Shown: positions 1-64,000 of the stretch, one piece after another
Position numbering within the stretch: the first letter of the stretch is position 1
Layout of the letters: each line of letters begins with the position of its first letter
NCBI RefSeq assembly: GCF_001050275.1
Contig: NZ_BBYA01000002.1
Location: 1 to 64,000 of the forward strand
Length of the DNA stretch: 64,000 nt
Direction: 5' to 3'
Source: Leptolinea tardivitalis
GTDB taxonomy: Bacteria > Chloroflexota > Anaerolineae > Anaerolineales > Anaerolineaceae
Notes under the pieces: generated by a model
Database searches by the model: none
The model's input: the letters and a program-made list of their open reading frames with translations, nothing else
Told to the model about the DNA's origin: nothing
Position numbers and translations under genes: made by a program

Positions 1-1873
1 GGGTGGGCGGGCAATTCCATTCGCCCGGTTTGATGCCGGTCTTAATGGCGGCATACGACGTCAAAATTCCACAATTATGGCAGCCTTCCCGGCAGTCATC
101 GCGGATTTCACCCTTGAGACTCATCTCATAATCATGTTTTAAGTATTCCAGCTCTATGCCGCTCCCAAGATGCTGCCAGGGCAGAATTTCATCCAGATCG
201 CGCGGTCGATGGCTGTAAGCAAAAGGATCAATACCGCACTCGGCAAACGCCTGCTGCCACAGGTCAAACCGGAAACAATCCTGCCAGGCATCGAAACGGC
301 AGCCAAGCTCCCAGGCGCGGCGGATCACCTGTGCTGTCCGACGGTCACCGCGGGATAGCCAGGCTTCAAGCAAACTCGATTCGGGGTCAGCCCAGGTCAT
401 CTTCAGTCCGGGGCTGCGCAATTCATTGCGCAAAAAAGCCAGTTTCTCCCGGATGGCATCTGTGTTATCACAGGTGGCCCATTGGAAGGGGGTGTGTGGC
501 TTGGGAATGAACGTGCTCACCCCGGCGTGTACTTTTACCCGGCCGCCGATTTTCTTCCGACCGATGGCATAAACCTGTTTGCACAGGTCAGCAATGGCGG
601 CCACATCTTCCATGGTTTCAGATGGATGGCCGATCATAAAATACAGTTTGATGGAAGTCCAACCACGGTCAAATATCTCTCCGGCTGTCTGTAAGAGCTG
701 TTCGGTGGAGACTGGTTTATTAATGATGCGGCGCATGCGTTCTGTAGCCGCCTCAGGAGCGAGTGTGAACCCCCCGGAGGGGCGCAGGTCATGGAGTTCT
801 TCCATAAGATCAACGGAGAAGGATTCAATACGCAGGGAGGGAAGTGAGACAGTAATCTGCCGCCCGGCAAAACGGTCAAGGATGGCCTGTGTCAATTCGG
901 TAATATGCGTATAGTCTGACGAGGATAAAGAGAGAAGAGCCACTTCCTCATAACCGGTCTGTTCCAAAGCTTCTTCGATGGCATTGACCACCTCTTCCAC
1001 TGGACGTTCTCGCACCGGACGTAAGATATGTCCGGCCTGACAGAAACGGCAGCCCCGGCTGCAGCCGCGCATGATTTCAACAGCCACCCGGTTGTGTACA
1101 GTGTCAATATTCGGCACAAGAAAGCGGGTTACCGGAGGAGGCAGCGGAACAGCGAAACGTTTTAATATCTGTACAGGGGCATGAGAGTTATTCGTTTTGA
1201 AATCCGTCACCTGTCCGGTAGATGAATATTCCACATTGTAAAAAGATGGGATATACATCCCTTTAATTCCGGCCAGACGTTCCAGTAATTCCTGTTTGGT
1301 TCCGCCCGATCTTTTCCATTCCTGCCAGCAGGAGATCAGGTCATCCATCACGGCTTCACCATCACCCAGGAAGAAGGCATCCATAAAGGGTGCCAGAGAT
1401 TCAGGATTGAATGTCGAGTGGCCGCCGGCAATGATCAATGGATAGGTTTCATCCCGCTCTGCGGACAGAAAAGGCAGTCCGGCAAGATCAAAAGCGTTCA
1501 GTACATTCGTATACAGTGTTTCGTATGGAACGGAAACCCCGATGATATCAAATGCTGTCAGTGGATTCTTGCTTTCCAATGAGTAGAGCGGAATACTGGC
1601 AGAACGCATTTCATCTTCCATATCCTTCCAGGGAAGGTAGGAACGTTCAGCCAGAGTATCTTCACGGCGATTGATGCAATCGTACAGAATGGAAATACCC
1701 AGATTGGGCAGGCCGATATCATAGATTTCCGGGAAGAGCAGCGCCACTCGTGTTTTAACGCTGCGCCAGTCTTTTTGAACCTGATTGTATTCACCGCCTA
1801 CATATCGGCCGGGTTTTTGCACTTTTAATAACACCCGTTGTAACCGGGAGGATATCTCGGATGAAGAAATCAA
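1..1873 (-). CDS. B12-binding radical SAM protein (TIGR03960-like), 3' end outside window
   Basis: The frame is open from the window edge to a TTG start at 1871-1873, with AGGAG seven bases upstream. The N-terminal part reads as a cobalamin-binding-type domain (RVALLFPEIYDIGLPNLG, then IIAGGHSTFNPE). Around residue 270 comes the radical SAM cluster motif CSRGCRFC (CxxxCxxC), which holds a [4Fe-4S] cluster and cleaves S-adenosylmethionine. A second Cys group (DCRDGCHNC) lies near the truncated end, as in the TIGR03960 family. The family is widespread in bacteria and is usually beside or fused to a DUF2344 protein, but that part would be outside the window. The substrate is unknown. The family call is firm; the function is not. 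Confidence 0.88.
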   Translation of the reverse strand, partial: MISSSEISSRLQRVLLKVQKPGRYVGGEYNQVQKDWRSVKTRVALLFPEIYDIGLPNLGISILYDCINRREDTLAERSYLPWKDMEDEMRSASIPLYSLESKNPLTAFDIIGVSVPYETLYTNVLNAFDLAGLPFLSAERDETYPLIIAGGHSTFNPESLAPFMDAFFLGDGEAVMDDLISCWQEWKRSGGTKQELLERLAGIKGMYIPSFYNVEYSSTGQVTDFKTNNSHAPVQILKRFAVPLPPPVTRFLVPNIDTVHNRVAVEIMRGCSRGCRFCQAGHILRPVRERPVEEVVNAIEEALEQTGYEEVALLSLSSSDYTHITELTQAILDRFAGRQITVSLPSLRIESFSVDLMEELHDLRPSGGFTLAPEAATERMRRIINKPVSTEQLLQTAGEIFDRGWTSIKLYFMIGHPSETMEDVAAIADLCKQVYAIGRKKIGGRVKVHAGVSTFIPKPHTPFQWATCDNTDAIREKLAFLRNELRSPGLKMTWADPESSLLEAWLSRGDRRTAQVIRRAWELGCRFDAWQDCFRFDLWQQAFAECGIDPFAYSHRPRDLDEILPWQHLGSGIELEYLKHDYEMSLKGEIRDDCREGCHNCGILTSYAAIKTGIKPGEWNCPPT

Positions 1874-1922
1874 ACAAAATCTCCTGGAACGTATTATTTA
1901 ACCGGATGGATTTTACCCGATT

Positions 1923-2714
1923 TTATAATGTTCCTTTATACATACCGCCATCTACCGGCAGCATTACACCTGTCAAATAGGAAGCTGCAGGAGAAAGAAG
2001 AAATACGGCGGATCGGGCAAATTCTTCTGGTGTCGCCATACGTCCTAACGGAGATTCAGCCGATTGCTTGCGCACTTCTTCGTCAATGGTTGTATGGTTG
2101 TTGGCCGCACGGATTGACAGCAAATCCGTTACCCGTTCTGTTGTCGTCCAACCGGGAAGGATGGAATTGAAACGGATCCCTTCATGCCCCAGCTCAAGCG
2201 CCAGGCTTTTGGTCAGGCCAATGGTGCCCAACCGTAATGAATTGGATAAAATCAGCCCTGAGATAGGCTGCTTGACGGAGATGGATGTGATGGTCAGCAC
2301 ACTGGCTGAATTTGACTTGCGAAGGTGGGGCAGGGCGGATCGGATCAAACGAACATGTGCCAACAGAACGAGGTCAAACGCTTTTTCCCAGGCGGCATCG
2401 TCAAAAGAATCAAAATTGCCGGCCGGTGGTCCGCCCGTGTTGGTAACCAGCAGATCAAGCGCTCCAAAATGGTTGATGGTCTGTGCCACAAGAAAATCAG
2501 GCACACCGGGATCAGCCATATCACCGGCCAGGGGGATGATTTCACCACCAGTCTCTGATCGCAGGGTTTCTGCCGCTTTGTTCAACCTTTGGGGATCACG
2601 GCTGTTGATGGCCAGACGTGCACCTTCCAGAAGAAGCTGTCTGGCAGTAGCATACCCCAGTCCTTTACTGGCTCCGGTAATAAGGGCGACCTTATTTTTT
2701 AATCCAAGGTCCAT
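1923..2714 (-). CDS. SDR-family protein with atypical active site
   Basis: A 263-residue Rossmann-fold short-chain dehydrogenase/reductase. The nucleotide-binding motif TGASKGLG is at residues 13-20, TNTGG replaces the usual NNAG at 91-95, and the C-terminal PG..T cofactor region is ILPGWTTT. The usual catalytic Tyr-xxx-Lys is replaced by SNSLR (residues 157-161), with the preceding Ser of TITS retained. This SNSLR-type subgroup recurs among proteins annotated as 3-oxoacyl-ACP reductases, so it is probably a real subgroup and not a damaged gene. Classical hydride transfer using Tyr/Lys is doubtful. It is transcribed on the minus strand with the small DUF503 gene 10 bases upstream. The substrate cannot be inferred. 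Confidence 0.85.
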   Translation of the reverse strand: MDLGLKNKVALITGASKGLGYATARQLLLEGARLAINSRDPQRLNKAAETLRSETGGEIIPLAGDMADPGVPDFLVAQTINHFGALDLLVTNTGGPPAGNFDSFDDAAWEKAFDLVLLAHVRLIRSALPHLRKSNSASVLTITSISVKQPISGLILSNSLRLGTIGLTKSLALELGHEGIRFNSILPGWTTTERVTDLLSIRAANNHTTIDEEVRKQSAESPLGRMATPEEFARSAVFLLSPAASYLTGVMLPVDGGMYKGTL

Positions 2715-2724
2715 TGTGTGCTCC

Positions 2725-3009
2725 TTACACGCATTCTATGCGGTATTGAAGAATTTCGATATCCGGCCAATGTGAGGCGGTGAAATCAACAACTTTTTGG
2801 AGGAAAGCCTGCACCTCGCCATTGTTTGTACTTAAAGCTGCACACTGGATCAAAGCTTCTTCATGTTGATCAAGCCGTCCCGTTTCTGCGGCGGCGATAT
2901 TGAATTCACGATGGAGACGGGCGATGATGGGTTGTACCCGGCTGCGTTTCTGTTTCAATGAATGACAGTCAGGAATGGAAAGGTGAAGAGTGAGCAGTCC
3001 AATGGCCAT
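2725..3009 (-). CDS. DUF503 family protein (YlxP-like)
   Basis: A 94-residue protein starting MAIGLLTLHLSIPDCHSLKQ, with the typical DUF503 pattern: a hydrophobic first strand, then a SLKQKRS segment followed by an amphipathic helix. Family members are small ferredoxin-like-fold proteins, often next to ribosome-maturation genes in Firmicutes (ylxP); their role is not established. Here it precedes the SDR gene on the minus strand and is divergent from folC. Length is normal for the family. Confidence 0.8.
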   Translation of the reverse strand: MAIGLLTLHLSIPDCHSLKQKRSRVQPIIARLHREFNIAAAETGRLDQHEEALIQCAALSTNNGEVQAFLQKVVDFTASHWPDIEILQYRIECV

Positions 3010-3122
3010 AGGGCACCTTCATTCATTGTAGGGAAATCCGTTCATCTGTCAAACTGGAGTCAAACAGCTTGCATAAACACCTCCGCATGGTTACAATCTT
3101 CTGTCAGAATCGAAGGAACCAC

Positions 3123-4526
3123 ATGGACAATACCGAAAAGAAATACCAGGAAAATCTGGATTACCTGTATAAATTTGTTGATTACAGTCTGACCCGCAAT
3201 CTGCAATATTCACCTGAAAAGTTCAATCTGGACCATATGCGCGAGCTGGCAGAGGCGCTGGGTAATCCGCAGAATGCCTTTCCGGTAATCCATATCGCCG
3301 GGACAAAAGGGAAAGGATCCACGGCGGCCATGATCGCCTCCATATTGATGGCAGCTGATTATCGGACCGGCTTTTACATTTCACCGCACTTGCAGGATTT
3401 TGCCGAACGTATTCAGGTGAATAATCTGCCGATTCCACATGCCGCATTCAACAGGCTGGTTGATGAAGTCAGACCGCATGTCGAAAAGATCGGACGTTTG
3501 ACGACCTTCGAGATCACTACGGCGCTGGCCTTTGAAGCTTTCCGCAAACAACATGTGGATGTTGCCGTTGTTGAAACCGGCCTGGGCGGACGGCTTGATT
3601 CAACCAATATTGTTGACCCGGTTCTGTCGGTTATTACGTCTCTGTCAATGGACCACATGAAAATTCTGGGAGATACATTGGAAGAGATTGCCGCGGAAAA
3701 AGCCGGGATCATAAAACCAGGCAAACCGGTTGTCTCAGCACCGCAACAGTCGAATGCCCTGGCGGTATTGGAAACGAGGGCAGAAGAAACTGGCAGCAAG
3801 TTCATAGTAGTTGGACGTGATGTTAAAACAAAGGTGTTAAAACACACGCTGGATGGGCAATGGTTTGAAGTGAGAGTTACCCCTCATGAAGGGGAGCGCA
3901 CGCAGAAACACCTTCCTGCAAGCGGGAATGGGGAACATGGAAATTTATTCCCCCGGGAATATGAAAAAGGGGTGGATTTCTTTATTCCTTTGTTGGGGCA
4001 GCATCAGGTGGATAATGCCGCGACGGCAATTGCAGCTATCATGCAGCTGCGTCAACTCGGGTTTGAGATCAGCGAGAAAGCAATGGAAGATGGGCTGGCA
4101 CATGTTGTCTGGCCATGCCGCTTTGAGATTTTGAGCCGAAATCCTTTGCTTGTGGTTGATTCGGCGCATAATCGTGATTCAGCTCACAAGTTGCGTCAGG
4201 CCATTGAAGATTATTTCCCGGGAAAACCAGTCACCTTGATATTTGGGGCATCGGAAGATAAAGATATATCTGGCATGTTTGCTGAATTACTACCGATCTG
4301 TTCGCGATTGATCGTTACCCGATCCACACATCCGCGTGCTGCGGATATCAATACTCTGATAAAATCGGCTGGCTCATACTCCTGCGCGGTGATTTCAGCC
4401 GAAACTGTGGAGATAGCCCTGCAATTCAGTATAGACCCGGGCGAACCAGACGGCGTAGTTCTGGCAGCTGGAAGTCTGTTTGTAGCTGCAGCTGTCCGTT
4501 CAGCCTGGTTCAACAGACAGAAGTAA
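3123..4526 (+). CDS. folC: Bifunctional folylpolyglutamate synthase / dihydrofolate synthase
   Basis: A 467-residue Mur-ligase-type enzyme that adds glutamate to folates, and/or joins dihydropteroate to glutamate, using ATP in the cytoplasm. The P-loop is AGTKGKGSTAAM near residue 55, and the ligase-family segments ETGLGGRLDSTN and VDSAHN are present. An upstream in-frame ATG exists at 3069, but the ATG at 3123 has AAGGA five bases before it and gives the usual N-terminus, so it is preferred. The region near 3880-3960 encodes a slightly longer hydrophilic insert than usual. lon follows after 33 bases on the same strand. Confidence 0.93.
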   Translation: MDNTEKKYQENLDYLYKFVDYSLTRNLQYSPEKFNLDHMRELAEALGNPQNAFPVIHIAGTKGKGSTAAMIASILMAADYRTGFYISPHLQDFAERIQVNNLPIPHAAFNRLVDEVRPHVEKIGRLTTFEITTALAFEAFRKQHVDVAVVETGLGGRLDSTNIVDPVLSVITSLSMDHMKILGDTLEEIAAEKAGIIKPGKPVVSAPQQSNALAVLETRAEETGSKFIVVGRDVKTKVLKHTLDGQWFEVRVTPHEGERTQKHLPASGNGEHGNLFPREYEKGVDFFIPLLGQHQVDNAATAIAAIMQLRQLGFEISEKAMEDGLAHVVWPCRFEILSRNPLLVVDSAHNRDSAHKLRQAIEDYFPGKPVTLIFGASEDKDISGMFAELLPICSRLIVTRSTHPRAADINTLIKSAGSYSCAVISAETVEIALQFSIDPGEPDGVVLAAGSLFVAAAVRSAWFNRQK

Positions 4527-4559
4527 ATTGAGTCATAATGATTGACAGAGAGAATTAAT

Positions 4560-7070
4560 ATGGACGAATGGAATACGGGAAACGGTAACGACGAATATTC
4601 AGCCGCTTTACATCAACGGACGGAAGAACTGTACCGCATTCCGAATGCTGTCAGCGATGATGAAGGCATCATCGAACTTCCAGGTGTTGTGCTCACCGAT
4701 CTGGTCATCTTTCCGCGTCTTACACTCCCGGTTTTTCTAACACCCGGACCAAATCTGCTGGCCATTGAAGAGGCGCAGGAAAATGTTGAACCCGTTATCG
4801 GATTGATGAAGCGCGAATGGGAATTGGAATTTCCTGATTCAGGAAAGTATCTGGGTATTGGTATTGAAATGGTAGTTGGACGTATTCTTACCATGCCCGA
4901 TGGCAATAGCTCTGCCCTGGTGCAAGGTCGGCGGCGGGTCGAAATTGTGGAAGTACTGGAAGATGGCCCTTTCCCTCGGGTTCGCGCCAAAATCATTGAG
5001 GAATCTGTGCGGGTAACCCGCCGAATTGACGCCCTCATGCGCACCACTCGCGATCTGTTTGAACGCTGTGTGCAGCTTGACCGCAGCCTTCCGGAAGAAG
5101 CTCATCTGGTTGCCATGAACATCAACGAACCCGGCTGGCTGGCGGATATGATCTGCACATCCATTTCCCTGTCTGTGCATGAACGCCAGAAGCTGCTGGT
5201 AATCCTGGACCCTGAAGAACGGCTGAAAAGGGTCAACTGGCTGCTGGCACAGGAGCTGGATGTATTGCAATTGGAAGATGAAATCCAGACACGTGTGCAG
5301 AGTGAGGTTGACCGCAGTCAGCGTGAATTTTATCTGCGCGAACAGATGAAGGCCATCCAGACGGAACTTGGCGAAGGGGATATCTGGACTCGCGAAATTA
5401 ATGAATTAAAAGAAAAAATTCAGACGACTGACCTTCCTACGGAAGCCCGGTCAGCGGCACTGAAAGAGATTGAACGCCTAAATCAGATGCCTCAAATGGC
5501 ACCGGAAGTTGGAATTATCCGAACATATCTTGATTGGATATTGGAACTTCCGTGGAATGTTTCCACAGAAGACAATCTGGATGTCAAGCACGCGGCGGAA
5601 ATTCTGGAAAACTATCATTATGGGCTTGGAAAGGCAAAGGACCGCATTTTGGAATATATTGCAGTTCGCAGCCTGAAACCTAAGAAAGACCGCCAGCCGA
5701 TTCTGTGCTTTGTGGGACCTCCGGGTACCGGCAAGACGTCACTGGGGCGTTCCATTGCAGAAGCTCTGGGACGCAAATTTGTGCGGTTATCGCTGGGAGG
5801 CGTGCGCGATGAAGCTGAAATTCGCGGTCACAGGCGCACGTATATCGGTGCATTACCGGGACGCATTCTTCAGACCATGCGGCGGGCAGGATCCATCAAT
5901 CCACTCTTCATGTTGGATGAAATTGACAAGTTGGGTGCTGATTTCCGCGGCGATCCCTCAGCGGCTTTGTTAGAAGTGTTGGATCCGGAACAGAATAATG
6001 CGTTCTCCGATCATTATCTAGAGCTTTCCTTCGATCTTTCGAAGGTGATGTTCATCACCACAGCCAACAGTATGACCACCGTACCGCCGGCTCTTATGGA
6101 TCGTATGGAATTAATCGAATTCCCCGGTTATATTGAAGAAGAAAAAGTTGAGATTGCCCGGCGGTTCCTGATACCCCGGCAGTTGGAAGAGAGCGGGCTG
6201 GAAGAGCATGAAACCCGCCTTCAAGAAGTTGCGCTTCGCAAGATTATCCGGGAATACACCTATGAAGCCGGCGTTCGTAATCTGGAACGTGAAATTGGCC
6301 GAACATGCCGTAAGATTGCCCGGTTGAAATCCGAAAAGAAAAAGTTTCCACGCCAGATCACCCCGACTGTTATTGAGAAATTCCTCGGTCCGCCAGAATT
6401 CTTCCAGACCGAAGCAGAACGGACAGATGAAGTTGGAGTGGCCACAGCCATTGCCTGGACGGAAAACGGCGGCGAGATTATGCCGGTGGAAGTGTTGATC
6501 CTTGATGGAAAAGGCAACATGCAGATAACCGGTCAGGTTGGGGATGTAATGCAGGAATCGGCACAGGCGGCTTTTTCCTATATGAAATCACGCTGCCATG
6601 AATTAATGATTGATCCCGAAGAATTTGAGCATCTGGATATTCATATCCATATCCCCGAAGGTGCCATACCCAAGGATGGCCCCAGCGCCGGCATCACCAT
6701 TGCCACTTCACTCATTTCTGCCATCACCGAACGTCCAATTTACAAGGATGTGGGGATGACCGGAGAAATCACCCTCCGCGGACGGGTGCTCCCTATTGGA
6801 GGACTTAAGGAGAAGATTCTGGCCGCCCACAGGGCTGGTCTCAAACGCGTACTGATACCGGTAAGAAATCAGAAAGACCTGGTAGATGTGCCAAAGAAGG
6901 TGCTGTCTGATTTGAAGATCATCCCGGTGATGCATATGGATCAGGTATTAGAAGTGGCTCTGCACCCACCCGTAGAGCGCAAGCCTCGTCTGCGTGCAGA
7001 TAAGAAATCAGTAAAGAAACGTGCCGCAAAAAAAGCGGAAAAGACAGAGACCACCCAGCCTGCCTCCTGA
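4560..7070 (+). CDS. lon: ATP-dependent protease Lon
   Basis: An 836-residue cytoplasmic AAA+ serine protease. The N-terminal substrate-binding domain begins near [16 protein letters not shown]. It is followed by the AAA+ module with Walker [12 protein letters not shown] and Walker [12 protein letters not shown], then the Lon protease domain with the catalytic Ser in [10 protein letters not shown] (about residue 708) and the downstream catalytic Lys in [13 protein letters not shown]. The C-terminus carries an extra Lys-rich tail ([16 protein letters not shown]), which could bind DNA or polyphosphate (inference). A TTG at 4542 is an alternative start six codons upstream. I chose the ATG at 4560, preceded by a GAGAG element. 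An intrinsic terminator follows. Confidence 0.96.
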
Positions 7071-7086
7071 TTGTATTCTGGTTAAG

Positions 7087-7121
7087 GACCTCATTACCAT
7101 TTGATAATGGGGTCTTTTTTT
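7087..7121 (+). terminator. Rho-independent terminator after lon
   Basis: A 10-bp stem (GACCTCATTA / TAATGGGGTC, one G-U pair) with an 8-base loop, followed directly by seven T residues. It lies 16 bases after the lon stop codon and just before the convergent lipoprotein gene. Confidence 0.88.
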
Positions 7122-7122
7122 A

Positions 7123-8358
7123 TCATGGGAATTCTGCTGGAGAAAAGGCTCTGGACCACACCTGCGCATAGGTTCCATTCGGATCCCCAAACGGATCAAC
7201 ACCTGTGTTGCCTACATCGAGGTGAACATGTGGTGCGCCAACATCTTTGCCAGTCCGTCCATTCGTTCCGATGATCTGACCGTTAAAGACTTCCTGTAAT
7301 TCTGTGATTAAAATGGTATCCAGATGACTATAGGTGACGGATTGAGGAATATTATCGATCATAACCACAACCTGATTCCCCATAGTCTCTGATTTCCTGG
7401 CGGCTGCCATGCCGAATCCCATGGACAGGACAAAATCACCTTTCTGCCCGCCAATATCCACACCATCGAGATTGTCGGTCATCTTGTTGGGCGGATGGTT
7501 GTATGTTTTCGGTGTCAATCCCGTACGGCCGCGCCAATCCAGGCCGTATCCAATACGCGGATCATGGTCAAAGAAACTGTAAATATATGGTGACCCTTTC
7601 AACGGGGGATAGGGCAGAAAGCCTTGCATTAACCCGATCAACATTGGTTCATTATCAGCTGTGACATTGAATGTATTGGAAAGCTTCATGAGATTTGTCT
7701 GGACCAGGTGCTGTTCGGGTACTTTGACTCCATGCATCTCATATGCAGGAATTGTGACTGATTTAACATAGCGGTTCTGGTAACTCATCGTTCCCACTTT
7801 TTCTTCACGGGCATCGGATATGGTCAATCCGACTGCATCACCCAGACGAATAGACTCATTGGCCATCGAGAAATTCCCCTCGGCATCAGACACAGCGCAC
7901 ATGGATACGGTCTTCTTCAAGGTGGCACAAACCTGAAAACCGGAGAGGCCGGGTTCCATGATTGTGATGGTCGTGCCATCTTTTGTAAGGGGATGGAAAA
8001 GAATATATCTCTCGAGAACCTTAACCAGATCAGGGTTCTGACGAAAGCGGGGATTTTTCGGATGGATCAGGCCGTCATAATACTTCATCTCGATATTATT
8101 CCGGGATCCTGATCCATCAATGTCAAAGAATAAAGTTCCCTGTAAGGTTACAGGCAAGGGAGTCGCTGTTGATGTGGGTGAAGGGAGCGGTGTGGCCGTG
8201 CGGGTAGGTCTTGGTGTTGAAGTGAATGGCACTTCTGTTGGCCGGGCAGCAGTTTCTAAGGATTTTTCGGTTTGTTGGCTCTGCGGCGATGTGCAGGCAT
8301 ACAGGATGAAAACCAATATGACAATAGCGGAAAAAAGGGTAAGCCTTTTCTTGCTCAT
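7123..8358 (-). CDS. Secreted lipoprotein with degenerate M23 (LytM-like) domain
   Basis: A 411-residue protein with a lipoprotein signal: a short basic N-terminus, a hydrophobic stretch, then ILYAC as lipobox. A Thr/Pro linker (TSTPRPTRTATPLPSPTS) spaces the domain from the membrane, as is common in Chloroflexota. The middle part has a DGSGSRN start and may be an SdrD-B/carboxypeptidase-regulatory-type beta domain. The C-terminus resembles M23 peptidases (YSHLDTI, GRTGKDVGAPHVHLDV with the HxH zinc motif). However, the first zinc-ligand motif HxxxD reads NLDGVD, so the His is Asn. It may bind rather than cleave peptidoglycan (inference). The ATG at 8358 has GGAGG five bases upstream and is preferred over a GTG at 8370. 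Confidence 0.7.
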   Translation of the reverse strand: MSKKRLTLFSAIVILVFILYACTSPQSQQTEKSLETAARPTEVPFTSTPRPTRTATPLPSPTSTATPLPVTLQGTLFFDIDGSGSRNNIEMKYYDGLIHPKNPRFRQNPDLVKVLERYILFHPLTKDGTTITIMEPGLSGFQVCATLKKTVSMCAVSDAEGNFSMANESIRLGDAVGLTISDAREEKVGTMSYQNRYVKSVTIPAYEMHGVKVPEQHLVQTNLMKLSNTFNVTADNEPMLIGLMQGFLPYPPLKGSPYIYSFFDHDPRIGYGLDWRGRTGLTPKTYNHPPNKMTDNLDGVDIGGQKGDFVLSMGFGMAAARKSETMGNQVVVMIDNIPQSVTYSHLDTILITELQEVFNGQIIGTNGRTGKDVGAPHVHLDVGNTGVDPFGDPNGTYAQVWSRAFSPAEFP

Positions 8359-8426
8359 TTTCCCCTCCACTTTTGATTATGAGACAGTCATATCACTATT
8401 TATTATAGGATATCGAAAAAAAAGTA

Positions 8427-8455
8427 TTCCACTTTTCAGAAAAATGTGCTAAACT
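8427..8455 (+). promoter_or_regulatory. Promoter of TetR gene
   Basis: TTCCAC and TAAACT are separated by 17 bases, so transcription should begin near 8462. The site is in the divergent region between the lipoprotein and TetR genes. Confidence 0.5.
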
Positions 8456-8460
8456 AGCAG

Positions 8461-8483
8461 TGACTAAAAAACTAAAATAGTCA
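8461..8483. promoter_or_regulatory. Probable TetR operator
   Basis: A perfect 6-bp inverted repeat, TGACTA and TAGTCA, separated by 11 A-rich bases. It sits at the predicted transcription start of the TetR gene and 18 bases before its start codon. The position suits autorepression by the adjacent regulator (inference). Confidence 0.5.
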
Positions 8484-8501
8484 TAGGGTTACAGGTGAAC
8501 A

Positions 8502-9155
8502 ATGCCAAAATGGTTTTCTGAAATTGAAAAAGAAACAATCCGGCAGAAACTGATTGATCAGGGATACCGGCAATTTTCCCAATTTGGTTTTAAAAAAACC
8601 AACGTAGATGAAATAGCCAAGGCAGCAGGAATATCCAAGGGAGCTTTCTACCGGTTCTATGAATCCAAAGAAATGCTGTTCATGGATGTGATCGAACAGG
8701 TGGAACAGAAAGGCCGGGTTGAAATCATGACGGTTATCGAAGAGACGGGGCCGTCACCACGTGCCCGGTTGTATACCATCTTGAAGAAAGCTTTTGATCT
8801 GTTTGGCGAACTGCCTATCCTGCATTTCTTTACCAGCAGCGACTTTGACATGATTGCCACAGGCGTTCCTGCTCAAAAATTTCAAGAACATATTGCCAGT
8901 GATCAGGGTTTTTTCGACGAGCTATTTTCCCGCTGCCAAAAGGCTGGTATTCCCATCAAGGTGACATCAACCGAGATGGTCAACCTGCTGTACCCGCTGG
9001 TCATTGCCTTTCTGATGAAAAACAAACTGGATGGAAAGGGATTTGGATCGAATATCGATAGTCATCTTGAATTGATCGCCGCATATTGCCTGGGTGAAGT
9101 CACATTGCAGTTCACCACACCAGAGAGTGTGTTTGAAGAAAAAAAGAAGGGATGA
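8502..9155 (+). CDS. TetR/AcrR family transcriptional regulator
   Basis: A 217-residue one-component regulator. The N-terminal helix-turn-helix lies at about residues 10-60 (FGFKKTNVDEIAKAAGISKG followed by FYRFYESKE, the standard TetR pattern). The C-terminal ligand-binding part has no recognisable ligand signature. Four bases separate it from an ABC-transporter ATPase gene, so it probably controls that transporter and, through the dyad at 8461-8483, itself. Confidence 0.9.
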   Translation: MPKWFSEIEKETIRQKLIDQGYRQFSQFGFKKTNVDEIAKAAGISKGAFYRFYESKEMLFMDVIEQVEQKGRVEIMTVIEETGPSPRARLYTILKKAFDLFGELPILHFFTSSDFDMIATGVPAQKFQEHIASDQGFFDELFSRCQKAGIPIKVTSTEMVNLLYPLVIAFLMKNKLDGKGFGSNIDSHLELIAAYCLGEVTLQFTTPESVFEEKKKG

Positions 9156-9159
9156 AAGA

Positions 9160-10095
9160 ATGAATTTGATTGAAACAGAAAATCTCGGAAAGACATATGG
9201 AAACGTCAAAGCCGTCGAGGGTCTTTCCCTCAAAGTTTCCGAGGGAGAAATTTATGCATTTCTCGGCTTGAATGGGGCAGGCAAGACAACCACCATTCGC
9301 ATGCTTCTCGGCATGATACGGCCAACTGAAGGCCGGGCTGCGGTTCTGGGAACGCACGTACAACCGGGAGCCTGTCACCTCTGGCAGGATGTCGGTTATC
9401 TGGTGGAGACGCCGCATGCCTATCCTGAATTGACTGTTCGCGAAAACCTTGAAGTTGCGCGGCAATTGCATCCCGGTACACCTGCAAAGGCGGTCGATTC
9501 CATAATCGAACGATTGGGATTGAGTTCCTATGCTGACCGGCGGGCTGATGTCCTATCGCTGGGGAATGCCCAGAGGCTTGGACTGGCAAAAGCGTTGATC
9601 CATAAGCCGAGACTTCTCTTTTTGGATGAGCCGGCCAATGGTCTGGATCCGGCCGGCATCGTTGAGATTCGTGAATTGCTCTTTGAACTGACCCGAAATG
9701 AAGGGGTTACGGTGTTTATGTCTAGCCACATATTGGCCGAGGTATCCCGGTTGGCCGGGAGGATTGGCATTATCCACAATGGACACCTTATTCAGGAAAT
9801 GAATATGGAAGAAATGGAAAAAAAACGTCAGCGCCGATTGCTTGTACAAACACGGAATAACCAGCCTGCCATGCAGGTTCTTCAATCTGTCGGGAAAAAG
9901 ACCTGTGTTCCGTTGAATGGAACCCTGGTCTTGAATGATGACGAATCGATTAATATGCCGGACAGGGTCAATCAGATCCTGGTACAGGCAGGTTTCCCAC
10001 CGACTCGTCTGCTGGTAGAAGAAGAAGAATTGGAAGATTATTTCCTCCGACTCGTTGGGGTTGGAAAAGGAATGGAAAATGGAAAATCTCATTAA
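9160..10095 (+). CDS. ABC transporter ATP-binding protein
   Basis: A 311-residue ATPase of the drug/antibiotic-export type, working with the membrane protein encoded next. Walker A is GLNGAGKTTT, the signature is LSLGNAQRLGLA (a deviation from LSGGQ), Walker B is LLFLDEPANGLDP, and the switch His lies in MSSHIL. The C-terminal ~80 residues are an accessory domain found in CcmA/BcrA-like ATPases. The ATG at 9160, four bases after the TetR stop, is preferred over a start inside the TetR gene. It overlaps the permease gene by 17 bases. Confidence 0.92.
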   Translation: MNLIETENLGKTYGNVKAVEGLSLKVSEGEIYAFLGLNGAGKTTTIRMLLGMIRPTEGRAAVLGTHVQPGACHLWQDVGYLVETPHAYPELTVRENLEVARQLHPGTPAKAVDSIIERLGLSSYADRRADVLSLGNAQRLGLAKALIHKPRLLFLDEPANGLDPAGIVEIRELLFELTRNEGVTVFMSSHILAEVSRLAGRIGIIHNGHLIQEMNMEEMEKKRQRRLLVQTRNNQPAMQVLQSVGKKTCVPLNGTLVLNDDESINMPDRVNQILVQAGFPPTRLLVEEEELEDYFLRLVGVGKGMENGKSH

Positions 10096-10858
10096 TATGA
10101 TTCAGTTGGAATGGCTTAAAGCATATCGTTCGCGTATCCCGTTATGGACGACTATTGGAGCGATATTCCTTCCATCAGCTGTTGCCCTGATGATCATCAT
10201 CTCGCGCAACCCTGAGGTTTCACGAAAACTTGGTGTGATCAGTGCCAAAGCGGACCTAATTGCATTTTCGGCCACTGATTGGTCTGCTTATCTGATACTG
10301 ACGGCTCAGATTCTGGCGGCAGCCGGTTTCTTTATGTTTGTGGTCATACTGGCCTGGATATTTGGGCGTGAATTTGCGGATGGCACCCTCAAGGATCTGC
10401 TGGCTGTTCCGGTTCCGCGTACCATCATCCTGCTGGCAAAATTTCTGGTTTTTATTAGCTGGTCTTTTATCATGACACTGGTCATCCTTATCGTAAGTCT
10501 ACTCACGGGAGCTATCATAGGTTTGCCCGGTGGATCGAATGGGATTATCTGGCAGGGGAGTCTGATAGTGCTGGCAACGGCTGGAATGGTGATGCTGGTT
10601 GTCATTCCATTTGCCCTGCTTGCCAGTGTGGGCAGGGGATACCTTCTGCCGTTGAGCATGGGCGTATTAACGTTGATTCTGGCAAATGTGGCGGCTGCCC
10701 TGGGAAGGGGTGATGTTTTTCCCTGGAGCATCCCTGGTTTGTATTCACAAAACACCGGGATGACCACATCCATAAGCTATATCATTGTTTTGATAACAGG
10801 TCTGCTCGGGTGGTATTTCACCAATATGTGGTGGAGCAAGTCTGATCAAAACCGATAA
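10079..10858 (+). CDS. ABC-2 type transporter permease
   Basis: A 259-residue integral membrane protein with about six hydrophobic segments and an N-terminal cytoplasmic stretch typical of ABC-2 permeases. The segment FGREFADGTLKDLLAVPVPRT is the usual coupling-helix region. It forms an exporter with the ATPase at 9160-10095, with which it is translationally coupled by overlap. The ATG at 10079 has AAGGA seven bases upstream. The substrate is unknown; an antimicrobial peptide or drug is the usual guess for this TetR-ATPase-permease arrangement. Confidence 0.88.
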   Translation: MENLINMIQLEWLKAYRSRIPLWTTIGAIFLPSAVALMIIISRNPEVSRKLGVISAKADLIAFSATDWSAYLILTAQILAAAGFFMFVVILAWIFGREFADGTLKDLLAVPVPRTIILLAKFLVFISWSFIMTLVILIVSLLTGAIIGLPGGSNGIIWQGSLIVLATAGMVMLVVIPFALLASVGRGYLLPLSMGVLTLILANVAAALGRGDVFPWSIPGLYSQNTGMTTSISYIIVLITGLLGWYFTNMWWSKSDQNR

Positions 10859-10868
10859 TCCAAAAAAC

Positions 10869-10904
10869 GAAAAAAACAGCCCGAATTTTCCGGGCTGTTT
10901 TTTG
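10869..10904. terminator. Bidirectional intrinsic terminator
   Basis: A 9-bp perfect stem (AACAGCCCG / CGGGCTGTT) flanked by an A-run on the left and a T-run on the right. It can stop transcription from both the permease gene (plus) and the coiled-coil gene (minus). Confidence 0.88.
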
Positions 10905-10915
10905 GTGATATCAAA

Positions 10916-11377
10916 TTATTTTCCTTTGGCCTGTTTTTCACTCTGCAACGTACGGATACCGTTGCGTACCTGCGTAAGAGAACGTTCCATTTCCATCTCG
11001 AGTTTAGAGAGGGATTGGAGAACATATTCATCCGCCTCCATGCGGGTATTTTCTGCTTCGGCTTTGGCATCATTGATGATCTGATTTGCACGTGTTTGGG
11101 CAGCCTGCACCAGTGAATCTTGCTGGATAAGCTGCTCTCCTTTTTCTCGAGCCAGTGCAAGCGTCCGGTTGGCTTCTTCCTGTGCCTGCGCCATGATGCG
11201 ATCTCGCTGGGCCAGTAATTGTTGGGCTTTTTTGATTTCATCTGGTATGGAAACCCGCATCTGGTCGATCAGATCCAGCATGCGATCTTCATCCACAACC
11301 ACACTGTGGGTGAACCAGATCGATCGGCTTTCGTTGAACAATTCTTCCAGGCGGTCAACCAGATGTAAAATATCCAT
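10916..11377 (-). CDS. Coiled-coil protein, DivIVA/ATPase-b-like
   Basis: A 153-residue hydrophilic protein that is almost entirely helical with heptad patterning (from about residue 45, AQAQEEANRTLALAREKGEQ onward). It opens MDILHLVDRLEELFNESRSI, a short conserved head. There is no signal peptide, membrane segment or catalytic motif. It resembles the coiled-coil proteins found beside coaD and recG in other Chloroflexota, loosely like DivIVA or the F-ATPase b subunit. A scaffold role in cell division or envelope growth is a guess. Its start lies 75 bases downstream of the coaD stop on the same strand. Confidence 0.75.
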   Translation of the reverse strand: MDILHLVDRLEELFNESRSIWFTHSVVVDEDRMLDLIDQMRVSIPDEIKKAQQLLAQRDRIMAQAQEEANRTLALAREKGEQLIQQDSLVQAAQTRANQIINDAKAEAENTRMEADEYVLQSLSKLEMEMERSLTQVRNGIRTLQSEKQAKGK

Positions 11378-11452
11378 ACCAACCTCCCAAGCGTACGCTG
11401 TGCCTTAAGTTGCAAGGAATGGGCCAGGCAGTCATCACCTTCCGGCCAGGGT

Positions 11453-11977
11453 TTAATCTCTTAAGGATGTCATGTGAATGTTGGTGCGTCCGTCCGCAAT
11501 TTCAATAAATTTGTTTGTCAATGCTTCTGCCACATGAGGGGGAACCATGGTGGAAATATCGCCACCTAGAGACGCAATTTCACGAACCGTTGTAGAGGAA
11601 AGAAAGGTGTGTTCTTCATTGGTAATTAACGCCACTACTTCAATTTCCGGTGACAGGCGGTGGTTGGCGAGTGCCATTCTAAATTCATATTCAAAGTCTG
11701 AGAAAACCCGCAGACCGCGAACGATCACTTTGGCATCAATCTGTTTGGCAAAATCGACAGTCAATTTATTGTAGCCAACCACATTGATTCTGGGTTCATT
11801 TTCAAAGGTCTTTTTTGCCAGCGTCATGCGTTCTTCGGGTGAAAAAAGCATGTTTTTGAGGGACTTGTTGTATACGCCTACGATCACTTCATCGAAAAGT
11901 CTGGATGCCCGCCAGGCGATATCAATATGCCCGTAATGGATCGGGTCAAACGTTCCGGGGAAAAATGCGCGAATCAT
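11453..11977 (-). CDS. coaD: Phosphopantetheine adenylyltransferase
   Basis: A 174-residue enzyme of coenzyme A synthesis that joins 4'-phosphopantetheine to AMP from ATP. The nucleotidyltransferase motif is present as GTFDPIHYGHIDIA (HxGH type), with the ISSTxxR-like segment SSTTVREIASLGGD near the C-terminus. Length is usual (about 160 residues plus a short tail). Its start codon directly abuts the recG stop, so the two are probably one transcription unit. Confidence 0.95.
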   Translation of the reverse strand: MIRAFFPGTFDPIHYGHIDIAWRASRLFDEVIVGVYNKSLKNMLFSPEERMTLAKKTFENEPRINVVGYNKLTVDFAKQIDAKVIVRGLRVFSDFEYEFRMALANHRLSPEIEVVALITNEEHTFLSSTTVREIASLGGDISTMVPPHVAEALTNKFIEIADGRTNIHMTSLRD

Positions 11978-14656
11978 TTAGCTAACGTCTCCTTTGCCAT
12001 TGCCCCAGAAATCACTCAAGGCTCCGGCAAGTTTCTTGTTTTCTGGATTATCCAGGGATGGATCAGTTTCAAAAACTTTCTGAGCGTGATGCCGTGCCAG
12101 TTCAATCAACCGGATATCCGTCAACTTGGCCATTCGAAGGTCGGCAAAACCAGATTGTCTTGTCCCGAGGAAATCGCCGGGCCCGCGCTGCTGCAGGTCT
12201 CTTTCGGCAAGGATGAACCCATCATTGGTTTCTTCCATCACTGCCAGACGTTCATTTTCGATGGCGGTATCAGAATCGGGGATAAGCAAACAGTATGACT
12301 GGGCATCACCCCTGCCAACCCGTCCACGGAACTGGTGAAGCTGGGAAAGACCGAAGCGATTGGCACTTTCAATCAACATTACTGTGGCATTGGGAACATC
12401 CACACCGACTTCAACAACCGAAGTGGATACCATGATTTTTGTCTCTCCATCACGGAAGGCATTCATGACAGCATCTTTTTCTTCCGGTTTCAAGCGCCCA
12501 TGCATCAAACCGAGTTTGTAATTGGGGAAAATCTCTGTTTGCAGCCGATCGTATTCCTGGACGGCGGCGTTATTCTCATCACTGTCTTCACCCTGTTCGA
12601 CCAATGGATAAATGATGAATGCCTGAAAGCCTTTGTCCACCTGTTTGCGGATCAGCTGGTAGGCGCGTTCTCGTTCCAATGGGTGTAAAACATGAGTTTC
12701 GATGGGCAGGCGTCCCCGGGGCATCTCATCCATTACAGACAGGTCAAGATCGCCGTAGATTGTCAGAGCAAGAGAGCGGGGAATGGGTGTGGCTGTCATC
12801 ACCAGCAGATGGGGATTATCCCCTTTCTGCCGTAATGCAGCGCGCTGGGCTACGCCAAAGCGGTGCTGCTCATCGATAACCGCCAATTGAAGCTGCTTGA
12901 ATGTAACCGGATCTTCGATTAGAGCGTGAGTACCGACAATGATCTTGATGGTTCCGTCTGCCAGTGCCTGGCGGATTTCAGCTTTCTCTGTTTCGGAGGT
13001 ATCTCCAATGAGCAGGCGAATTTCTTCCGGTTTCAACGGTGCATTGTCGCCTTCTGTCAACAGGCGGCTCAATCCGCGGAAATGCTGGTCGGCCAGAATA
13101 CTGGTGGGCGTCATGAAGGCAGATTGTGCCCCTTCACGAGTGATGAAAAGGGCGGCCAGCGCAGCCACGATAGTCTTTCCGGAGCCTACATCACCCTGTA
13201 ACAGGCGATTCATGGGGCGGCCGGATGCCAGATCTGCCTGGATATCGGCCACTGCTTTCTTCTGGGCAGAGGTCAATTCGTAAGGCAGACGGGCAATTTG
13301 TTCATCCAACCAGCCTTCAGGCGATGTAAATACCCGGGCTGTGTTGGATTGCCATAAGGCTTTCTGACGGAGGACGCCCATTTGGAGGAGGAAGATTTCA
13401 TCAAAAGCAATCCTTCGGCGGGCGTTATCAAGCTCTTGTAGTGAATCTGGGAAATGTACCTGTTGAAGGGCATCGGGAAGAGTTGTCAGATTGGCATCGT
13501 TACGGATTGAATCAGGCAGGTAATCGGTTACCCGGCGGGCATTGAAATCGACAGTTTGTTTCATTACCCGGCGCATAAATTTCTGTGTGATTCCAGCCGT
13601 GAGCGGGTAAACCGGACTGATGCGGTTCGTTGACAGATTCTCCGCTTCCAGCGGTTCTATTTCAGGGTTATCCATCATCAATCGCCCGAGATACTGCTTT
13701 ACCGTACCGCTGACGGATACCTGATCTCCTGGATGATACTGATTGACAAGGAAACGCCGGTTGAACCAGGTGATGCGCAGATTGCCGGTTGAATCACCTA
13801 TGACGGCTTCTACGATGCAAACCTTGCCGCTGCGGGCATCTCGGGCATGAATGGACTGGATCGTGCCGATCACCGTCAATGTATCGCCGTACATGATGCG
13901 GTTGATGGTTTTAGCCTGGCTGAAATCATGATAATCGCGCGGAAAGTTATACAACAAATCTTTCAGCGTATGCAGGTTCAGGTTGTGCAGCTTTTTGGCT
14001 GTTTCCTCGCCAATGCCATTAATTACAGTCAAAGGGGCATTAAGGGTGACTGGCGTAAGGGAATCGGGAAGGTGCGAACCAGGTGTTACCCGTCGAGGAG
14101 ATACCGTTTCTCGATGGATCGGGGTTGTAGTGTGATGAATTGTCCGTGATGCCTGGTTGTGGAGATGGGCAGATGGAGCCTCGGAATTTGTTGGAGCCGG
14201 GATTTCTTCATTTTTCGGAGCAGGGGTGGCTTTGTGTACCGGGGGAGTGGCAACAGGTTTTTGAACCGGCTGTGGTACTGTATGAGGTTTTGATGGAGCA
14301 GAAACGGAGCCTGCCGCCGGCCTGGATACAGTATTCAAAGGGCCAGTAGATTTGCGAACCGGAGTCAAAGGACCGGTCGGTTTCTTTACAGACTGCGCAG
14401 GCGGCAGGGAAATGCCATCCAGATGAATATTCAGCTCCTGAATGATGTCCTGCCTGCGGCCGCCTTCTGCTGTGCTGTATTCTTCGAGGAGTTCCGTAAC
14501 AGTTTTGATGGTATCAGCCGGTATGGATAGTGACCGGGCTTCGTTTTCCCAGTAAGGAACTACTTTATGCAATCCGCCAATGATGGCTGTGTTCTTAAAA
14601 CCGCGTTCTTTTTCGAGGTTTAAAAATTTGGATAATGATTCAACAATTGATGGCAT
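11978..14656 (-). CDS. recG: ATP-dependent DNA helicase RecG
   Basis: An 892-residue helicase that remodels stalled replication forks and Holliday junctions. Helicase motifs are Walker A LLQGDVGSGKT, DEQH (VIDEQHRFGV), TATPIPRS, the RecG wedge/OB domain before them (GDTLTVIGTIQSI), and the C-terminal QFRGRVGRG motif VI plus TRQSG block. It is longer than most RecG proteins (about 680-780) because the N-terminal ~190 residues hold a short helical domain and a Pro/Thr/Ser-rich linker (SVSAPSKPHTVPQPVQKPV), as in other Chloroflexota. No strong ribosome-binding site is visible. Confidence 0.95.
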   Translation of the reverse strand: MPSIVESLSKFLNLEKERGFKNTAIIGGLHKVVPYWENEARSLSIPADTIKTVTELLEEYSTAEGGRRQDIIQELNIHLDGISLPPAQSVKKPTGPLTPVRKSTGPLNTVSRPAAGSVSAPSKPHTVPQPVQKPVATPPVHKATPAPKNEEIPAPTNSEAPSAHLHNQASRTIHHTTTPIHRETVSPRRVTPGSHLPDSLTPVTLNAPLTVINGIGEETAKKLHNLNLHTLKDLLYNFPRDYHDFSQAKTINRIMYGDTLTVIGTIQSIHARDARSGKVCIVEAVIGDSTGNLRITWFNRRFLVNQYHPGDQVSVSGTVKQYLGRLMMDNPEIEPLEAENLSTNRISPVYPLTAGITQKFMRRVMKQTVDFNARRVTDYLPDSIRNDANLTTLPDALQQVHFPDSLQELDNARRRIAFDEIFLLQMGVLRQKALWQSNTARVFTSPEGWLDEQIARLPYELTSAQKKAVADIQADLASGRPMNRLLQGDVGSGKTIVAALAALFITREGAQSAFMTPTSILADQHFRGLSRLLTEGDNAPLKPEEIRLLIGDTSETEKAEIRQALADGTIKIIVGTHALIEDPVTFKQLQLAVIDEQHRFGVAQRAALRQKGDNPHLLVMTATPIPRSLALTIYGDLDLSVMDEMPRGRLPIETHVLHPLERERAYQLIRKQVDKGFQAFIIYPLVEQGEDSDENNAAVQEYDRLQTEIFPNYKLGLMHGRLKPEEKDAVMNAFRDGETKIMVSTSVVEVGVDVPNATVMLIESANRFGLSQLHQFRGRVGRGDAQSYCLLIPDSDTAIENERLAVMEETNDGFILAERDLQQRGPGDFLGTRQSGFADLRMAKLTDIRLIELARHHAQKVFETDPSLDNPENKKLAGALSDFWGNGKGDVS

Positions 14657-14717
14657 TAGAAGATTTTACCTTAATTAGCTGTTTCAAGTTTATCTGCCTG
14701 AGTAATGATGCAGATAC

Positions 14718-14745
14718 TTGCCTTTTCACGCCCTGCCTGTACAAT
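14718..14745 (+). promoter_or_regulatory. Promoter of TIGR01777 gene
   Basis: TTGCCT and TACAAT with a 16-base spacer. The predicted start near 14752 lies only about 13 bases before the ATG at 14765 and excludes the longer upstream reading of that gene. Confidence 0.45.
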
Positions 14746-14764
14746 GGGATCAGGGATTGTACGA

Positions 14765-15688
14765 ATGTCACTGGCATTGATCAGCGGTGGAAGCGGACTG
14801 ATTGGCACCGCCCTGGCTCGATCGCTTCTTGTTCGAGGACACCGGGTTGTAATTTTAACGCGGAATTCAACAAAACAACCTACATATGGAGAGAGCGTTG
14901 TATGGGATGGGATTCATCCTGGACCCTGGATGGATTGGATAGGGAAAGCGGATTGGGTAGTAAATCTGGCGGGGGAAAACATCGGTGCTAAACCCTGGAC
15001 GGAACGGCGCTGGCAGGAAATTCGGGAGAGTCGTGTATTTCCCGGTGAATTGTTGACAGAAGCCGTTATTCGATCGCCTGTTCGTCCATCAACATTTCTT
15101 CAAATGTCAGCCATTGGGTATTATGGCATCCAATCACCATCGGATAAATCTTCCTGGGACGAAACAACACCACCCGGTAATGATCGTTTGGCAAATCTAT
15201 GCAAGGAATGGGAATCAAGTTCAGCCAAACTCGAATCACATAATGTCCGTCGGTTGATCATTCGCACTGGTCTGGTGCTTTCACACAGGGGTGGGGTGTT
15301 GCCGCGGCTTGTTCTTCCCTACCGGTTTTTTATAGGTGGTTCGTTGGGCGGCGGCCGGCAGATCTATTCATGGATCCATCTGGATGATCTGGTTCAGGGG
15401 ATGCTTTTCTTGCTGGAAAATCCAGAAGCCAGAGGTCTGTATAACCTGACTTCACCGCAACCTGTGACTCAACACGAATTTGGGTGCATGATTGGCAGGG
15501 TATTACGCAGGCCGCATTGGATTTCTGTTCCTGCCATAATCATAAAGTTGATCCTGGGAGAGATGTCAACGCTTGTATTGGATGGCCAACGCGTTTTACC
15601 AGCCCGGCTGCTGCGTGACACCACCTTTCAATTTGCATTTCCCTCCATAGAATCGGCATTGGCCAATATTTACCAAAATCGAATCTGA
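14765..15688 (+). CDS. TIGR01777 family epimerase-like SDR protein
   Basis: A 307-residue extended SDR-type protein. The N-terminal nucleotide-binding motif is SGGSGLIGTALA (GGxGxIG), followed by VVNLAGENIGAKPWTERR, the family hallmark. The SAIGYYG segment holds the likely active-site Tyr. Family members (E. coli YfcH, plant SulA-like) have no settled substrate; some reports link them to cell division. An upstream ATG at 14705 is in frame, but it lies before the predicted promoter and adds unconserved sequence, so 14765 is used. The gene is divergent from recG. Confidence 0.85.
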   Translation: MSLALISGGSGLIGTALARSLLVRGHRVVILTRNSTKQPTYGESVVWDGIHPGPWMDWIGKADWVVNLAGENIGAKPWTERRWQEIRESRVFPGELLTEAVIRSPVRPSTFLQMSAIGYYGIQSPSDKSSWDETTPPGNDRLANLCKEWESSSAKLESHNVRRLIIRTGLVLSHRGGVLPRLVLPYRFFIGGSLGGGRQIYSWIHLDDLVQGMLFLLENPEARGLYNLTSPQPVTQHEFGCMIGRVLRRPHWISVPAIIIKLILGEMSTLVLDGQRVLPARLLRDTTFQFAFPSIESALANIYQNRI

Positions 15689-15716
15689 ACTTGCCGATTT
15701 TTCTCTATCGCCATAC

Positions 15717-15756
15717 TGGTATAATCGGAGCGGAAAAATTCAGCGCCGGCGGCGCT
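15717..15756 (+). promoter_or_regulatory. tyrS promoter and leader hairpin
   Basis: An extended -10 element TGGTATAAT ends at 15725, with no good -35. The predicted transcript begins near 15732 and soon forms a small hairpin, AGCGCC-GGC-GGCGCT (15742-15756). There is no T-box-like conserved sequence, and the leader is only about 45 bases. Confidence 0.45.
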
Positions 15757-15776
15757 TTAAGGTTGCGGAGGATACG

Positions 15777-16994
15777 GTGAATATTGACGATCAAGTAGAG
15801 TTGTTCATGCAAGGCACCGAATACGGGGATGAAGCCCTGAAACAGGCTATGAAGACGGAATTGAAACAACGTCTTCTGGAGGCTGAAAAAGAACACCGGC
15901 CGCTGCGTATTTATTGTGGTTTTGATCCGCGAAAAGCCGACCTACACCTGGGACATACGGTCCCTATGAATAAATTACGCCAATTTCAGGATTGTGGGCA
16001 TGAAGTGACTTTTCTGATTGGCAATTTCACTTCTCTGATCGGAGATCCATCAGACAAGGATATTCTGCGTCCGCAATTAACCCCGGAAGAGGTGGCCGAA
16101 AACGGACGTACTTATGCCGAACAGGCCTTCCGTATTTTGGATCCGAAAAAGACGATCATCCGCTATAATGCCGAATGGTTGTCAAAACTTTCCTTTGCTG
16201 ACCTGATCAAGCTGGCGTCCAATTTTACGGTGCAGCAATTCCTTACACGCGAGAATTTCAAACTTCGTTGGGAAAAAGGCGATGCTATTTACCTGCATGA
16301 AACATTCTACTCTATCATGCAGGGATACGATGCCTATGCTATGCGGTCTGATGTACAGGTGGGAGGCACTGACCAGCTTTTCAATATTGTCACGGCAGCC
16401 CGCAAGGTTATGACCTATATGGGTGAGAAACCCAATATTGCCATCATTCTCGGCATTCTGCCGGGAACCGACGGTGTTGTTAAAATGAGCAAATCACTCG
16501 GGAATCACATTCCTATCAATACAAATGCAGAAGATATGTTTGGCAAGGTGATGAGCATACCTGATTCTGCGATGCCGACCTATTCTCGCCTTATTACGCG
16601 ATGGACCCCGGCAGATATCAAAGTGATCGAAGATGGACTGAAGGACGGTTCACTGCATCCGCGTGATGCTAAGATGAAATTGGCCCGTGAAGTGACAGCC
16701 TCTTTCTATGGTGAATCAGAAGCTGACCAGGCACAGGATGCTTTCATTCGTCTGTTCCAAAAACACGATGTACCTGATGAAGTTCCGGAAACTATAATCT
16801 CTCGTGATCAATCATTGCTAGACATACTGGTTGCCTGTCAGTTGGTTGGTTCGCGAAGCGACGGCCGCCGTATGGTGGAACAGAAGGGTGTAAAACTTGA
16901 CGGTGTGGTATTAACCGATGGAAAAGAACCCCTACAGCATGAAGGTGTATTGCAGGTGGGAAAACGCCACTTTGTGCGTGTCAAGTTTGCCTGA
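15777..16994 (+). CDS. tyrS: Tyrosyl-tRNA synthetase
   Basis: A 405-residue class I aminoacyl-tRNA synthetase that charges tRNA-Tyr. The HIGH-like motif is HLGH (in KADLHLGHTVPMNK), KMSKS is VKMSKS, and the tyrosine-recognition segment is VGGTDQLFNI. An S4 RNA-binding domain closes the protein (from about residue 345). This is the TyrRS-2 (TyrZ-like) form, judging by the start GFDPRKADLHLGH. The GTG start at 15777 has GGAGG five bases upstream. It converges with the cell-wall gene at 17011. Confidence 0.95.
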   Translation: MNIDDQVELFMQGTEYGDEALKQAMKTELKQRLLEAEKEHRPLRIYCGFDPRKADLHLGHTVPMNKLRQFQDCGHEVTFLIGNFTSLIGDPSDKDILRPQLTPEEVAENGRTYAEQAFRILDPKKTIIRYNAEWLSKLSFADLIKLASNFTVQQFLTRENFKLRWEKGDAIYLHETFYSIMQGYDAYAMRSDVQVGGTDQLFNIVTAARKVMTYMGEKPNIAIILGILPGTDGVVKMSKSLGNHIPINTNAEDMFGKVMSIPDSAMPTYSRLITRWTPADIKVIEDGLKDGSLHPRDAKMKLAREVTASFYGESEADQAQDAFIRLFQKHDVPDEVPETIISRDQSLLDILVACQLVGSRSDGRRMVEQKGVKLDGVVLTDGKEPLQHEGVLQVGKRHFVRVKFA

Positions 16995-17010
16995 TCTGTA
17001 ACCAGAGTGT

Positions 17011-19626
17011 TTATTGCATCATCACAGAATTGAGCAGATTTATGCCCAATTCTGTTGTTGTTTCAGCCGTATTTCCCTCGATGACCAGTGTCAGCGCCAG
17101 GGGAGTACCCTGCCATTGCTGGGTTGTTCCGGCAACAAACCAGTGGATCTGTCCTTCACTGGTGGGAACACTGGCGGTGGTATGCCACAACGGGGAATCG
17201 TCATCAGCATATTGCGATAAAGCCATCTGGATTCCATCCGATGTAAAAGATTGAGTTTTTTGTCCGGCAGGTAAAATGACCCAACCCTGAGCGGGTGTAT
17301 CCACAGCCATGGCAATTCGTGGAGAGGGCCGCAATCCTTTTGCTGTAATCGATGCAGCTGCCAGTACCATTTGCAACGGTGTGGCGGTGGCGCTGTTATT
17401 CACCAGAATTGTGTCCTTTCGATCCAGCGCATGAAATGAGCTGGTTGGAGCCTGTGCAAGGGGAATATCCGGAAGGCTGAAGAACCCGGCCGCATTATAA
17501 ATATCTTCCAACCGGTTGACAGTCAAGTGATCCATCAGGTCAAAAAGCGCTCCCGGGCAGCCGGCTTTTAATGCCTCTCCCCAGGTGGGAACGATCTTTT
17601 CATCCAACGTCAGGGCGCAGCCAAATCCATCAAGGTTGATGCGATCGGGGGTGGTATTCAAGGGGATTGTGCCGGATTGTGAAGCCAACACAAACGGTCC
17701 AATCGCGGTTCCTACTGGATAAACACCCTGAGTCACCCGATTGACCAGTGGACTATCCTGGCGGGTTGTCCATGACAGCCAGTTTTCATCCAGAGTGTTC
17801 GGATTAAAACCCGGTTGTGATGAAATAGCCAGAATTTCACCGGTGGAGGCATTCATCAGGATCGCGGCACCTTTCTTACCCTTAAGGGCTTGATCGGTTA
17901 GATTCTGGGTTTCTGTTTCGATGCTTAGCCGGATATCCAACCCTTCAGGAGGTTGTCCATACAACATCTGGCTGGACCATACTTGCATTGATGGATTGCC
18001 CTGCAAACCTCGCAGGTAATTATCATACGCCTGTTCAAGTCCACTCAATCCATACACGGGATGAGAATATCCTGTTGTTGCCGCAAGTCCCGGCAGGAAA
18101 TATTTCCTCTGGAAATTTCCAGAAGTTCCAACGGATTCACTGATCGGTTTGCCTGAACGATCCACCAGCGAACCGCGCTGTACATATCGCTCGGCGATGG
18201 ACCGTCTCGGATTATCTACCCGGTTCGAGAGATCATCAGAACGGATCACCGACCACCAGCCCGAAACGATGGAAGCGGCAACCATACCCATCAGAATCAG
18301 CTCACCGGTAAGAATAAATGGTTTCACATTAAGTGTATTAATTACCTGACGGCTGGATTGATGAGAAATTAAGAGCAAAATCCAAGCGGCCAGGAAGCCG
18401 GTCAGAAGAGAGGAGCCACCGTAGGATACAAATGGAAGGGTCACCCCGCTCAAAGGAAGCAAGCGAAGGTTGCCGCCGATAATGAATATACTTTGAATGG
18501 CAAAGTAGATGGAAATGCCGGCAGCCAGATTTCGCCGGTAAATATCTGCGGCATGCAGAGCGGTGTTCAATCCACGGCTGAAAAGCAGGGCAATGACAGA
18601 GAGCAGGCCAATGATGCCAATTAATCCGGTTTCTTCCGCTATGGCAGAAAAGATGAAGTCAGACTGCGCCACTGGGATGATTCCTGGGCTTCCAAGGCCT
18701 GGCCCGCGCCCAAATACACCGCCTGTTGCCACAGCAATAATCGACTGAACAATCTGGTACGACCGGCCTGAAGGGTCAAGCCAGGGGTTGATCCAGGCAT
18801 CTATACGTATACGGATAACATCATAGAGCTGGTAACCGAACAAACCGGCCGCTGCCACCAGGAAGAGGCTGATAAGGATCACCCTCCGTCGTCCGGTGGC
18901 AAGATACACAATGAAGGTAAAGATCAAGATAAAGATGGTTGCCGTTCCCAGATCACGTTGAGCCAGAAGGATCAACAGTGACGTTCCCAGGATGACCAGT
19001 GCTGGCATAAGCCATTGAAGGAATGTCAATTGCCGCTGCATTCGAATATCTGCCAGGTATGCAGCCAGATAGACGATCAGGAGAAGCTTTAGCGGTTCGG
19101 AGGGTTGCAGGTAAAGGCCGAAGAATTGAAGCCACAGATGGGGTCCACTTCCTCCGGGATATGTGCCAATAAAAAAGGTCAAAGCCGTGAGGGCGAGTCC
19201 GCTGACAAGGCAGATGTATTTATATCGTCTCACCAATTCAAGGACAGCCGGACGGGCAGATAACAAGAGCAGAACGCCGAGGCAGACTGCCAGCCAGATA
19301 GTCTGACGAAGACCAAAGGAAGGAGATAACCGCCAGACTTCCAATAATCCCCAACCAGTCATAAGCATGATCAGCGGAAAGATGAATGGATCCCGGTCGG
19401 CCAGTGTTTTATTCAAGCTACGCCATGCCACGGCAGTACAGACAAGCCACGCGGCATATCCGATCCATTGTTCCCAGCGGTATGTAACCTGCCAGGAGTG
19501 CATGCGGGCAGCGGGTGCCAGAGTGATTGCGAGAGAATAAAAACACAGGAACCAGGCTGCCAGGGTGAGCAGACGGCTCTCAACTTGACTGTGATACGAA
19601 GTGGAAACAGGAAAAATGCGGATCAA
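17011..19626 (-). CDS. RodA/FtsW fused to a degenerate PBP transpeptidase domain
   Basis: An 871-residue fusion. Residues ~1-435 are a multi-pass SEDS glycosyltransferase (RodA/FtsW), which polymerises lipid II. Hallmarks are QRDLGTATIF, FIFSAIAEETGLIG and LPLSGVTLPFVSYGGSS. Residues ~445-871 resemble class B penicillin-binding proteins: GSLVDRSGKPI, GLSGLEQAYDNYLRG, then the fold core AILMNASTGEILAISSQPGF and ATATPLQMVLAAASI. The catalytic motifs are lost. The SxxK position reads VGTAIGPF (about residue 633), and the KTG region is replaced by SEGQIHWFVAG (about residue 825). The PBP half is probably a non-catalytic partner that activates the SEDS half (inference). It overlaps mtnP by four bases. 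Confidence 0.88.
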   Translation of the reverse strand: MIRIFPVSTSYHSQVESRLLTLAAWFLCFYSLAITLAPAARMHSWQVTYRWEQWIGYAAWLVCTAVAWRSLNKTLADRDPFIFPLIMLMTGWGLLEVWRLSPSFGLRQTIWLAVCLGVLLLLSARPAVLELVRRYKYICLVSGLALTALTFFIGTYPGGSGPHLWLQFFGLYLQPSEPLKLLLIVYLAAYLADIRMQRQLTFLQWLMPALVILGTSLLILLAQRDLGTATIFILIFTFIVYLATGRRRVILISLFLVAAAGLFGYQLYDVIRIRIDAWINPWLDPSGRSYQIVQSIIAVATGGVFGRGPGLGSPGIIPVAQSDFIFSAIAEETGLIGIIGLLSVIALLFSRGLNTALHAADIYRRNLAAGISIYFAIQSIFIIGGNLRLLPLSGVTLPFVSYGGSSLLTGFLAAWILLLISHQSSRQVINTLNVKPFILTGELILMGMVAASIVSGWWSVIRSDDLSNRVDNPRRSIAERYVQRGSLVDRSGKPISESVGTSGNFQRKYFLPGLAATTGYSHPVYGLSGLEQAYDNYLRGLQGNPSMQVWSSQMLYGQPPEGLDIRLSIETETQNLTDQALKGKKGAAILMNASTGEILAISSQPGFNPNTLDENWLSWTTRQDSPLVNRVTQGVYPVGTAIGPFVLASQSGTIPLNTTPDRINLDGFGCALTLDEKIVPTWGEALKAGCPGALFDLMDHLTVNRLEDIYNAAGFFSLPDIPLAQAPTSSFHALDRKDTILVNNSATATPLQMVLAAASITAKGLRPSPRIAMAVDTPAQGWVILPAGQKTQSFTSDGIQMALSQYADDDSPLWHTTASVPTSEGQIHWFVAGTTQQWQGTPLALTLVIEGNTAETTTELGINLLNSVMMQ

Positions 19627-20495
19627 CTCGGTAAGTATTTATCCACCAGCAGGCGCACCTTTCGACGGGTTTCACTCTGAATCAGACCTGGATTGGTGAT
19701 GATCGTGTCTTTTAGAGCGTCTCCGCATCCGCAGTTGCGTTTTTCTGGCAGTAACCCTACCAGATTTTCCAAAGCCTGTTGGGCAGCGTGGGTATTATTA
19801 TTCAGGGTTTGAACAACCATTTCAACACTGACTGGTTCTGTGGATGTCCGCCAGACATCATAATCGGTGACATGTGCCAGCGTTACATAACAAATCTCGG
19901 CCTCACGTGCCAGGAAAACCTCTGGGCAGGCTGTCATACCGATGATTGACATTCCCCAGGAGCGGAATAAATTAGATTCGGCTTTTGTTGAAAAACGTGG
20001 ACCTTCCACTGTGATTAATGTTCCGCCAGCGTGGGTGATTACACCGGTCTGCGAAACTGCTTGATAAACACGCGCGGTCAGATCTTCACAGTAAGGATTG
20101 GCTGTGCCAACATGCACCACCAGTCCATCACCAAAGAAAGATTGGAGGCGGTTGCGGCGTGTGAAATCAAAAACCTGATCTGGAATCACAATTTGGCCGG
20201 GGGCGTAATCTTCACGCAAGGAACCACATGCGCTGATACTGACAATTTGCGGAACCCCCAGCATTTTCATGGCATAAATGTTGGCACGGTAGTTAACTTC
20301 TGTCGGGTTGATGGTGTGCCCGATTCCGTGCCGGGCCAGAAATGCCACGCGTTTTTCATTCAGGGTTCCCACAACCAGTGGCGCACTGGGTTTCCCGAAG
20401 GGAGTATTCATTTCCAGGGTTTCAATATCTTTTAACGATGAGATGGCGTATAGACCTGAACCGCCAATAACACCTAATATGGGTGTGTTGGACAT
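19623..20495 (-). CDS. mtnP: S-methyl-5'-thioadenosine phosphorylase
   Basis: A 290-residue purine nucleoside phosphorylase-family enzyme that splits methylthioadenosine (a by-product of polyamine synthesis) into adenine and methylthioribose-1-phosphate. Visible motifs are GVIGGSGLY, RHGIGHTINPTEVNYRAN (phosphate site), VEGPRFSTKAES and GMTACPEVFLAREAEICY. The ATG at 20495 has GGAGG four bases upstream; a longer in-frame start at 20537 lacks one. Its stop overlaps the start of the RodA/PBP gene. Some family members act on inosine or guanosine instead. Confidence 0.92.
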   Translation of the reverse strand: MSNTPILGVIGGSGLYAISSLKDIETLEMNTPFGKPSAPLVVGTLNEKRVAFLARHGIGHTINPTEVNYRANIYAMKMLGVPQIVSISACGSLREDYAPGQIVIPDQVFDFTRRNRLQSFFGDGLVVHVGTANPYCEDLTARVYQAVSQTGVITHAGGTLITVEGPRFSTKAESNLFRSWGMSIIGMTACPEVFLAREAEICYVTLAHVTDYDVWRTSTEPVSVEMVVQTLNNNTHAAQQALENLVGLLPEKRNCGCGDALKDTIITNPGLIQSETRRKVRLLVDKYLPS

Positions 20496-20571
20496 GATTC
20501 CTCCAAAGCTACGGCAAATTTTATTAATCTGAATCATAGCACAAGAATGTTCATCGAAAGTAACAGGTCGG

Positions 20572-21390
20572 GTGGATGATATACTATCTGAACATATGAG
20601 CCCATCCCATGAATCCTATGATCCTCATTATTTTGAGCCCTTATTTGCCGCTGAAGATCGTCATTTCTGGTTTTCAGCCCGGAATGATGTGATATGTTCA
20701 TTAATTAATAAAAAACTCAGCACACCCAACGGGTTTCAATTCCTGGAGGTTGGTTGTGGAACAGGTAATGTTTTAAAAGCGATAGAACACAGATTCCCGT
20801 CCATTGCATTGACAGGAATGGACCTGTTTCATGAAGGATTGGACTATGCTCGACTGCGGGTAAGTTGCGGGCTTGTTCAGGGTGATCTTGCATACCCGCC
20901 TTTCAAGTCCCTTTTTGATATGGTTGGTATGTTTGATGTATTGGAACATATCGAAGATGACAGAACTGTCTTAATGCAAATCTACAACCTGATCAAACCC
21001 GGCGGTTATCTTTTCGTGACAGTCCCTGCTGATATGAATCTCTGGAGTTATTTTGATATTGCCAGTCATCATGTTCGACGATATTCATTAGTAGAGTTAC
21101 GAGAAAAAATCACCGGTGCGGGATTTGCTGACGAATTTTCATCCGCCTATATTGCTGCCACTTATCCATTGGTATGGTTGGAACGACGGATTAAAGACAT
21201 ACTGTCTACCAATCAGGCAGACAGTATTCAGCGTCAGGCAGAAGATGACATAAAAATATACCCGGTGATCAATGAACTCTTGCGAGGGATATTAACTATT
21301 GAAGCCGGGTGGTTATCCAAAGGACGAGAATTGCCTTTTGGATCTTCACTGGTGATGATGGCGCGTAAACCGGTTATTTCGGAGCGATAA
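20572..21390 (+). CDS. Class I SAM-dependent methyltransferase
   Basis: A 272-residue cytoplasmic methyltransferase. The SAM-binding motif I is FLEVGCGTGN, an acidic residue ends strand 2 (GMDLFHEG), and FDVLEHIEDD is the usual post-II segment of Methyltransf_11/23-type enzymes. The opening HESYDPHYFEPLFAAEDRHFWF recurs in proteins beside cell-surface sugar genes. The substrate is unknown. A GTG at 20572 and an ATG at 20596 are both possible starts; neither has a strong ribosome site. Its 3' end overlaps the convergent FHA gene by 17 bases. Confidence 0.85.
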   Translation: MDDILSEHMSPSHESYDPHYFEPLFAAEDRHFWFSARNDVICSLINKKLSTPNGFQFLEVGCGTGNVLKAIEHRFPSIALTGMDLFHEGLDYARLRVSCGLVQGDLAYPPFKSLFDMVGMFDVLEHIEDDRTVLMQIYNLIKPGGYLFVTVPADMNLWSYFDIASHHVRRYSLVELREKITGAGFADEFSSAYIAATYPLVWLERRIKDILSTNQADSIQRQAEDDIKIYPVINELLRGILTIEAGWLSKGRELPFGSSLVMMARKPVISER

Positions 21391-21799
21391 GGATTTTTAG
21401 AATCGCCTGGCCGCAGCGAATCTCATCTCCACTGATCACGACGGTTGGTGTGAAAACACGATCATCATTGAGAAACGTGCCGTTTGTGGAATTCAAATCT
21501 TCAAGCCACCATTGGTTATGGTGGTAGCTTAACCGTCCATGCCGTGAGGAAACCGTTTCATCTGTGACTGAATAATTGCAGAGAGGATCTCGCCCGATGA
21601 CAATTTCGGGCACGTTAAATTCTACCGGATTGTTGTCATCTGTAATTGGTGTAATGGTTAAGAAAGGTACCTGTGCTGCCTTTACCAGTTCCGAATGCAT
21701 CTGCAAATCTTGCCATAAAATGTATAAAACAGTAGCCAGAAACGCATAGAGCGTTATAGCTACCAGCAAACGGATGATTAAGACGACGATCCCGCTCAT
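21374..21799 (-). CDS. Membrane-anchored FHA domain protein (FhaB-like)
   Basis: A 141-residue protein: one N-terminal transmembrane helix (residues ~5-29), a short linker, then a canonical FHA domain (~55-138) with IGRDPLC, SSRHGRL and NSTNGTFLNDD. FHA domains bind phosphothreonine peptides. The layout matches actinobacterial FhaB/FipA, which links Ser/Thr kinases to cell-wall growth. Its partner FHA gene overlaps upstream by four bases, and a RodA-PBP fusion lies 1.7 kb downstream on the same strand. No kinase gene is present in this window. Confidence 0.88.
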   Translation of the reverse strand: MSGIVVLIIRLLVAITLYAFLATVLYILWQDLQMHSELVKAAQVPFLTITPITDDNNPVEFNVPEIVIGRDPLCNYSVTDETVSSRHGRLSYHHNQWWLEDLNSTNGTFLNDDRVFTPTVVISGDEIRCGQAILKILIAPK

Positions 21800-22578
21800 T
21801 GACCTTTCTTTTCTCCAGATGGTGTAAAGAATGGTTCAACCGGCCCAGTTTTCGAAGCGGAAGCGGCTGTATCCTGCCCGTAAACAAGAGGTACTCCGGC
21901 CAGTGATATCACATCACCGGGGTAGAGCGGTTGCTGCGAAATACGCACCGAGTTGACAAACGTACCTCCGGTGGAATTAAGATCAAAGATCACATACTGG
22001 CCTTTTATGGCTCGAATCTGGGCGTGTTCGCGGGAAATCCGTTGATCTTCAATCACAAGATCATTTTCCAACCGCCGTCCGATATTGAAAACTGATTGTG
22101 TGATTTGGACCGTCTGGAGCCCATTTACGATTAAATAGGCATTCTCCGGAAGAGCATCACCAAGGAAATTTTCTTCTGCCGGCGTAAGGGCGGGCATTGA
22201 TGCAGTCCTGTCAAGCGAAGGGCTGGTCTCGCGGGCATCTCTTAGTCGAATTTCACCTTTGAGGAGCGTTGGATTTTCTCTGACCATAATTTGCGGCAAT
22301 TGAATGACGGATTGCCCTGTCTCTTGCAGGATGGATCGCAAAATCTCATCAAATGAGAATCCATCCCACTCGATAAGAGCCCCGGATGGCACTTCCAGTA
22401 CCAAATTATCGGGCAGGGTTGACTGGTTTGCCGGCGCTTCTTTTTGAAGGTAAGTCTGGACTGCTTCCGCCAATTGTGAAACCCGTGTGTCTTCCACCGG
22501 GTGATTGGATAATAGATGAGAACTGGATTCAACCAGAGACTTTAATCTGGATTCAATGGCATCAAAATTTATCTTCAC
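21796..22578 (-). CDS. FHA domain protein with DUF3662-like N-terminus (FhaA-like)
   Basis: A 260-residue cytoplasmic protein. The N-terminal ~125 residues (FDAIESRLKSLVE, EVPSGALIEW) resemble the FhaA N-terminal domain (DUF3662). A linker leads to a canonical FHA domain (~150-240) with NIGRRLEND, ISREHAQI and NSTGGTFVNS. FhaA in actinobacteria binds phosphorylated MviN/MurJ and regulates peptidoglycan synthesis; a similar role here is an inference supported by the neighbouring FhaB-like and RodA-PBP genes. It is translationally coupled to the next gene. Confidence 0.82.
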   Translation of the reverse strand: MKINFDAIESRLKSLVESSSHLLSNHPVEDTRVSQLAEAVQTYLQKEAPANQSTLPDNLVLEVPSGALIEWDGFSFDEILRSILQETGQSVIQLPQIMVRENPTLLKGEIRLRDARETSPSLDRTASMPALTPAEENFLGDALPENAYLIVNGLQTVQITQSVFNIGRRLENDLVIEDQRISREHAQIRAIKGQYVIFDLNSTGGTFVNSVRISQQPLYPGDVISLAGVPLVYGQDTAASASKTGPVEPFFTPSGEKKGQ

Positions 22579-22667
22579 GGTTTTATTATAATGAACTCGA
22601 CGATTTGCAATAGTAGTATGAGGATTTCCTCATTTTCCACCCATATTTATTATCGGCGAATAATGTT

Positions 22668-23153
22668 TCACTGATTATTCTCTGGATGACTGATCACAGC
22701 CATCCGGGCGTTTGTGAGGGTGATAAGCGCATCAACCGGCAGACGGATATTCAAACCACGTTGGCCGCCGCTGATATGGATTTCATCAAAGTTCCTGGCT
22801 GATTGATCTAACCAAACCTGAAACCCCTTATTTAGTAAAGCAAGGGGAGATATTCCTCCGGCAAGCAAGCCGGTCAGTTTTTCTGCCTCTGCCTGGGTGG
22901 AAAGCTGCAATTTTTTCTCACCAACTGCGGAAGCCAGAGCCTTCAAGTCTACTTCACTGCCTCCTGGCACAACGGCCAGAATCGGTTTACCGGGTTTATT
23001 TCGAAGAACAACAATGGTTTTGAATACCTGTTTTGGAGAAACACCCAATAATCGGGCGGATTCAATGGCGCCTAATTTTTCTGCAGGTAATTCAAACGCC
23101 TGATATTTCACTTTTTTTGAATCCAGAAAACGGGTGACATTATTGATTGTCAT
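22668..23153 (-). CDS. YbaK/EbsC-type aminoacyl-tRNA deacylase
   Basis: A 161-residue protein of the YbaK/ProX editing family, which hydrolyses mischarged tRNA such as Cys-tRNA-Pro. Visible are the VFKTIVV strand with the conserved Lys, the GGSEVDLKALA segment, and the GGISPLALLNKG motif typical of YbaK. The ATG at 23153 has GGAGG four bases upstream, so a longer in-frame reading to 23285 is rejected. It overlaps the end of the PHP gene by 14 bases. Confidence 0.88.
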   Translation of the reverse strand: MTINNVTRFLDSKKVKYQAFELPAEKLGAIESARLLGVSPKQVFKTIVVLRNKPGKPILAVVPGGSEVDLKALASAVGEKKLQLSTQAEAEKLTGLLAGGISPLALLNKGFQVWLDQSARNFDEIHISGGQRGLNIRLPVDALITLTNARMAVISHPENNQ

Positions 23154-24237
23154 GCAACCTCCGGCGCACAGGATTCGGTCGAATATAGATGGGGTTGCTA
23201 AAAATCCATCCGCGGCGTTTCCCCAGATAATTAATATATGCTTCCACCCTGTAAACTCCTGGCTGAGTGGTAACCAGAGCTCCATTGGTAGTATTCTGCC
23301 AGTGACGGATTACCTCCCCATTGCATAATAATTTCAATTCTGCCGTACGAGGGAGTTTGACCTGAAGAGTAACACCATCTTCAACCTTGATCTCATCACC
23401 CATAGATGCATTGCCTTTGCGGTTGTTTGCAGAAAAACGGAAACCTTTCGTCTGAGCAGCACGGTCGTAACCGATGAAGTTGTTCCCTCTGGCCAGAGCT
23501 GTCAGAATGGCACCCCGATCGTATGCTAAATCTCCACGAAGCGGGGTGGGTAAAAGAATGTGGTTATTAATGGCGGAAAAATGGAATGTGTACGGAAAAA
23601 TCGTATGGTGGATGAAACCAAGACTTTTTTTCAAGGCATGAGAATCTGATCCGGCTACCGCAGAAACCGGTCTGCCGGATGCCAGCAGACGATCCCAGTT
23701 CTTCAAGGTTTCAGGGATTGGTCCGTGTGCCATAAATTGTGGAAAGAAGGCATAAAAAAGGGCTGAACCCCATCCACTTACAACAGTTTTCAATTCACTG
23801 AAGCCATTCCAGAGTTCAATCCCTGTAAATCCGGTGACTGACCAATCTTCCCACGATATATCTCCTTCACCAAAAAGGGGTAAGGCGGGGTCAATTGGGT
23901 GGGCAATGAAACTGCTTCCACCCGAAATGCGTACCTGGTTGATGAGATTCTGCGAATCTTGAGCAAAACCTGCCATTTCACGATTGGTGCCAAACACCAG
24001 AAGGTGGTTCTTTTGTGGATGTCTGGCTTGATTATGAACCTCTTCTCCAACGAGCATCAAGACCTGGCGTCCATTGAAGGTGTAGTAACCTTCTTTCCCA
24101 TCGACCAAAACATTATGGTCGGTTACAATCAGGGCATCCAAACCTGCTTCACAGGCTGCCTGAGCAATTTCTTCATGACTGCCACTGCCATCTGAGTATT
24201 TTGAATGAATGTGGAGATTCAGACTGATTTCTTCCAT
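23140..24237 (-). CDS. PHP-domain metal-dependent phosphoesterase
   Basis: A 365-residue protein of the PHP/CehA type. The metal motifs are NLHIHSKYSDGSGS (HxHxxxSDG), ALIVTDHN, and later GEEVHN, FIAHP and AGSDSHA. A C-terminal beta domain (VTLQVKLPRTAELKLLCNG) follows. Family members hydrolyse phosphoesters; the substrate here is unknown. The gene is divergent from secG and translationally coupled to ybaK. Confidence 0.87.
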   Translation of the reverse strand: MEEISLNLHIHSKYSDGSGSHEEIAQAACEAGLDALIVTDHNVLVDGKEGYYTFNGRQVLMLVGEEVHNQARHPQKNHLLVFGTNREMAGFAQDSQNLINQVRISGGSSFIAHPIDPALPLFGEGDISWEDWSVTGFTGIELWNGFSELKTVVSGWGSALFYAFFPQFMAHGPIPETLKNWDRLLASGRPVSAVAGSDSHALKKSLGFIHHTIFPYTFHFSAINNHILLPTPLRGDLAYDRGAILTALARGNNFIGYDRAAQTKGFRFSANNRKGNASMGDEIKVEDGVTLQVKLPRTAELKLLCNGEVIRHWQNTTNGALVTTQPGVYRVEAYINYLGKRRGWIFSNPIYIRPNPVRRRLHDNQ

Positions 24238-24243
24238 TTTGGT

Positions 24244-24273
24244 TTGACGATTTGCTCCAGGTACAGGTATAAT
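24244..24273 (+). promoter_or_regulatory. secG promoter
   Basis: TTGACG and a perfect TATAAT with an 18-base spacer, then an AGGAGG ribosome site before the GTG start at 24299. Confidence 0.72.
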
Positions 24274-24298
24274 CAGGCTTTGCTTCAGGAGGATAAAC

Positions 24299-24523
24299 GT
24301 GACGACTTATTTTGATATTGCGCTGATTATAATCTCGGTGACTCTAATCGTTAGTGTCATATTGCAGAACAAAGGTGTTGGACTGGGTGGTTTGACAGGT
24401 GCCGACACGGGTGGAGTATTCTCAGCCCGTCGTGGGATTGAAAAAACCCTGTTCTGGATCACGATCGTCCTCAGTGTTGTGTTTGTCATTCTGACACTGG
24501 TTACCATCGTCATCAGCAAATAA
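24299..24523 (+). CDS. secG: Protein translocase subunit SecG
   Basis: A 74-residue membrane protein with two hydrophobic helices (residues ~5-24 and ~50-70) joined by the conserved loop LQNKGVGLGGLTGADTGGVF. It is an accessory subunit of the SecYEG protein-export channel. The GTG start has a strong AGGAGG site. A terminator follows within 40 bases. Confidence 0.93.
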   Translation: MTTYFDIALIIISVTLIVSVILQNKGVGLGGLTGADTGGVFSARRGIEKTLFWITIVLSVVFVILTLVTIVISK

Positions 24524-24560
24524 CCGTAGAGCTATTGTTACGACCTCTGCGCAGATTTTT

Positions 24561-24605
24561 AAAGGGCGACGCTCCAAAGCCTGAAGCGCACGCCCTTTTT
24601 TCATT
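24561..24605 (+). terminator. Intrinsic terminator after secG
   Basis: The stem AAAGGGCG / CGCCCTTT extends through CGCT / AGCG with a small bulge and ends in a T-run. The next gene starts only a few bases later, so that gene depends on read-through or on a promoter I cannot see. Confidence 0.82.
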
Positions 24606-24608
24606 CTA

Positions 24609-26294
24609 ATGATGAAGAACTTACGCTGGCAATTTGTAATCATATTTCTAACCGGTCTGGTGATCGGAATTTTGCTGCTGGGTGAGCAAAAAGACGTCGG
24701 ATCCCTGGCAGCCACCCCACGTCCTGCACAGGGTGGTATTTACACAGAAGCTGTTGTGGGCAACCTGCAACGGCTGAACCCTCTGCTGGATAGTAAGAAT
24801 CAACCAGATCGGGATATCGATCGTTTGCTGTTTAACGGTTTGGTCAAATTTGATTCCCGTGGCCTTCCCAAGGCTGATCTGGCCGAATCGTGGGGCATAT
24901 CACAGGATGGTACAACCTATAATTTCACTCTTCGAAAAGACCTCAAATGGCATGACGGTCAGCCTGTTACGGCTGATGATGTCATTTTCACGGTTGAAAC
25001 CATGCGCCAGGGTACGCCCACCCTCTCGTCTGACTTGCAGGATTTCTGGAAGTCTGTCGAAGTTAAAGGCTCCGGCTTGAACCTTCAATTTCGATTGAAG
25101 GAAGCCTTTTCACCATTCCTTGATTATGTCACTTTCGGAATCCTTCCAAAACATCTGTTGAATGGTCTCTCTGGAGATGCTTTTGTCAATTCTCCGTTCA
25201 ACTTGCAGCCGGTGGGAACTGGTCCGTTCCAATTTGAGCGGTTGATTGTTGATAATGGCAATATCACCGGACTGGTTTTGCGAGCGTATAAAGATTACCA
25301 TGGGCAAAAACCAAACCTCTCGCAGATCGTTTTCCTTTTTTATCCTGATTCTATTGGCGCTTTGACAGCGTATAAAGAGAACAGGGCGCAGGGTATCAGT
25401 CAATTAACACCAGATGTGTTACCCCAGGCATTAAATTATCCAAATCTGGCGTTGTATTCGGGAAGAAAACCTGAACTGACCATATTGCTTTTGAACCTGA
25501 AGAATACGGAAGTCCCCTTCTTCCAGGAAAAGGTCGTCCGAAAAGCCATTATGCAGAGCTTAAACCGACAATGGATGATCGATAATCTACTGCAAGGACA
25601 GGCTATCATCGCTGACGGCCCCATATTCCCTGGCACATGGGCATTTTATGACGGCATCAAACCAGTAGCCTTTGAGCCAGAAATTGCCACCCGTAACTTG
25701 AAAGAAGCCGGCTGGGTATTAGCCGGCGAGACGGATACCGTTCGATCGAAAAAGGATGTATTCCTTAAATTCAAATTATCCGTACCCGATATCGACCGCT
25801 ACAAAAATTTGGCAGGCGCCATTCAACGAGATCTCGCTGCGGTAGGAATTCAAGTAGATCTTGAAGTGATGCCATTTGAATCGTTGATGTCGGATCGTTT
25901 AAATACCCGTTCATACCAGGCGGCGCTGGTTGATTTGAGCATGTCAAAATCTCCAGATCCTGATCCATATCCCTTCTGGGACCAGTCTCAATCGACCGGC
26001 GGGCAGAATTATTCACAATGGGATCAACGAGTCGCCAGTGAAATGGTAGAGCAGGCGCGCATCACCACGGATATCGATGAAAGAATGCGGCTTTACAGGA
26101 ATTTCCAGTTGATCTTTGAGGATGAAATTCCGGCCATTCCCATGTTCTACCCGGTTTACACCTGGGGAGCGGATAATACTATCCGCGGGGTACGGATGGG
26201 ACCTCTGTATGATTCATCAGACCGTTTCAACAACGTGACCGATTGGTATTTATCGCTTAATCCGATTACGGTACAGGTTACTCCAACCCCGTAG
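24609..26294 (+). CDS. ABC transporter substrate-binding protein, family 5
   Basis: A 561-residue extracytoplasmic solute-binding protein of the oligopeptide/nickel type (SBP_bac_5). An N-terminal hydrophobic segment (residues ~8-25) acts as an uncleaved anchor or signal; there is no lipobox Cys. Family segments are GLVKFDSRGLPKADLAESW, YNFTLRKDLKWHDGQPVTADD and LNRQWMIDNLLQG. No permease or ATPase genes are adjacent, so its partners are elsewhere or it is a sensor-type receptor. The start codon is 8 bases after the secG terminator with no evident ribosome site. Confidence 0.88.
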   Translation: MMKNLRWQFVIIFLTGLVIGILLLGEQKDVGSLAATPRPAQGGIYTEAVVGNLQRLNPLLDSKNQPDRDIDRLLFNGLVKFDSRGLPKADLAESWGISQDGTTYNFTLRKDLKWHDGQPVTADDVIFTVETMRQGTPTLSSDLQDFWKSVEVKGSGLNLQFRLKEAFSPFLDYVTFGILPKHLLNGLSGDAFVNSPFNLQPVGTGPFQFERLIVDNGNITGLVLRAYKDYHGQKPNLSQIVFLFYPDSIGALTAYKENRAQGISQLTPDVLPQALNYPNLALYSGRKPELTILLLNLKNTEVPFFQEKVVRKAIMQSLNRQWMIDNLLQGQAIIADGPIFPGTWAFYDGIKPVAFEPEIATRNLKEAGWVLAGETDTVRSKKDVFLKFKLSVPDIDRYKNLAGAIQRDLAAVGIQVDLEVMPFESLMSDRLNTRSYQAALVDLSMSKSPDPDPYPFWDQSQSTGGQNYSQWDQRVASEMVEQARITTDIDERMRLYRNFQLIFEDEIPAIPMFYPVYTWGADNTIRGVRMGPLYDSSDRFNNVTDWYLSLNPITVQVTPTP

Positions 26295-26316
26295 TTTATA
26301 ATGCAGGTGTTATTTT

Positions 26317-26868
26317 ATGACCGAGATGCTAAAACGAGATGTTGAGTATTTAAAAGCTTCTCCCTCTGAATTAGAGGCATACTTATTATCACATGACATC
26401 ATCCGACAACTCCCGGATTTTTCATTCTCCGCCGGTGGTATCCTGCTGGCATATAAACGACTTGAATCAGCCAGTTTGATTAATGAGCAGGTGGAAGCGA
26501 ATTGGAAAGAGATCCAGACAATACGAGATCATTGGAAAACTGCCTGGGCAACCAAATGTCATCAAGAATACAAGATGCGTCTCCGGCAATGGGGTGACTT
26601 TATTCTCGGATTCGCGTCTGACAAAAATGAACCGTCTACGGCATTCCGGCACCAGGTTCGCAATCGGGTGATCATGCATTTATTAGATTCAAGCAACCCG
26701 GCAATAACAGCGGAATTTGCCGAGAGTATTCAGCGAAAAGATAAAATCTTAGATAAATATTCTGTTGAGAATGATTTTGTATGGGAAAAAGAGGTCCAAC
26801 CTGGATTTCCCAGAGAAGACTACTGGTATTTATACCGGGTTATGCGATATGAAAAGGATGGAAAATGA
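26317..26868 (+). CDS. Hypothetical protein
   Basis: A 183-residue soluble protein I cannot assign. It is rich in Arg, Trp and Tyr and largely helical, with no signal peptide or metal motif (opening MTEMLKRDVEYLKASPSELE; ending FPREDYWYLYRVMRYEKD). It sits between the solute-binding protein and the adenosyltransferase genes on the same strand, and its stop overlaps the adenosyltransferase start by four bases. That coupling shows it is a real gene. Confidence 0.65.
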   Translation: MTEMLKRDVEYLKASPSELEAYLLSHDIIRQLPDFSFSAGGILLAYKRLESASLINEQVEANWKEIQTIRDHWKTAWATKCHQEYKMRLRQWGDFILGFASDKNEPSTAFRHQVRNRVIMHLLDSSNPAITAEFAESIQRKDKILDKYSVENDFVWEKEVQPGFPREDYWYLYRVMRYEKDGK

Positions 26869-27425
26869 TCCATTTTTTCACCGGCAAAGGCGACGATGGT
26901 CTGACCACCTGGATTGGGCGGGGTAGATTAAAGAAATATGATCTGCGTTTTGAAGCCCTTGGATCTGTAGATGAGGCTTCGGCGTCATTGGGTGTGGCTC
27001 GTTCTCTATCATCGACTCCCATGATAAAAGACCTTCTTTTACAAATTCAACGCGATCTGAGTTCTATGATGACAGAAGTTGCCTGTGACCCGGATCAGGC
27101 AGGTCGGTTTCGGACGATTACGGCAGAAAAAGTGACATGGCTTGAAGAACAAACTGATGCCGTTACACAGATGGTTGAACCTCCAAAAAGTTTTCTTATG
27201 TCTGGTGATACCGCCGGGGGAGGTGCCCTGGACCTGGCTCGAGCAGTAATCCGCAGGGCAGAGCGTCGGGTGATTGAACTGGCAGATTCCGGGGGAATAC
27301 AAAACCCTGATATTGTTGCCTACCTTAACCGGTTGTCTTCCTTGATGTTTGTGTTGGAGCTACTTGAATTGAAAACCGCCGGTCAAATATCTCCCAGCCA
27401 GGCTGTTAAGCATTCTGACAAATGA
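26865..27425 (+). CDS. Cob(I)alamin adenosyltransferase, PduO type
   Basis: A 186-residue enzyme that transfers the adenosyl group of ATP to cob(I)alamin, making coenzyme B12. Family motifs are FFTGKGDDGLTTW (TGxGDxG, where T-T-x is normal), EALGSVDEASASLGVARS, and RRAERRVIEL with RNRLSS-like LNRLSSLMFVLEL. It suits an organism that uses B12 enzymes, such as the B12-binding radical SAM protein at the window start. It overlaps both neighbouring genes by four bases. Confidence 0.92.
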   Translation: MIHFFTGKGDDGLTTWIGRGRLKKYDLRFEALGSVDEASASLGVARSLSSTPMIKDLLLQIQRDLSSMMTEVACDPDQAGRFRTITAEKVTWLEEQTDAVTQMVEPPKSFLMSGDTAGGGALDLARAVIRRAERRVIELADSGGIQNPDIVAYLNRLSSLMFVLELLELKTAGQISPSQAVKHSDK

Positions 27426-28132
27426 CCGGAACATTACTGAACAGCGGGGCAATTATTCTTGGAGGGGTAATCGGTCTCTTTTTGGGCTCCCGTTTCCCTG
27501 AAAAAGTAAAACAGTCCATTGTTCTGGCATTGGGGATGTTTACGATTTTGTTCGGTATCCAGTTGTTCTTGAAAACCGAAAATGCCATCATTCCATTGTT
27601 GAGTATTCTATTTGGTGTACTGACCGGTGAATGGTTGAATATTGAAGAACGATTGACTTCCTGGAGTTCATTTCTTGAGAGACGGTTTTTACCTAAAAAC
27701 GCCGGGGAGAAAACCGGGAACGGAAATTTCGTTCAGGGCTTTTTATCAACAGCCTTGATTTACTGTTCTGGGCCAATGGCCATCCTGGGAGCAATACAGA
27801 ATGGTTTGACTGGCGATATCAGCACGCTCTCGGTAAAGGCAGTTTTAGATGGATTCGCTTCACTGGCGTTTGCGTCCAGTTTGGGCATTGGAGTGGCTTT
27901 TTCAAGCATTCCTGTGTTGCTTTATCAGGGATGTATTTCTCTTTTTGCCTCACAGGTTCAAATGTTTTTATCAGATTCCATGATCAACGAGCTAACCTCG
28001 GTTGGCGGCATTATCCTGGCATCCATAGCCATCAGCAGCTTTCTGGATATCAAAAAGATACGCACGGCTAACTTCCTGCCGGCATTGATTTATGCTCCTT
28101 TGGTCACCTGGGTAATTCAAAGAATCTCATAA
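27422..28132 (+). CDS. DUF554 family membrane protein
   Basis: A 236-residue integral membrane protein with about six to seven hydrophobic segments. The opening MTGTLLNSGAIILGGVIGLF and the segments SIVLALGMFTILFGIQ and ILFGVLTGEWLNIE define DUF554 (YdfK/YqgA-like). Its function is unknown; a transporter-like role is a guess. It is the last gene of the small plus-strand operon, ending at a strong terminator. Confidence 0.9.
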   Translation: MTGTLLNSGAIILGGVIGLFLGSRFPEKVKQSIVLALGMFTILFGIQLFLKTENAIIPLLSILFGVLTGEWLNIEERLTSWSSFLERRFLPKNAGEKTGNGNFVQGFLSTALIYCSGPMAILGAIQNGLTGDISTLSVKAVLDGFASLAFASSLGIGVAFSSIPVLLYQGCISLFASQVQMFLSDSMINELTSVGGIILASIAISSFLDIKKIRTANFLPALIYAPLVTWVIQRIS

Positions 28133-28174
28133 AAAAACGGTTCCTGATAGGAAAGATCAGGAACCGTTTCTTAT
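28131..28174. terminator. Bidirectional intrinsic terminator
   Basis: A perfect 14-bp stem (AAACGGTTCCTGAT / ATCAGGAACCGTTT) with a 7-base loop. It has an A-run on the left, acting for the minus-strand DsbA-like gene, and a short T-rich right flank for the DUF554 gene. Confidence 0.88.
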
Positions 28175-28189
28175 AATCCGGTTTTGAGG

Positions 28190-28861
28190 TTACTGTTCCT
28201 TCAGGGCTTTTTCTACAGTCTCGATTAGTTTGGAAGAATCGACGAGTGTGCCATTAACCATGAAGTATGGAGTTCCATTAACCCCTTTGTTCTGTCCATA
28301 TGTCATGTTATCTTTGACTTTCGCTGCATTCGTTCCATTATCAATACAGGTCTGGAAGGCGGCTGTGTCAAGAGAGAGATCTTTGGCAAATTGAAGAAAA
28401 AGGGAACGCGTGAAATTTCCCTTGTTCTCACCATTCTGGTTTTCAAATAACAAATCATGGTATTCCCAGAATTTGCCCTGGTCAGCCGCACAATACGCCG
28501 CTTCTGCCGCTTTGACTGATTCTTCTCCGATAAAGCTGAATGGGGTAAAGGTTACAAAAACCTTTCCTGTTTCAACATATTGTTTGACGAACTCTGGTTC
28601 GGCTTTTAAGGCAAATTCACGGCAATAAGGGCATTGGAAATCGGAAAATTCTTCCACTTTTACTTTGGCGTTTTTATTTCCCATAGAGTTATAGTCTGCC
28701 ATGGGGCGCGGATTGGGTTTTACCACCTGCCTTTTGATGGAAGGCCAAATGAGGGCACCAGTGATCAGCAGGGCACCCACTGCAATAATGATAATGGTAA
28801 TGGTATTCTGCCTTCGGCGGTCGGCTTCTCGTAATGCCTTCATTTCTTCTCGTTTGCTCAT
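28190..28861 (-). CDS. DsbA-family thiol-disulfide protein, membrane-anchored
   Basis: A 223-residue protein: a charged N-terminus, one transmembrane helix (residues ~22-40), then a thioredoxin-fold DsbA domain with active site FQCPYCREF and cis-Pro segment GVNGTPYFMVNG. It should oxidise or shuffle disulfides outside the membrane. The ATG at 28861 has AAGGAG upstream and is preferred to an in-frame start at 28894. It resembles Bacillus BdbD in layout. Confidence 0.9.
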   Translation of the reverse strand: MSKREEMKALREADRRRQNTITIIIIAVGALLITGALIWPSIKRQVVKPNPRPMADYNSMGNKNAKVKVEEFSDFQCPYCREFALKAEPEFVKQYVETGKVFVTFTPFSFIGEESVKAAEAAYCAADQGKFWEYHDLLFENQNGENKGNFTRSLFLQFAKDLSLDTAAFQTCIDNGTNAAKVKDNMTYGQNKGVNGTPYFMVNGTLVDSSKLIETVEKALKEQ

Positions 28862-28959
28862 TTCGTCTCCTTGCACATTGATATCACTCCCCATTCTACC
28901 CGAGGTGGGCTTATTCGTCGATTTTCTGTATGGTGTTTTCGTGGAAATGTAAATTATTA

Positions 28960-29844
28960 CTAAGGTTTGGGATATTCGTAAACGTAAACGGGAAAACTTT
29001 CGCCCGTCAATGTGAAACCGAGTGAATCATATAATGCCAGTGAGGCAATATTGTCACCCTGTGTGTTTACTGTAACCTGCCAGCTGTTCAATTTAAGGCT
29101 GTCTGTCAGCATCTGTCTGACTAATTCAAACCCGATATTCCTTCTCTGGAATTCAGGATTTACGGCCAGGCGGGCAAGATGGGTATTGATGGGAGTAGAG
29201 GTACTGATCTGATAGCCGATTATCTTACCGTCCAAAAGTGCCACTGAGGCCAGCGATGCTTTGTGGAATGCCAGAATGAGGGCGTCCAATGAATTTTGCC
29301 AGAGAGGTTTAAATGCCAGGCGGTCAACGGTGGCAACAGAAGGCAGGTCAAGAGCTGTCATAGGTCTTATGACCAAATTTTCAGGAATTGGTTTGGCCTG
29401 ACGGATCTTAAAATCCCACCCAAGAACGACGATCTGTTGTCGTAATAGGAAGTTATTCGCTTCCAATGTTTTTTTGAACCATTCCTGCAAACCCAATCCA
29501 GCCAGAATGGGACGCGGTTCGCCTTCAAGATCCTTGAGACAGCGTTCCAAAAGAATGGGGAATAATTTCTCCGGTGGTAATTCCATCGAGGCTCCATACA
29601 CTCGAATCCAGGCAACTCCAACCGGATCAACAGGCGCTGCCATAGCGGCAAGGATTTCTTTTTGTCGGAGTAAAAGATAGTATGGTTGGAAGCCAATCCA
29701 TTCCAATGAAGTGCGCCAATCCAGATGATGTTGGATGTTGACACGGCTTTTGAAAAAAGTAGACAGGGCATTTAAGTCAGTGCCAACGGCCGGCCTGAGC
29801 AAAAATTTTCCGGTGGGAATATTATGCTGCATCCGATAATCCAT
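28960..29844 (-). CDS. GNAT-family N-acetyltransferase
   Basis: A 294-residue protein with the acetyl-CoA-binding GNAT motif LARLAVNPEFQRRNIGFELV in its second half and a more diverged first half (RPAVGTDLNALSTFF) that may be a second, inactive GNAT domain. Substrate unknown. It is the last gene of a long minus-strand block and starts five bases after the TPR gene. Confidence 0.8.
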   Translation of the reverse strand: MDYRMQHNIPTGKFLLRPAVGTDLNALSTFFKSRVNIQHHLDWRTSLEWIGFQPYYLLLRQKEILAAMAAPVDPVGVAWIRVYGASMELPPEKLFPILLERCLKDLEGEPRPILAGLGLQEWFKKTLEANNFLLRQQIVVLGWDFKIRQAKPIPENLVIRPMTALDLPSVATVDRLAFKPLWQNSLDALILAFHKASLASVALLDGKIIGYQISTSTPINTHLARLAVNPEFQRRNIGFELVRQMLTDSLKLNSWQVTVNTQGDNIASLALYDSLGFTLTGESFPVYVYEYPKP

Positions 29845-29849
29845 ATTGA

Positions 29850-30386
29850 CTACTTGGGCATCATCCGAGATGCTACAGAGAACAACCAGCGAAGGAATTT
29901 TTCGCGCATGGTTAATTTCTCTTTAGTCCGGAGGGCATCTAGCATGGCACTCATGGCACCCAGGTTATCGCCTGTTTCCATTTCAAGAGCAGCGATGGTC
30001 TTGTGGACAATCGCCAGATTTTCTTTATCCCCTGTCTCTTCCAATTTCGATGCTGAAAGGCGAAAAAGCCGGAGGCTTTCTTTCTTCAATCCCAGTTCTT
30101 TATACGCAGCCGCCTGATTGCCCAATGCCAGTCCTTCCCGAAGTTTATCCCCGGCTTCCGAGAAAACATGCTCGGTACCAAGGCAGGCATCCAGGGCGGC
30201 CTGTGCTTCACCTGCCTGAAGCAACGCAACGCTTCGGTTGTTGGCCATTTCAGCGGCCATCAGCGTATCGTGATCTGCTTCAAATAAATGGCTTGCCTCA
30301 AGGAACATATCAGCCGCAGACTGGTAATTACTGGCTTCATAAGCCAGTTTTGCTTCTTCGCATAGTTGTATTGCTTGTTGACTCAT
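29850..30386 (-). CDS. Tetratricopeptide-repeat-like protein
   Basis: A 178-residue helical protein with about four TPR-like repeats (for example AKLAYEASNYQSAADMFLEA and GNQAAAYKELGLKKESLRLF). TPRs mediate protein-protein contact. It starts four bases after the HTH gene and is probably co-transcribed with it and with the CpaF-type ATPase. No enzymatic motif. Confidence 0.78.
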   Translation of the reverse strand: MSQQAIQLCEEAKLAYEASNYQSAADMFLEASHLFEADHDTLMAAEMANNRSVALLQAGEAQAALDACLGTEHVFSEAGDKLREGLALGNQAAAYKELGLKKESLRLFRLSASKLEETGDKENLAIVHKTIAALEMETGDNLGAMSAMLDALRTKEKLTMREKFLRWLFSVASRMMPK

Positions 30387-30389
30387 GAT

Positions 30390-31298
30390 TTAGAATGTGA
30401 TCTCCAACAGCGATTCGGCAATACGACGAAGCTGGTCGGCGGGCATCTGACTCAGATTGTTGGCCAGTAAAAGGTATTGTCTGTTAATTGGATTCGTGAC
30501 GAAATCAATCAGTTCCTTGGGAAGGTTTTCACGGGCAAGAAGGTCAATTTCTGCCTGAGATGGTTGATTAACCGAAGCTGGTTCTTTTTCCGCAGAGGAA
30601 ACAGCTGGTTCATGTTTTGCTTGAACTGACTGGGTGGGCTCCACCATAGAAACGGGTTCTGCGGCAACCGGTTCAACTTTTTTCGGCGCAGGTCTTTCCG
30701 GTTCGGCTTTTTCAACCGGTTCGGGTTCCCGCGACTCTTCCTCTTCTTCTGTCTGGCGGGAAGATAGAGTGAATGGTTTGATGATCATATCCCTTGTTGG
30801 GATGGCATAACTATCAATCCAATCTTCCACACGGATCTGAAGAATGTGGGTAATATCTTCCAGATCTGTCACCGGGATAGGGATTTTACCGAGTTCATAG
30901 TCAGTGATCAATTCAAGCGGCAAATTGGTGGCCATGGAAAGGTCATCTCGTGAGAGGTTTTTACGCAAACGTGCCTGCATAATCATGGCTCCCAGTATGC
31001 GATTGCGGAGTTCAAGACGCTGACGCATGGTATCCACCCGGAGTTTGGGCATTTCATCTGACAGACTGGTTGAGCCAAAAAAATGATCTACTGGAACGGC
31101 ATAAATGGCCGCCAGGGCTTCCAATTCCGGCAGGGTGGGGGTTATGGCGGCAGACTCCAAGTCTAGAAGATGTCTGGTATCCCATCCGAGCAGCGCACAG
31201 GCTTCCTCGGGTGTTCTACGGGCGTACAGACGAGCATCCACCACCAGAGCGGCCAGTTTATGTGCCCGAAGTGTTTTTACTTGAGGTTTAGATGCCAA
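30390..31298 (-). CDS. HTH (Xre-like) protein with Glu/Pro-rich linker
   Basis: A 302-residue protein. Two Xre-type helix-turn-helix units are visible at residues ~14-70 (RRTPEEACALLGWDTRHLLD) and ~100-160 (RKNLSRDDLSMATNLPLELI). A disordered Glu/Pro-rich region (~185-265) follows, with a short helical C-terminus. It is probably a DNA-binding regulator or nucleoid-associated factor. It lies three bases downstream of the CpaF-type ATPase gene. Confidence 0.78.
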   Translation of the reverse strand: MASKPQVKTLRAHKLAALVVDARLYARRTPEEACALLGWDTRHLLDLESAAITPTLPELEALAAIYAVPVDHFFGSTSLSDEMPKLRVDTMRQRLELRNRILGAMIMQARLRKNLSRDDLSMATNLPLELITDYELGKIPIPVTDLEDITHILQIRVEDWIDSYAIPTRDMIIKPFTLSSRQTEEEEESREPEPVEKAEPERPAPKKVEPVAAEPVSMVEPTQSVQAKHEPAVSSAEKEPASVNQPSQAEIDLLARENLPKELIDFVTNPINRQYLLLANNLSQMPADQLRRIAESLLEITF

Positions 31299-31301
31299 TG
31301 G

Positions 31302-32615
31302 TTATCTCCTCCGATTTCCCAGCATTTCATTCAGATTGGCGCCAAAGATTTCAGGCCCTAAACGGTAACCGGCTGCTTCAAGCCGCTGGCTGAATCCTGG
31401 GCGGATACCTGTTGGACGGAGCTCCCCGATAATGGTGCCATCCGGTTGAACTCCGGTTTGCTGATATTTGAAAATATCAGTCATGGTGATGGTATCACCT
31501 TCCATGCCAGATACCTCGGTAATGGCGGTAATTTTACGGGTTCCATCTTTCAAACGTGCCTGCTGAACGATAAGATCAATGGCTGCGGCAATCTGTTCGC
31601 GAAGAACCTTCACTGGCAGGTCAAGACCTGACATAAGGCACATTGTCTCCAGGCGGCTGACTGCATCACGGGGTGTATTGGCATGCAACGTCGTCAGAGA
31701 GCCATCATGCCCGGTGTTCATGGCTTGAAGCATATCCAGAGCTTCTCCACCGCGGCATTCACCCACGATAATCCTGTCTGGACGCATACGTAAACTGTTG
31801 CGTACTAAATCTCGAATCGAAACAGCATGCTGCCCATCAGAATTTGGCGGTTTGGTTTCAAGACGGACAACGTGAGGCTGCTGCAATTTCAATTCAGCAG
31901 CATCCTCAATCGTCACAATACGTTCGTTTGCTGGTATATAGCCAGAAAGAATGTTGAGGAAGGTTGTTTTTCCAGACCCGGTACCACCGGATACCAGGAT
32001 ATTCAACCGAGAAACTACACAGGCGCGCAGCATTTCAGCCATTCCACGAGTAATGGACCCCAGAGAGATCAACTGGTCCATGGTAAGTTTGTCTTTCATA
32101 AACTTCCGAATTGTGATAGATGGACCGTCGATAGCCACCGGTGGAATGACTGCATTAACACGCGATCCATCTGGCAGGCGGGCATCTACCGTAGGATTAT
32201 CTATGTCAACATTTCGCCCCAGAGGCAAGATGATCTTGTCAATCACTCTAAGAACGGCATCATCATTTTCAAAATGGATATCTGTAAGCGTAAGCTTGCC
32301 GTTTTTTTCGATATAAACCATATTGGGACCGTTAACCATCACTTCACTGATGGTTGGGTCATCTAATAATGGTTGAATTGGGCCAAAACCCAGCATTTCA
32401 TCAAGAATCTCTTTGAAGATCGCATTCCGAGCCTGTTCGGGAAGGTTGAGCCGGGTTGACTCATACGCCTGTTGCAGATATTGCTGAATGGCCTCACGCC
32501 GCTGGCGCGGTGATGGAGGACGGGCTTCTATCTCACGGGATATGGAATTAACCAGATAGGCTTTTAATTTTGCCTGATCTGTTGGATTAAGAGAATAACC
32601 ACCAGAAGGAATCAT
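31302..32615 (-). CDS. CpaF/TadA-type secretion ATPase
   Basis: A 437-residue type II/IV secretion ATPase. Walker A is SGGTGSGKTTFLN, the Asp box is RIVTIEDAAEL, Walker B is RPDRIIVGECRGGEALDML, and the His box is GHDGSLTTLHAN. The N-terminal domain carries DEMLGFGPIQPLLDDPTISE, typical of CpaF. Family members power tight-adherence pili. No other tad/cpa genes (TadB, TadC, RcpA, Flp) are near. Instead it sits with HTH, TPR and two-component genes, so it may serve a remote pilus locus or another purpose. Confidence 0.92.
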   Translation of the reverse strand: MIPSGGYSLNPTDQAKLKAYLVNSISREIEARPPSPRQRREAIQQYLQQAYESTRLNLPEQARNAIFKEILDEMLGFGPIQPLLDDPTISEVMVNGPNMVYIEKNGKLTLTDIHFENDDAVLRVIDKIILPLGRNVDIDNPTVDARLPDGSRVNAVIPPVAIDGPSITIRKFMKDKLTMDQLISLGSITRGMAEMLRACVVSRLNILVSGGTGSGKTTFLNILSGYIPANERIVTIEDAAELKLQQPHVVRLETKPPNSDGQHAVSIRDLVRNSLRMRPDRIIVGECRGGEALDMLQAMNTGHDGSLTTLHANTPRDAVSRLETMCLMSGLDLPVKVLREQIAAAIDLIVQQARLKDGTRKITAITEVSGMEGDTITMTDIFKYQQTGVQPDGTIIGELRPTGIRPGFSQRLEAAGYRLGPEIFGANLNEMLGNRRR

Positions 32616-32911
32616 TTTAGACCTTTTGCCGGCTTAACTTCTTCATCTGGCATGAGCCAGATGATCTGTTCGGTATTTACAGAAAGGAATCCGCTGAAAT
32701 AAATCGCCTCTCCGGTAGGAGAAAACACCGTTGCATCTGTGACCGCAATAAACAGGTCTTTGCGGTTCAATTCATCTTTTACACGGTCTTCAGGGCGAAT
32801 ATGGATTTTTCCACGAATCAATTGATTTGTAGTCTGTATCGTTACATTGATGGGTTTCTTGGTTACAACCTGTGTAAAAATCTTACCTTTTTCTTCAAAA
32901 TTGGAATACAT
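32612..32911 (-). CDS. Hypothetical 99-residue protein
   Basis: A small soluble beta-rich protein that I do not recognise (MYSNFEEKGKIFTQVVTKKP; then PEDRVKDELNRKDLFIAVTD). The strand pattern could suit a PilZ- or Sm-like barrel, but no diagnostic motif is present. The ATG at 32911 with AAGGA upstream overlaps the response-regulator stop, and its own stop overlaps the CpaF start by four bases, so it is a coupled operon member. Confidence 0.68.
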   Translation of the reverse strand: MYSNFEEKGKIFTQVVTKKPINVTIQTTNQLIRGKIHIRPEDRVKDELNRKDLFIAVTDATVFSPTGEAIYFSGFLSVNTEQIIWLMPDEEVKPAKGLK

Positions 32912-33630
32912 TATTCCTTCTTTCCTTTCGCAGGAGCCGAGACTTCTGCCGGCATCAGGTATCCCAACCCGGAGCGGGTTACAATATGGCATGGGCTGTG
33001 GGGATTATCTTCCAATTTTTGCCGCAGGCGGGCAATGCTTACCCATAAAATTTCCTTGTCATCACGATATGATGGACCCCAGATGGCTGTCAACAATTCT
33101 TCACCGGTTAAAATCTGCCCGAGGTGGTGGGCAAATTGAATGAGCAGACGGTATTCCGTGGCGGATAAGAAGATGGCTTTATCCCCTTTCCAGACTTCAG
33201 CACGGGCAAAGTCGATTTTGAGGTCAAGATGTTGGAAGAAGCGTTCCCCCAAAGCCGTATCGTCTTTTCTTGCCCTGCGCAACACGGCCCGCACCCGGGC
33301 AACCAGTTCAGTGGCAGAAAATGGTTTGATCACATAATCATCGGCTCCCACATTCAAACCTTTAACACGATCCTGCTCTTCACCTTTGGCTGTTAACATG
33401 ATGACCGGCACATTGGAAAATTGGCGGATGCGCTCGCATGTGGTAAAACCATCCATCCGGGGCATCATCACATCAAGTATGACCAGATCTGGCTTTTGCG
33501 ATGAAACCAATTCAAGGGCATCTTCCCCATTCATGGCAAACAATACATCATATCCTTCTGCCTGTAGATTTACCTGCAGGAGGTGAATATATTGTTTTTC
33601 ATCGTCTACCACCAGAATTTTTGCTGGCAT
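32911..33630 (-). CDS. OmpR-family response regulator
   Basis: A 239-residue regulator: a receiver domain (residues ~4-115) with DDE at the N-terminus, phospho-acceptor Asp in VILDVMMPRMDG and Lys in VIKPFSATEL; then a winged-helix OmpR/PhoB DNA-binding domain (~140-230). The ATG at 33630 has GGAGA upstream and is preferred over a GTG four codons earlier. It is probably phosphorylated by one of the two histidine kinases encoded immediately upstream. Confidence 0.92.
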   Translation of the reverse strand: MPAKILVVDDEKQYIHLLQVNLQAEGYDVLFAMNGEDALELVSSQKPDLVILDVMMPRMDGFTTCERIRQFSNVPVIMLTAKGEEQDRVKGLNVGADDYVIKPFSATELVARVRAVLRRARKDDTALGERFFQHLDLKIDFARAEVWKGDKAIFLSATEYRLLIQFAHHLGQILTGEELLTAIWGPSYRDDKEILWVSIARLRQKLEDNPHSPCHIVTRSGLGYLMPAEVSAPAKGKKE

Positions 33631-33650
33631 TTTATTCTCCACATAATTAA

Positions 33651-34853
33651 TTACGTCAGAGCCGGAAGCGTTATGGTAAATACCGACCCTTTACCTACTG
33701 TTGATTCTACTGATATTTTTCCCTTATGCGCAGCTATGATTTGCTGGCAGATATATAATCCAAGTCCACTTCCGCGGGCTTCCTTAGCCGACTGCGGATC
33801 ACGGTAGAAACGCCAGAAAATTTTATCCAATGATTCCGGTGGAATTCCAGGGCCTTCATCGCGGAATTGGATAATTAAGTTTTGTTCATCAGAACGAATG
33901 GAAATCCACAGAGGTGAATCAGGCGCGTATTTGAATGAATTGGTCACAAGGTTTTCAAAAACCTGTTCCAACCGGCGTGGATCTGCTCTGACGGTTTTTA
34001 ATGGTTGAATCACTTCAAGATGGGTAACCATTTCAGGATGATGGAGTGATGTTCTGGCGATAATGTTGTTCAATAAACCTTCAACCATTACAGGCTGCAT
34101 ATGCATTTCCAGCATGTTGCTTTGCAGGCGAGCGGAATCCAGAAGATTATCAATTAAATCCTGCAACTGGTCAGTCTCTGCATCAATGATTTTCAAAAAC
34201 TCCTGACGGGTTTCTGCGTTCCAATTGGTATCAGGACGAAGAAGGGTAGTTGTGTACCCTTTGATAAAACCCAATGGACTGCGTAACTCATGGGTAATCA
34301 TTGAAATGAAATTGTCCTGCAGTGTGGCTACCTTGCATTTTTCCGAAAGCTCCTCCACTTTCCTGCGGAGATTGATATTCCCAAGGATCAACCCGAGAAC
34401 GGCAGCAAATCCCTGGGCCTGTTCAATATCCATGGGGGAATAATCCGGTCCGCCAAACCGGATCATAACTATGGCGCCCAATGTTTCTTCAGCAATGGAA
34501 AGAGGCATGGCGAGGCCGTACGGACAGTCTAATCGGTTCGATCCGGGGGTTTTTTTAGGCAGGGTAGTTATTGGGTGGTTTTCCTGGATAGCCTGCATAA
34601 CGATGCTATCTCCCCAGGCGGTATCTGCTTCTGAAGAACGACCTCTACCAACGGCGCGGGCGTAGATTGGTTCAAGATTGCCGCCGCCATTCTTTTTATA
34701 TACCACCAGATGATCATAGATCAAACCCATGCGGATTTGGTGAGCGAAATCATCCAATCCTGTTTTCCAATCATCTGGTTTGTTTAATTTTCCGAGTGAA
34801 CGCAGTAAATAGATATTCGGGGTTTCTTCAATTTGTTCGGTTTGTGGAGGCAT
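33651..34853 (-). CDS. Sensor histidine kinase, GAF type
   Basis: A soluble kinase of about 400 residues. An N-terminal GAF-like sensing region (AVGRGRSSEADTAW, LAMPLSIAEETLGAIVMI) is followed by HisKA with phospho-His in MITHELRSPLG, and HATPase_c with LVTNSFKYAPDSP (N box), FRDEGPGIP and GSGLGLYI. No transmembrane segments, so it senses a cytoplasmic signal. The ATG at 34853 is preceded by AGGAG at a long 11-base spacing; an upstream in-frame start at 34931 would overlap the next kinase gene. Confidence 0.88.
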   Translation of the reverse strand: MPPQTEQIEETPNIYLLRSLGKLNKPDDWKTGLDDFAHQIRMGLIYDHLVVYKKNGGGNLEPIYARAVGRGRSSEADTAWGDSIVMQAIQENHPITTLPKKTPGSNRLDCPYGLAMPLSIAEETLGAIVMIRFGGPDYSPMDIEQAQGFAAVLGLILGNINLRRKVEELSEKCKVATLQDNFISMITHELRSPLGFIKGYTTTLLRPDTNWNAETRQEFLKIIDAETDQLQDLIDNLLDSARLQSNMLEMHMQPVMVEGLLNNIIARTSLHHPEMVTHLEVIQPLKTVRADPRRLEQVFENLVTNSFKYAPDSPLWISIRSDEQNLIIQFRDEGPGIPPESLDKIFWRFYRDPQSAKEARGSGLGLYICQQIIAAHKGKISVESTVGKGSVFTITLPALT

Positions 34854-34887
34854 TTGGACTGAATCTCCTGCACCGATGAAGATTTTT

Positions 34888-35925
34888 TCAGGCCGCGCGC
34901 AATGTGAACTCAAATTCGCTTCCCTGATCAATAGCAGACCGTATGCGAATCACTGAACCATGGGCTTCAATGATTTTCCTCACCAACGCCAGACCTAATC
35001 CGGTTCCCCCATATCTGCGGGTAGAAGATCCGTCCAGCTGATGAAAAGGTTCGAAAATCTCATCAAAGCGATCCGCAGGAATGCCGATTCCGGTATCTTT
35101 CACAATGATCTTCACAGAATCTGAGTCTGCGGTGCAATTAAGTTCCACTTTTCCTTCTGAAGGTGTGAACTTGATTGCATTGTCCAGCAGTTGACCGATT
35201 GCCCAGGAGATTTTTTCTTCATCGATTTGAACTTTCGGCAAGTCGGTATCTGATACCAGATCAAGCTGAAGATGTTTCTCTTCTGCTTTAATCCGCGCAC
35301 GGTTGACCAGGGTTTGACCCAGGCGGTGCATATCAATAGGCTGCAAGTTTAGGGCCACTTCTGTACCGTCTGCGTCTGAAAATAACAGCAGGTCTTCAAT
35401 CAGCCTTTCCAATCGGTCAGAGGCTTTTTGCATCACTTTCAACGCATTCTGTTGATCGTCTGTCAGGGGGCCCAGAACCGATGTGATCATTAACTCAAGA
35501 TAACCCTTAATATGGGTCATCGGTGTGCGCAATTCGTGGGAGATATTCGCCACGATATTGGCTTTCATACGGTTAAGATCTGCCAGCTTAATCATGGCAG
35601 CTTCCAGTTCAGCAGTTCGTTGTTTGACACGTAATTCCAGGCTGGCATTCGCGCTTTGCAGAGCAGAGCGTAATTGAATGATCTGTTCGGTGATAGCCTG
35701 ATCGAGATCAGTTTTACTGATCATTTTTTCATTAACCAAAATCTGGCCTAAAAGGACGTTTTCCCCTTTTTCTCGAGCCATTTTTTGAAGGTAAATGGCA
35801 TGGGTCAATTGCGCAGCTGTGATCAGACCACGCTCAATCAAGTATTCACCAAGGCGCGGAACCAGAGATTCCGGTGTAAGTCCCGAATTGTTTTGTGTTG
35901 GGTTTGATTCTATCTTTGTTTCCAT
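34888..35925 (-). CDS. Histidine kinase with GspE/MshEN-like N-terminus
   Basis: A 345-residue soluble kinase. Residues ~20-85 (RLGEYLIERGLITAAQLTHA, LGQILVNEKMISKTDLDQAI) match the N-terminal domain of type II secretion/MshE ATPases, which in some proteins binds cyclic di-GMP. A short coiled coil leads to HisKA (NISHELRTPMTH) and HATPase_c (LLDNAIKFTP, DTGIGIP, GTGLGLAL). This input domain on a kinase, with a CpaF ATPase gene and a PilZ gene in the same block, hints at c-di-GMP input (inference). Confidence 0.86.
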   Translation of the reverse strand: METKIESNPTQNNSGLTPESLVPRLGEYLIERGLITAAQLTHAIYLQKMAREKGENVLLGQILVNEKMISKTDLDQAITEQIIQLRSALQSANASLELRVKQRTAELEAAMIKLADLNRMKANIVANISHELRTPMTHIKGYLELMITSVLGPLTDDQQNALKVMQKASDRLERLIEDLLLFSDADGTEVALNLQPIDMHRLGQTLVNRARIKAEEKHLQLDLVSDTDLPKVQIDEEKISWAIGQLLDNAIKFTPSEGKVELNCTADSDSVKIIVKDTGIGIPADRFDEIFEPFHQLDGSSTRRYGGTGLGLALVRKIIEAHGSVIRIRSAIDQGSEFEFTLRAA

Positions 35926-35986
35926 ATATCTAAAATAATTGTACCTGTAAAAAGATGAACCTCAAACGCCATGGTTGGATGGAATC

Positions 35987-36832
35987 TCAACCTTTCAATA
36001 TAGTATCCAGAACAGAATTCAATTCTTCATTTGAATAGTAATAAATCACCAGGCTTCCGCCCTTTTTCCCGTGATTTACGGTCACACGAGTTCCCAAATG
36101 TTCCCGAAGTCGATTTTCAATTTCCTTGACTTCCACCGGAGGTTCCGGTTTTGGTTTTGAAGGCGTTTTTTCCCCACCGTATTTTTTGACCAGTTCTTCT
36201 GTCTGGCGAACACTCAGACCGTTGCGCAAGATGATCTGCAAGACGGCCGTTTGCGCCTGTGAAGTTGAAAGGCTCAATAGTGCCCGGGCATGCCCCTCAC
36301 TGATTTCTCCGGAAAGAATGGCATTTTGAACCGCTTCTGGCAGTTTCAATAAACGCAGTGTGTTAGTGACCGCTACACGGCTTTTGCCAACTCTGAGGGC
36401 AATTTCGTCATGGGTGAGATTGAACTCTTCAGCCAATTGACGGTATGCTTCTGCGGTTTCAAGGGGCATCAGATCAGCCCGTTGAACATTTTCTATTAAT
36501 GCTAATTCAAGGCGGTCACGATCGTTAGCTTCCCGGAGTATTACAGGAACAACATCGAGGCCTGCAATATGCGCAGCCCGCCATCGGCGTTCACCGGCAA
36601 TCAGCACATATTGACCTTCGGCTTCTTTTGTCACGATCAGGGGTTGAAGGATGCCATGCTGTTTGATTGATTCTGCAAGCTCCTGGAGACCTTCTTCCAC
36701 CATGATCGTACGCGGCTGTCGTGGATTGGGAATAATCTGGTTGATCGGAACAGACTCAACGCCTCCCCTGGGCTCATTCGAAGCCGGAATAATTGCATCT
36801 AATCCACGTCCTAACCCGCCTTTATATGCCAT
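35987..36832 (-). CDS. parB: Chromosome-partitioning protein ParB
   Basis: A 281-residue ParB/Spo0J CTPase-type protein. The N-terminus GLGRGLDAIIP binds ParA. Then come ParBc motifs QPRTIMVEEGLQELAESIKQ and GERRWRA, LALIENVQRADLMPLETA, an HTH region (LTHDEIALRVGKSRVAVTNT), and a C-terminal dimer domain. It spreads from parS sites to organise origins. It directly follows parA. No parS-like 16-mer was found in the window. Confidence 0.95.
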   Translation of the reverse strand: MAYKGGLGRGLDAIIPASNEPRGGVESVPINQIIPNPRQPRTIMVEEGLQELAESIKQHGILQPLIVTKEAEGQYVLIAGERRWRAAHIAGLDVVPVILREANDRDRLELALIENVQRADLMPLETAEAYRQLAEEFNLTHDEIALRVGKSRVAVTNTLRLLKLPEAVQNAILSGEISEGHARALLSLSTSQAQTAVLQIILRNGLSVRQTEELVKKYGGEKTPSKPKPEPPVEVKEIENRLREHLGTRVTVNHGKKGGSLVIYYYSNEELNSVLDTILKG

Positions 36833-37633
36833 TTATTTCTCCTGCTCAACCACCTGGGGAATGGAAATACCATCTTGACCGAGAATCTCGCGTGCCAGTG
36901 CGGCGTATGCCTTTGCCGCGCCTGAATCGGGTGCATACATGGAAATGGGTATGCCATAAGAAGGGGCTTCTGCCAACCGGATGGAACGTGGAATAACCGA
37001 CTGGAATACCTGAGTGGGGAAATGTTTTCGCACTTCGTTTACCACATCAATAGCCAGACGGGTACGTCCATCATACATGGTTAAAATCACCCCCCGGACG
37101 ATGAGGCCAGGGTAGAGGGAATTTTTTACCCGGTTGATAGTCTGGGTGAGTTGCCCCAATCCTTCAAGAGCGAGGTATTCACATTGCACCGGGATGATTA
37201 CACCATCCTTCGCCGCCATCAATCCGTTGACTGTCAGCAAACTCAGGGATGGCGGGCAATCAATGAGGATATAGTCATACCGGTCAGCCACACTGTTTAC
37301 TACGTCACGCAAACGATTTTCACGATTTTGACCGTCAATCAATTCGACATCGGCACCAGCCAGGGCGGGAGAAGATGGTAAAAGGGAAATCTTAATCCGT
37401 GGATTGTGTAAGATATGAGGAGCCGCTTGAGCAGCACCTATCAATACCTCGTAGGTGCCTGTTTTTACTGTGTTTTTATCGATTCCCAGAGATGAAGTGG
37501 CGTTAGCCTGAGGATCAAGATCTACCAGTAAAACACGCTGCCCATAATACCCCAGAAAGGCACCCAGGTTGATGGCTGAGGTGGTTTTTCCCACACCGCC
37601 TTTTTGATTTACAAATGTAAAAATTTTTGTCAT
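36833..37633 (-). CDS. parA: Chromosome-partitioning ATPase ParA/Soj
   Basis: A 266-residue P-loop ATPase with the deviant Walker A KGGVGKTTSAINLG, the A' motif VDLDPQANAT and IDCPPSLSLLT. It works with ParB to segregate chromosomes. It is short, with no N-terminal HTH, so this is the chromosomal type. Its start overlaps the end of the pfkB-family gene by four bases and its stop abuts the parB start. Confidence 0.95.
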   Translation of the reverse strand: MTKIFTFVNQKGGVGKTTSAINLGAFLGYYGQRVLLVDLDPQANATSSLGIDKNTVKTGTYEVLIGAAQAAPHILHNPRIKISLLPSSPALAGADVELIDGQNRENRLRDVVNSVADRYDYILIDCPPSLSLLTVNGLMAAKDGVIIPVQCEYLALEGLGQLTQTINRVKNSLYPGLIVRGVILTMYDGRTRLAIDVVNEVRKHFPTQVFQSVIPRSIRLAEAPSYGIPISMYAPDSGAAKAYAALAREILGQDGISIPQVVEQEK

Positions 37634-38496
37634 GTTCGTTGTTCCGCATCGAGAATTTCGGTACTGGCCATGGTTATTTCATATTCTGTGGGAATGCTGT
37701 CTATCCCTCGGCGGGTTACCGAACAGGATGCCAGTTGGACAGCAAACCGCCCGGCAATCCAGGGATCGCGGGTGGCAAAATATTTCGCAAAGAAACAGGC
37801 AGCGAAAATATCGCCAGCGCCTGTAGAATCTACTTCTTTGACACGGGGAGCAGGAAACCGACGGACATCACCATTCCAGTATATCCGAGCACCCTCTTCA
37901 CCTTCTGTGATCGCAAGAACGCGAATGGACCGCAAAAATTCTTCAATACGATCTTCGTCGCCATTGATATCTTCAATGCTCAGTACAGCGGCTGTGGAAT
38001 TTTGAAGAACAAAATCTGCTTCTGGCCATTCTGAAGCTGTTACCTGGCCAGCCATATCCCATGCGCGCATAAAACCCTGTGGGGTGACGCAAACGGTGCT
38101 TTCAGAAAATGAACGCGCCAGTGTGGGATCCACTTCCCGGGCAACAGGTCCAAGATGTACGATCGGGGTCTGCCGCCATATTTCTGGAACAGCCTGAAAT
38201 TGGATTTGATCGGCTGTCTGATGCAGAACTTGAATCCGTCCTTCAGGTGTGTAGATATTTTCAAATGTGGTTGTTTTTTCCGATGGGAAACCGGTTATTG
38301 CAATTCCTTCAAATTCTGGAATCGGGTATGCCTCATCACAGGTGGTAACAATTCCCACTCGCAGCCCCAAGGCGCGAGCCGTAAGTGCAGAGTACAGTAC
38401 AGTCCCCCCCGGTACCAATCCCTGTGGTGTGATATCGAGCGTAACATGACCGACCGCCAGATAATCGACCGGCTCAAGCTGCTTTTGATTAAACAT
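37630..38496 (-). CDS. PfkB-family carbohydrate kinase
   Basis: A 288-residue ribokinase-fold protein. The N-terminal PfkB segment is VPGGTVLYSALTARALG and the C-terminal signature is VDSTGAGDIFAACFFAKYF, with the catalytic Asp in GAGD. The substrate (sugar, nucleoside or other) cannot be told. It is upstream of parA with a four-base overlap, a pairing without an obvious functional reason. Confidence 0.9.
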   Translation of the reverse strand: MFNQKQLEPVDYLAVGHVTLDITPQGLVPGGTVLYSALTARALGLRVGIVTTCDEAYPIPEFEGIAITGFPSEKTTTFENIYTPEGRIQVLHQTADQIQFQAVPEIWRQTPIVHLGPVAREVDPTLARSFSESTVCVTPQGFMRAWDMAGQVTASEWPEADFVLQNSTAAVLSIEDINGDEDRIEEFLRSIRVLAITEGEEGARIYWNGDVRRFPAPRVKEVDSTGAGDIFAACFFAKYFATRDPWIAGRFAVQLASCSVTRRGIDSIPTEYEITMASTEILDAEQRT

Positions 38497-38504
38497 AAGA
38501 TGAA

Positions 38505-38993
38505 TTATACCTGAAGCGATTGGTCAAAGTCCGAAGTCATGGAAGCGGTATTCTCACAGGACGAATTGCCACAATATGGACAGGTATTCCAGGGCAATTC
38601 CATGAGCTTCTGGCATTTTGGGCAGCTTTTTTTCAACCGGGTCTGACAGGTGGGGCAAACGATCCAATCTTCGCGGGTATGTCGCCCGCAGCCCGGGCAG
38701 GTGTTGATCTCTTCGATGGCTTTGAGGAGAGCTTCTTCTTCCAGGGTGCGTTGGTATTCTTCTTCCAGAGTCCTTTTGGGGCGCAGGATCAAGTACACCA
38801 CAATACCCGGAATAGATAAAATTGCCACCACCAGAATTGCCAGAATGCGGGCAAAGCTATCTCGTGAACGGGACTTGATATCCCGATATGCCCAGTAAAT
38901 CAGACTGATCCACAGAGCAACAAGAAAAGCGGCAGAAAATCCGACCAGGTATTGGAGAATTCCACTTAAGGCGGCAGGTTCAATGGGCATCAA
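38505..38993 (-). CDS. Membrane zinc-ribbon protein
   Basis: A 162-residue protein with two N-terminal transmembrane helices (residues ~12-35 and ~47-68), a charged helical linker, and two zinc ribbons: CPGCGRHTREDWIVCPTC and CPKCQ-x9-CPYCG. Double zinc ribbons of this kind (DZR) usually bind proteins or nucleic acids. Function unknown. It lies 8 bases upstream of the pfkB-family gene. Confidence 0.82.
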   Translation of the reverse strand: MMPIEPAALSGILQYLVGFSAAFLVALWISLIYWAYRDIKSRSRDSFARILAILVVAILSIPGIVVYLILRPKRTLEEEYQRTLEEEALLKAIEEINTCPGCGRHTREDWIVCPTCQTRLKKSCPKCQKLMELPWNTCPYCGNSSCENTASMTSDFDQSLQV

Positions 38994-39011
38994 TGTTAAT
39001 CCGGGTAAGGG

Positions 39012-39350
39012 CTAATCTTGATAGTTTTCTATCAGATCGCGAATTATCGTAACATGGGTCGGTGTGACAGGGATCAGTTTGCAACCTACAGAAAAGAGAT
39101 CAGGATCCAATTGATGATCGCACCAGATAGCCTGTGCATTTAACTGCACTTCGCGTTCCCCATCCACCTCTTCGGGAAATTCCATGCGAATTTCAAGAAG
39201 TCTCCCTGGTTCAATGGGGGTTTCGCTGATCAATTGCAGACCTTCGGAAGTCAGATCGACCAGGTTGCCAATGAGATCGCCGGTTTTCCGGTCAAAAAGA
39301 CGAAGGTAATGGATCAGGTGAATCCGATTGAATTTCCTTTTTTCAGGCAT
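39012..39350 (-). CDS. PilZ domain protein
   Basis: A 112-residue single-domain protein with RKFNR (RxxxR-type) at its N-terminus and DLTSEGLQL (D/NxSxxG-type, Thr for Ser), the two motifs that bind cyclic di-GMP. The ATG at 39350 has GGAGG five bases upstream. It is likely an effector for c-di-GMP made by diguanylate cyclases such as the one at 54182-57160 (inference). Confidence 0.82.
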   Translation of the reverse strand: MPEKRKFNRIHLIHYLRLFDRKTGDLIGNLVDLTSEGLQLISETPIEPGRLLEIRMEFPEEVDGEREVQLNAQAIWCDHQLDPDLFSVGCKLIPVTPTHVTIIRDLIENYQD

Positions 39351-39458
39351 TTTCACCTCCGATTAAATTAGACCGGTGTTTTGCATTATATGCTGTTCAT
39401 AACCCTTTTGCAACCACAACCAAGAGGCGGCGTTATAATTAATCTGCTGGGGATAAAT

Positions 39459-40172
39459 ATGAAAAATAAAGATATTGCCGTTATCCATCGAATCCAGGAT
39501 TTTGACGTAAACGACCGGCCGAGGGAAAGACTGGCGGAAGTGGGTGCTGGTGCCTTAACAAATGCAGAGTTATTGGCCATTCTTTTACGCACCGGGTTAC
39601 CCGGAGAGAATGCCGTTCAGGTGGGGCACCGCCTTCTCCGGCAATTTGGGGGGTTATCGGGGTTGCATCGGGCGACTTTTGATGAACTTTGTCATCAAAA
39701 AGGCATCAATATGGCCAAAGCCTGTCAGATCAAGGCTGCCATTGAGCTTGGACGCCGGCTTCCCAGAGAAGAGTCAGATGAGAAGCCAGTCATTAAAAGT
39801 CCATCAGATGCGGCCATTCTGATTCAATATGAAATGGCCGGACTTCCACAGGAAAACCTGTGGGTGTTTTTACTGGATACCCGCAACCGGGTGATAAAGA
39901 TTGAAAAACTGTACCAGGGTTCATTGAATTCTTCTTCGGTCCGTATCGGTGAGCTTTTCAAAGCGGCATTAACCAACAATGCCGCATCCATCATCCTGGC
40001 ACATAACCATCCAAGCGGAGATCCAACCCCCAGCCCAGAAGATGTCTCCCTTACCCGGGCAGCCCAACAGGCTGGGCGATTACTGGATATTGAAGTTCTC
40101 GATCATATTGTCATCGGGCTGAATAAATTTGTCTCCCTGAAAGACAGGGGGCTGGGTTTCATTTCTCAGTAA
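39459..40172 (+). CDS. radC: RadC family JAB-domain protein
   Basis: A 237-residue protein: an N-terminal helix-hairpin-helix-type region (RERLAEVGAGALTNAELLAI) and a C-terminal JAB/MPN metal domain with LAHNHPSGDPTPSPED (HxHPSGD...D). RadC proteins were named for DNA repair, but that role is disputed. The ATG at 39459 after CTGGGGAT is chosen; a longer in-frame start at 39381 adds hydrophobic unconserved sequence. A TATAAT element ends 20 bases before the start. This JAB protein is unrelated to the JAB peptidase of the ubiquitin-like operon. Confidence 0.92.
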   Translation: MKNKDIAVIHRIQDFDVNDRPRERLAEVGAGALTNAELLAILLRTGLPGENAVQVGHRLLRQFGGLSGLHRATFDELCHQKGINMAKACQIKAAIELGRRLPREESDEKPVIKSPSDAAILIQYEMAGLPQENLWVFLLDTRNRVIKIEKLYQGSLNSSSVRIGELFKAALTNNAASIILAHNHPSGDPTPSPEDVSLTRAAQQAGRLLDIEVLDHIVIGLNKFVSLKDRGLGFISQ

Positions 40173-40188
40173 GAAAACAACTATTTCC

Positions 40189-41346
40189 TTACCAATCACG
40201 TTTTCGTAAAACTTTGAAAGGTTCTGCCAGATAATTTGGCTGCGCGCCAAGTTTAATCATCTCTATCATAATTGATCGAGATATGAAGGTATGTTCCTTC
40301 ACCAGAATATTTCCTTTTGAATCTCTAATCGGTTCCACCAGCAGCATCCCCACTTCCAGATCTTCATGGGTAACCAATTCAATGCTGCGCAGTTCAGGCA
40401 GCGATTGAGCACTTTGCAGCGTTTTCAATGCATTGATGATTTCCTGGTGGTAGACCGAAGGTTTTGATTGCATGGTTACCAGTATCTGGTCGTGCAATAA
40501 CCCCTGCATCATGAATTGATCATAATCTACACAGATTTTCAGAATATGCGATCCCATATCGACCTGATATTGATCAGGGTACGCTGGATTCAAACAAAGG
40601 TCATCGATCGATCGTCCCTGTCCGGCAATCATGCGGCTGATCTGTTCCAGCCGGGGGATTTTTTCTAGCAGTTTTCCCGCTGTGAATGGATGTTTTGAAA
40701 AAATTACCATTTCTGTTGCGCTCAAAGGCTGACCGGAGTCGATTTTTTCCAACATGGATTGGGGGAAAATAATCCATCCCAGTTGAGATAATGCAGCCGC
40801 CATTTCATACTGCCAGCTATCCTGGAATTTCATCTCCCGGCATATATGGGCGACCAGTTGTTGCATCCGCAGTGAGCGACCATAGGCCTTTGGGTTGACA
40901 ATAGCCAATACTTCTGTGAGCAGACTGACAGATTCTTTTAGCGTTTTTTCAAGTAATTCTTTTTCTGCCATCACCAGTTGATACTGACGCAAACCGGCAT
41001 CCAATGATTGGGCGATCATGTCGCCATTGCAGGGTTTTGTGAGAAATCGAAAGATTTGCCCCTGGTTGATGGCATCTATTGCTGTTGGAAGGTCGGTATT
41101 GCCTGTCAACATCATTCGGACAGAATTGGGTGCAATTTCTTTCACCTGCTCGAGAAATTTGATTCCATCCATTACAGGCATACGAAAATCTGTCACGATA
41201 ACTGCATAAGGGCCGGAGATTCGTATTTTTTCCAACCCTTCGGCTCCACTTAAAGCCGTATCAATTTCATAACGAAAGTTTAGCTCGCGTTTGAGGGAAT
41301 CCAGAAGGAGCATTTCGTCATCAACGAAGAGGATTTTTTTTGTCAT
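40189..41346 (-). CDS. Response regulator with degenerate HD-GYP-like output domain
   Basis: A 385-residue protein: a receiver domain (residues ~3-120) with VDDE, Asp in VIVTDFRMPVMDG and TKPC, a helical linker, then an HD-GYP-like region. The usual AxLHDIG metal motif reads AALSQLGWI, so the HD pair is missing, while the downstream KHPFTAGKLLEKIPRLE pattern is kept. It probably cannot hydrolyse c-di-GMP but may still bind it or a partner (inference). It starts three bases after the CHASE4 kinase gene, its likely cognate kinase. Confidence 0.85.
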   Translation of the reverse strand: MTKKILFVDDEMLLLDSLKRELNFRYEIDTALSGAEGLEKIRISGPYAVIVTDFRMPVMDGIKFLEQVKEIAPNSVRMMLTGNTDLPTAIDAINQGQIFRFLTKPCNGDMIAQSLDAGLRQYQLVMAEKELLEKTLKESVSLLTEVLAIVNPKAYGRSLRMQQLVAHICREMKFQDSWQYEMAAALSQLGWIIFPQSMLEKIDSGQPLSATEMVIFSKHPFTAGKLLEKIPRLEQISRMIAGQGRSIDDLCLNPAYPDQYQVDMGSHILKICVDYDQFMMQGLLHDQILVTMQSKPSVYHQEIINALKTLQSAQSLPELRSIELVTHEDLEVGMLLVEPIRDSKGNILVKEHTFISRSIMIEMIKLGAQPNYLAEPFKVLRKRDW

Positions 41347-41349
41347 GTT

Positions 41350-43776
41350 TTATTTCCATGGCAGGCTGATAATAAAAGTTGTTCCCCGGCCGACTTCTGT
41401 CTCAAATTCTATCGTACCACCATGTTTCTTGACTATTACAGAATAGCATATTGCCAAACCCTGTCCGGTGCCAATCCCAACATCTTTTGTCGTAAAGAAG
41501 GGATCAAATATCTTACTGCGAATCTTCTCCGGGATTCCTGAACCGTTGTCAGCCACACGTACTTCAATATTATGGTCAACCTGGCGGGTAGTTATTTCAA
41601 TAACACCTTTTTTGTCTAATGAAGCATCATAGACTTCTTTGATTGCATAAACAGCGTTAATAATCAGATTGAGAATAACCTGACTTAAGTCACTGGGCAG
41701 ACACTCTATCAATGGCAGATCAGTCTGGAGATTTGTCTTAATTTCTGCCACATTTTTCCATTCATTGCGAGATAGAGATAAAGCATTTTGAATGATCTGG
41801 TTAAGATTGGCCAATTCTTTTTCATCGGTACCTGGATGTGAAAAATAACGCATGGCTGAAACGATATGCGTAATTCGGTCGATGCCTTCCAGGGAATCGG
41901 CGATGGCTTTGGGTGCTTCCTGTCTGAAATACTCCAGGTGCGCTTCACTTGCCGCTTTTTCGAGAGAATAACCCATTTCAGGTGAAGCTGAATTGGATTT
42001 GATATATTGGTTAATTACCTTGACTTTATCAATCAGTTCCAAAATACCCTGTAACTGGTTGCCTAAAAATCGAAGGTTACTACCTACTAATTGAGTGGGA
42101 GTGTTGATTTCATGGGCAATTCCTGCTGCCATTTGCCCGATGGCTTCCATTTTATTGGATTGCCCCAACTTTTGTTCGAGGTGCCTTCGTTCTGTAATAT
42201 CTGCACCTACGAGAAGAAATCCGGGATGCTCATCTTCGGTATTTAATGGTGTAAGGGTGATTCCCAATATCCTGTGATCATCATCAGATTTTTCCAGAAT
42301 AATATCATCCATACGGATTTTCATATTCCTGGTGGAACATTCTTCTGTATCATGTTTCAAACGGTCCCAATCCCATTTTATGGGAAGTTCGAAAAAATTC
42401 CGTCCGATCACTTCGTTTGCGGATAAACCCAACAAGTCCGTGGCTACGTCATTCCACTCTGAAATGCTGTGATCGCTGGTAACTCCGATGATCATGGATG
42501 AGATGGAGCCGAGAATCTGATTGATCTCGTTATATGTCTCGATCAGAGCTTTTTCACTGAGTTCGCGTTCACGAATTTCATGTGTAAGGTTGAAATTTAA
42601 CTCCTGCAATTCTGCTGTACGCTCTTTGATACGTTTTTCAAGATCATCGCGTGACTGACGGAGGCGGGTATCGTATTCTTCCAGGGAATCCAGCATATTA
42701 TTGATTTCCTGTGAAAGGGATGAGATCTCATCAGATCCGCTGACGGGTACCCGGTTAAAAGGTTGAGCATCCAGATTGATGTTCCCAACAGAATGGCCTA
42801 GTGTTGCAATGCGTGAAATAACTTGCCGGTCAAGCAGCATATAAATGGCAAATACAAAGAATATGCAACCTAAAAAAACGACCACAATAAAAAAAAGGAT
42901 TGTGGAATAACCCTGCCGATAAATATCCCTGTCCATACTGGTCCTGAGGATTAATACCGGTTGATCAGATACATCTTTTATCAAGGTATATCCGGCAATG
43001 GTCTGGCTATCTATTTCCTTGATATATGTTTCTGGCCGGGAGTTAGGAAGAAATGCGGCTGTTTTAAACTCGCGGCTGAGAGATGATTCTGAATAGGGTT
43101 CAATCTGGATGGCGGATTGGGTGGATTTTGAAAGATGTTCTGCATAATCGTCCCCAATAAACCGGCCAACCATAAGCAAGCCATGGTCAGGTCCAAGGTG
43201 TTTGCTGGTAAGAACAGGGTGAGACGCGAAGAGGAGAGACCCTTCATTCAATTGAATAAAACCAACAAATCCATCCGGTTGTTTGATTTTCGACATGAAG
43301 GTCTTATCTTCCAAAAGATTTTTAAGCTCGGGTGAAAGATCAATTCTCCTTTTTGTTTTCAGATCAATGGCAAACGAATTGTAGAGGTGATCTTGTTTAT
43401 CAATAAAAAGAAAGAGATTCAAATTTAATCCGGCCAGTGTTTCGGGGATGATATTTGAATTCATGTAATTATTGTTCATATCTGCCATGAATTCATATGT
43501 GTCATCCCAGGCAGCATAATCGCCGGCTGTTGATAACAGATTATTATTTTCATTCGTCATCACATTGAAGGCACGTTGAACATTTTTCTTGCAATAATCG
43601 TCCTCGAGCAGATAGAGACTCTCTAATAGGATGAACCGTGACGCAACTACGATGAGGGTGATCAATAAAAGGGAGATGGTATATATAATGATCAGTGTTT
43701 TTTTACGCAGGGTCATAGTTAAAAGCAGACCGGGAATAAATGGAATGACTGCCATTATTATAAAAAACATATTCAT
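41350..43776 (-). CDS. CHASE4 sensor histidine kinase
   Basis: An 808-residue membrane kinase. Two transmembrane helices (near residues 25-50 and 300-325) flank an extracellular CHASE4-like sensor ([15 protein letters not shown]). A HAMP-like region and coiled coil, a PAS domain (residues ~425-550, [17 protein letters not shown]), HisKA (phospho-His in [14 protein letters not shown]) and HATPase_c ([28 protein letters not shown]) follow. The start is uncertain; ATG codons at 43776 and 43716 are both possible and neither has a strong ribosome site. It pairs with the regulator encoded just downstream. Confidence 0.9.
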
Positions 43777-43868
43777 GTCACTGGCATAAAAGTATATAAA
43801 TTCTTTGCTGATTGAATTTTGTGAAAAATTTATGTGTTTTTTATTTACCTATTTCAACAAACGAAATA

Positions 43869-43897
43869 TTGATTTATCACGAATTGGCCGGTATACT
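43869..43897 (+). promoter_or_regulatory. Promoter of ABC-F gene
   Basis: TTGATT and TATACT with a 17-base spacer. Predicted transcription start is near 43904, giving a leader of about 135 bases before the ABC-F start codon. Confidence 0.68.
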
Positions 43898-43927
43898 ATT
43901 GGTCGGTAAAGGTTCAAAGGAAATCAC

Positions 43928-43948
43928 ATGCGTGTTAGCAGCCATTAA
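43928..43948 (+). CDS. Leader peptide MRVSSH upstream of ABC-F gene
   Basis: A six-codon frame, ATG to TAA, encoding MRVSSH, with AAAGGA six bases upstream. It sits in the leader of an ABC-F gene, ahead of a terminator-like hairpin. Its AGCAGCC codons are perfectly complementary to GGCTGCT just before the ABC-F start. Short leader frames of this kind are known to sense ribosome stalling by antibiotics upstream of ABC-F and erm genes. That it is translated is an inference. Confidence 0.5.
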   Translation: MRVSSH

Positions 43949-43966
43949 TTTTTGAATTTTCTCAGG

Positions 43967-44022
43967 GAGCGTTTCGCTCGGTTTGTATTTAACCGGGGGC
44001 GTTGCCTCCGGTTTTTCTTTTC
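43967..44022 (+). terminator. Attenuator: hairpin plus leader terminator
   Basis: First a small hairpin GAGCG-TTT-CGCTC (43967-43979), then a 10-bp stem AACCGGGGGC / GCCTCCGGTT with loop GTT (43991-44013), followed by TTTCTTTTC. The second is a textbook intrinsic terminator placed before the start codon. An alternative pairing CTCGGTT (43977-43983) with AACCGGG (43991-43997) would break it, so three mutually exclusive structures exist. Confidence 0.7.
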
Positions 44023-44038
44023 AAAAAAAGGCTGCTTC

Positions 44039-45691
44039 ATGCTTACAGTGAACAAGGTTTCAAAATCCTTCGGGGTAAAACCCGTTTTAGTCGATGTCAG
44101 TTTTCAATTAAATGAAGGCCAAAAACTTGGTTTAATCGGGTTGAATGGCTGTGGAAAAACTACACTCCTGCAGATCATTACCGGCAGTCTCAAACAGGAT
44201 GCCGGGAGTGTGACCTTCACTCCGGTTGATGTCCGGATTGGATATTTGATGCAGGGATTGGCGCTGCCTGACAATACAACAATTTTCAGTTACCTTAATC
44301 ACCAACAGGGTGACCCGTTGGAATTAGCCAGGGAAGTCGAAAAACTGGCAGGCCAATTATCTGCCAGACCGCAGGATAAACAACTGGCAGACGCCTATGA
44401 TCAGGCATTGACCAGGCTTCAATTGGCTGATGAGTCAACCAGTGATACCGAACAAACTTTGTCTATGCTCGGGTTGGGAGATATCCCGCCAGACACATTG
44501 ATTCGTCAACTCAGTGGCGGACAAAAAACCCGCCTCGGGCTGGCAGGTGTGCTGCTTTCAAGGCCGCAATTGTTATTGTTGGATGAGCCGACCAATCATC
44601 TCGATATGGAGATGTTGGAGTGGCTGGAGGAGTGGATCCAAAAGATACGCTGCGCTGTTCTGCTGATTTCTCATGATCGTATGTTTCTTGATGATGTGGT
44701 GGATGGAATACTGGAATTGGATGAACACACTCATACAATTCGGGAATTTGCGGGTAACTACAGCGATTACCTCCAGCAGAAACGGGTTGAACGTGAAAAA
44801 CAGTGGCAGGACTATGTCAATCAACAGGATGAAATCAGGCGTCTCCGTAAAGCGGCTGAAGGAGTTCGCGACCTGGCCCGGTATCATAAAGGCGGGAAGA
44901 CTGATCCCAGAAAGGCAGATGGTTTCAGTATCGGGTTCTTCGCCAACCGTGGAAAAGAGACCACTCAGCGGGCGAAGAACCTGGAGAAACGTATCGAACA
45001 TCTGTTGACTGATGAGCGGGTTGATAAACCATCTCGAACATGGCAGATGAAAGTGGATTTAGATACTGTCTCCGAATCCGGACGCGATGTTGTGGTGATG
45101 GAGAATTTATCCATAGGATATGGTGAACGTCTGTTATGCGGCCCAATCAACCAGACAATACGATATGGTGACAGGATTGTTCTGACCGGGGCCAATGGTT
45201 GTGGAAAATCGACATTATTGAAAACAATCATGAACCAGATTCCAGCCCTGGGTGGAATCTGCCGAATGGGGACAGGTGTGCACTGCGGCTACATGGCACA
45301 GGAACAGGAAACACTCAGCGTCAATCTCTCAGTTTTGCAGACCTTGCAGCAGGTTGGGAATCAATCTGAAACAGAAGTACGGTCGTTCCTTTCAAAATAC
45401 CTTTTCATGGGAGATGATGTCTTCATTCCTGTTGGACAGCTTTCTTATGGAGAGAGAGTACGCCTTATGCTGGCCTGCCAGGTGGCACAGGGATGCAATC
45501 TGCTGCTTTTGGATGAGCCGATCAACCATCTGGATATTCCATCACGTGAACGTTTTGAACAGGCGCTTTCTGAATTTCAGGGGACTGTTCTGGCAGTGGT
45601 TCACGACCGTATGTTCATCAAGAATTTTGCTCGAACGGTTTGGAAGTTTGCCCATGGTCAAATCACACCTGACTACAAATGGAACTTATAA
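44039..45691 (+). CDS. ABC-F family ATPase
   Basis: A 550-residue soluble protein with two ABC ATPase domains and no membrane part. Domain 1: GLNGCGKTTLLQ, LSGGQKTRLGLAG, LLLLDEPTNHLD. Domain 2: GANGCGKSTLLK, LSYGERVRLMLAC, LLLLDEPINHLD. The ~80-residue interdomain linker (RKAAEGVRDLARYHKGGKTD) inserts into the ribosome in this family. ABC-F proteins either rescue stalled ribosomes or dislodge antibiotics. The attenuator-type leader favours an antibiotic-resistance role (inference). The ATG at 44039 is chosen because the longer in-frame reading from 43952 would cross the terminator. Confidence 0.92.
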   Translation: MLTVNKVSKSFGVKPVLVDVSFQLNEGQKLGLIGLNGCGKTTLLQIITGSLKQDAGSVTFTPVDVRIGYLMQGLALPDNTTIFSYLNHQQGDPLELAREVEKLAGQLSARPQDKQLADAYDQALTRLQLADESTSDTEQTLSMLGLGDIPPDTLIRQLSGGQKTRLGLAGVLLSRPQLLLLDEPTNHLDMEMLEWLEEWIQKIRCAVLLISHDRMFLDDVVDGILELDEHTHTIREFAGNYSDYLQQKRVEREKQWQDYVNQQDEIRRLRKAAEGVRDLARYHKGGKTDPRKADGFSIGFFANRGKETTQRAKNLEKRIEHLLTDERVDKPSRTWQMKVDLDTVSESGRDVVVMENLSIGYGERLLCGPINQTIRYGDRIVLTGANGCGKSTLLKTIMNQIPALGGICRMGTGVHCGYMAQEQETLSVNLSVLQTLQQVGNQSETEVRSFLSKYLFMGDDVFIPVGQLSYGERVRLMLACQVAQGCNLLLLDEPINHLDIPSRERFEQALSEFQGTVLAVVHDRMFIKNFARTVWKFAHGQITPDYKWNL

Positions 45692-45730
45692 TCAGAGAAA
45701 GCACTCTTTTTCAGGAGACAGGTCAGGAAA

Positions 45731-46900
45731 TTGACAAATTTCTGGCAAAAACCGGTTTACAGGTACTTCATTATTGCTTTCTTGATAATGGTTTCTATTG
45801 CTCTGCGAATTGCTTTATTCCCTTATATGAATAACGATTTGAGTGTGGCAGTCATTCCCTGGTACCAATATCTACTGGATCATGGCGGACTGACGGGTAT
45901 TCAGGGATTGGTGTATGGGTCATCGTATTTTCATCCGTATTCTTATTCGCCGGTGTATCTATATTCACTTCTCGCCGCCAGTCCGCTTACCCGTTATTAT
46001 TCTCTCAGTGTTGTGATCAAAATTGTCTCGATCCTGTTTGACTATGTATCTGCCTTTTTTGCCCTGAGGCTCATCAGCCTGAAGTATCCGAATGGATGGC
46101 AGAGGTGGATCGGATTCTTTTTTGTGTTATTTGCTCCGACAGTTTTCATCAACAGTGCCTACTGGGGGCAATGTGATGGAATTTATGGCGCCTTCCTGAT
46201 GGGAGCTCTATATTACCTGCTCGCCGATAAGAAACCGTTATCTCTGGGAGTCTTTTTCTCTGCCGTGCTTATAAAAATTCAGGCGTTGGTTTTGGCGCCA
46301 GTCTATGCTGCCCTGATGATAAAAAGGCAGATGGACTGGCGCTGGATATTTATCTGTCCTTTGATTTACATCCTCTGGATGGCGCCGGCATTCATGGCCG
46401 GATATCCTCTGAATGGAACTCTTCTTACCTTGACGGGCGAGACGAATGCCTTTAACCAACTGACTATGAATGCTCCCAATATCTTCGCATTTTTCCCCCA
46501 TGCGCCCTATGAGGTATTCTCTCTGTTCGGTCTGGCATTGTCGGCTATTGTCTGCTTCATGTTGATATGGAGAGCGGCATGGTATCAAGATTCAATGTCA
46601 AATGAGCAGATAATCCTTTTGGCCGTGCTGGTTTCGATCGCCATGCCTTATTTCCTTCCCAGAATGCATGAACGATATTTTTATGCCGCCGCTTTGATTT
46701 CCCTCCTCTTACCGTTCTACCTTCCGAAACTGCGCCTGGTTCCTCTGGCATTGCAGGTGACATCGCTGCTCTCGTATACCTTCTTCCTGCGTGGATATGA
46801 GGTAGCACCGCTGTCTCTCCCGGCGGCGATTAATGGGATTGTGCTGATTTATCTAGGATTTTCATTTATCGCTTCGGTTGACAGGAAACCGGCAATATAG
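45731..46900 (+). CDS. Membrane glycosyltransferase-like protein (GT-C fold)
   Basis: A 389-residue polytopic membrane protein with about ten hydrophobic helices. The early loop PYMNNDLSVAVIPWYQYL and the luminal segment AYWGQCDGIYGAFLMGALYY resemble GT87/GT39-like polyprenol-dependent mannosyltransferases. It probably moves a sugar from a lipid carrier outside the membrane. A TTG start at 45731 with AGGA close upstream is the only reasonable choice. Its 3' end contains the promoter of the following tRNA gene. Confidence 0.75.
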   Translation: MTNFWQKPVYRYFIIAFLIMVSIALRIALFPYMNNDLSVAVIPWYQYLLDHGGLTGIQGLVYGSSYFHPYSYSPVYLYSLLAASPLTRYYSLSVVIKIVSILFDYVSAFFALRLISLKYPNGWQRWIGFFFVLFAPTVFINSAYWGQCDGIYGAFLMGALYYLLADKKPLSLGVFFSAVLIKIQALVLAPVYAALMIKRQMDWRWIFICPLIYILWMAPAFMAGYPLNGTLLTLTGETNAFNQLTMNAPNIFAFFPHAPYEVFSLFGLALSAIVCFMLIWRAAWYQDSMSNEQIILLAVLVSIAMPYFLPRMHERYFYAAALISLLLPFYLPKLRLVPLALQVTSLLSYTFFLRGYEVAPLSLPAAINGIVLIYLGFSFIASVDRKPAI

Positions 46901-46906
46901 TAAACT
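46878..46906 (+). promoter_or_regulatory. Promoter of tRNA gene
   Basis: A perfect TTGACA and TAAACT with a 17-base spacer. The -35 box lies inside the end of the glycosyltransferase gene. Predicted transcription start is about 9 bases before the tRNA. Confidence 0.75.
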
Positions 46907-46921
46907 TTTCCGCACGAAATT

Positions 46922-46996
46922 GGCGAGGTAGCTCAGTGGTAGAGCAGGGGACTCATAAGCCCTTGGTCGTGGGTCCAAATCCCACTCTCGCCACCA
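46922..46996 (+). tRNA. tRNA with CAU anticodon (elongator Met, possibly Ile2)
   Basis: A 75-base cloverleaf including the encoded 3' CCA: acceptor GGCGAGG / TCTCGCC, D-arm GCTC / GAGC, anticodon loop CTCATAA, T-arm GTGGG-TCCAAAT-CCCAC. G1-C72 pairing rules out an initiator. A CAU anticodon could also be tRNA-Ile with lysidine, which sequence alone does not settle. The closing pair of the anticodon stem (A31-G39) is a mismatch. Confidence 0.93.
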
Positions 46997-47026
46997 TTTT
47001 CTCTGGAGAAGAGAATTCCCTGAAAG

Positions 47027-47064
47027 TCAGGAAACCGGAAGTCCTTGGTTCCCTGATTTTTCTT
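47027..47064 (+). terminator. tRNA transcript terminator
   Basis: The stem TCAGGAAACC / GGTTCCCTGA has one mismatch in 10 pairs and a 10-base loop, followed by a T-run. It isolates the tRNA from the ubiquitin-like operon. Confidence 0.8.
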
Positions 47065-47155
47065 TAATCCAGGAGCTATTAAACGTGCCACCTGATAGAG
47101 AAGACAAAATCATCTTATTGAACTGTTTCTTCTGAAAAAAAACATATCTTGACTT

Positions 47156-47197
47156 AATTTAAGAGAACCGTGGGGGGAAATTTAAGATAACCGTCGG
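47156..47197. repeat. Two 19-bp direct repeats upstream of the ubiquitin-like operon
   Basis: AATTTAAGAGAACCGTGGG (47156-47174) and AATTTAAGATAACCGTCGG (47179-47197) differ at two positions and start 23 bases apart, close to two helical turns. They end 11 bases before the -35 box of the operon promoter, a usual place for an activator. Confidence 0.75.
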
Positions 47198-47207
47198 CAA
47201 AAAAATG

Positions 47208-47235
47208 TTGACTTTCTGCAGGGACGGCATAAAAT
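47208..47235 (+). promoter_or_regulatory. Promoter of the ubiquitin-like operon
   Basis: TTGACT and TAAAAT with a 16-base spacer. Predicted start is near 47242, giving an E1 leader of only about 20 bases that is occupied by the 25-bp dyad. Confidence 0.7.
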
Positions 47236-47237
47236 CT

Positions 47238-47262
47238 GGTATGAAGGTCAGACCAAAATACC
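47238..47262. promoter_or_regulatory. 25-bp dyad, probable operator for the GntR domain of the E1 protein
   Basis: Two 12-base arms, GGTATGAAGGTC and GACCAAAATACC, flank one A. Nine of twelve positions pair. The inner part GGTCAGACC fits the GT-N3-AC core of FadR-type GntR operators. The dyad covers the predicted transcription start and ends at the base before the E1 ATG, leaving no normal ribosome-binding site. Position argues for autoregulation (inference). Confidence 0.6.
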
Positions 47263-48921
47263 ATGAACATACCAAACACCCCAATTGCCCGTAAGTCGCT
47301 TGCTGAGATTATTGCCGGAAAACTGGCAGCCAGCATTCTTGAAGGACGCCTCTCACAGGGGACACAGCTTGCTCCTGAAAGAGATCTGGTCAAAGAATTT
47401 GGCGTAAGCCGATCCACGCTTCGTGAAGCATTAAAGATTCTGCTTGACAGCCGCCTGATCGAATCTCGTGTCAGTGTAGGCTGGTTCGTGTGCGAAATCA
47501 CGTCAAATAACCTGGCGAGGGCGCGCGAACTGGCATCATGGGCCCGATCTGAAACGGCGCCGGTAGTCCGGCCAGCCGGGCAGGAACCTCCCACCGGTCC
47601 ACGGCGGCTGCCTGTCAACCCTGAAAAACCATTGCAAATCCCCAATTTGAAAACTGACCGTTCCGGAACCTTTCAATTGATTTCCTGGTGGGAACGGGAA
47701 AAAGTGGAAAATGCCCGCGTTATGGTGGTAGGGGCGGGTGCGCTGGGTAATGAAGTCATCAAGAACCTGGCACTCATGGGAGTGGGACACATCTTGATCG
47801 TTGATTTTGATACGATCGAAATGGCAAACCTGAGCCGGTCTGTACTCTTCCGTGAGAGTGATGCCTCACGCAACAAGGCCGAGGTTGCGGCGGCCCGGGC
47901 GAAAGAACTCAACCCGAATATCAAAGTGCAATACATCCACGGGGATATCACCAACCAGATAGGTCTCGGCGTTTTCAGACGCATGGATGTGATCATCGGT
48001 TGTCTGGATAACCGGGAAGCCCGCCTGGCTCTCAACCGGTTCGCCTACTGGGTAGGCAAACCCTGGGTTGATGGTGCCATTCAAGAGTTATATGGATTGG
48101 TGCGGGTATTTATCCCCGGAAAGGGTGCCTGTTTTGAATGCAGTCTCACTGAACAAGCCCGCCGTGACCTGGCCGTGCGTTATTCGTGCCCCTTACTGGC
48201 ACGCGAAAATGTTTTACTGGGAAAAGTCCCCACCACACCGACCATTGCTTCCATAATAGGCGCCATGCAGGCGCAGGAGGCATTGAAAATCATTCATGGA
48301 ATGCCGGTCGAACCGGGAAAAGTGACCCATTTCAATGGCCTCACCAACGAGATGCATACCTCTGCCTATACAGCGCGTGAAGATTGTGAAAGTCATTGGA
48401 GCTATGGTGAGATCACTGAACTGCCGTTGAATGCCGGTACCACAACGCTGGCTGAATTTGCCCGGATTGTCCAGGCAGATCTGGGACCTGAGACTGTGAT
48501 CGAGTTGGACCAGGAATTGATCCTTTCGCTCACCTGTCCGCAATGTGGCACACGTGAAGAGGTTATCCGGCCAATGTCAGAGGTGGGATTCAAAGCGGCT
48601 CACTGCCCGGTTTGCGGCATTTTACGTGAAATTGAGATGACCCATACCATCACTGGCAAGGAATCATTTGCTCATCTTTCACTATCGGCGGCAGGCATAC
48701 CACCATTGCATGTTCTGCGTGCGTTCAATGCTTTGGAATACCGGTTTTATGAATTAACCGGTGATTTAAAAGACACCCTGCATTTCCGTCATTTTGAACG
48801 TCAGGATAATCGTCTGATGGCTACAGCCATCCGTGAAACCATTCGTCTGCATGATGTAACGGTTTCTGACGAGCCATCCACCAATCCGGCACATGGCCGG
48901 GTAACCCTGTGGAAGGACTGA
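47263..48921 (+). CDS. E1-like ubiquitin-activating enzyme fused to GntR DNA-binding domain
   Basis: A 552-residue fusion. Residues ~8-78 are a GntR winged helix (GRLSQGTQLAPERDLVKEFG, VSRSTLREALKILLDSRLIE). Residues ~150-350 are a ThiF/E1 adenylation domain: GAGALG (157-162) binds ATP, with DFDTIEMANLSRS and CLDNREAR after it. C290/C293 plus C375/H378 look like the structural zinc site. C309 (RYSCPLL), before TTPTIASIIGAMQAQEALK, is the best candidate thioester cysteine. A second zinc ribbon (C425, C428, C448, C451) leads to a C-terminal domain I do not recognise. Known role of the family: adenylate a ubiquitin-like C-terminus and carry it as a thioester to E2. First gene of the operon; it probably also represses the operon through its GntR part (inference). 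Confidence 0.9.
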   Translation: MNIPNTPIARKSLAEIIAGKLAASILEGRLSQGTQLAPERDLVKEFGVSRSTLREALKILLDSRLIESRVSVGWFVCEITSNNLARARELASWARSETAPVVRPAGQEPPTGPRRLPVNPEKPLQIPNLKTDRSGTFQLISWWEREKVENARVMVVGAGALGNEVIKNLALMGVGHILIVDFDTIEMANLSRSVLFRESDASRNKAEVAAARAKELNPNIKVQYIHGDITNQIGLGVFRRMDVIIGCLDNREARLALNRFAYWVGKPWVDGAIQELYGLVRVFIPGKGACFECSLTEQARRDLAVRYSCPLLARENVLLGKVPTTPTIASIIGAMQAQEALKIIHGMPVEPGKVTHFNGLTNEMHTSAYTAREDCESHWSYGEITELPLNAGTTTLAEFARIVQADLGPETVIELDQELILSLTCPQCGTREEVIRPMSEVGFKAAHCPVCGILREIEMTHTITGKESFAHLSLSAAGIPPLHVLRAFNALEYRFYELTGDLKDTLHFRHFERQDNRLMATAIRETIRLHDVTVSDEPSTNPAHGRVTLWKD

Positions 48922-48922
48922 T

Positions 48923-49951
48923 ATGGAAATGGGCATGCAATCACCGGTGATCATACAGACAACCCATCATCGATTCACATCGGTTGTTCTGAGTTTTATC
49001 TTGAGAATAGGACTGGTATTTTTCCTTACTGTGGATGCCACCGCAGGTCTGGCGTATGTTCTGATTACCTTCGAATTCCGCTGGGGTGAGTTGATTCCAT
49101 CTGTTCTGGCGGTATTTTCCGGTCTTTCTGCTGGATTTTTTTCCCGGTTGATCTTGCGAAAATGGGCACGTTTTTTTCGCTGGTTAATTTCTGTAATGGT
49201 TGTCACTGGCACGATGGCCGTGGCTGGTCTGGCGGGATTGCAGTGGTTGAAAGTTGACCTGACGCTTGTGCAATCTGCCCTGGTGCAACCAGATTTTTTT
49301 GTCCTGGTGTCGATGGGGTGCTTCACCGCCTGGCTGGTTGTCTTTGCCTGGCGGCGGAGGGTTGGGAAGAACTCTGCCATTGAAACCTCATCCACTTTTC
49401 CGGGTTCGACGTATTCCTCTGTTCAGGCTTCTTCTCCGGTGAATGACCGGTCAGTTATCACCAGACGGCCAGTTTCCCGCAGAAAACGATCTTTCTCCAT
49501 TCTTCCCGATGATTTTAGAAGGCGATATTTTCGTAAGGGTACCTGGCGCCGTTGGCGCAGAGCAGTAAGAATCCAGTGGACATCATTTTGCCGCATGGTG
49601 GAAAAAGGATTTATCCGACCGCTTCAATCCATCTTTAGACCTGGAACTTCACCCAGCCGAACTGTTCATCAAAGAGCTGCAAGACTTCAAATTCAAGTTC
49701 CTGAACAGCGGATCACACCACCGACCTCATTTCCAACCCCCTTGCCCCGCAGGCATTCCACCCGAAAAGCTCACAAGACAGTACGGTTGATTGGAAAAGA
49801 AGAAATGCGGTGTCCGTATTGCCTTCAGATTATAGAACCCCATGATCCAAACGGAATTGTAGTCTGCCCCATATGCCACACAGCGCACCATAAGGAATGT
49901 TGGGATATCACCGGTTCCTGCCAGGTACCCCACAACCATGCCATGCTTTAA
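48923..49951 (+). CDS. Membrane protein with C-terminal RING-like zinc finger, candidate E3
   Basis: A 342-residue protein. Up to four hydrophobic helices lie within residues ~20-142. A long basic, Arg/Ser/Pro-rich cytoplasmic linker (~143-290) follows, and the protein ends in a zinc finger: C297, C300, C315, C318, H322/H323, C326, C333 and H337. The core CPICHTAHHKECW matches the Prok-RING_1 (PF14446) style of binuclear treble clef. With an E2 gene next door it is a candidate membrane-tethered E3 ligase (inference). The ATG at 48923 has GGAAGGA five bases upstream, one base after the E1 stop. Confidence 0.8.
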   Translation: MEMGMQSPVIIQTTHHRFTSVVLSFILRIGLVFFLTVDATAGLAYVLITFEFRWGELIPSVLAVFSGLSAGFFSRLILRKWARFFRWLISVMVVTGTMAVAGLAGLQWLKVDLTLVQSALVQPDFFVLVSMGCFTAWLVVFAWRRRVGKNSAIETSSTFPGSTYSSVQASSPVNDRSVITRRPVSRRKRSFSILPDDFRRRYFRKGTWRRWRRAVRIQWTSFCRMVEKGFIRPLQSIFRPGTSPSRTVHQRAARLQIQVPEQRITPPTSFPTPLPRRHSTRKAHKTVRLIGKEEMRCPYCLQIIEPHDPNGIVVCPICHTAHHKECWDITGSCQVPHNHAML

Positions 49952-49972
49952 CCCTGTTTTTGGAGGATTTTT

Positions 49973-50824
49973 ATGTCTGACCGTTCCATCACGATCGTAT
50001 TGCCAAATGGCGGAGCCCGCCGGGCGGATATCCCTTCAGATGTTGCTGTAGGAGATATCCTGACTGAACTGACATCTCTGTTGCAGCTTCCCACCATCGG
50101 CCCAGATGGCCGACCTATGGGATATCGGTTGGATAGCAAAGCCCTTGGTCGTGAATTATTGGAAACCGAAACGCTCGCGCAGGCGAATGTTCCGGATGGT
50201 GACAGGCTGATCCTCACAGCCGATATCACCGCGGGTGCCGGTTCGCTTGATCAGAGCCCCCGGATGCGTCGTCTGCGCGCAGACCATGAACTCATTCAGG
50301 AATTAAATGCCCGGAGCGATCTGATCTCAGTGGAAGCAAAATCAGCTTTCCCCGGAATGCCGCCGGAAAGGTACATTGTCACATTCAAATGCAAGTCTAT
50401 TACAGGTATTGATGCGAAAGGTAATCCGAAGATCGGCGAACATCATCAGGTCGAAATCTACCTGCATGCACAGTATCCACAGCGCTGGCCGGGCATGAAT
50501 TGGTTGACTCCTATCTGGCATCCAAATATTAATCACCTGAATGGCAGTGTTTGTATTGATGCCGCCTGGTGGGCGGCCAGCCGTTCACTGGACCGGCTGG
50601 TGATCATGCTGGGTGAAATGTTGCAGTACAAAAATTTTCATGATGATCCCACCAAGCCGCCATTCCCCTGGGATGCAGAAGCGGCCAAATGGTGCAGAGC
50701 ATACCGCACCGTTCATCAGGGCGTCTTTCCGCTGGATAAACGGGAATTGCTTCGGCCTGAGAGGGTGAAACTCAAATCCATTGAACCGGCTCCCCGGCCA
50801 AAAGTGAAGCTTAAATTGAAATAA
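49973..50824 (+). CDS. E2-like ubiquitin-conjugating enzyme with N-terminal ubiquitin-like domain
   Basis: A 283-residue fusion. Residues 1-88 are a YukD/EsaB-like beta-grasp domain, about 68% identical by eye to the free protein encoded next. Residues ~95-255 are a UBC fold: HHQVEIYLHAQYP, then IWHPNINHLNGSVCID with the HPN motif (183-185) and catalytic Cys194, and ASRSLDRLVIMLGEMLQ, the usual helix after the active site. This keeps the eukaryotic E2 pattern unusually well. The basic tail RPKVKLKLK ends the protein. GGAGG precedes the ATG by six bases. It should accept the ubiquitin-like protein from E1 on Cys194. Confidence 0.92.
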   Translation: MSDRSITIVLPNGGARRADIPSDVAVGDILTELTSLLQLPTIGPDGRPMGYRLDSKALGRELLETETLAQANVPDGDRLILTADITAGAGSLDQSPRMRRLRADHELIQELNARSDLISVEAKSAFPGMPPERYIVTFKCKSITGIDAKGNPKIGEHHQVEIYLHAQYPQRWPGMNWLTPIWHPNINHLNGSVCIDAAWWAASRSLDRLVIMLGEMLQYKNFHDDPTKPPFPWDAEAAKWCRAYRTVHQGVFPLDKRELLRPERVKLKSIEPAPRPKVKLKLK

Positions 50825-50831
50825 CCGACAT

Positions 50832-50845
50832 CAAGGTGCACCTTG
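50832..50845. promoter_or_regulatory. Perfect 14-bp palindrome between E2 and Ubl genes
   Basis: CAAGGTGCACCTTG reads the same on both strands. As RNA it gives a weak five-pair hairpin followed by TTTAGG. It could be a protein-binding site or a minor pause/processing element; no strong evidence for either. Confidence 0.4.
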
Positions 50846-50879
50846 TTTAGGAACTCAATGAAACCAAATGGAGGTAACA

Positions 50880-51146
50880 ATGTCTGACAAAAATGTAACG
50901 TTTGTTTTGCCCTCAGGAGGCAGCCGAACCGCAGAAGTGCCCGATGACGTGGCTGTATCTGACCTTATTCCTGAACTGGCAACATCGCTTCAACTGCCTA
51001 CAACTGGTCCGGATGGTCGTCCTATCAGCTACCGGTTGGATAGCAAAGCATTGGGCCGCGAACTGCAGGAGAGTGAAACTCTGGCTGCAGCCGGTGTACC
51101 GTCAGATGACCGTTTGATGGTCACAGCCGATATTACGGCGGGGTAA
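50880..51146 (+). CDS. Free ubiquitin-like modifier (YukD/EsaB-like beta-grasp)
   Basis: An 88-residue beta-grasp protein (MSDKNVTFVLPSGGSRTAEV ... VTADITAG). It ends in Ala-Gly with no extension, so the C-terminal Gly needed for adenylation by E1 is already exposed and no processing protease is required for maturation. The fold pattern (LPTTGPDGRP, GRELQESETLAAAGV) matches YukD/EsaB-type ubiquitin-like proteins known from type VII secretion, but no EssC ATPase or WXG100 gene is here. Start 50880 has GGAGG five bases upstream and excludes an ATG four codons earlier. It is a tandem duplicate of the domain fused to E2. Confidence 0.9.
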   Translation: MSDKNVTFVLPSGGSRTAEVPDDVAVSDLIPELATSLQLPTTGPDGRPISYRLDSKALGRELQESETLAAAGVPSDDRLMVTADITAG

Positions 51147-51155
51147 TCGTTCCTG

Positions 51156-51190
51156 GCCAGGCGGCGTTCTGGTGGTCAGAGCCGCCTGGC
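51156..51190 (+). promoter_or_regulatory. Stable RNA hairpin between Ubl and JAB genes
   Basis: A perfect 10-bp GC-rich stem, GCCAGGCGGC / GCCGCCTGGC, with a 15-base loop, nine bases after the ubiquitin-like stop codon. There is no T-run, so it is not a simple terminator. Such intercistronic stems often protect the upstream message, which would raise modifier levels relative to the JAB peptidase (inference). Confidence 0.65.
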
Positions 51191-51211
51191 AATACATCCA
51201 ACGAGGTTCCT

Positions 51212-51856
51212 GTGAATCTGACATCACGAATTCGAATCGGTACAGATAATGGGTTGAAATTTCGGCATAACCGGGCGCCGTTTCACCGAGCACAATACTG
51301 GCTGCCACAGGTACGAGATGATCATGCCATTCCGGCAGTTCAGATCTTCCTGACCCAGCATGCCTTTATCCGGATATGCGCTCATGCCGGTTCGGATCTG
51401 CAAAATGAAGTGGGCGGATGGCTGGCCGGGAAGGCGTATCTGGATAAAGAAACCGGCAAACCATTCATAGTAATCAGTGTCGCATTACCAGCGGAATTCA
51501 CTGTGCAGGGAAGTGCATCGCTCACCTTTACGCAGGAAAGTCAGGTAAAGCTGCATGCCATTTTAAATGAAGATTATCCAGATTTAATGCTGCTGGGATG
51601 GTTTCACACACATCCACGTATGGGAGTTTTCTTTTCAGAATGGGACCGATGGCTGCATGAAAATTTTTTCCCAGAACCGTGGCAGGTTGGACTGGTTATT
51701 GAACCATATAGCGCGGCGGGCGGCTTCTTCCAGAAACAGGAAGATGGCTCATTGAATACTCGGTGTTATTTTGGTTTCCATGAACTCTTCCAACGGCGCA
51801 GGCGGTCTATTGTGCACTGGCGGAATCTCATTCCGGCAGAAAACGAGATGAACTGA
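51212..51856 (+). CDS. JAB/JAMM metallopeptidase, probable deconjugase
   Basis: A 214-residue Prok-JAB protein. The zinc site is complete: E66 in NEVGGWLAG, H132 and H134 in GWFHTHPRMG, S142 and D145 in FFSEWD (the HxHx7Sx2D motif). In ubiquitin-type operons this family removes the modifier from targets or trims precursors. The free modifier here needs no trimming, so deconjugation is the likelier job, or cleavage of Ubl-E2 after AG (inference). The GTG start at 51212 follows GAGGT. Confidence 0.9.
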   Translation: MNLTSRIRIGTDNGLKFRHNRAPFHRAQYWLPQVRDDHAIPAVQIFLTQHAFIRICAHAGSDLQNEVGGWLAGKAYLDKETGKPFIVISVALPAEFTVQGSASLTFTQESQVKLHAILNEDYPDLMLLGWFHTHPRMGVFFSEWDRWLHENFFPEPWQVGLVIEPYSAAGGFFQKQEDGSLNTRCYFGFHELFQRRRRSIVHWRNLIPAENEMN

Positions 51857-51868
51857 AACGAGGCAACT

Positions 51869-52726
51869 ATGAGCCGATTTTTGAAAATATATTATTATGC
51901 GGTGCTGGGCGGGATTGGTGGTCTATTCGCCTGGCAGGTCAGCAATTTGACTGGACTATCGTTCACGTCTAATCTTTACTTTAATGCCCTGGTCGTGGGG
52001 GGATTCATCGGTTTTTTGATCGGTTTTATGATCGGTGCCGTGGAAGGAATCTCCGCCCGAAATTTGGAAAAGGCATTGACATCTGGTGCCATTATCGGCA
52101 GTCTGGGTCTGGTTGGCGGTGCACTTGGACTTCCGATTGCAGAAGGTTTTTTTCAAGCGATAGGCGGATTCGCTTGGGCTCGACCGCTGGGTTGGGGATT
52201 ATTTGGGCTTTTGACCGGAACAGCCGCTGCTTATAAAGGCGGCGCCCAAATCTGGAAGGGAGCCGTTGGTGGTTTTGTGGGTGGAATCCTGGGAGGATTA
52301 TTACTCGAATTTGCCCGCGGCAGCCTGGCTGATCCGCTGCTGGGTAAAGCAGCTGGTCTTGTGATGATGGGTATGGCGGTGGGAGGTTGTATCGCCTTAA
52401 TTGTCTATACATTGTCAAAAGCCTGGTTTGAGGTAAAAACCGGCAAGTTGAAAGGAACAGAGTTCATCCTCGATAAATTCCTTCAACCCAATGGCCCATC
52501 TGCCATCATCGGGAGCAGTTCACTGAAAGCGGATATTGCCCTTCCTGACCCAGATATTGCCCCCCAACATGCCATGATGCAGGGTGGAGGCAATTATTTC
52601 AACCTCAAAGATATGAGCATGACCGGTACGTTTGTGAATAACAAGCGTATTGAACAAGCCCGGTTATCCAATCTTCAGGTTGTTCGAGTGGGGAACACCG
52701 AATTGGTGTACCACGAGAAGAGGTAG
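51869..52726 (+). CDS. Multi-pass membrane protein with divergent FHA domain
   Basis: A 285-residue protein. Residues ~8-182 contain five to six Gly-rich hydrophobic helices (GGIGGLF, GGFIGFLIGFMIG, GGFVGGILGG). Residues ~195-285 form an FHA-like domain ending TGTFVNNKRIEQARLSN. Canonical phosphothreonine contacts are changed: GR is GS (215-216) and SxxH is APQH (231-234). It may therefore bind its partner without phosphorylation (inference). A GAGG site precedes the ATG. It lies in the operon between the JAB and VWA genes. Confidence 0.82.
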   Translation: MSRFLKIYYYAVLGGIGGLFAWQVSNLTGLSFTSNLYFNALVVGGFIGFLIGFMIGAVEGISARNLEKALTSGAIIGSLGLVGGALGLPIAEGFFQAIGGFAWARPLGWGLFGLLTGTAAAYKGGAQIWKGAVGGFVGGILGGLLLEFARGSLADPLLGKAAGLVMMGMAVGGCIALIVYTLSKAWFEVKTGKLKGTEFILDKFLQPNGPSAIIGSSSLKADIALPDPDIAPQHAMMQGGGNYFNLKDMSMTGTFVNNKRIEQARLSNLQVVRVGNTELVYHEKR

Positions 52727-52733
52727 CTCGATT

Positions 52734-53870
52734 ATGAATACAACACGAAAACTTTACGTTTCCACTACTCTGTTGTTGATAGCCGGTTTGTTAATGTCAT
52801 TTCTGCCTGCTTCAACTGTTTTGCCGCAAAGTGATGACCTGACGATCAAGATTACTCAGGTGGATAATTCCAAATTCCCTCAAGTGACGTTATATGTCTC
52901 CGTTCTGAATAGAAAGGGTGAGCCTGTTGCTATAAACCCGGCTGACCTGGTCATCCGCGAAAATGGGAAAGTGATACCGGCCAGTAATGTCAAAGGAGCA
53001 GGCCAGGTAGGTCCATTAACCACATTGCTGGTGATGGATATTTCCGGCAGTATGAACAAAGGCGGCAAGATAGAATCAGCCAAAGCAGTAGCACGTGAAT
53101 ATGTTGCCCAGATGCGTGAAGGTGATTCTGCCGGAGTCATTCTATTCAACACGCAGGTGCGTACATTACAGATCATCAAAAGCGACCGCGGTCAGTTATC
53201 AAAAGCCCTCAATGAAATATCTGCTGGCGGTGATACTGCCATGTACGATGCGTTAATTACGGCCGTGAATCAATTGAACGGAATCACCGGGCGAAAAGCG
53301 ATTCTCGTCTATACCGATGGATTGGATAACCGAAGTAAATCTACAGCCGATGATGTCATCTCAGCCATCGGAACAGGCGGATTAACCATTTCGACCGTTG
53401 GTTTCGGGGATGTGAATCAGGGGTTGGGTTCCCAGGAAGCACTGGACGAAGCTGCCTTGAAGAAACTTGCCAGTAAATCCGGTGGTTTGTATGGTTATGC
53501 GGCAAATCGAGATGAGTTAAGCGCGTTGTATGCCTCATTTGGCGCATCCATGCGAAGTGAGTACGCACTTACATACACATCGCCATATAGTCTCCGTAAT
53601 GGAATCAACCGGTCGTTATCTGTTACGCTTGAATCACCTCTGGGAGGATTGTCACGGACTGGTGCATCTGCTACATATAATCCTGGAGGATTGATCCCGG
53701 AAGTACCGGTGAGCGGTTCCTGGTCAATTTTCTTTGGATTATTGCTATTTCTGGGAATACTCGCTGCCGCCCCCATGATTGTCCCAAGAATTCAGACGAA
53801 AATCCAGAAACCAAAACCGGCTGTGAAATTGAAAGAACCGAAAAAAGTCGCCATAAAATTAAAGGATTGA
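52734..53870 (+). CDS. Membrane-anchored von Willebrand A protein
   Basis: A 378-residue exported protein: an N-terminal signal/anchor (residues ~8-28), a beta domain (~35-90), a VWA domain (~95-290) with MIDAS motif DISGS (102-106) and GDTAMYDAL and YTDGLDN completing the metal site, then a transmembrane helix (~330-350) and a Lys-rich cytoplasmic tail (KPAVKLKEPKKVAIKLKD). VWA domains bind partner proteins through a metal ion. The tail shares VKLK-type repeats with the E2 tail. The ATG at 52734 starts the signal peptide; the longer frame from 52650 overlaps the FHA gene. Last gene of the operon. Confidence 0.88.
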   Translation: MNTTRKLYVSTTLLLIAGLLMSFLPASTVLPQSDDLTIKITQVDNSKFPQVTLYVSVLNRKGEPVAINPADLVIRENGKVIPASNVKGAGQVGPLTTLLVMDISGSMNKGGKIESAKAVAREYVAQMREGDSAGVILFNTQVRTLQIIKSDRGQLSKALNEISAGGDTAMYDALITAVNQLNGITGRKAILVYTDGLDNRSKSTADDVISAIGTGGLTISTVGFGDVNQGLGSQEALDEAALKKLASKSGGLYGYAANRDELSALYASFGASMRSEYALTYTSPYSLRNGINRSLSVTLESPLGGLSRTGASATYNPGGLIPEVPVSGSWSIFFGLLLFLGILAAAPMIVPRIQTKIQKPKPAVKLKEPKKVAIKLKD

Positions 53871-53890
53871 AAAAATTCGCCAAATAAATT

Positions 53891-53933
53891 GAGGCTGTCC
53901 CAAAAGTTACTTTTTGTCTTTTGAGACAGCCTC
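53891..53933. repeat. 16-bp inverted repeat, IS-end-like or terminator
   Basis: GAGGCTGTCCCAAAAG and CTTTTGAGACAGCCTC pair with one mismatch around an 11-base loop. The hairpin is strong and lies 20 bases after the VWA stop, so it may end the operon, though no T-run follows. GAGGCTGTCTCAAAA-type ends are also common at insertion-sequence termini, so a small IS remnant or MITE is possible. No transposase frame is nearby. Confidence 0.6.
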
Positions 53934-54181
53934 ATATCTTGTACCGCTGTCAGTGTTATTCGTGTCAGAACAAATACTCAAAAAGCATAAGTGTTTTCGA
54001 AAGCCTCGGGTTCTTTTAATCAACGAGTTTGTTTTCAAACGAGGTGACATTACTCTATTGGTCACATTCTCTTATATGGCATCGGTTTTTCAACCAATTC
54101 ATTGACAATTCTTGAAAAGAATTGCCCAAGTATCAGTTTCTTTTTTTGTTTCATGTGTTCCAAAGACGCCCCTACGGTTAA
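53934..54181. other. Intergenic region without a recognisable gene
   Basis: The region is AT-rich. The only structure I see is an 8-bp perfect inverted repeat, CAATTCTT-GAA-AAGAATTG (54106-54124), which lacks a T-run on either strand. A 63-codon open frame (53914-54105) overlaps the hairpin, lacks a ribosome site and looks non-coding. Confidence 0.55.
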
Positions 54182-57160
54182 TTACCAAATTTCTGTGAAA
54201 TCCAACTCGCTGTAACTTACTGTGCTGTTTCGCCCGCGTTTTTTTGCCGAATAAAGGGCTCGATCTGCACATTCAAACAATTGATGGATTGTGTTCATGT
54301 TTTTATCAAAACTGGCGACTCCAATGGAAGCGGATAATGGGATCGATTGTTCATCGAAAACCATAATTGCCGTTTCTATTGTTTTACGCAAACGTTCAGC
54401 CGCCTCACGAGCATGGTCTTGAGGGGTATCTGGCAGAATGATGGCAAATTCATCTCCGCCGAAACGGGTGATCAGGTCAATTTGACGGAAGGTTTTTTTG
54501 CAGCAATTAGCAACTTTCTTGATAACGTCATCCCCAGCCGTGTGACCGTATGTATCATTGATATTTTTCAGGTAGTCTACATCTACCAGCAGCATGGATA
54601 GGGGAGCGCTGGTACGTATGGAACGGTGTATTTCACGTTGGCCTAATTCTTCAAAACCTCGCCGGTTATATAATCCCGTCAAAATGTCTGTAATGGCGAT
54701 TTGCTGAAGCTCAGTATGCAATTGAGCATTTTGAATGGCTGCTGTGACAGTATCTGCAAAACTGACCAGTACATTTACATCATCTTCGGTAAATGAGAAG
54801 GCCTTCGCCGCACAGAGTTCAAGCACACCATAAACTTTTTCATGTTGCATCAATGGAGCCGTTATCCAACATTTTTGATCGGCAAGTGCCTGCTTTTTTG
54901 GAGAGAAGCTGATAGATTTCTCTTGCGTAATATCTTGAAAGAGGAGTGCTTTCTTTTCCGTTGCAGTTTTACCAGCCATTCCTTCATATGCGCCAATCTG
55001 AATGGTAAATACAGCTGGATCAGAAAAACCATACTGAGCCCTGACATGGAAGATGTGTTTTTGTTCGTCAAAAAGGAACAACAAACCTTTTTCAGCAGTA
55101 GGAATGGCGTTGGTGGCTGTTTCAATTATGCGTTCAAAGACTTCCTGTAGATTTAGCGTAGATGTCAATGTTGAAGCAGCCACCCGTAAATTCTCGGCTT
55201 CTTTTGCCCGATCATTGGCAAAAGCAATTGACATATTTTTTGATACAGCCAGGGCGACCTGATCAATGATCTGTTCGTAAAAATCCACCTCTTTTTTCTC
55301 AAAAGATCTGGGATTGAAATAGCCCAATACAGCCGATCCCAGATAAATACCATCGGCCATTAAGGGATGAAGGATGAATGCCTTAAAAGGATTATGGCGT
55401 TCGGCATTCTTTAGCGATTGATGTCGAGAGTCATCAGTAACTACAGCTTCTGAAAAATGGGCGAGCTTAGTGCTGAATTCAGGATCATTGGTGAGGTTTT
55501 GCAGAAGCTCGTTAGTTTTTTGATCTGCGGCTAATGCCAGTCCGTTCATGATTCTGCGCAAAGTTGGATGCGAGAAACTGATGATGATTCCATCTGGCAA
55601 AAGTGTCTCAAACAGTATTTTGATCTGTTCTGTGAGCATATCTTTCAAATCAGTCGTTTTCAGGGAGATCTGAGTCAGCTCGTTTATTAATGTCATCTGG
55701 AATTCACGTTTTTGAAGGCTTTCAATCAGAAGAGCATTTTCCAACGCCAGGGCTGCCCGTTTTGCATATGTATAGATAATTTTTCGAGCCTGTTCATCAA
55801 ATCCATTAATTTCCGGACTTTCAAGATTCAGGACTCCGATGGCAGTATTGTTTATTACAAATGGAATATCATATTCAGATCTGGTGAGATGTGAATCAGG
55901 AAGATAATGTATGTCTTTGGAGGTATCTTCAATATAAATTGCTTTTTGTGATTTGATCGCTTCCATTGTCAGGCTGTGACCATCTACATCGTCCAATGGA
56001 TGTGTCTGTTCAGATGGATACCCGGCCTGGGCAATTTGCTCCAGTTTGCCTGTGGTTTCATTAATCAACAGGATAGCAACATGGGCTGTTGAGAAATCCT
56101 GGTGAACAGTCTGGGTAATCTGATTGGCGAGGGACGAAATATCACTGGTGGTACTAAGCAGGGCAGTTGCGGCTTTAAAGAGTGCTGAAGTTTCTCTGGC
56201 TTTTTGATCAAGAGCTTCATACAGATTCGCGTTATTAATAGCTGTTGCAGCCAGGTCGGCAAAAGCCTGCAATCTGATGGCATCTTTTTCGCAGAAAAAG
56301 TTGGGGGAGCCACTATCAAGGTTAATTACACCTATGACTTTCCCTTTGGAACGCATTGGTGCACCAACATACGAGAGGATCCAATTGAATTCTGGTGCGG
56401 TCTTCCAATCTGGGAATAAGCGGGTATCTGGAATCACCAGTGGCAAGCCATTTTGCGTCATACGGCACAGAGATGGCATATCACATATTCTGGAAGATAT
56501 ATTCATGGTGAAATCATGCAATTCTTTTGTTTTGTACCCGCGGGCACGAACCACTTGAACAAATTCACCATTAATCAACATAATATTGGCCGAATCATGG
56601 GGAACGACTTTACCAACCAATTCCAGAATTTTTTCCAGCACATCATCCAGATGCAAAGAACTGCTTAACAGGGCAGACGAACTGATTAACGCATCGGCCA
56701 GTGTGCGTTCTTCGTCTTCCGCCTGAAGCAAATTTGATTGTTCGGGAATATGACGGTTGATGATCAGGCAGCCGGTTGTGGAGCTTGCTTTCAGAGAAGG
56801 TTGATAGACATCGATTTCTTGATAGAAAGAAGATCCGGTTTTCCGAATTCCCCGAATAGGAAGATTGGAAACATGACGGGCTTCATCTGATTCCAGGTCA
56901 TGTTGAGAAATTTTCGGTAAATCATCGGGATGGATGATCATTTCGCGGGTGATATCGCCGCCAGAAAATTCCTCTACTGAGTAACCGTACATTTCGGCCG
57001 CGGCTGAGTTGGCAAAAATCACCCTGCCTTCTTCAGAAAACCAGACCACACCTATTGGTAATATCCCAAGCAGTTTCATCAGCAGGTGGGTTTCTTCCTG
57101 ATCGAAAAGACGGTCAACAGTTTCCTGAAGATCGTTTTTCTTGCTGTTATCAGAATCCAT
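54182..57160 (-). CDS. Diguanylate cyclase with PAS and four GAF domains
   Basis: A 992-residue cytoplasmic signalling enzyme that makes cyclic di-GMP from GTP. Order: PAS (~25-145, GVVWFSEEGRVIFANSAAAE), GAF domains at ~160-330, ~335-495, ~505-655 and ~665-825, then GGDEF (~825-985). The active site is RFGGDEFAIILP, and the product-inhibition I-site RQID lies five residues before it, so feedback control is likely. No membrane helices. The nearest candidate effector is the PilZ protein at 39012-39350. Confidence 0.93.
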   Translation of the reverse strand: MDSDNSKKNDLQETVDRLFDQEETHLLMKLLGILPIGVVWFSEEGRVIFANSAAAEMYGYSVEEFSGGDITREMIIHPDDLPKISQHDLESDEARHVSNLPIRGIRKTGSSFYQEIDVYQPSLKASSTTGCLIINRHIPEQSNLLQAEDEERTLADALISSSALLSSSLHLDDVLEKILELVGKVVPHDSANIMLINGEFVQVVRARGYKTKELHDFTMNISSRICDMPSLCRMTQNGLPLVIPDTRLFPDWKTAPEFNWILSYVGAPMRSKGKVIGVINLDSGSPNFFCEKDAIRLQAFADLAATAINNANLYEALDQKARETSALFKAATALLSTTSDISSLANQITQTVHQDFSTAHVAILLINETTGKLEQIAQAGYPSEQTHPLDDVDGHSLTMEAIKSQKAIYIEDTSKDIHYLPDSHLTRSEYDIPFVINNTAIGVLNLESPEINGFDEQARKIIYTYAKRAALALENALLIESLQKREFQMTLINELTQISLKTTDLKDMLTEQIKILFETLLPDGIIISFSHPTLRRIMNGLALAADQKTNELLQNLTNDPEFSTKLAHFSEAVVTDDSRHQSLKNAERHNPFKAFILHPLMADGIYLGSAVLGYFNPRSFEKKEVDFYEQIIDQVALAVSKNMSIAFANDRAKEAENLRVAASTLTSTLNLQEVFERIIETATNAIPTAEKGLLFLFDEQKHIFHVRAQYGFSDPAVFTIQIGAYEGMAGKTATEKKALLFQDITQEKSISFSPKKQALADQKCWITAPLMQHEKVYGVLELCAAKAFSFTEDDVNVLVSFADTVTAAIQNAQLHTELQQIAITDILTGLYNRRGFEELGQREIHRSIRTSAPLSMLLVDVDYLKNINDTYGHTAGDDVIKKVANCCKKTFRQIDLITRFGGDEFAIILPDTPQDHAREAAERLRKTIETAIMVFDEQSIPLSASIGVASFDKNMNTIHQLFECADRALYSAKKRGRNSTVSYSELDFTEIW

Positions 57161-57317
57161 TTACCCTGGCACTCTCTCTTCGTCCGAAAAGATGTTTCTG
57201 TTATTTTGCTATGTACTCCGCATTTCTACTATCGAGTATAGAGTATTTTTTGATAATTTACATCTGAATACAACGCTATAAGGTGGATTAATATCCATCA
57301 GAATAAATTTGAATAGT

Positions 57318-58241
57318 CTATCCTCCGACCTGACAGTCAATTCCATGTTGAGTATACATTGTATGAATCTTTTCCAACCGGTAAAGCAAATCAGCCTGTT
57401 TACCAAACAAAGGATTGGTTTCAAGTGGATAACTTCGGCCAAGACGCCGATATTTTTCACGGCCGAATTGATGGTAAGGCATCAGATGAATCTGATTAAT
57501 CCCATTATCGGTGGCAATTTTCATGATGGCGAGAATATTTTCGTCATCATCATTCAATCCGGGGATCACAGGAAAGCGTATAACCACAGTTGCAGAGTTC
57601 TGGCAAAGCTTTACCAGATTTTCCAAAATCAGCGTATTGGGAACACCGGTCAATTGGTTGTGTTTTTCCGGATTTGTATGCTTGATATCAAAAAGAAAAA
57701 GGTCCGTGACAGGAAGGAATGCTTCGATAGTATCCCAGGGTGCATACCCGGTAGTTTCCATCGCTGTATGGATATTCCGATTGTAAAATGACTGCAATAA
57801 ATCCAGGGAGAAATCGGGCTGATATAACGGTTCTCCGCCTGATAGAGTGATTCCGCCACCTGAACGCCGATAGGTATCCGCATCTTTCAGGCACTGCGCC
57901 AATACATCTGACGTTTCCATCCATGTGCCAGATATGCGCAGAGCCCTTGAAGGGCAGGCCTGTATGCAGGCTTCACAGAGCGTACATAATGAACGATCAA
58001 TTTTTTCCAGCGGGTCTATCTGCACATTTAGATTGATTGCCGTTGACGGGCAGACAGAAATACACGTACCACATTGCTGACAAAGGGAAGATCGGAATTC
58101 AAGTTCTTGTTCAGGATTCTGAGATTCGGGATTGCAACACCATGGACAATCCAGGGGACATCCTTTGAGAAATACAACCGTACGTATGCCGGGGCCGTCA
58201 TGAATGGAATACCGTTGCAGGTCAAAAACCAGACCTTTCAA
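57318..58241 (-). CDS. Glycyl-radical enzyme activase
   Basis: A 307-residue radical SAM enzyme that installs the glycyl radical in its partner. The motif CPLDCPWC (CxxxCxxC) is near residue 30. An inserted ferredoxin-like domain with two four-Cys clusters follows (CQQCGTCISVC, CTLCEACIQAC), as in activases of the HpdA/CutD/GlpH type and unlike PflA. Its start overlaps the glycyl radical enzyme stop by four bases, which fixes the partner. Confidence 0.93.
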   Translation of the reverse strand: MKGLVFDLQRYSIHDGPGIRTVVFLKGCPLDCPWCCNPESQNPEQELEFRSSLCQQCGTCISVCPSTAINLNVQIDPLEKIDRSLCTLCEACIQACPSRALRISGTWMETSDVLAQCLKDADTYRRSGGGITLSGGEPLYQPDFSLDLLQSFYNRNIHTAMETTGYAPWDTIEAFLPVTDLFLFDIKHTNPEKHNQLTGVPNTLILENLVKLCQNSATVVIRFPVIPGLNDDDENILAIMKIATDNGINQIHLMPYHQFGREKYRRLGRSYPLETNPLFGKQADLLYRLEKIHTMYTQHGIDCQVGG

Positions 58242-60757
58242 AAAGCCATCTCCGCACGCGCTATGATGGAATCTTGAACATCTTTTCCCAGTTCAACAAA
58301 TACTGCACTATATCCACCTACTCTGACAATAAGGTCACGGTATTCTGCCGGATTGGATTGAGCCTGGTGTAATTCATCAGAGCTGACTATTGTGTATTGA
58401 ACTTCTACTCCTCCATCATCCATAAAGGATCGCACAAGATCCGCCCATTTGGATAGATCGCGCGGACTGCTGACAGCCGTGGCATTGAAACGTTGATTGA
58501 AGGTCACACCGTTGGGGGTGCGAAGACCATCTATGGCGCGGGCATTCGAACGGTGGGTGGCCGTAGGACCGAAATTGGGGGCAAAGGATGACGGGCTGGT
58601 AGCATCTGCCAGGCGTTCTCCATTCTTGCGTCCGTCGGGTGTGGCGCCCAGCCATTTTCCCAGTGGGATATAGTTGGCCATACTGATCAGACCCACAACA
58701 AACCGTCCCCCGCGGGGTGTAGAATGGCTTTCAAAAGCATCTGCCACCATATTGAAGTATCTGCGTGTCCAGGTATCAGCATAAGGATCATCGCATCCAT
58801 ATTTAGGGGCTTGAATGCACATCTGGCGTAGATGTTCATAACCGACCCAATCCGCTTTTAAAGCTGAAAGAAGTTCATCCCAGGTGGTTGCCTGTGTCTG
58901 GTAGAGCAGAGTGTCAATAGCAGAAAGGCAATCTCCAGCGTTGGCGAGACCCACCGCCAGACAGCCGGTCCAATCATAATGACAGCCGCCGGCATTGATA
59001 TCGATGCCTGTTTTCCGAGTACCAGGATGGAGCAGATTGTGAACGACACATGGATAGTTCTGTGTGAACACAAGGTCATAGACGTTGTTGACGATGGCAT
59101 TCATACGGACAAGGTGGTTGACTTGCTGCCGGACAGCATCCATAAAATCATTCATAGTAAGAAAATTTCGGGGATCCCCCGTGTGAGGCCCCACCTGGAT
59201 TCCGTTGAGAGGGTTGACACCATCATAGAAAGCCAGTTCAATCGGTTTTGGGAGGTTGATCCAGCCGGTATTGGTGCGCCCATTTGTATCTATGCCGGTC
59301 ATATTGGGATCCGTGATATTTTCCTGGCAGCCGACATCACCATAATGACGGGCATGATTAAGTTCCACATGGCACACCCCTGTCAGGGCAGGGATGATCG
59401 CATCATCATTCAAAAGAATCGGCTGCCCTCCGCCCAGGCGGATAACCTCAAGTGTGGCTTTCAAGAAAGAATCAGGAGTATTTCGGTGCAGGCGGACAGA
59501 GTGGTTGGGATCAATCAGATGAACATGCGCATAGGCTTCAAGAAGACGATATGACAGTTCATTTGTGCAGTCCTGACCGTTTTCATCTACTCCGCTGATA
59601 TTGATTTTGTCATTGTTTCCCCCGCCGCTGCTGCTGGCACTCAGATTGAACCCGCGAGATTCATTCCACTTGAGGTAAAACATCTCCAATTGGAATTGGG
59701 CTTCCTCAGGGTTTGTGCTTTTCTGGAAGAATGGAAGCATAAACTGGTCGAACCGGCCGGCTGAATGTGAGTCGGCACCTTCCCCAATACCGGTGGCGTT
59801 GCGGAGAAATAGGAAGGATTGCAGTGCTTCCTGCCAGGTGTCAGCTGGGTAAGCTGGAACTTTATGGGCAATCCGTGCCATTTCCAACAATTCGGCTTTT
59901 CTACCGGCATCAGTTTCACGGGCGGCCAGATCCTCTGCATATTCGGCATTTCGCCGGGCATAGGTGATGATGGCATCGGAGGCGATCAGCATGGCCCGGT
60001 ACTGACTGCGCCTGTCCATGTCTGTGATCGAGCCCGGATAGGATGCATCCAATTGGTCCAATTCTATCTGGATCTCCTGTTTGATTGCCAGGATACCTTT
60101 TCGCAGGAAAGTGACCTTATCCTGTATGGTGTGAGCCAGACCGTTTCCAATCAATGGGGAAGTCCGGTAACCCATGCCATACCGCAGAAAATGCCAGGCT
60201 TCCGGTTCGTTAGTTTTCAATTCATTGAAAAAGAAGGATTCGCGGCAAATACCTTTCCAGTAAGGGAGGATTTCTTTTGTGAATTCTTCCTGATCTGCCG
60301 GTGAAAATACATATCGTGTATCTGCGCCGGCCAGAGGATTAGACATCTGTCCATCCGGCTGATCACTCTCATCGGGGGAGAGAGGTAGAAAGAACGGGTT
60401 GAAATCCACACAATTTGGACCACTGGAGGAATTTCCCAGGAAAATCTGCCCGGGGAGCAGTCCGATGGATATTTCTTCCATGATTTTCTGGAAGGCCAGT
60501 GCACGCCGGATGGCCGGATGTTGACCGGCCGTCTGTCGGTAGGATTGTGTCACCAATTTTGCCTGTTGAAGTGACAATTTAAATTTGCCATCCTGCCAGC
60601 GTGGCAACATCAATTCGCGTAAAGACTGGACACGAACTTCAAATGCATTATCTGCTGATAGAAGCATTTTGTTGAAAAATTCACCGTGCCACGGAGAGTT
60701 TCTTCGTACCCACCAGGGGATTACAGAGTGGAAGGATTGTGTATTGGTCATCGTCAT
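58238..60757 (-). CDS. Glycyl radical enzyme of unknown substrate
   Basis: An 839-residue oxygen-sensitive enzyme of the pyruvate formate-lyase superfamily. The thiyl-radical Cys is in GDVGCQE (about residue 477; GCxE as in dehydratase-type members), GGCHYDWTGC matches the family GGxxYNxTG block, and the glycyl radical motif RVGGYSAVF is near residue 815. The GCQE motif points away from true PFL (which has adjacent CC) towards dehydratases, decarboxylases or lyases; the substrate cannot be decided. An ATG at 60751 with better ribosome-site spacing is an alternative start. Confidence 0.92.
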   Translation of the reverse strand: MTMTNTQSFHSVIPWWVRRNSPWHGEFFNKMLLSADNAFEVRVQSLRELMLPRWQDGKFKLSLQQAKLVTQSYRQTAGQHPAIRRALAFQKIMEEISIGLLPGQIFLGNSSSGPNCVDFNPFFLPLSPDESDQPDGQMSNPLAGADTRYVFSPADQEEFTKEILPYWKGICRESFFFNELKTNEPEAWHFLRYGMGYRTSPLIGNGLAHTIQDKVTFLRKGILAIKQEIQIELDQLDASYPGSITDMDRRSQYRAMLIASDAIITYARRNAEYAEDLAARETDAGRKAELLEMARIAHKVPAYPADTWQEALQSFLFLRNATGIGEGADSHSAGRFDQFMLPFFQKSTNPEEAQFQLEMFYLKWNESRGFNLSASSSGGGNNDKINISGVDENGQDCTNELSYRLLEAYAHVHLIDPNHSVRLHRNTPDSFLKATLEVIRLGGGQPILLNDDAIIPALTGVCHVELNHARHYGDVGCQENITDPNMTGIDTNGRTNTGWINLPKPIELAFYDGVNPLNGIQVGPHTGDPRNFLTMNDFMDAVRQQVNHLVRMNAIVNNVYDLVFTQNYPCVVHNLLHPGTRKTGIDINAGGCHYDWTGCLAVGLANAGDCLSAIDTLLYQTQATTWDELLSALKADWVGYEHLRQMCIQAPKYGCDDPYADTWTRRYFNMVADAFESHSTPRGGRFVVGLISMANYIPLGKWLGATPDGRKNGERLADATSPSSFAPNFGPTATHRSNARAIDGLRTPNGVTFNQRFNATAVSSPRDLSKWADLVRSFMDDGGVEVQYTIVSSDELHQAQSNPAEYRDLIVRVGGYSAVFVELGKDVQDSIIARAEMAF

Positions 60758-60816
60758 ACCTTCATTATCTACGAATAAGGAGGAATACGAATAATCATGA
60801 TCAAATGAACGCGTAA

Positions 60817-60844
60817 TTTACGTGGAAAAATATCTGACTATACT
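60817..60844 (+). promoter_or_regulatory. Possible promoter of Gfo/Idh/MocA gene
   Basis: TTTACG and TATACT with a 16-base spacer in the divergent region between the glycyl radical enzyme and the oxidoreductase. GGAGG follows, 13 bases before the start codon. Confidence 0.42.
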
Positions 60845-60879
60845 TATTCTATTACGGATGGCGGAGGAACTTTTTCACT

Positions 60880-61818
60880 ATGAAACTGGCTGTAATCGGT
60901 TTGGGCGGAATTGCAGAAAAAGGGTACCTTCCTGTGATCACCGGCATGGATACGCTCGAGTTATTCTTTCACAGCCGGCATATTGACCGTGTGGATGAAT
61001 TGCGAAAACGATATCGGGTGGCAGGAGGTTCAGATCATTTTGAGGATGTTTTACGCTGGAAACCTGATGCTGCGTTGGTATTAACCCCGACAGAAACCCA
61101 CTGTTCCATTGCCAATGAATTGATACAGCGGGGGATTGATGTATTTATGGAAAAACCTGTCTCTTATCATTCAGATGAAAATCAGTATCTGGCAGAAGAG
61201 GCTGATCGCTTGAATCGAATTTTAATGGTGGGATATAACCGCCGTTTCGCTCCCCTCACACTTCAGGCGAGAAAATTATGGAATAATCGCCATATCGGTA
61301 TGGGGGTAATGGTTAAACACCGTTCATCGAATATCTTTCATGGTTTGCCGACGCATATGAATGAGGAATTTGTGCATGTCATTGATACCATGCGGTTTCT
61401 GTGTGGTGATGGGCATGCCCTGTCAACCTGGCACCGCCTGGCCGGCGACGGTCTTCTTATAGAAGCGGTCAGTGTGATTCAACTGGAAACCGGGGGGCTT
61501 GTCACCTTGCAGACATGTCTGGAGGGCGGCCTCTGGCAGGAGAATTATGCCCTGCATGGAGATAAAGTGAGCCTCGAACTGGATATGTTCTCTGAATTAC
61601 GAGTGTTTGAAAATGGTGTTAAGAATTCCCTGCGGGAGCCTTATGATAGTTCGTGGAAAAGCAACCTGAAAGGGCGCGGTTTTGTGGATGAGATCGAGCA
61701 CTTTTTATCCTGTATCAAGACAAGAAAGCAACCTGTATGCAATGGATGGGAAGCCTTAAAAACTCAGCTACTGACAGAAGAGATAATCCAAAGGGATAGT
61801 GCTTTACCAATAAAATAG
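60880..61818 (+). CDS. Gfo/Idh/MocA family oxidoreductase
   Basis: A 312-residue NAD(P)-dependent dehydrogenase fold. The N-terminal Rossmann motif is VIGLGGIAEKGYLP; EKPVS and GYNRRFAPL are the conserved family segments, with His/Asp in FVHVIDTMRFLCGD. Members act on sugars and cyclitols. It is divergent from the glycyl radical enzyme gene, but a functional link is not shown. Confidence 0.88.
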   Translation: MKLAVIGLGGIAEKGYLPVITGMDTLELFFHSRHIDRVDELRKRYRVAGGSDHFEDVLRWKPDAALVLTPTETHCSIANELIQRGIDVFMEKPVSYHSDENQYLAEEADRLNRILMVGYNRRFAPLTLQARKLWNNRHIGMGVMVKHRSSNIFHGLPTHMNEEFVHVIDTMRFLCGDGHALSTWHRLAGDGLLIEAVSVIQLETGGLVTLQTCLEGGLWQENYALHGDKVSLELDMFSELRVFENGVKNSLREPYDSSWKSNLKGRGFVDEIEHFLSCIKTRKQPVCNGWEALKTQLLTEEIIQRDSALPIK

Positions 61819-61838
61819 CCAATGAATAAAGGCTGTCA

Positions 61839-63662
61839 TTAATTTGAGGTGGCTGCCTGACCAGATAGCGGATTGTAAGCCTCGGTCATCTGATTGCGGA
61901 ATTGACGGGTATACAGGTTATGGTATTTGCCGCCCTTCTTCAGCAATTCAGCATGGGTACCAATTTCGGCAATCGCTCCATTTTCAATCACCAGAATACG
62001 ATCTGCTTTTTTAATCGTGCTCAATCGGTGCGCAACAATGAAGCTGGTACGCCCGTTCATCATGATCTCCATACCTTTTTGGATCTGGGCTTCGGTAAGG
62101 GTATCTACTGAACTGGTGGCTTCATCCATCACAAAAATTTCCGGTTGAGCCAGGATGGCGCGTGCCAGACTGATCAATTGCTTTTGTCCAACAGACAGCA
62201 TATTGCCGCCTTCACCTACCGGTTCATCAAACCCTCTGGGGAATTTGGTAATGAAGTCTGCTGCACCAGCCATACGGGCCGCTGATTCAACTTCATCACG
62301 GGTGGCATTCAACCGGCCATACCGGATGTTTTCCGCAATTGTGCCTGAGAACAGATGGGGAGTCTGCAGGACAACACCGATGCGTGACTGGATGGCATAC
62401 AATGAATAATCGCGGTAGTCACAGCCCCCGATCTTGATGGAACCGGAGGTGGGTTCATAGAACCGGCAAAGTAAATTGACAATGGTTGTCTTGCCGCCGC
62501 CGGTCGGACCGACCAATGCGATGGTTTCCCCGCGTTTGACTGAAAGAGAAAAATCCTTCAATACCGGGCTGCCGTCATCATAACTGAACGAGACATGATC
62601 GAACTGGATATCACCGGTGAGCTTTCCCGGATCGAAAGCATTTTCTCTGTCTAAAATTTCGGGGATGGCGTCTACCAGGGAAAAAATCCGTTCTGCTGAT
62701 GCTATGGAAAGCTGGATTTCGGCATAGACACGGGCAAGATCCTGCACCGGCCACATCATAAAGGTGATGTAGGTTATGAATGCCTGAATGCCGCCAATTG
62801 TCATGGCTGAAGAGGTGAAATTTCCTCCTGTATACCAGACCACGGCACTGATAGCAATGGCGGAAACAATTTGAACTGTTGGTAGGAACAGAGCACTTAA
62901 CCAGGCCGCCCGATAACTGGCTTTATACATTTCTCCCGTTATATGGGAGAATTCCGCCAGATTTTCCGATTCACGTCCCAGTGATTTGACCACGCGAACA
63001 CCGGTGATGTTCTCGTTGAATGAACCAGTGATTTTTGAATTCAATTTACGAACAGTCCGGTAAGAATGCAAAATGCGCTTACGGAATTGGATGGCGATAT
63101 ATACCAGTATTGGAACCAGCACCAGTACGATTAATGCCAGCTGCCATTGGATAATGAACATGAAAACCAACGAAGTGGTGATATTCATCACCGCCCAGGT
63201 GGTATCCACCAGTCCCCAGGTGACCAGTTCGGCCACTCGATCGGAATCGGACGTCACACGAGACATAATCCAGCCGACCGGTGTCTTGCTGTAGTAGGAG
63301 AGCGAAAGGTCCTGCAGGTGGTTGAACATATTGCGGCGCAGGTCATACCGTACCCGTTCACCGAGTATCCCGGCCAGGTATATGAACAGGAACACCATTA
63401 CAGATTGAATAATGGTCAACCCACCATATAGATAGAAAATGCGCAGCAGGGCTGAAATATCTTTTCCGGCAATACCCACGTCAATAATTTGTTTACCCAG
63501 GTAGGTGAAAAAGGCATCCAACACCGATACCAGCATGATGGTCGTCAAAAAACCGACCACCCATTTCCAATGTGGTGCGGTTAACGCGAGTATCCGCCGG
63601 AAGGTTTTTCCGCTGAACCGGGTTTGAAAATCTTCTTCTTCGAATGTCTCAATTTCTGACAC
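61839..63662 (-). CDS. ABC exporter, membrane and ATPase domains fused
   Basis: A 607-residue half-transporter: six transmembrane helices (residues ~30-330), then an ABC ATPase (~360-595) with Walker A GPTGGGKTTI, signature MLSVGQKQLISLAR (LSVGQ for LSGGQ), Walker B IFVMDEATSSVD and switch His in VAHRLS. It overlaps the next gene upstream by 14 bases and pairs with it as a heterodimer of the LmrCD/TM287-288 type. Substrate unknown. Confidence 0.93.
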   Translation of the reverse strand: MSEIETFEEEDFQTRFSGKTFRRILALTAPHWKWVVGFLTTIMLVSVLDAFFTYLGKQIIDVGIAGKDISALLRIFYLYGGLTIIQSVMVFLFIYLAGILGERVRYDLRRNMFNHLQDLSLSYYSKTPVGWIMSRVTSDSDRVAELVTWGLVDTTWAVMNITTSLVFMFIIQWQLALIVLVLVPILVYIAIQFRKRILHSYRTVRKLNSKITGSFNENITGVRVVKSLGRESENLAEFSHITGEMYKASYRAAWLSALFLPTVQIVSAIAISAVVWYTGGNFTSSAMTIGGIQAFITYITFMMWPVQDLARVYAEIQLSIASAERIFSLVDAIPEILDRENAFDPGKLTGDIQFDHVSFSYDDGSPVLKDFSLSVKRGETIALVGPTGGGKTTIVNLLCRFYEPTSGSIKIGGCDYRDYSLYAIQSRIGVVLQTPHLFSGTIAENIRYGRLNATRDEVESAARMAGAADFITKFPRGFDEPVGEGGNMLSVGQKQLISLARAILAQPEIFVMDEATSSVDTLTEAQIQKGMEIMMNGRTSFIVAHRLSTIKKADRILVIENGAIAEIGTHAELLKKGGKYHNLYTRQFRNQMTEAYNPLSGQAATSN

Positions 63663-64000
63663 TGGCTATCTCTCTTTCCAGTTCTTCTTCTACGCGTGTT
63701 TGGATTTCAAATATCTGCCGATACATTCCGGTCTGGTTTATCAGTTCGGAATGAGTTCCCCGCTGGGTGATGCATCCTTTATCCATAACCAGAATCAGGT
63801 CAGCCGATTGAATACTCTGGATTCGATGTGCAATGATGAATGTCGTACGGTCTTTCATCAGGGATTGCAGGGCAGATTGTATTTCAGCTTCTGTTTCTGT
63901 ATCCACCGAAGATGTGGAATCGTCGAGGATTAGTATGCGGGGGTTTTTTAATAATGTGCGGGCAATGGCAATACGCTGTTTCTGACCGCCGGAAAGGGTT
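63649..64000 (-). CDS. ABC exporter, partner subunit, N-terminal part outside window
   Basis: Only the C-terminal ~116 residues lie in the window; the frame is open to base 64000. They show the signature TLSGGQKQRIAIAR, Walker B ILILDDSTSSVDTETE and switch His in IIAHR. Walker B has Asp (LDDS) where the catalytic Glu is normal, so this is the degenerate ATP site of the heterodimer, as is known in TM287-like subunits. It precedes and overlaps the gene at 61839-63662. Confidence 0.92.
   Translation of the reverse strand, partial: TLSGGQKQRIAIARTLLKNPRILILDDSTSSVDTETEAEIQSALQSLMKDRTTFIIAHRIQSIQSADLILVMDKGCITQRGTHSELINQTGMYRQIFEIQTRVEEELEREIASVRN

Follow-up and report, generated by a model that had tools for sequence, protein, structure and literature searches.

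A predicted ubiquitin-like conjugation operon of Anaerolineales with a putative GntR-type operator at the start of its E1 gene

Genes and protein domains of the operon

The DNA analyzed was a 64,000-nt stretch (the window) of contig NZ_BBYA01000002.1 from Leptolinea tardivitalis (GCF_001050275.1), and all coordinates are window positions. A preliminary description of the window had proposed that seven close-packed genes on one strand at 47263-53870 encode a ubiquitin-type pathway. All seven open reading frames were found at those positions, and all seven products had Pfam matches, every one above the curated cut-offs (Table 1). Homologues indicate that the true start of the free ubiquitin-like modifier (Ubl) gene is likely 50880, which gives a protein of 88 amino acids. 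Promoter boxes similar to those upstream of the operator were seen by eye at the corresponding position in many of 31 aligned loci.

Table 1. Positions of the operon's features in the window and the basis for each assignment
Feature	Position	Strand	Basis
Promoter-like boxes, -35 TTGACT and -10 TAAAAT, spacer 16	47208..47235	+	By eye; directly upstream of operator
Putative operator, 27-bp palindrome of GntR/FadR type, TGGTATnnTGGTCnGACCAnnATACCA, overlapping E1 start codon	47237..47263	.	Cross-locus comparison
E1, GntR winged helix and ThiF	47263..48921	+	Pfam (ThiF, 3.3e-59; GntR, 7.2e-15), residue conservation, structure model
Membrane Prok-RING_1 protein, candidate E3	48923..49951	+	Pfam (Prok-RING_1, 6.2e-10), conservation, hydropathy
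YukD-like Ubl fused to UBC E2 (Ubl-E2)	49973..50824	+	Pfam (YukD, 4.6e-11; UQ_con, 3.1e-10), conservation, structure model
Free YukD-like Ubl, ending TAG with Gly last	50868..51146	+	Pfam (YukD, 1.4e-10), conservation
JAB/JAMM peptidase	51212..51856	+	Pfam (Prok-JAB, 2.4e-9), conservation
Membrane FHA protein	51869..52726	+	Pfam (FHA, 3.2e-10), conservation, hydropathy
VWA protein	about 52734..53870	+	Pfam (VWA_2, 1.1e-15), conservation, hydropathy

In E1, a GntR winged helix (aa 14 to 76) precedes a ThiF adenylation domain (aa 137 to 375), a C-terminal domain, and a tail. The GntR domain had been noted before, and the Pfam match bears this out, assigning the winged helix to that family; its best PDB match was PdhR (2.2e-9), and the helix-turn-helix and wing residues in common with PdhR are conserved across E1 homologues. 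Pfam detected a single ThiF stretch in E1 and none of the helical effector-binding C-terminal domain of FadR-subfamily regulators, the place of which is taken by ThiF. The E1 model matched MoeB/ThiF structures with a Z score of about 30 and the E1s of SUMO, ISG15, and ubiquitin with Z scores of 25 to 28 over ranges reaching residue 500; none of the matches was confined to the winged helix, a part that was barely probed in that comparison. C290, C293, C375, and H378 are the likely zinc ligands of E1, and its C-terminal domain, which is UFD-like by structure, contains a zinc ribbon (C425, C428, C448, and C451).

E1, E2, the RING protein, and JAB have catalytic and zinc residues that were invariant across the alignment rows of their homologues, and those named in the preliminary description were confirmed. 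They include the candidate cysteine of E1, Cys309 (73/73 ungapped rows of 78); HPN183-185 and Cys194 of E2 (81/81 rows); the eight ligands of the RING-like candidate (C297, C300, C315, C318, H323, C326, C333, and H337; 79/79 rows); and the complete JAMM motif of JAB (E66, H132, H134, S142, and D145; 76/76 ungapped rows of 77). The free Ubl, which consists of one YukD domain (about 88 amino acids), is glycine ended as reported (Gly in 76/76 ungapped rows of 77), with 74 of the 77 rows ending exactly at the glycine, two running past it, and one cut.

The occurrence of YukD and UQ_con matches in one protein agrees with the earlier observation that E2 has its own Ubl. The closest PDB profile match of Ubl-E2 was the eukaryotic E2-25K/UBE2K (E value, 1.8e-9), and its predicted N-terminal domain matched ubiquitins, including that of Caldiarchaeum. 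Structure prediction, which had been suggested as a check on the folds, therefore supported the Ubl domain, whereas the UBC fold is carried mainly by sequence, because the top of the fold search consisted mostly of ubiquitins and the model was of moderate confidence (pLDDT, 75; pTM, 0.57; active-site loop and tail poor).

Membrane localization of the RING, FHA, and VWA proteins had also been claimed, and hydropathy predicts four, four, and two transmembrane segments, respectively, with dozens of relatives in agreement. The VWA protein consists of an N-terminal signal or anchor, the VWA domain with the MIDAS residues D102, S104, S106, T168, and D195, a C-terminal transmembrane segment, and a basic tail. 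An arginine in the GR motif is expected in FHA domains that bind phosphothreonine. In the FHA protein a serine replaces it (74/74 ungapped rows of 76), and a function as a phosphothreonine reader is thus unsupported. The ends of E1, E2, and the VWA protein have in common a C-terminal motif that is nearly absent from the ends of the other four proteins, as counted in the very sequences on which the motif was defined. This motif is basic in Ubl-E2, as is the tail that bears it in the VWA protein. Docking of the tail onto the fused Ubl found no support, the tail being disordered in the Ubl-E2 model.

Putative operator at the E1 start codon

The 27-bp palindromic, GntR-type putative operator at the E1 start is new to this analysis, as are the tail motif, the serine in the FHA site, and the vertical inheritance described below; none of them figured in the preliminary description. 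It was present in 31/31 loci of a first set and in 64/67 loci of a larger set, being missing from its usual place in L169, L173, and L177. The palindrome conforms to the TKGT-3 nt-ACMA box of the GntR FadR subfamily, which is described together with adjacent weaker half-sites (PMC4494728). The lowest operator scores (15 and 16) lie within the range of 685 control windows, the best of which scored 16, and in these lowest-scoring operators the core TGGTCTGACCA is still exact. The controls for the 67 loci included the operator itself, and some of their scores reach 20.

The only zero-mismatch operator match in the L. tardivitalis genome is at the E1 start; when two mismatches were allowed, the real and the reversed patterns each matched three places. 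Of 251 genomes surveyed from the order (Anaerolineales), 54 contain a relative of Ubl-E2, and 28 contain an exact 19-base form of the operator, from which that of L. tardivitalis is one base off; all 28 sites are located 22 to 51 bases before an E1 start. Twenty-seven of these genomes are among the 54 carriers, and in the 28th the site precedes an E1 cut by the contig end; the test of this association treats genomes as independent and ignores their relatedness. About half of the carriers lack the exact form. Because the operator is conserved and exact sites occur just before E1 only, E1 probably represses its own operon.

Conservation and inheritance

In a survey of gene neighborhoods across relatives, as proposed earlier, the complete seven-gene order was found in 67 of 80 named loci, and the arrangement is therefore not due to chance. 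Eleven of the other 13 loci are cut by a contig end; of the remaining two, L162 has all seven genes, with one open reading frame opened too early, and in L113 the free Ubl was not detected. The operon is also present in the complete genomes of Leptolinea sp. HRD-7 and of a named strain, Pelolinea submarina MO-CFX1.

The operon tree required seven changes of host family label, compared with a minimum of 6 and a mean of 26.7 for shuffled labels. Because the tree tracks host families, the operon looks like a conserved, vertically inherited unit, unlike a mobile defense island. In a flank survey of up to four open reading frames per side, with genes named by eye, no neighbor was common to all loci; the most widespread were a LexA-like gene, seen beside 19 loci, and ribosomal-protein-like genes, seen beside up to 16. 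As a point against an E3 role for the RING protein, Chloroflexota loci L211 to L218 encode Prok-RING_1 proteins in places where E1 and E2 relatives were not found; L218 has just a distant VWA besides.

Proposed mechanism, alternatives, and related systems

These results suggest that the operon probably encodes a complete, reversible ubiquitin-like conjugation system at the cytoplasmic membrane, controlled by its own E1. E1 would adenylate the C-terminal glycine with which the free Ubl is made, and the Ubl would be loaded onto Cys309 of E1 and then transferred to Cys194 of E2. The membrane RING protein would carry E2~Ubl to membrane targets, and the JAMM enzyme would take the tag off. The VWA protein, with its MIDAS outside, and the FHA protein may serve on the receptor or scaffold side. 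The E1 winged helix, bound to the palindrome that overlaps the E1 start codon, would repress the operon, the E1 module replacing the small-molecule sensor domain of normal GntR regulators.

A more tentative proposal, for which the case is slightly short of even, is that E1 is an enzyme-repressor that senses the supply of its own modifier and that the tail motif brings E1, E2, and the VWA protein together at the membrane. A ThiF-type E1 dimer would sit on one dedicated operator in the genome, and we infer that occupancy by Ubl and ATP or by Ubl-adenylate, or delivery to E2, would decide transcription of the operon. BirA, a biotin ligase-repressor, both adenylates its substrate and, by means of a winged helix, represses the genes of its own pathway; the loop proposed here would follow the same logic in another enzyme family, with a protein modifier being adenylated. 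PdhR/FadR-type regulators likewise combine a winged helix with a TGGTnnnACCA operator but have an effector domain where the E1 enzyme stands here. If the tail motif gathers E1, E2, and the VWA protein at the membrane, an outside signal could be converted into intracellular Ubl tagging.

Winged helices mediate protein contacts in some E1 and E3 systems, and it is conceivable that the E1 winged helix is solely a protein-interaction domain and that a different GntR regulator binds the palindrome. This is very unlikely, given that the helix-turn-helix and wing residues that E1 has in common with PdhR are conserved, that exact sites in the order lie before E1 only, and that the four loci whose E1 lacks GntR have no site above background (operator scores of just 11 to 13 of 22). 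Function in anti-phage defense of the Bil or Bub type, in which the Ubl would be attached to phage proteins and the genes carried as a defense module, is suggested by the defensive role of the bacterial E1/E2/Ubl/JAB operons already described, Bil among them, and by PADLOC E1-E2 and JAB profiles that match parts of E1 and JAB. However, the matches listed span only the common adenylation and JAB cores, and PADLOC had zero matches for the RING, Ubl-E2, Ubl, FHA, and VWA proteins. There were also no phage matches and a single weak plasmid match. Because of these partial matches, the family-tracking tree, and the ribosomal-protein-like and LexA-like flanks, a defense module was ranked low and appears unlikely.

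A scaffold without conjugation, in which YukD domains help to build a complex of secretion or of the envelope, type VII secretion being the model, and the E1 and E2 homologues only bind them, would fit the YukD family and the membrane FHA and VWA partners; YukD was reported not to undergo covalent conjugation (PMC1779556). A scaffold needs neither HPN, Cys194, Cys309, JAMM, nor a terminal glycine, all of which are conserved, and this reading is highly improbable. No matches to WXG100 proteins, the substrates of type VII secretion, and no YukD matches outside the operon were found in the L. tardivitalis genome (99% complete, 15 contigs), and type VII secretion was rejected for lack of WXG100 matches there. 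Proteasome-coupled tagging was likewise rejected, with no proteasome or HslV match in the same genome.

The general kind of system, with bacterial E1, E2, Ubl, JAB, and RING components, is already known. In 2011, Burroughs, Iyer, and Aravind (Mol BioSyst) reportedly described bacterial YukD/E2/E1/JAB/RING operons and proposed YukD-like Ubl conjugation and prokaryotic RING E3s. The kinds of components are alike, and L206 and L207, simpler sister loci of similar kind, resemble that form. Compared with those operons as they are said to be, the operon here has a GntR-E1 with its own operator, a Ubl on E2, added FHA and VWA membrane proteins, and a tail common to E1, E2, and VWA.

An operon of Candidatus Caldiarchaeum subterraneum contains ubiquitin, E1, E2, and a small RING protein, matching the kinds found here, and is adjoined by a JAMM protein (Rpn11); that cascade was reconstituted, with E2 auto-modified on a C-terminal lysine (PMC5654768). 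The Caldiarchaeum modifier is described there as a pro-ubiquitin needing C-terminal processing, in contrast to the YukD-type, Gly-ended modifier here, and the GntR domain of E1 and the predicted membrane RING protein also set the operon apart from that account. Like the operon here, Bil (BilABCD) groups the genes for E1, E2, Ubl, and JAB. Its BilA contains two Ubl domains in tandem, BilD combines paired adenylation domains with a Cys domain, and BilB, the E2, carries a CEHH motif in place of HPN (PMC11354881), none of which was found here; instead, there are a single ThiF module, an HPN E2, a single-domain YukD, and the additional RING, FHA, and VWA proteins. The claim that the set differs from known systems thus holds against Bil in the features compared, although L206 and L207 are simpler loci of the same kind. 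Titles and abstract beginnings of the top-ranked literature matches contained neither a GntR-E1 fusion nor such a seven-gene set, a result that argues only weakly for their absence from the literature.

Among the bacterial ubiquitin-like systems examined by experiment, defense modules are the majority. The operon described here, carried by some members of a large bacterial order, resembles an inherited system with a physiological role, combining a eukaryote-like E2, a membrane RING protein, and a self-contained control circuit in a genome in which no proteasome was found. It may offer a way into the role of bacterial ubiquitin-like tagging outside virus defense, with a bearing on the pre-eukaryotic role of ubiquitin-like conjugation. 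As complete genomes, including that of a named strain, carry the operon, its targets and the proposed E1-DNA switch are directly testable.

A variant compatible with the conjugation system proposed above is that Ubl-E2 is a precursor, cut by the JAMM enzyme after G88 to give a second modifier and a free E2. This is somewhat unlikely, as T86-A87-G88 of the embedded Ubl may be kept for docking of E1 or E2. The invariance of these residues (81/81 rows) despite a variable linker downstream, the identical TAG end of the free Ubl, and the unfused E2 within the operon of L208 are nevertheless in its favor. Eukaryotic ubiquitin-ribosomal fusions provide a parallel.

Composition and conservation of the operon

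A preliminary description, made from the sequence alone, had claimed a seven-gene ubiquitin-type conjugation set in this region; domain searches together with hydropathy identified all seven components on one strand.

Features of the operon and of the region upstream of it
Feature	Position	Strand
Seven-gene operon	47263-53870	+
Gene 1, E1: GntR winged helix plus ThiF		+
Gene 2, Prok-RING_1 protein, predicted membrane		+
Gene 3, YukD-like Ubl fused to UBC-family E2		+
Gene 4, free YukD-like Ubl		+
Gene 5, JAB/JAMM peptidase		+
Gene 6, FHA protein, predicted membrane		+
Gene 7, VWA protein, predicted membrane-anchored		+
Predicted operator TGGTATGAAGGTCAGACCAAAATACCA, nested palindrome directly 5' of E1 start	47237-47263	
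Direct repeat TTTAAGAnAACCGT, two copies, just 5' of E1 promoter	47156-47194	

The seven-gene operon is a conserved unit. A contig scan yielded 121 relatives, and the best 80 of these, all from Chloroflexota and mostly from Anaerolineae, were used for locus analysis; the closest Ubl-E2 among them was that of Leptolinea sp. HRD-7 (91% identity). In this neighborhood survey, the full gene order was kept in 67 of 80 loci, six of which (L169, L172, L175, L180, L181, and L182) had two JABs in a row. Eleven of the 13 exceptions were interrupted by a contig end, one (L162) had all seven genes with one ORF opened too early, and in one (L113) the free Ubl was not detected. A second set of 40 loci, on contigs partly shared with the first, had the same order wherever the contig was long enough, and its exceptions (L074 and L097) were of the same two kinds. 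Within Anaerolineales, a Ubl-E2 relative was present in 54 of 251 genomes, 52 of which had a second match, usually the free Ubl; of the other two, G467 has a contig that stops right after Ubl-E2, and G517 carries a distant, simpler variant. A search of the phylum gave matches in 13 of 390 genomes, including four with distant or simpler forms only (G144, G591, G220, and G552) and one, G011, in which E2 is unfused.

Invariance of catalytic and metal-site residues was counted in ungapped alignment rows of the 80-locus set. Invariant residues were GxGALG, Cys309, C290/C293/C375/H378, and C425/C428/C448/C451 in E1; C297, C300, C315, C318, H323, C326, C333, and H337 in RING; H183, P184, N185, and C194 in E2; and E66, H132, H134, S142, and D145 in JAB. 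The terminal glycine of the free Ubl was present in 76/76 ungapped rows (77 rows in all); 74 end exactly there, two extend one or two residues further, and one is interrupted at a contig end. Thus, the E1 Cys, HPN motif, E2 Cys, JAMM residues, and terminal glycine singled out earlier are conserved in relatives, and the case that was to count against the claim, relatives lacking Cys, HPN, or JAMM, did not occur in ungapped rows. The Ubl embedded in the E2 fusion retains T86-A87-G88 in 81/81 rows despite variable sequence after it. D102, S106, T168, and D195 of VWA had no exception in ungapped rows, and S104 had one. FHA domains usually have the Arg of a GR motif, which was absent from 74/74 ungapped rows of the FHA protein.

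A predicted operator before E1

The operator consensus TGGTATnnTGGTCnGACCAnnATACCA was found near the E1 start in all 31 loci of an initial set, window included, with scores of 15 to 22 of 22 (best among 685 control windows, 16). It was at the expected place in 64 of 67 loci of the 80-locus set, with a perfect GGTCnGAC core in 58 of 67, and was absent from the usual place in L169, L173, and L177. The E1 site was the sole match without mismatch in the organism's own genome; with two mismatches allowed there was one further place, and a reversed-pattern control gave three matches, the same number as the real pattern. The exact 19-base form TGGTCnGACCAnnATACCA, from which the window's site differs by one base, occurred in 28 other genomes of the 251 in the order, and its reversed control in none. 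Each exact site lies 22 to 51 bases upstream of an E1 start, with no second place in any of the 28 genomes; 27 of these are among the 54 with Ubl-E2, and in the 28th (G464) the site precedes an E1 interrupted by a contig end. The remaining Ubl-E2 carriers have diverged site forms or interrupted contigs.

The E1 winged helix is nearest to PdhR (2.2e-9), and the operator agrees with the box of the FadR subfamily, given in the consulted part of PMC4494728 as TKGT-3 nt-ACMA with weaker outer half-sites. In 69 of 77 loci, the E1 match starts within the GntR part; the other eight E1s are interrupted by a contig start. Where E1 has no GntR part (L206, L207, L209, and L219), the operator score is 11 to 13 of 22, which is background; in L208, with a GntR part, it is 18. 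The dedicated site, the PdhR-like helix, and the background scores without GntR are together read as predicted autorepression of the operon by E1.

A second element recurs about -80 to -105 upstream of E1, before the -35 box (e.g., L108, L113, L140, and L144), with two forms, palindromic AGTACTTAAGTACT and AGTACC/T..CCTA, that occur in different loci; no copy was seen upstream of the window's E1, and the element is possibly the site of another regulator. By raw count, AGTAC[CT] occurs ≤230 bases upstream in 34/67 loci. The window's direct repeat is, by eye, partly kept in its nearest relative, L105.

Folds, shared tails, and proposed role

In the Ubl-E2 model (pLDDT 75, pTM 0.57, 49 sequences), the first domain is beta-grasp-like and the second is of the alpha/beta type; by eye, helices and strands of the second come in the order that a UBC fold should have. 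Foldseek ranked ubiquitins at the top, Caldiarchaeum ubiquitin included; this list says little on the E2 part because the first domain fills it. By sequence profile, the E2 is nearest to E2-25K/UBE2K (1.8e-9). For the E1 model (pLDDT 78), alignments to MoeB and ThiF had Z of about 30, and those to the E1s of SUMO, ISG15, and ubiquitin, over ranges up to residue 500, had Z of 25 to 28. These ranges suggest that E1 has a UFD-like domain for E2 docking, into which a zinc ribbon is inserted. Of the folds at issue, beta-grasp-like and E1 folds were predicted, and the UBC order was seen by eye, with Foldseek hardly testing it.

The C termini of E1, Ubl-E2, and VWA often consist of a short peptide, such as KPRIRLK, in which basic and hydrophobic residues alternate. 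The pattern was within the last nine residues of 37/77 E1, 62/80 Ubl-E2, and 50/67 VWA proteins (at most 3 matches in shuffled tails) and of 0/78 RING, 0/75 Ubl, 1/75 JAB, and 0/72 FHA proteins. Because it was derived from the very sequences counted, the contrast between proteins carries the argument more than the count does. Matches in the last 40 residues of FHA (30/72, more than in shuffles) are attributed to a domain strand. The VWA tail is predicted to be cytoplasmic, and the simplest reading is that the three tails would share a docking partner at the membrane.

The best-supported steps of a mechanism, judged from sequence, would be conjugation of the free Ubl by E1 and E2, its removal by the JAMM peptidase, and repression by E1 of its own operon. 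The RING protein may serve as E3, the VWA and FHA proteins could act as receptor and scaffold, and the signal might be whether Ubl-adenylate occupies E1. A role in type VII secretion or proteasomal destruction seems unlikely as the purpose, because the organism's own genome gave no match to WXG100, proteasome, or HslV. The likely purpose is regulatory tagging of proteins in the membrane or envelope.

RING-containing, YukD-type versions were reportedly proposed in a 2011 study. The general kind is already known: a 2006 paper (PMC1779556) described E1, E2, Ubl, and JAB encoded together in bacterial operons, and bacterial E2/E3 homologues with some complete operons are mentioned in the consulted part of PMC5654768. 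The window operon is a variant, probably new in some features. The contrast with Bil drawn in the preliminary description holds in the features tested, as far as Bil is described in the consulted part of PMC11354881. Four features did not turn up among the open-licence papers listed by the literature searches and on that basis may be new: the GntR-E1 with a dedicated predicted operator, the tail motif common to three proteins, the fusion of Ubl to E2, and the pairing of FHA with VWA.

Inheritance and surroundings

In a quick tree built from 41 rows of concatenated E1 and Ubl-E2, seven family labels required 7 changes (minimum, 6; shuffled mean, 26.7). Five of the seven families each lie wholly on one side of a branch; the two that are split are f84 and the family of the window, f1. 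Since the tree follows the labels, the operon appears to have been mostly vertically inherited, and its patchiness may be due to losses. In the simpler sister loci L206 and L207, E1 lacks GntR, the free Ubl ends in VTAG, E2 is unfused, and two JABs are present along with RING-type proteins. L208 (source genome, 8% contamination) keeps the order of the seven genes and has GntR-E1, but its E2 is unfused. From these loci, the fusion of Ubl to E2, the GntR part of E1, FHA, and VWA are probably additions, with the free Ubl as the constant modifier. Another Chloroflexota family has several Prok-RING_1 proteins per genome (L211 to L213), in loci where the search for relatives of the seven proteins gave none.

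No match was found in phage records, and plasmids gave one weak match (Crinalium E2, 30% identity). The flanking genes, named by eye, look like housekeeping genes: ribosomal-protein-like genes lie upstream in up to 16 loci, with the operon adjoining L1-, L10-, L11-, and L7/L12-like genes in L119, L133, L146, and others, and a LexA-like gene lies downstream in 19 loci.
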